Shown here in pieces: positions 1 through 10,883 of a DNA stretch of 10,883 nt (its first letter is position 1; each line of letters begins with the position of its first letter). The position numbers and the translations under genes were made by a program. A model generated the notes under the pieces. The model did not search any database. It was not told the origin of the DNA and saw only the letters and a program-made list of their open reading frames with translations. The stretch is taken from assembly GCA_027083665.1 (NCBI GenBank), contig JALWNV010000277.1, forward strand, positions 1 to 10,883, given 5' to 3'. The DNA is from Helicobacteraceae bacterium. GTDB lineage: Bacteria > Campylobacterota > Campylobacteria > Campylobacterales > Sulfurimonadaceae.

Positions 1-1632
1 TCCTCCGCCGGTGTGCAAGAGGTACGCCTGGGTGCGATGTTCTCCAATGCCCCCGCCCTCGACAGGGAGCGCTATATCCGGCAGATTGCGCTGGATATCC
101 AGCAGATCGCACTGGGTGCACCGGCGGAGGAGCAGCCGGTCGACTTTACCCCGCAGCCGTCGCTTTCGATCAATCTCCGTACCGCGAAGGAGGTTGGTTT
201 CGATCCCAGCTGGGAATTTCTCTCCAAAGCCGTCATCATCGAGGACGAATACAGCGATTCGCACTATTTTACGCTCGAAGAGATCATGGACCGTGCCACG
301 CATTTCAACCTCAATGTCGTTGCCGCCGGCCACGATACCGAATCGGCCCGTCAGAAATACGAACGGTCCCGCAGCCGCTATCTGCCGCAGCTGTATCTGG
401 GGGCGGAAGCGGCACAGATCGACGAAGACCGTGCAACCGCGAGTCTGGGCCTGTACAACCAGACACGGGTGGATGCCTATCTCAAAGCGACGCAGGAGCT
501 CTACAATCAGCGCCTGCTCGCCGGTATCAGTGTGAACGAACATTTTATGCAGGCCAAACAGCATGCCCGGGACTATGTCAAACTCGAAGTGGCGATGCGT
601 GCGGCGACGCTGTATATCCGTATTTTGCAAATCAAGACCCAGCTCGAGATCGAGAAGAGCAATCTGGAGCTTTCGCGTACCAATATGCGTGCGGCGGAAG
701 TGAAAAAGAACATCGGAATCGGCCGCAACAGCGATATCTATCGCTGGAAAAGCCAGATCGCGCAGGAAAAGCGCCGTATGCTCGAGACCTACGCGAAGCT
801 TCAGCAGGTACGCTATACCCTCAACGCCTTGCTGAATCTGCCGCAGGAACTGCCGCTGAACTTCAAAGAGACGCAGATGCAAGACGGTCCCTATCTGACG
901 CGCAACAGGATTTTGCTGCCGTACTTCGAAGAACCCAAACGGTTCTCGGCGCTGGAGGGCTACCTTGTCGAAGTGGGCCGGAGCAATGTACCGACACTCA
1001 AGCAGATTTCGCAGATCGCGCAGGCGCGCCGCCGTATCGTCGAGTCGAACAAGGAAGCGTTCTATGCGCCGGATCTTTCGCTCGAAGGCGGCGTCCGCCA
1101 GCATTTCGTCACTTCGCAGAACAATGTGCGCGATACCGATCCCAATCTGGCGAAGTATCCCTATGCGGACGATACCGATTGGCAGATCGGGATGTTTTTG
1201 CGTTTTCCGCTCTATCTCGGGGGAGGGAAGACGTCGGACCTGGAGCGTTCGCGTGCGGAGCTGCTGTCGACCGAAGCGAAAAAGAGCGATCTTGAAAACA
1301 GTGTCGAACGCGATATCCGCAATACCCTATACAAGGCCAAGGCGGCGTATCTGTCCATCGGATTGGCGGAGGAAGCCTACAAAAGTGCGCGCGCAAACCT
1401 TAAAGTCGTCAAGGATATCTATTCGCAAGGCGGCGTGGACATTATCGTGCTGCTCGATGCGCAAAACACCGCACTCAAAGCCGCGTTGAGCGAAAATAAC
1501 GCCCGTTACGGTTTCCTCGAGTCGCTGCTGATGCTGCAGTACCGCATCGGACAAGTCAATTTCAATCTCGATGAAGAGAAATGGGCGGCGTTTCTTGCCG
1601 GATTGCAGCGCTACGAGGAGGAGATGGAATGA
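1..1632 (+). CDS. TolC-family outer-membrane efflux protein with substrate-binding-like N-terminal domain (5' partial)
   Basis: This is the outer-membrane channel of a tripartite efflux pump. The frame is open to base 1, and no signal peptide is visible, so the gene begins upstream of the window; a GTG at 13 is probably an internal Val codon. Of 543 visible residues, about 1-82 do not look like TolC. They contain an 'INLRTAKEVGFDPSWEFL' block preceded by an 'LGAPAEEQPVDF' segment, which matches my memory of the C-terminal end of ABC-type substrate-binding proteins (ABC_sub_bind family). From about residue 89 ('YFTLEEIMDRA') the protein is a standard outer-membrane efflux protein with two long helical hairpins. 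The second half has the typical 'PLYLGGGKTSDLERS' turn and a 'YSQGGVDIIVLLDAQ' motif near the end. The stop overlaps the adaptor start by four bases, so the two are co-translated. The efflux function is secure; the fused domain is inferred from resemblance. Confidence 0.9.
   Translation, partial: SSAGVQEVRLGAMFSNAPALDRERYIRQIALDIQQIALGAPAEEQPVDFTPQPSLSINLRTAKEVGFDPSWEFLSKAVIIEDEYSDSHYFTLEEIMDRATHFNLNVVAAGHDTESARQKYERSRSRYLPQLYLGAEAAQIDEDRATASLGLYNQTRVDAYLKATQELYNQRLLAGISVNEHFMQAKQHARDYVKLEVAMRAATLYIRILQIKTQLEIEKSNLELSRTNMRAAEVKKNIGIGRNSDIYRWKSQIAQEKRRMLETYAKLQQVRYTLNALLNLPQELPLNFKETQMQDGPYLTRNRILLPYFEEPKRFSALEGYLVEVGRSNVPTLKQISQIAQARRRIVESNKEAFYAPDLSLEGGVRQHFVTSQNNVRDTDPNLAKYPYADDTDWQIGMFLRFPLYLGGGKTSDLERSRAELLSTEAKKSDLENSVERDIRNTLYKAKAAYLSIGLAEEAYKSARANLKVVKDIYSQGGVDIIVLLDAQNTALKAALSENNARYGFLESLLMLQYRIGQVNFNLDEEKWAAFLAGLQRYEEEME
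1615..1623 (+). promoter_or_regulatory. Strong Shine-Dalgarno deciding the adaptor start
   Basis: GAGGAGGAG lies inside the last codons of the TolC-family gene. Its AGGAGG core is seven bases upstream of the ATG at 1629, which selects this ATG over an in-frame upstream start at 1581 that would place 16 non-signal residues in front of a lipoprotein signal peptide. Confidence 0.8.
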
Positions 1633-2711
1633 GATTTGTTTTCATGGGCGTCGCATTTTTGATATTGCTGACCGGATGCGACAAGACACAGCCTGAAGAG
1701 AAGGTCCGCCCGGTCAAGACCCTCGAGTTGACACCGACGCGGGCGGTTTCGGTCACGACATTCAACGGGGTGGCCCGCTCCGACGTTGCCGCCCGGCTGA
1801 GTTTCAAAGTCGGCGGGACGGTGGTCAAAATCAACGTGCGTATCGGGCAGGAGGTCAAGCAGGGCGATGTTATTGCCGAACTGGACGATTCGCTCTATCG
1901 TCTGAAGCTCGATGAGGTCCGGGCGTCGCTCAAACAGGCCCGGGCGAAGCTCTCGAGCGCCAAAAACCATTACAAGCGCGTCAAAAAGCTCTATGTCAAT
2001 CACTCGACTTCGCTCAGCGAGCTCGAAAACGCCCGTACCCAAAAAGAGCTGGCGGAAGCAAGTTACAAAGCGGTCAAAAGCCACCTCGACGAGGTTAAGC
2101 TTCAGCTGAGCTACACGAAGCTCAAGGCGCCGATCGACGGTTCGATCTCCAACATTCTTATCCACGAGAACGAAAATATCTCTCCGGCGGTAACGGTTGC
2201 GACGATCAGTTCGACGCGCAGTATTGAAGTGCCGATCTCGGTGCCGGGATCGCTGATCGACAAGGTGGAAGTGGGACAGAGCTGCGAAGTCTATTTCGAT
2301 GCCGTCCGAAAAGAGCCTTTCGATTGCGAAATCAGCGAAGTGTCGCACGCTTCGGATATGCATACGACGACGTTCCCCGTCGTCGTGAAAGTGATCGAGC
2401 CGACCAAACGTATCCGTCCCGGTATGGCGGCGTCGGTCGAGCTGCGTTTCAATACCTCGGACAAGCAGATGTGCAACTGCTACGTTGTTCCGGCACATGC
2501 ACTGATGGAAGATGCGAAAGGGCCGTATCTCTACGTTGTCGAAAACATTCATAAAGATGTCGGTGTGGTCAAGCGCAGAGACGTCGAGCGCGGCGGCCTG
2601 ACCGAAAAAGGGATTATCGTCACCAAGGGTGTCCGGCGCCATATGCATGTCCTGACGGCCGGGATGAGCCGGGTGCAGGAAAATCAAAAAGTGCGGCTGC
2701 TGGAAGAGTGA
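1629..2711 (+). CDS. RND efflux periplasmic adaptor subunit (membrane fusion lipoprotein)
   Basis: A 360-aa adaptor (HlyD/AcrA type) that would bridge the RND permease and the TolC-family channel in the periplasm. The ATG at 1629 overlaps the previous stop as ATGA and gives a clean lipoprotein signal: Met-Arg, a hydrophobic run, then the lipobox LTGC with lipidated Cys17. The first lipoyl half is at about residues 53-90 (VGGTVVKINVRIGQEVKQGD), followed by an alpha-helical hairpin at about 92-158. The second lipoyl half is at about 160-193 (LKAPIDGSIS), then the beta-barrel and membrane-proximal domains. The length is normal for the family. Four Cys besides the lipidated one (219, 233, 282, 284, the last two as MCNC) are unusual for an adaptor. 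The stop overlaps the permease start. The substrate cannot be told from sequence. Confidence 0.93.
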   Translation: MRFVFMGVAFLILLTGCDKTQPEEKVRPVKTLELTPTRAVSVTTFNGVARSDVAARLSFKVGGTVVKINVRIGQEVKQGDVIAELDDSLYRLKLDEVRASLKQARAKLSSAKNHYKRVKKLYVNHSTSLSELENARTQKELAEASYKAVKSHLDEVKLQLSYTKLKAPIDGSISNILIHENENISPAVTVATISSTRSIEVPISVPGSLIDKVEVGQSCEVYFDAVRKEPFDCEISEVSHASDMHTTTFPVVVKVIEPTKRIRPGMAASVELRFNTSDKQMCNCYVVPAHALMEDAKGPYLYVVENIHKDVGVVKRRDVERGGLTEKGIIVTKGVRRHMHVLTAGMSRVQENQKVRLLEE

Positions 2712-5700
2712 TGCGAAAGAGTCTGACCGAAATCATTATCCGGCGAAACCGGGCCACACTGACGATACTGCTTTTTTTCCTCGTCAGCGGGATGATCGCC
2801 TTTTATACGATGCCGCGGGCGAAAGATCCGAATTTCGCGATCCACACCGGTGTTGTCAGCACGATTTTCGCGGGGGCGACCCCGTCGCGGATCGAATCAC
2901 TGGTGACGATTCCGCTTGAACGGCAGCTGCGTCAGATCGACGAGATCGACCATCTCGAGTCGACATCGAAAAACGGGATGTCGCTGATCTATATTTATGT
3001 AAAAGAGCGCTACAAGAAGATCGAGCCGATCTGGGATAAAGTCCGCAGCAAGATCGCGGATGTCCGTTTGCCCAAAGAGGTGCAAAAACCCCGTTTCGAC
3101 GAGAGCTACTCCACCGTCTTCGGGACGCTGGTCACCCTTGTCGGAGAGGGGTACAGCTATGCCGAGCTCGAAAAGATCGCCAACCATGTCAAAGAGGAGT
3201 TCCTCAATATTCCCGACGTGGGCGACGTCGAGATCTTCGGACTGCAGAAACAGCATATCTATATCGATTTTTCCAATGCGAAACTGGCGGAACTCGGGCT
3301 CTCGCCGAGTGCGCTGGGACAGATTATCCGCGAGCGCAACATCATTACGCCCGGCGGTGCCGTAACGGTCGGCCCCAAGCGGCTGATTCTCGAACCGACG
3401 GGAAACCTCAAAAGCCTCAAAGAGCTTGGCAAGACCATCGTCCCGCTGCCCGGACGCAAAGAGGTCGTCTACCTCGAAGATATCGTCCGTATCCACAGCG
3501 GCTACAGCGATCCCAAGGAGCCGATGAGCCGTACCAACGGCGAACAGAGCCTGATTTTGGCGATCTCCGTCTCGAAAACCGGCGATATTATCGCCCTGGG
3601 GAAAGCGATCAAGGAGAAGATCGCCGAGTTCGAGGAGCACTATCCTATCGGGATCGAGTTCAACATCGCGTTCGACGAGCCGAAACTGGTCGAGTATATT
3701 ATCGGCAATTTCACCGGCTCGCTGATCACCTCGATCCTGATTATTGTCGTCGTGATGTTTATTTCGCTGGGATGGCGGATGGGCCTGATCGTGTCGACGG
3801 TCATTCCGGCGACGATTCTCGCCTCGCTGGCGATCATGTGGAAGACGGGCATCGGTCTCAACCAGGTTTCGCTCGCGGCATTGATTATTTCGCTCGGACT
3901 GCTGGTGGACAACGCTATCGTCATCAGCGAATCGATCGTCGCGAAAATGGACGAGGGTGCTTCGGCATTTGATGCGGCGATTTCGTCGGTGAAAGAGCTG
4001 CGGGTCTCGCTGCTGACCTCTTCGCTGACGACGGCGGCGGCGTTTTTGCCGATCTATCTGGCGGAGTCTCTGGCAAGCGAATATGCCAGCGCACTCTTTG
4101 AGGTCGTCACGATTACCCTGATCAGTTCGTGGGTGCTGTCGCTGACGATTGTCCCGATGCTCAGTACGATTTTCTTCAAAAAGCGCAAGGTGACGAAATA
4201 TACCTACAATAATCTGGTGTGCAATACGTTCAAGCGTCTGCTGTGCAATTCGCTGAAATACCGCGGCCTCTCTTTGCTGGCCATTGCCGGCATTTTCATT
4301 CTGGCGCTGCTGCTGTCGAAATCGATTCCGAAAATCTTTTTTCCGCCGAGTGCCCAGCCGTCGATGGTCGTCCGGGTATCGCTGCCGCAGGGAACGACGA
4401 TCGACTACACGCTCAAAACCGTGGAAAAGCTCGAAGCGTTTTTAAATGCGCAACGGCCGGAGCTTGTCGAGAATTTCAGCAGTTTCGTGGGGAAAGGGGC
4501 GCCGCGTTTCTGGATCAATAACACCCCTGTTCCGCGTTCGGACAACTATGCGGAGATTCTGGTCAACGCCGTTTCCCTCGAGGCGGATGAAAAGCTGCAC
4601 GAGATGATCGAGCAGTTCGGTTTCAATGAACTGACCGATGCGGAAGTGAGTGTGAAAAAGCTCGACAACGGACCTCCGGTCAAAAACCCGGTCCAGATTC
4701 GTATCAGCGGACCGGACGTCAGCGAAATCACCCAGCGTGCCTCCCGGCTCAAGCAGGAGCTGGCGGGGCTTAACATGGTCACGCATATTTCCGATGACTG
4801 GGGAGGATGGACGCAAAAGGTCGTGGTCAATATCGATCCGTTTCTGGCCTATCACGCCGGGGTTAGCTATCATGATATCGCCTCGTCGCTTCAGATCGCG
4901 CTCAGCGGCTGGGATGTTACCGAGTTCAGGACCGCCTCTATGACGATTCCGATCACGCTGCGTTCGGGACAGTCGAAGCTCCCTTCGCTCGAATCGCTCA
5001 AAAGTACACTGATTTTCGTCCCTTCGACGGGCAAATCGGTGCCGCTGGCGCAGGTGGCGACGATCGACATCGTCTGGAAACCGCCGAAGCTGATCCGCTA
5101 CAACGGTGTCCCGACTGTGACGGTCATCGCCGGATTGCGCGAAGGGGTGACGGCGTTCGATGTCAAAGATGCCGTGACACCGTGGCTGAAAGCGCAGCAG
5201 TGGCCGCGCGGATACCGTTACGCTTTCGGCGGTGAGGTGGAGAGTTCCAACGAGGCCCAGGGGGCCATTGCGGACAAACTGCCGATCGCGGGGATGATCA
5301 TTTTGATGCTGCTGATGCTGCAGTTCAATTCGGTCCGCCGGACGGCGATTATACTGATCACGATTCCGCTGGGAATCATCGGGGTCATTGTCGGGCTGTT
5401 TCTGACGCATTCGTATTTCGGTTTCATGACCTACCTTGGCGTCATCTCGCTTATCGGTATTGTCATCAACAACGCGATCATTCTGATCGAGCGGATCGAG
5501 TATGAGATTCATGATATGAAACTGCTCCCGCAAGATGCCATTATCGAGGCCGCCCAGCGGCGTATGCGTCCGATCCTGCTGACGACGCTGACGACGATCG
5601 GCGGTTTGATTCCGCTGTGGATCAGCGGCGGACCGCTGTGGGAGCCGATGGCGATCGCGATTATCTTCGGACTCAGCTTCGCGACGGTATTGACACTGGG

Positions 5701-5782
5701 TGTCGTTCCGATCTTTTACGCGATTTTCTTCGGGATCCGCTACCCCCGAGACTATCAGTTCATCCGCAGCTGCCAGATATAG
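2711..5782 (+). CDS. RND efflux transporter permease (HAE1-type, AcrB-like)
   Basis: A 1023-aa inner-membrane proton antiporter, full length for the AcrB-like family. The ATG at 2711 shares its A with the adaptor stop TGA; a GTG at 2708 is a less likely alternative because the GGA core at 2702-2704 is spaced better for the ATG. A first membrane helix (about 13-31) is followed by a large periplasmic porter region with the family blocks 'AGATPSRIESLVTIPLE' and 'RYKKIEPIWDKVRSKI'. Five or six helices cover about 332-485. A second helix (about 520-537), a second porter loop and a final helix bundle (about 857-1005) repeat the pattern. Helix 4 carries GLLVDNAIV with Asp400, matching AcrB Asp407, while the next position is Asn instead of Asp408. 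In helix 10 the AcrB Lys940 position is Asn (INNAIIL). Both swaps also occur in other HAE1 subgroups. The substrate is unknown. Confidence 0.95.
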   Translation: MRKSLTEIIIRRNRATLTILLFFLVSGMIAFYTMPRAKDPNFAIHTGVVSTIFAGATPSRIESLVTIPLERQLRQIDEIDHLESTSKNGMSLIYIYVKERYKKIEPIWDKVRSKIADVRLPKEVQKPRFDESYSTVFGTLVTLVGEGYSYAELEKIANHVKEEFLNIPDVGDVEIFGLQKQHIYIDFSNAKLAELGLSPSALGQIIRERNIITPGGAVTVGPKRLILEPTGNLKSLKELGKTIVPLPGRKEVVYLEDIVRIHSGYSDPKEPMSRTNGEQSLILAISVSKTGDIIALGKAIKEKIAEFEEHYPIGIEFNIAFDEPKLVEYIIGNFTGSLITSILIIVVVMFISLGWRMGLIVSTVIPATILASLAIMWKTGIGLNQVSLAALIISLGLLVDNAIVISESIVAKMDEGASAFDAAISSVKELRVSLLTSSLTTAAAFLPIYLAESLASEYASALFEVVTITLISSWVLSLTIVPMLSTIFFKKRKVTKYTYNNLVCNTFKRLLCNSLKYRGLSLLAIAGIFILALLLSKSIPKIFFPPSAQPSMVVRVSLPQGTTIDYTLKTVEKLEAFLNAQRPELVENFSSFVGKGAPRFWINNTPVPRSDNYAEILVNAVSLEADEKLHEMIEQFGFNELTDAEVSVKKLDNGPPVKNPVQIRISGPDVSEITQRASRLKQELAGLNMVTHISDDWGGWTQKVVVNIDPFLAYHAGVSYHDIASSLQIALSGWDVTEFRTASMTIPITLRSGQSKLPSLESLKSTLIFVPSTGKSVPLAQVATIDIVWKPPKLIRYNGVPTVTVIAGLREGVTAFDVKDAVTPWLKAQQWPRGYRYAFGGEVESSNEAQGAIADKLPIAGMIILMLLMLQFNSVRRTAIILITIPLGIIGVIVGLFLTHSYFGFMTYLGVISLIGIVINNAIILIERIEYEIHDMKLLPQDAIIEAAQRRMRPILLTTLTTIGGLIPLWISGGPLWEPMAIAIIFGLSFATVLTLGVVPIFYAIFFGIRYPRDYQFIRSCQI

Positions 5783-5793
5783 GGCGGTCCCGG

Positions 5794-5834
5794 GAAAGAG
5801 GGCGTTTCAACGCTTGCTGCCACACTCCTCTTTC
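5794..5834 (+). terminator. Possible terminator between the efflux operon and ffh
   Basis: GAAAGAGG (5794-5801) is a perfect 8-base inverted match to CCTCTTTC (5827-5834), extendable by G-U pairs, and a T-rich stretch follows (TTCTTT). The 25-base loop contains a smaller GCGT-TTCA-ACGC hairpin at 5802-5813. It lies just after the permease stop and before the convergent ffh stop. The long loop and interrupted T tract make it a weak candidate. Confidence 0.3.
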
Positions 5835-5845
5835 TTCTTTCCGGA

Positions 5846-7195
5846 TTACCGCGGAAACTTCCCGCCGCCTTGCATCTGGCTCATCATGTTCTGCAGGTCC
5901 TGCATCCCTTTTTTCCCCGAGAATTTCTTCGCCATCTTTGCGGCGTTCTTGAACTGCTTGAGAATGCGGTTGACCTCCATCTGGTCCATCCCGGCCCCTT
6001 TGGCGAGGCGCTGTTTGCGGCTGTTGTTGAGCAGGTCCGGATTCTCGCGCTCTTTGGGAGTCATGGAGTTGACCAGTGCCTTGATCTGCTTGAGCTCCTG
6101 CGAGTTCTCGAGGTCGAAGTCCTTCATCGCCTTGGCCATGTTGCCCATTCCGGGGATCATGCCCATGAGCGATTTCATGGAACCGAGTTTTTTCATCTGC
6201 TCCATCTGCTCGAGGAAGTCGTTGAAGTTGAACTGGCCTTTTTTGATCTTTCGCGTCAGTTTCTTCGCCTGTTTCTCGTCGATGACGTTGGCGGTCTTTT
6301 CGGCAAGACCTTCGATGTCGCCCAGTCCCATCAGGCGGTTGACGATCCGCTCGGGCAGGAAGATTTCGAGGTCGTGCATCTTCTCGCCCGCTCCGATAAA
6401 GCGTAGCGGCACATTGACCTGTGAAGCGATCCCCAGGGCGACGCCCCCTTTGGCGTCGCCGTCGTATTTGCTCAGGATCACGCCGTCGATGCCGATTTTT
6501 TCCTTGAAGGTCTGTGCGGTACGGACGGCATCCTGTCCGGTCAGCGAATCCGCGACGTAGAAGATCTCGTCCGGCTGCGCGGCATCACGGACCCGTTTCA
6601 ATTCGTCCATCAGTTCTTCGTCGATGGCGAGCCGTCCGGCGGTATCGATCAGTACGACGTCGTAGAGACTGTTCTTCGCCTTGGACATGGCGGCCTTGAC
6701 GACTTCGACGGGATCCTTCGTCGATTCGTCTTCATACAGATCCACGCCGATCTGTCCGCTGATTTGGCGCAGCTGCTCCACTGCGGCCATCCGCTGCAAG
6801 TCGGCGGCGACGATCAGGACTTTTTTCTTTTTTTGTTCTTTGAGCCAGAGTGCGAGTTTCCCGGTTGTGGTCGTTTTACCGGACCCCTGAAGACCGGTCA
6901 TGAGGATCACCGTCGGCGGGTTCGGCGCGAAAACGAATCCCTGTTTTCCTTCGGTCTTGAGCAGGTCGTACAGGGCCTGGCGCATGGCGTCGAGGAACTG
7001 GTCCTTTCCGATGCCGGCTTTTTTCGTTTCGATCTCGACGGTGCCGATGAGGTCCTTGACGACCTTGTGGTGTACATCGGCCTTCAGGAGAGATTTTTTC
7101 AGCTCCGCCAGCGCTTTTTTAAGCGCTTTTTCATCATCGTGAAAGCGGATCTTTTTGATGGCGGATGTAAATGATTCGGTCAATGTGTCGAACAC
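5846..7195 (-). CDS. ffh: Signal recognition particle protein Ffh (SRP54 GTPase)
   Basis: A 449-aa SRP GTPase that binds signal sequences on nascent membrane proteins with SRP RNA and docks with FtsY. The frame extends upstream to 7246, but I place the start at the GTG at 7195. It has AGGAG five bases upstream, and the protein then begins FDTLTESF, as Ffh proteins do; the extra 17 residues look like translated leader. Residue positions from this start: N-domain helices about 1-90; P-loop GLQGSGKT at 101-108; a DLQRMAA motif near 132-138, where many Ffh proteins have Arg-Pro-Ala-Ala; DTAGR at 184-188; the SKYDGDAKGG guanine-specificity block at 242-251; and a Met-rich M domain from about 308 with GMIPGMGN near 345 and the RNA-binding block RKQRLAKGAG near 393. 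It stands alone: rpsP, the usual downstream neighbour in Campylobacterota, is absent. Confidence 0.97.
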   Translation of the reverse strand: MFDTLTESFTSAIKKIRFHDDEKALKKALAELKKSLLKADVHHKVVKDLIGTVEIETKKAGIGKDQFLDAMRQALYDLLKTEGKQGFVFAPNPPTVILMTGLQGSGKTTTTGKLALWLKEQKKKKVLIVAADLQRMAAVEQLRQISGQIGVDLYEDESTKDPVEVVKAAMSKAKNSLYDVVLIDTAGRLAIDEELMDELKRVRDAAQPDEIFYVADSLTGQDAVRTAQTFKEKIGIDGVILSKYDGDAKGGVALGIASQVNVPLRFIGAGEKMHDLEIFLPERIVNRLMGLGDIEGLAEKTANVIDEKQAKKLTRKIKKGQFNFNDFLEQMEQMKKLGSMKSLMGMIPGMGNMAKAMKDFDLENSQELKQIKALVNSMTPKERENPDLLNNSRKQRLAKGAGMDQMEVNRILKQFKNAAKMAKKFSGKKGMQDLQNMMSQMQGGGKFPR

Positions 7196-7234
7196 GGCAA
7201 CTCCTATCGTTAAAACGTTGAAAATAAATAGCGC

Positions 7235-7240
7235 ATTATA
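7235..7240 (-). promoter_or_regulatory. -10 element of the ffh promoter
   Basis: The - strand reads a perfect TATAAT about 40 bases upstream of the chosen GTG start, which predicts a 5' leader of roughly 30 bases. No good -35 hexamer is seen 16-18 bases upstream (AGTGCC at 17), as is common for sigma-70 promoters in Campylobacterota. Confidence 0.6.
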
Positions 7241-7321
7241 TTGCATAATTGCTTTAGGGCACTTCCGCGGATCGATGAACGTTTTGCAGGATTTTGAGGC
7301 TTAAGTGAAGTTTCATGCCGG

Positions 7322-7355
7322 ATAACTTATTATATATCTATGTAGACAATGTAAA
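7322..7355 (+). promoter_or_regulatory. AT-rich probable promoter region of the lipoprotein gene
   Basis: An AT-rich block in otherwise GC-rich DNA, with several overlapping -10-like hexamers (TATTAT, TATATC, TATGTA) 35-65 bases before the lipoprotein start. No single -35/-10 pair stands out. The rest of the intergenic region (7241-7321) shows no gene or strong repeat. Confidence 0.35.
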
Positions 7356-7371
7356 TGCCTGATAAAAGGCA
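7356..7371 (+). other. Small stem-loop just upstream of the lipoprotein ribosome binding site
   Basis: TGCCT pairs with AGGCA around a six-base loop GATAAA. The hairpin ends six bases before the Shine-Dalgarno AAGGAGA (7377-7383), so it would lie in the mRNA leader. Five base pairs could occur by chance. Confidence 0.25.
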
Positions 7372-7388
7372 GGAATAAGGAGATAAAG

Positions 7389-9170
7389 ATGGTACGTATG
7401 ATGAACCATATAAGGTTGCTGTCTTTTTCGTTTATTGCAGCAGTGATAGTAGGCTGCGGCGGTGGCGGCAGCAGTAGTAATGCCGCAACACAGACGGGAA
7501 GTACGGGAAGCAGTTCGAGTACGGCGGCAGCGACGGGGCGTATCGAAGGATATTTGCAGGATGCACCGGTTTCGGGAATGCAATATGTCTGCGGCGCAAA
7601 GCAGGGACTGACAGGAGAAGACGGCAGGTTCGAATGTGAGAACGGACCGGTCGCGTTTTGGATCGGAGGAGTGAAGATCGCGGTATTGGATACGCCGACA
7701 CCAGACGGTGCGGTTTATCCTCAGGATCTGCTGGGGTTGGACCGGGCCAACCTTACCGATGCGCGGCTGATCGAACTGACACAGTTTCTGCAGGCGCTTG
7801 ACGATGACGGTGTGATCGACGAACGCATCACGATTACGCAAAATCGCCGCGACGCATTCAAGGATGTCGAGGGCGACCTGAGCGGATGGGCGAAAGACGG
7901 GCAAGACGGCGAGGGGATCGACACCCCTTCCGAAGCGGCGGAAGCAGGGGGCTTGACACCGCCGGCTCCGGGCGGCGCGATCCATCATCTGCGCACTCAG
8001 ATGGATCCCGATGCCGATACACCTGCCGATACGAGTGATATGTCAAAGTATGCCGGTGACTGGGTCGGTCAGGGCTGGGGCTGGGAGATCCGCTTCAAGC
8101 ATACCTCGGGAGATTTTGTCTCCGATACGTTCGGGGTAAGCAGTGACGAGCTGAATTTCGACGGAGAGAAGATCATCATGTCGCTGATGGTGGAACACCA
8201 GACGACCTATACGCTTCATATTGATGAGAACGGTCAGATTACGGGAGAGGGGGATATCGTCTATAACCTTATTCCGAATCTTTGCGGCCTCAATGCCCTG
8301 GCGACGCAGGTGAATACCGCGGTCAACCTGATGTCGAAAATGCCGGAGTTTTTCAAACTGGGTGCAAGTATCAACAAAGAGACGGTGGAAAAGTTCGTGG
8401 TCGACAACACCAACCTGGAGAGCTGGATGGTCAAACTGGTCAAAGGCGATGTCGTCGGTGCCGCAAAGGACAAGCTGGATGCCGCCGTCAAAGATATGGG
8501 CAAGAAGCTGGTGCAAAAAGCGCTTGAACAAAGCGACGACGCGAAAAAAAGCGGTAATGTCTGCAGTGCGGCGGCGGGACTTTTGGCGACCGGCGGCGGT
8601 CAGAGTGTCGGGCCGAGTTCGCTTGACGAGATTGTGAACAATGCGAAGCTCGGTGTGGCGAAAGCGCTGCTGGGAGACATTCCGAGCCCGGCGAGCCTGA
8701 TACTCTCCGTCCCCGGGGTCACTCAGGTGCAGTACAATTACAAAGGACTGCAAAACGGTCCGGAAACGCGTTATTACACGATCAAGGGTTATATCGAAAA
8801 CGGCAAGATGTATCTCTGGGTCGATCAGATGGAAACGCCGTTCGATCTCGTCATCGAGTGGCAGGTCAACTATCGCACGGAAACGGCAACATTCCCGGTA
8901 TGGTCACCGTTTATGGATGATCCGGCCGTCATCTATCCGGCGGGAAAAGAGGTCGTCACGTATGAATATGTGACAGAATTGGTGGAAAAGAGCTATACGG
9001 AAAACGGTAAGAAGAAGACGGTGACGGTGCCGGAAAAACGTTTGAAAGCCAAACAGACAAATCTGTCGGTGCCGTTTGCGATCTTCGATCAAAAAGGGAC
9101 GCACAGAAACGGCAAGTCAATGTGGCATGAGTACGAATACAACTGGAAGGCATACCGGATGCCTCAGTAA
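7389..9170 (+). CDS. Outer-membrane lipoprotein of unknown function
   Basis: A 593-aa exported lipoprotein. AAGGAGA five bases upstream fixes the ATG at 7389. The signal peptide ends in the lipobox IVGC with Cys23, then GGGGSSS and a Ser/Thr/Ala linker to about residue 49; Gly at +2 suggests outer-membrane sorting. Residues about 50-140 (GRIEGYLQDAPVSGMQYVCG ... TGEDGRFEC ... FWIGGVKI ... LTQFLQALDDDG) resemble a small beta domain I remember from many lipoproteins and surface proteins, in which an 'AxVSGxxYxC..G.T...G.F' stretch is followed by a 'FLQsLDdDGd' helix. A Pro/Asp-rich spacer runs to about 217. Residues about 218-295 look beta-rich, about 300-440 look helical, and about 441-590 look beta-rich again with many Tyr and Trp. 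Cys68/83 and Cys299/392 could form disulfides. I recognise no function for the part after residue 217, and no neighbour is co-transcribed with it. Confidence 0.88.
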   Translation: MVRMMNHIRLLSFSFIAAVIVGCGGGGSSSNAATQTGSTGSSSSTAAATGRIEGYLQDAPVSGMQYVCGAKQGLTGEDGRFECENGPVAFWIGGVKIAVLDTPTPDGAVYPQDLLGLDRANLTDARLIELTQFLQALDDDGVIDERITITQNRRDAFKDVEGDLSGWAKDGQDGEGIDTPSEAAEAGGLTPPAPGGAIHHLRTQMDPDADTPADTSDMSKYAGDWVGQGWGWEIRFKHTSGDFVSDTFGVSSDELNFDGEKIIMSLMVEHQTTYTLHIDENGQITGEGDIVYNLIPNLCGLNALATQVNTAVNLMSKMPEFFKLGASINKETVEKFVVDNTNLESWMVKLVKGDVVGAAKDKLDAAVKDMGKKLVQKALEQSDDAKKSGNVCSAAAGLLATGGGQSVGPSSLDEIVNNAKLGVAKALLGDIPSPASLILSVPGVTQVQYNYKGLQNGPETRYYTIKGYIENGKMYLWVDQMETPFDLVIEWQVNYRTETATFPVWSPFMDDPAVIYPAGKEVVTYEYVTELVEKSYTENGKKKTVTVPEKRLKAKQTNLSVPFAIFDQKGTHRNGKSMWHEYEYNWKAYRMPQ

Positions 9171-9176
9171 CACGAA

Positions 9177-9190
9177 AGCGGGGATCCGCT
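9177..9190. terminator. Short hairpin between convergent genes, possible weak two-way terminator
   Basis: AGCGG-GGAT-CCGCT forms a five-base-pair stem in the 18-base gap between the lipoprotein stop and the cytochrome stop, and it overlaps the cytochrome's TAG. On the - strand TTTC follows the stem, and on the + strand ACTTTCC. There is no full T tract on either side. Confidence 0.3.
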
Positions 9191-9758
9191 ACTTTCCTCC
9201 GCACTTTCCTGGACCGCACTTCATGGCGCCGCCGCATTTGCCCGGACCGCATTTCATCATGCCTTTTCTTTTGGCTTTGTTTTTGCCGCCGGCATTGCAG
9301 GCCATGTTCCGGTCATCGGCGTCCCATGTCGAGGTGAATCCGTCCACGATCCACGCTGAAACGGTGTCGAGTTCCGAGGCGGTGAGTGTCCTGCCGATCG
9401 GAGGCATGGTGCCGAACCGCTGCAGCGCCATCGGCATGCAGTGCGCTTTTTCTTCGCTTGGGTTGACGATGTAGTCTTTGACAAATGCGATGATTTTTTC
9501 CCGGTCGCCGCCGAAGTCGTGTTTGAGCTTGGCGCTGACCTTGCTCATCGGCGGCGCTTTCATCGTATGCATGATCTTTTGCTTCATCGCCCGGCGCTCG
9601 CCGGGGCTCATCTGCATCATTTTCTGCCGGTCCATCGGCGGTTTGAGCATGTGGCATGCCTGGCATTTGGCTTTGAAAATGTCCGTACCGCCGCTGTTCG
9701 CATTGAGCGTAAGCGCCGAGAAAAGCACCGCAGCGGTGAGAATCAATGTTTTTTTCAT
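9189..9758 (-). CDS. Periplasmic monohaem c-type cytochrome with tandem Cys-Gly repeat tail
   Basis: A 189-aa exported protein. Its Sec signal peptide, MKKTLILTAAVLFSALTLNA, is probably cleaved after Ala20. The haem site is CQACH (Cys32, Cys35, His36). A Met-rich, basic segment follows (about 42-71, nine Met). Residues about 104-140 hold a Cys-Met-Pro-Met / RFGTMPPIG block ending in a helix (LTASELDTVSAWI), the usual class I cytochrome C-terminus, with Met118 the likely second haem ligand. The fold should end near 145. The last 35 residues are a Lys-rich linker with Cys154 and two copies of MKCGPGKCGG (168-177, 179-188), giving four Cys outside the haem domain. AAGGA lies seven bases before the ATG. 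Electron transfer is likely, and metal binding or a modified tail is inferred. The redox partner is unknown; no oxidase or maturation gene is nearby. Confidence 0.9.
   Translation of the reverse strand: MKKTLILTAAVLFSALTLNANSGGTDIFKAKCQACHMLKPPMDRQKMMQMSPGERRAMKQKIMHTMKAPPMSKVSAKLKHDFGGDREKIIAFVKDYIVNPSEEKAHCMPMALQRFGTMPPIGRTLTASELDTVSAWIVDGFTSTWDADDRNMACNAGGKNKAKRKGMMKCGPGKCGGAMKCGPGKCGGK
9195..9257 (-). repeat. Two tandem 10-residue MKCGPGKCGG repeats in the cytochrome tail
   Basis: Two copies of a 30-base unit encode identical peptides separated by one Ala codon. The copies differ at several third positions (AAA/AAG for Lys, CCG/CCA for Pro, GGC/GGA for Gly). This suggests the duplication is not recent and that the peptide, not the DNA, is being kept. 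Confidence 0.9.
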
Positions 9759-9782
9759 CGTGGTATCCTTGGAGAGATTGGT

Positions 9783-9962
9783 ATGGCGGATTTTACCGAA
9801 GAAATGTGTACGGTTTGTGAAATTTTTCCCGTGCTGTCGTTGATCGGTTCTGACATGTCCATGATTCAGGATAAAACGGTACGATTCGGAAAAACGGCCG
9901 ATGCCCGTATCCGCGATGTTCGTATGACGGAAAAGACGGCAAAAGAGAGGGGTGCATTATGA
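9783..9962 (+). CDS. Possible small CxxC protein upstream of the 164-aa membrane protein
   Basis: A 59-aa reading frame begins MADFTEEMCTVC with a CxxC pair (Cys9, Cys12), continues through a short hydrophobic stretch (IFPVLSLIG) and ends in a basic tail. For it: GGAGAG lies six bases before the ATG, and the stop overlaps the next ATG as ATGA, a hallmark of translational coupling. Against it: GC at third codon positions looks lower than in neighbouring genes, and only 24 bases separate its ATG from the divergent cytochrome ATG, so at least one promoter must lie inside a coding region. I recognise no family. If it is not a gene, the interval 9759-9958 is a 200-base divergent regulatory region. 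Confidence 0.4.
   Translation: MADFTEEMCTVCEIFPVLSLIGSDMSMIQDKTVRFGKTADARIRDVRMTEKTAKERGAL
9790..9795 (-). promoter_or_regulatory. Candidate -10 element of the cytochrome gene
   Basis: The - strand reads TAAAAT (one mismatch to TATAAT) about 32 bases upstream of the cytochrome ATG. No convincing -35 hexamer lies 16-18 bases further up. It would sit within codons 3-5 of the possible small protein on the other strand. Confidence 0.3.
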
Positions 9963-10453
9963 GAGGCAGGCTCGGGTTTGCGGTGTCGGTCGCAGTCATT
10001 TTGGCAGGGATGGCGGTATGGTTCCGTCATGACGTTCCGGCAAAAAAGAGTCCGCCCGTCAGGGAACGGACGGGACCTTCGCCGCTCTCTGACGCGGCGA
10101 TAGAATATCTTTCGTCAGGGGCTTCGTCCAAGCCGTCGGAAGACGGCACCGTCAGTTCGGGAAGAGCGCAGGCAAGACGGAGTTCCGAGCAAGGGTTTCC
10201 GCACTACGATACCCTGGAAGAAGCGCGCTTCCGGCTCGGAAGGCTCAATGAAGAGATCCGTGATACCGTCGACGGACCGACACGGCTGCAGATCGAAGAA
10301 GCCCGTCATCTTCGCAACGAACTGCGTCGGCTGAAGATGCCTGCGGTGCCGCCGGGCGAAGCTGTCGATCTCAGGTCGCTGAGAGAGGAATGGCTGCAAG
10401 AAGAGCATCCCGCCGTTCCCGATGCCCTGAAACACGACGGATATCTTCAATGA
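9959..10453 (+). CDS. Single-pass membrane-anchored protein of unknown function
   Basis: A 164-aa protein with a short positive N-terminus (MRGR) and one hydrophobic helix at about residues 6-22, without a lipobox, so it is probably anchored in the inner membrane with the rest in the periplasm. Residues about 25-80 are Pro/Ser-rich and look disordered. Residues about 83-127 are strongly charged and helical, possibly a coiled coil (LEEARFRLGRLNEEI ... IEEARHLRNELRRL). A Pro-containing acidic tail follows. A weak GAGAGG precedes the ATG, and translation may be coupled to the small frame upstream. Its general build recalls membrane-anchored steric chaperones, but I see no diagnostic motif and do not assign that. 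Its stop lies one base from the stop of the convergent gene. Confidence 0.65.
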   Translation: MRGRLGFAVSVAVILAGMAVWFRHDVPAKKSPPVRERTGPSPLSDAAIEYLSSGASSKPSEDGTVSSGRAQARRSSEQGFPHYDTLEEARFRLGRLNEEIRDTVDGPTRLQIEEARHLRNELRRLKMPAVPPGEAVDLRSLREEWLQEEHPAVPDALKHDGYLQ

Positions 10454-10454
10454 G

Positions 10455-10883
10455 TCACAACCGCTTTTGCAGCCTCTCGAGCTTCGAATCCAGATCGGGC
10501 CGCTGTTGCCTCAGTATCTGCCGCTCCGGTTCTTCGTGCAGCTTCCAAAGCCGCTGCCGCAGCGCTTTTTCGCTCTGCTGTCCGGTGACATGTGTTTCGT
10601 ATGCGGCGTAGAGCATTTGGAGTTTGTAGCGTTCATACAGCATGACCGGCGGCGTATAGGGTGTCAGGGTCAACGCGGCGACCGCCGCGTCGGCACGCTC
10701 GCGCAGCTGAGGCAGGGGGTGGGCTTTGAACGTGTCCGGATACAGCAGTGCCAGTGCGAGGTAACTGTCCAGAGGGCGCAGTACCGCCTGAGCGCTGCCG
10801 GCGCCCCCGGCTTCGAGGTATCCGCCGATCAGCCCGACGGCTTCCGCCGCCTTTTCTCTCATCCGCTCCCGCCGGCCGCTTCG
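10455..10883 (-). CDS. Helical protein of unknown function (5' partial or start near the edge)
   Basis: The - strand frame stays open to the right edge. An ATG at 10862 would give 135 residues, but the nearest GGAG is only three bases upstream, so the gene probably begins outside the window. The visible part is almost entirely helical and rich in Leu, Ala, Arg and Gln. It contains 'YLALALLYPDTF', 'LTPYTPPVMLYERYKLQML', and a highly charged C-terminal helix ending LERLQKRL. No signal peptide, membrane helix or catalytic motif is visible. Coding is supported by the long GC-rich frame and the back-to-back convergent stop with the + strand gene. No family recognised. Confidence 0.6.
   Translation of the reverse strand, partial: RSGRRERMREKAAEAVGLIGGYLEAGGAGSAQAVLRPLDSYLALALLYPDTFKAHPLPQLRERADAAVAALTLTPYTPPVMLYERYKLQMLYAAYETHVTGQQSEKALRQRLWKLHEEPERQILRQQRPDLDSKLERLQKRL

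Follow-up and report, generated by a model that had tools for sequence, protein, structure and literature searches.

An exported mono-haem cytochrome c with a tandem KCGxGKCG tail, its metal-efflux-linked family in Campylobacterota, and the probable copper-binding role of the tail

The tailed cytochrome gene and its neighbours

The window (the whole 10,883-nucleotide stretch of a Helicobacteraceae contig that was analysed) carries on its minus strand, at 9189..9758, a gene for a 189-residue exported mono-haem c-type cytochrome with a cysteine tail, as judged by its translation and its orthologues. All of the features described for this protein lie on the same strand. Residues 1–20 (9699..9758) resemble a Sec signal peptide, whose boundary we estimated by eye from the sequence. 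The haem-binding motif CQACH, a CxxCH near the N-terminus of the mature domain, occupies residues 32–36 (9651..9665), and C32, C35 and H36 were invariant in A1, our alignment and profile of 13 tailed orthologues including the window protein. A fourteenth sequence (L024), with two half motifs, was left out of A1 and was included in a 14-sequence alignment. A methionine-rich insert fills the stretch from the haem motif to KAPP (residues 37–66, 9561..9650), with eight methionines in 30 residues; the 14 sequences compared had 4–13 methionines within 30–42 residues. The core also carries CMPMA (residues 107–111, 9426..9440), invariant in A1, and an FGxMPxxG motif, read here as FGTMPPIG. Its M118 (9405..9407), likewise invariant in A1, is the probable axial haem ligand by analogy with cytochrome c families.

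Support for the cytochrome assignment from family profiles was real, yet modest. The Pfam Cytochrome_CBB3 match had an E-value of 6.7e-6 and 26.8 bits against a cut-off of 27, and the second figure in the Cytochrome_CBB3/Cytochrom_C profile test was 17.5 against a cut-off of 21.3. A PDB sequence search with the window protein returned nothing useful (best E-value 0.27), and among plasmids there was a single weak match, which did not include the tail region.

A lysine-rich linker runs into MKCGPGKCGGAMKCGPGKCGGK, and the protein ends in MMKCGPGKCGGAMKCGPGKCGGK, followed by the stop codon. Pattern matching placed the first KCGPGKCG motif at 9232..9254 and the second at 9199..9221, the latter written in synonymous codons. 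Each belongs to an MKCGPGKCGG repeat, and six of the ten codons differ between the two repeats, all silently (those for K, P, G, K, G and G). An earlier note on this DNA had described a cytochrome ending in a tandem tail whose repeats use different synonymous codons. Both observations were borne out, and the interval given there, 9189–9260, is exactly the last 23 residues and the stop codon.

Convergent with the cytochrome gene is a 593-residue lipoprotein-like ORF (7389–9170, plus strand) with no Pfam family at an E-value of 0.1. The far side of the window (1–5782, plus strand) holds OEP, HlyD and AcrB-type RND efflux genes. The RND protein scored 290.7 bits with TIGR00914 against a cut-off of 701, was 22% identical to a CusA reference, and is by NCBIfam of the multidrug rather than the heavy-metal type. 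We rejected it as an operon partner of the cytochrome, being of the multidrug type and on the opposite strand, with an SRP54 gene and the 593-residue ORF between. No gene for the Cu/Zn transporter SO_0444, for ArsR or for CusCBA, nor any other metal-efflux gene, was found beside the window cytochrome. A search of its own genome, which is 76% complete, did not find an SO_0444 gene; a copper-type ATPase is encoded there on contig C72 (483 bits, cut-off 397).

Conservation of the tail and gene context of the family

The window protein was 42–63% identical to the 12 other orthologues in A1. In these 13 sequences K169, C170, G171, G173, K174, C175 and G176 of the tail were invariant or nearly so; the linkers between repeats varied in the alignment and the lysines, cysteines and glycines of the repeats were constant. 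Chance or local duplication as the origin of the tail is thereby rejected, since orthologues at this level of identity keep the motif.

A search of 228 family genomes with profile A1 separated 28 genomes scoring above 150 bits from other matches of at most 114 bits, a gap that is expected in part because A1 was built from tailed sequences. The lower matches mostly stopped near model position 140, ahead of the tail. The window protein, itself one row of A1, scored 265 bits and so falls inside the upper group, which is the subfamily of the efflux-cluster cytochromes described below. We inspected 30 family loci, comprising the 28 high-scoring genomes and two named Sulfurovum MAGs. The check on orthologues that the earlier note had proposed thus found the tail recurring with its cysteine spacing kept, and 26 of the 30 loci had an intact KCGxGKCG. 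The remaining four had two half motifs (G019), a tyrosine for one cysteine (G179), no tail (G013) or a contig end at this point (G047). The note had held that close relatives lacking the tail would speak against its proposal, and this was found in part, with the tailed cytochrome present in only two of the eight genomes of the genus. As a DNA pattern, KCGxGKCG occurred in 71 of 150 genomes (the own genome and its relatives) and the same pattern reversed in none of the 150; its recurrence exceeds chance.

The history of the tail was less simple. In a tree without L025 and the contig-truncated L186 (46 of 48 rows) the tailed rows fell on one side of a weakly supported branch (48/33). In a tree that included the tailless L025, a long branch, and omitted the duplicate L170 (46 rows), the tail needed two changes, and a single change was recovered in 0% of bootstraps. 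A single gain without loss is therefore not supported. The L025 relative itself (1468–1956 of that locus, genome G093) has a C-terminus rich instead in methionine and glycine, with one cysteine. At another locus (L144:7351–8747, G013) a tailless copy of the cytochrome lies near a small separate ORF with two KCGxGKCG motifs, an arrangement in which breakage or swapping of the tag is possible. A further conserved KCGxVxIxTH was found at the end of 16 of the 30 cytochromes (L111, L112 and L172–L185), all of one genus (g2), and its final histidine could be a metal ligand.

The tailed cytochrome family belongs to metal-efflux clusters. The best-resolved loci had a divergent ArsR/SmtB regulator followed by the tailed cytochrome, SO_0444, a small histidine-rich protein, TolC, CusB and CusA, with all genes except the regulator on one strand (families tested on L111). 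At other loci the tailed cytochrome had different neighbours: two-component genes and a copper ATPase at L105 and L044, and CusCBA with a copper ATPase and a multicopper oxidase of the copper-resistance type at L109. The family assignments exceeded their cut-offs at these cytochrome-family loci: SO_0444 (NF033936, 392.9 bits, cut-off 300), CusA/CzcA (TIGR00914, 930 bits, cut-off 701), multicopper oxidase (TIGR01480, 502 bits, cut-off 479), copper ATPase (TIGR01511, 609 bits, cut-off 397) and ArsR/SmtB (NF033788, 86 bits, cut-off 55).

At least one of SO_0444, CusA, CusB, the copper ATPase or the multicopper oxidase lay within 9 kb of the cytochrome in 28 of 29 loci. This count excludes the window, with which it would be 29 of 30 since the CusA reference matched the window's RND protein. 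Over the same distance, again with the window excluded, SO_0444 was present in 22 of 29 loci and a CusA-type protein of at least 77% identity in 16 of 29. The reference proteins for these counts were taken from L111, L109 and L105, and these three loci therefore match themselves. Within flanks of 1.5 kb, SO_0444 was found in 21 of 30 tailed loci versus 3 of 17 distinct tailless homologues (18 controls, in which L028 and L170 are one gene). Three tailless relatives of another family (L035, L037 and L038) also adjoin SO_0444, and the tail is thus dispensable for the operon role.

The ArsR regulator of these clusters carries CVCxxC, a motif of As(III) sensors, and would also fit arsenite. A comparable cluster has been described in Nitratiruptor SB155-2 (NIS_RS04910–04935), with SO_0444, a cytochrome c, a winged-helix regulator and TolC, and is reported to be induced by cadmium and copper (PMC10092412). 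There the cytochrome was induced by log2 4.34 with cadmium and 2.43 with copper; qPCR confirmed the induction, with lower cadmium values for the transporter and the cytochrome, and the authors called for further characterisation of the cluster (same study). Compared by make-up only, the family loci share all four of these components; the window copy differs in lying outside any such cluster. In Shewanella, growth under zinc or copper stress requires SO_0444 (PMC3219624).

The KCGxGKCG motif in relation to MNIO and HvfX

The tail motif is akin to those of the captophorins (the EGKCG/oxazolin/fontiphorin precursors HvfA and FonA), and our comparison supported the earlier note on this point. FonA carries AKCGEGKCGEK (PMC13097082), HvfA carries AEGKCGEGKCG (PMC13419390), and EGKCG-type peptides bind copper after treatment by MNIO enzymes (both sources). 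For such peptides an absorbance at 305 nm has been given (PMC13097082). The KCGxGKCG spacing, export and a copper theme are common to captophorins and the window protein. In addition, an HvfX-type DoxX gene is likewise present in the window's own genome, and such genes lie beside small tagged proteins in relatives. The two differ in that x is E in captophorins, P in the window protein and commonly A in its relatives, in that the captophorin motif is a free peptide and the window's a tail on a haem protein, and in that neither MNIO nor DUF2063 was detected in the window's own genome.

Other known proteins join a similar module to a folded domain. Published bufferin chimaeras (PMC12452194) include Cytochrom_C fusions with Buf1 (DUF2282) and Buf_EGKCG with an EF-hand. 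They resemble the present case in placing a cysteine metallophore module on a cytochrome c or an EF-hand (a tagged EF-hand protein occurs at L081); the published cytochrome fusions have Buf1, not KCGxGKCG as in the window protein. The same study found Buf_EGKCG precursors to be present in 67 of 2583 genomes without MNIO. Its authors suggest that a precursor whose gene is unlinked to an MNIO gene either is modified by an enzyme from another locus or stays unmodified. Our search of the open-access literature returned no paper with KCGxGKCG, CGAGKCG, KCGAGKC or CGxGKCG, and the tail was absent among the matches listed. PCuAC and methionine-rich periplasmic copper proteins also share the copper theme; of PCuAC and the window protein only the latter has a haem motif, and the PCuAC fold is unrelated to that of the cytochrome.

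The MNIO family (PF05114) was found in 15 of the 150 genomes. It was not found in the window's own genome (76% complete), in any of the eight genomes of the genus, four of which are single contigs, or in 26 of the 28 tailed-subfamily genomes, the exceptions being G016 and G039. DUF2063 (PF09836) was also not found in the own genome or genus. The note was thus correct that the window lacks an MNIO gene, and this extends to the genome as assembled, an outcome that the note had listed among those speaking against its proposal. DUF2063, the partner of MNIO, occurred in 14 of the 15 genomes with MNIO and in 0 of the 135 without it, which indicates that the MNIO search was sensitive and that the whole pathway is absent together. 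Of the genomes with MNIO, 13 of 15 carried the KCGxGKCG motif, as did 58 of the 135 lacking MNIO. In genus g14 the motif is accompanied by MNIO in all five genomes that carry it, and both uses of the motif, with and without the enzyme, thus seem present in one family.

HvfX, a DoxX-like protein of captophorin clusters, is a better predictor of the motif than MNIO. Among MNIO-less genomes, HvfX scored above its cut-off in 45 of 58 with the motif versus 2 of 77 without it (Fisher p 1.7e-21, uncorrected for kinship, which overstates independence since the genomes are related). The HvfX of the window's own genome (NF050144, contig C233) scored 79.7 bits alone and 100.8 bits with its in-frame neighbours against a cut-off of 80, and is not adjacent to the cytochrome gene. 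At this place (L188:1448–3633, minus strand) a gene of PF01645, a relative of glutamate synthase, follows HvfX directly. A close relative of this PF01645 protein was encoded within 1 kb of HvfX in 26 places in 25 of the 150 genomes, 23 of them MNIO-less, and in G093 it directly follows MNIO-DUF2063-HvfX. Of 20 loci from the HvfX list, some of them also on the motif list, and including one (L189) in which our script did not detect HvfX, 13 had a tagged or KCG-rich ORF no more than three ORFs from HvfX, with an intact motif in 11. A GMC oxidoreductase recurred near HvfX or tagged genes (L133, L199, L202, L206 and L207, and also L128 and L136), mostly with a partner resembling gluconate-2-dehydrogenase subunit 3 (families tested on L133).

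These associations raise the alternative that the tail is matured by a different system, consisting of HvfX and the adjacent PF01645 enzyme, a family that uses FMN. We consider this unlikely. The tracking of the motif with HvfX, the pairing in MNIO-less genomes including the window's own, and the arrangement in G093 speak for it, but HvfX did not exceed its cut-off in 13 of the 58 MNIO-less genomes that bear the motif, and the HvfX-adjacent PF01645 form occurs in only 23 of these 58. Moreover, we know of no PF01645 member that modifies cysteine peptides. HvfX itself is described as uncharacterised in PMC13419390.

The earlier note had proposed modification by an MNIO enzyme, which here would mean 5-thiooxazole groups on the tail, as in HvfA and FonA, and an enzyme gene that was missed. 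This proposal fared poorly, and we now regard it as very improbable. Its motif kinship is genuine, the motif accompanies nearly every MNIO, two genomes with the tailed cytochrome do have the enzyme, and the window's own genome is incomplete; against this stand the lack of PF05114 throughout the genus and in nearly all tailed-subfamily genomes, the joint absence of DUF2063, and the many MNIO-less genomes with the motif. The proline before GKCG, which the note had raised against its own proposal, is indeed present in both repeats, which read PGKCG and not EGKCG. As an objection by itself it did not hold, as the residue at this position in MNIO genomes was A, S or T in all 24 motifs of the fetched loci. 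The wider motif list also had E (G039:C37) and D (G056:C255) there, and proline was found in 5 of 146 motifs of MNIO-less genomes (fetched loci).

The tag was not confined to the cytochrome. Among the fetched loci, KCGxGKCG was present in 103 distinct ORFs from 70 genomes, 24 of them the cytochrome, counts that are biased and no random sample since cytochrome loci were deliberately chosen. The other carriers were many small exported peptides and PCuAC (138 bits), DsbD_2 (165 bits), HMA-domain, EF-hand, YtkA-like and lipoprotein ORFs. The tag was C-terminal in the cytochrome, DsbD_2, PCuAC, HMA and EF-hand carriers, and immediately followed the signal peptide or lipobox in YtkA-like proteins (L051, L053), a lipoprotein (L088) and many of the small peptides. 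At L135 the DsbD_2 homologue is directly upstream of ccoN and ccoO.

Several carriers deserve separate mention. The window's own genome encodes a DsbD_2-like membrane protein with a four-KCG tail, in a frame broken in the MAG (C163; L122:75–797), and the same genus has PCuAC copper chaperones ending in KMKCGSGKCGK or similar (L099:1054–1527 and L102). A family of lipoproteins combines a conserved DPR..C core with a GMKCGAGKCGAN-like motif past the lipobox (L088/L133, L089/L116 and L095; also L092/L123). Several genomes encode these lipoproteins next to CusA, as at L116, or a copper ATPase, as at L133; at L123 the neighbours were not metal genes. The L088 lipoprotein had no Pfam match.

Such a distribution could also be that of a sorting, anchoring or partner-docking signal for HvfX or another membrane protein, with no metal site, a reading to which we give little credence. 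It would account for a tag common to unrelated exported proteins and C-terminal in several of them, for its co-occurrence with the membrane protein HvfX, and for the further conserved end of 16 cytochromes. The best-identified carriers are, however, copper proteins (PCuAC, HMA, and DsbD_2 beside ccoNO), a C-terminal sorting signal would not usually stand behind a signal peptide or lipobox, as the tag does in some carriers, and the recurring HvfX neighbours identified, which are the glutamate-synthase-like and GMC oxidoreductase proteins, are not peptidases.

Interpretation of the tail

Based on these comparisons, the reading that we favour, and think reasonably likely, is of an efflux-linked mono-haem cytochrome with a modular, unmodified KCGxGKCG tag that would bind a soft metal, Cu(I) or another, beside the methionine-rich insert. 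Seen in this way, the part of the earlier note's proposal that joined metal handling to a haem protein stood, being the best reading of the tail's recurrence, its motif kinship and the copper or soft-metal efflux context of the family; the MNIO modification of the tail did not.

The cytochrome would be a redox partner or a metal-buffer subunit of copper, cadmium or zinc efflux under an ArsR-type regulator, with SO_0444 and CusCBA. Its flexible C-terminal tail would hold Cu(I) or another soft metal via free thiolates, and the methionine-rich insert could give a second Cu(I) site beside it. Metal held by tail and insert may be buffered near the pump and then passed to it, or it may be oxidised or reduced through the haem. 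We infer metal binding by the tail, the absence of post-translational modification, and the hand-over to the pump or haem redox step.

The cysteine tail is thus probably a copper-binding tag, to judge from its sequence and carriers. The company of the tag makes copper the best supported metal, with cadmium and zinc also candidates. The stronger induction by cadmium than by copper in Nitratiruptor counts against the copper reading (PMC10092412).

A broader and more speculative possibility, which we hold to be improbable though worth stating, is that Sulfurovum-type Campylobacterota have an MNIO-free counterpart of the captophorins. In such a system the tag would sit on many periplasmic copper proteins, the tagged set comprising the efflux cytochrome, PCuAC, the cbb3-linked DsbD_2, HMA proteins and small peptides. 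It would be served by HvfX and possibly by a glutamate-synthase-like maturation flavoenzyme, and the cytochrome's tag would place Cu(I) by a redox-active haem. An MNIO-free maturation system is less likely than the unmodified free-thiol tail.

Motifs of the EGKCG type are currently read as signs of copper peptides made by MNIO enzymes. Here such motifs proved common in genomes without a detected MNIO, were carried by redox proteins and chaperones with folded domains, and followed HvfX instead. Two questions thereby become directly testable, namely the role of HvfX and whether these motifs must be modified to function. Sulfurovum bacteria are sulfur-oxidising and often microaerobic, and for such sulfur-oxidising bacteria an unmodified metal-binding tail on an efflux-linked cytochrome would offer a candidate way to couple haem redox chemistry with copper or cadmium efflux.
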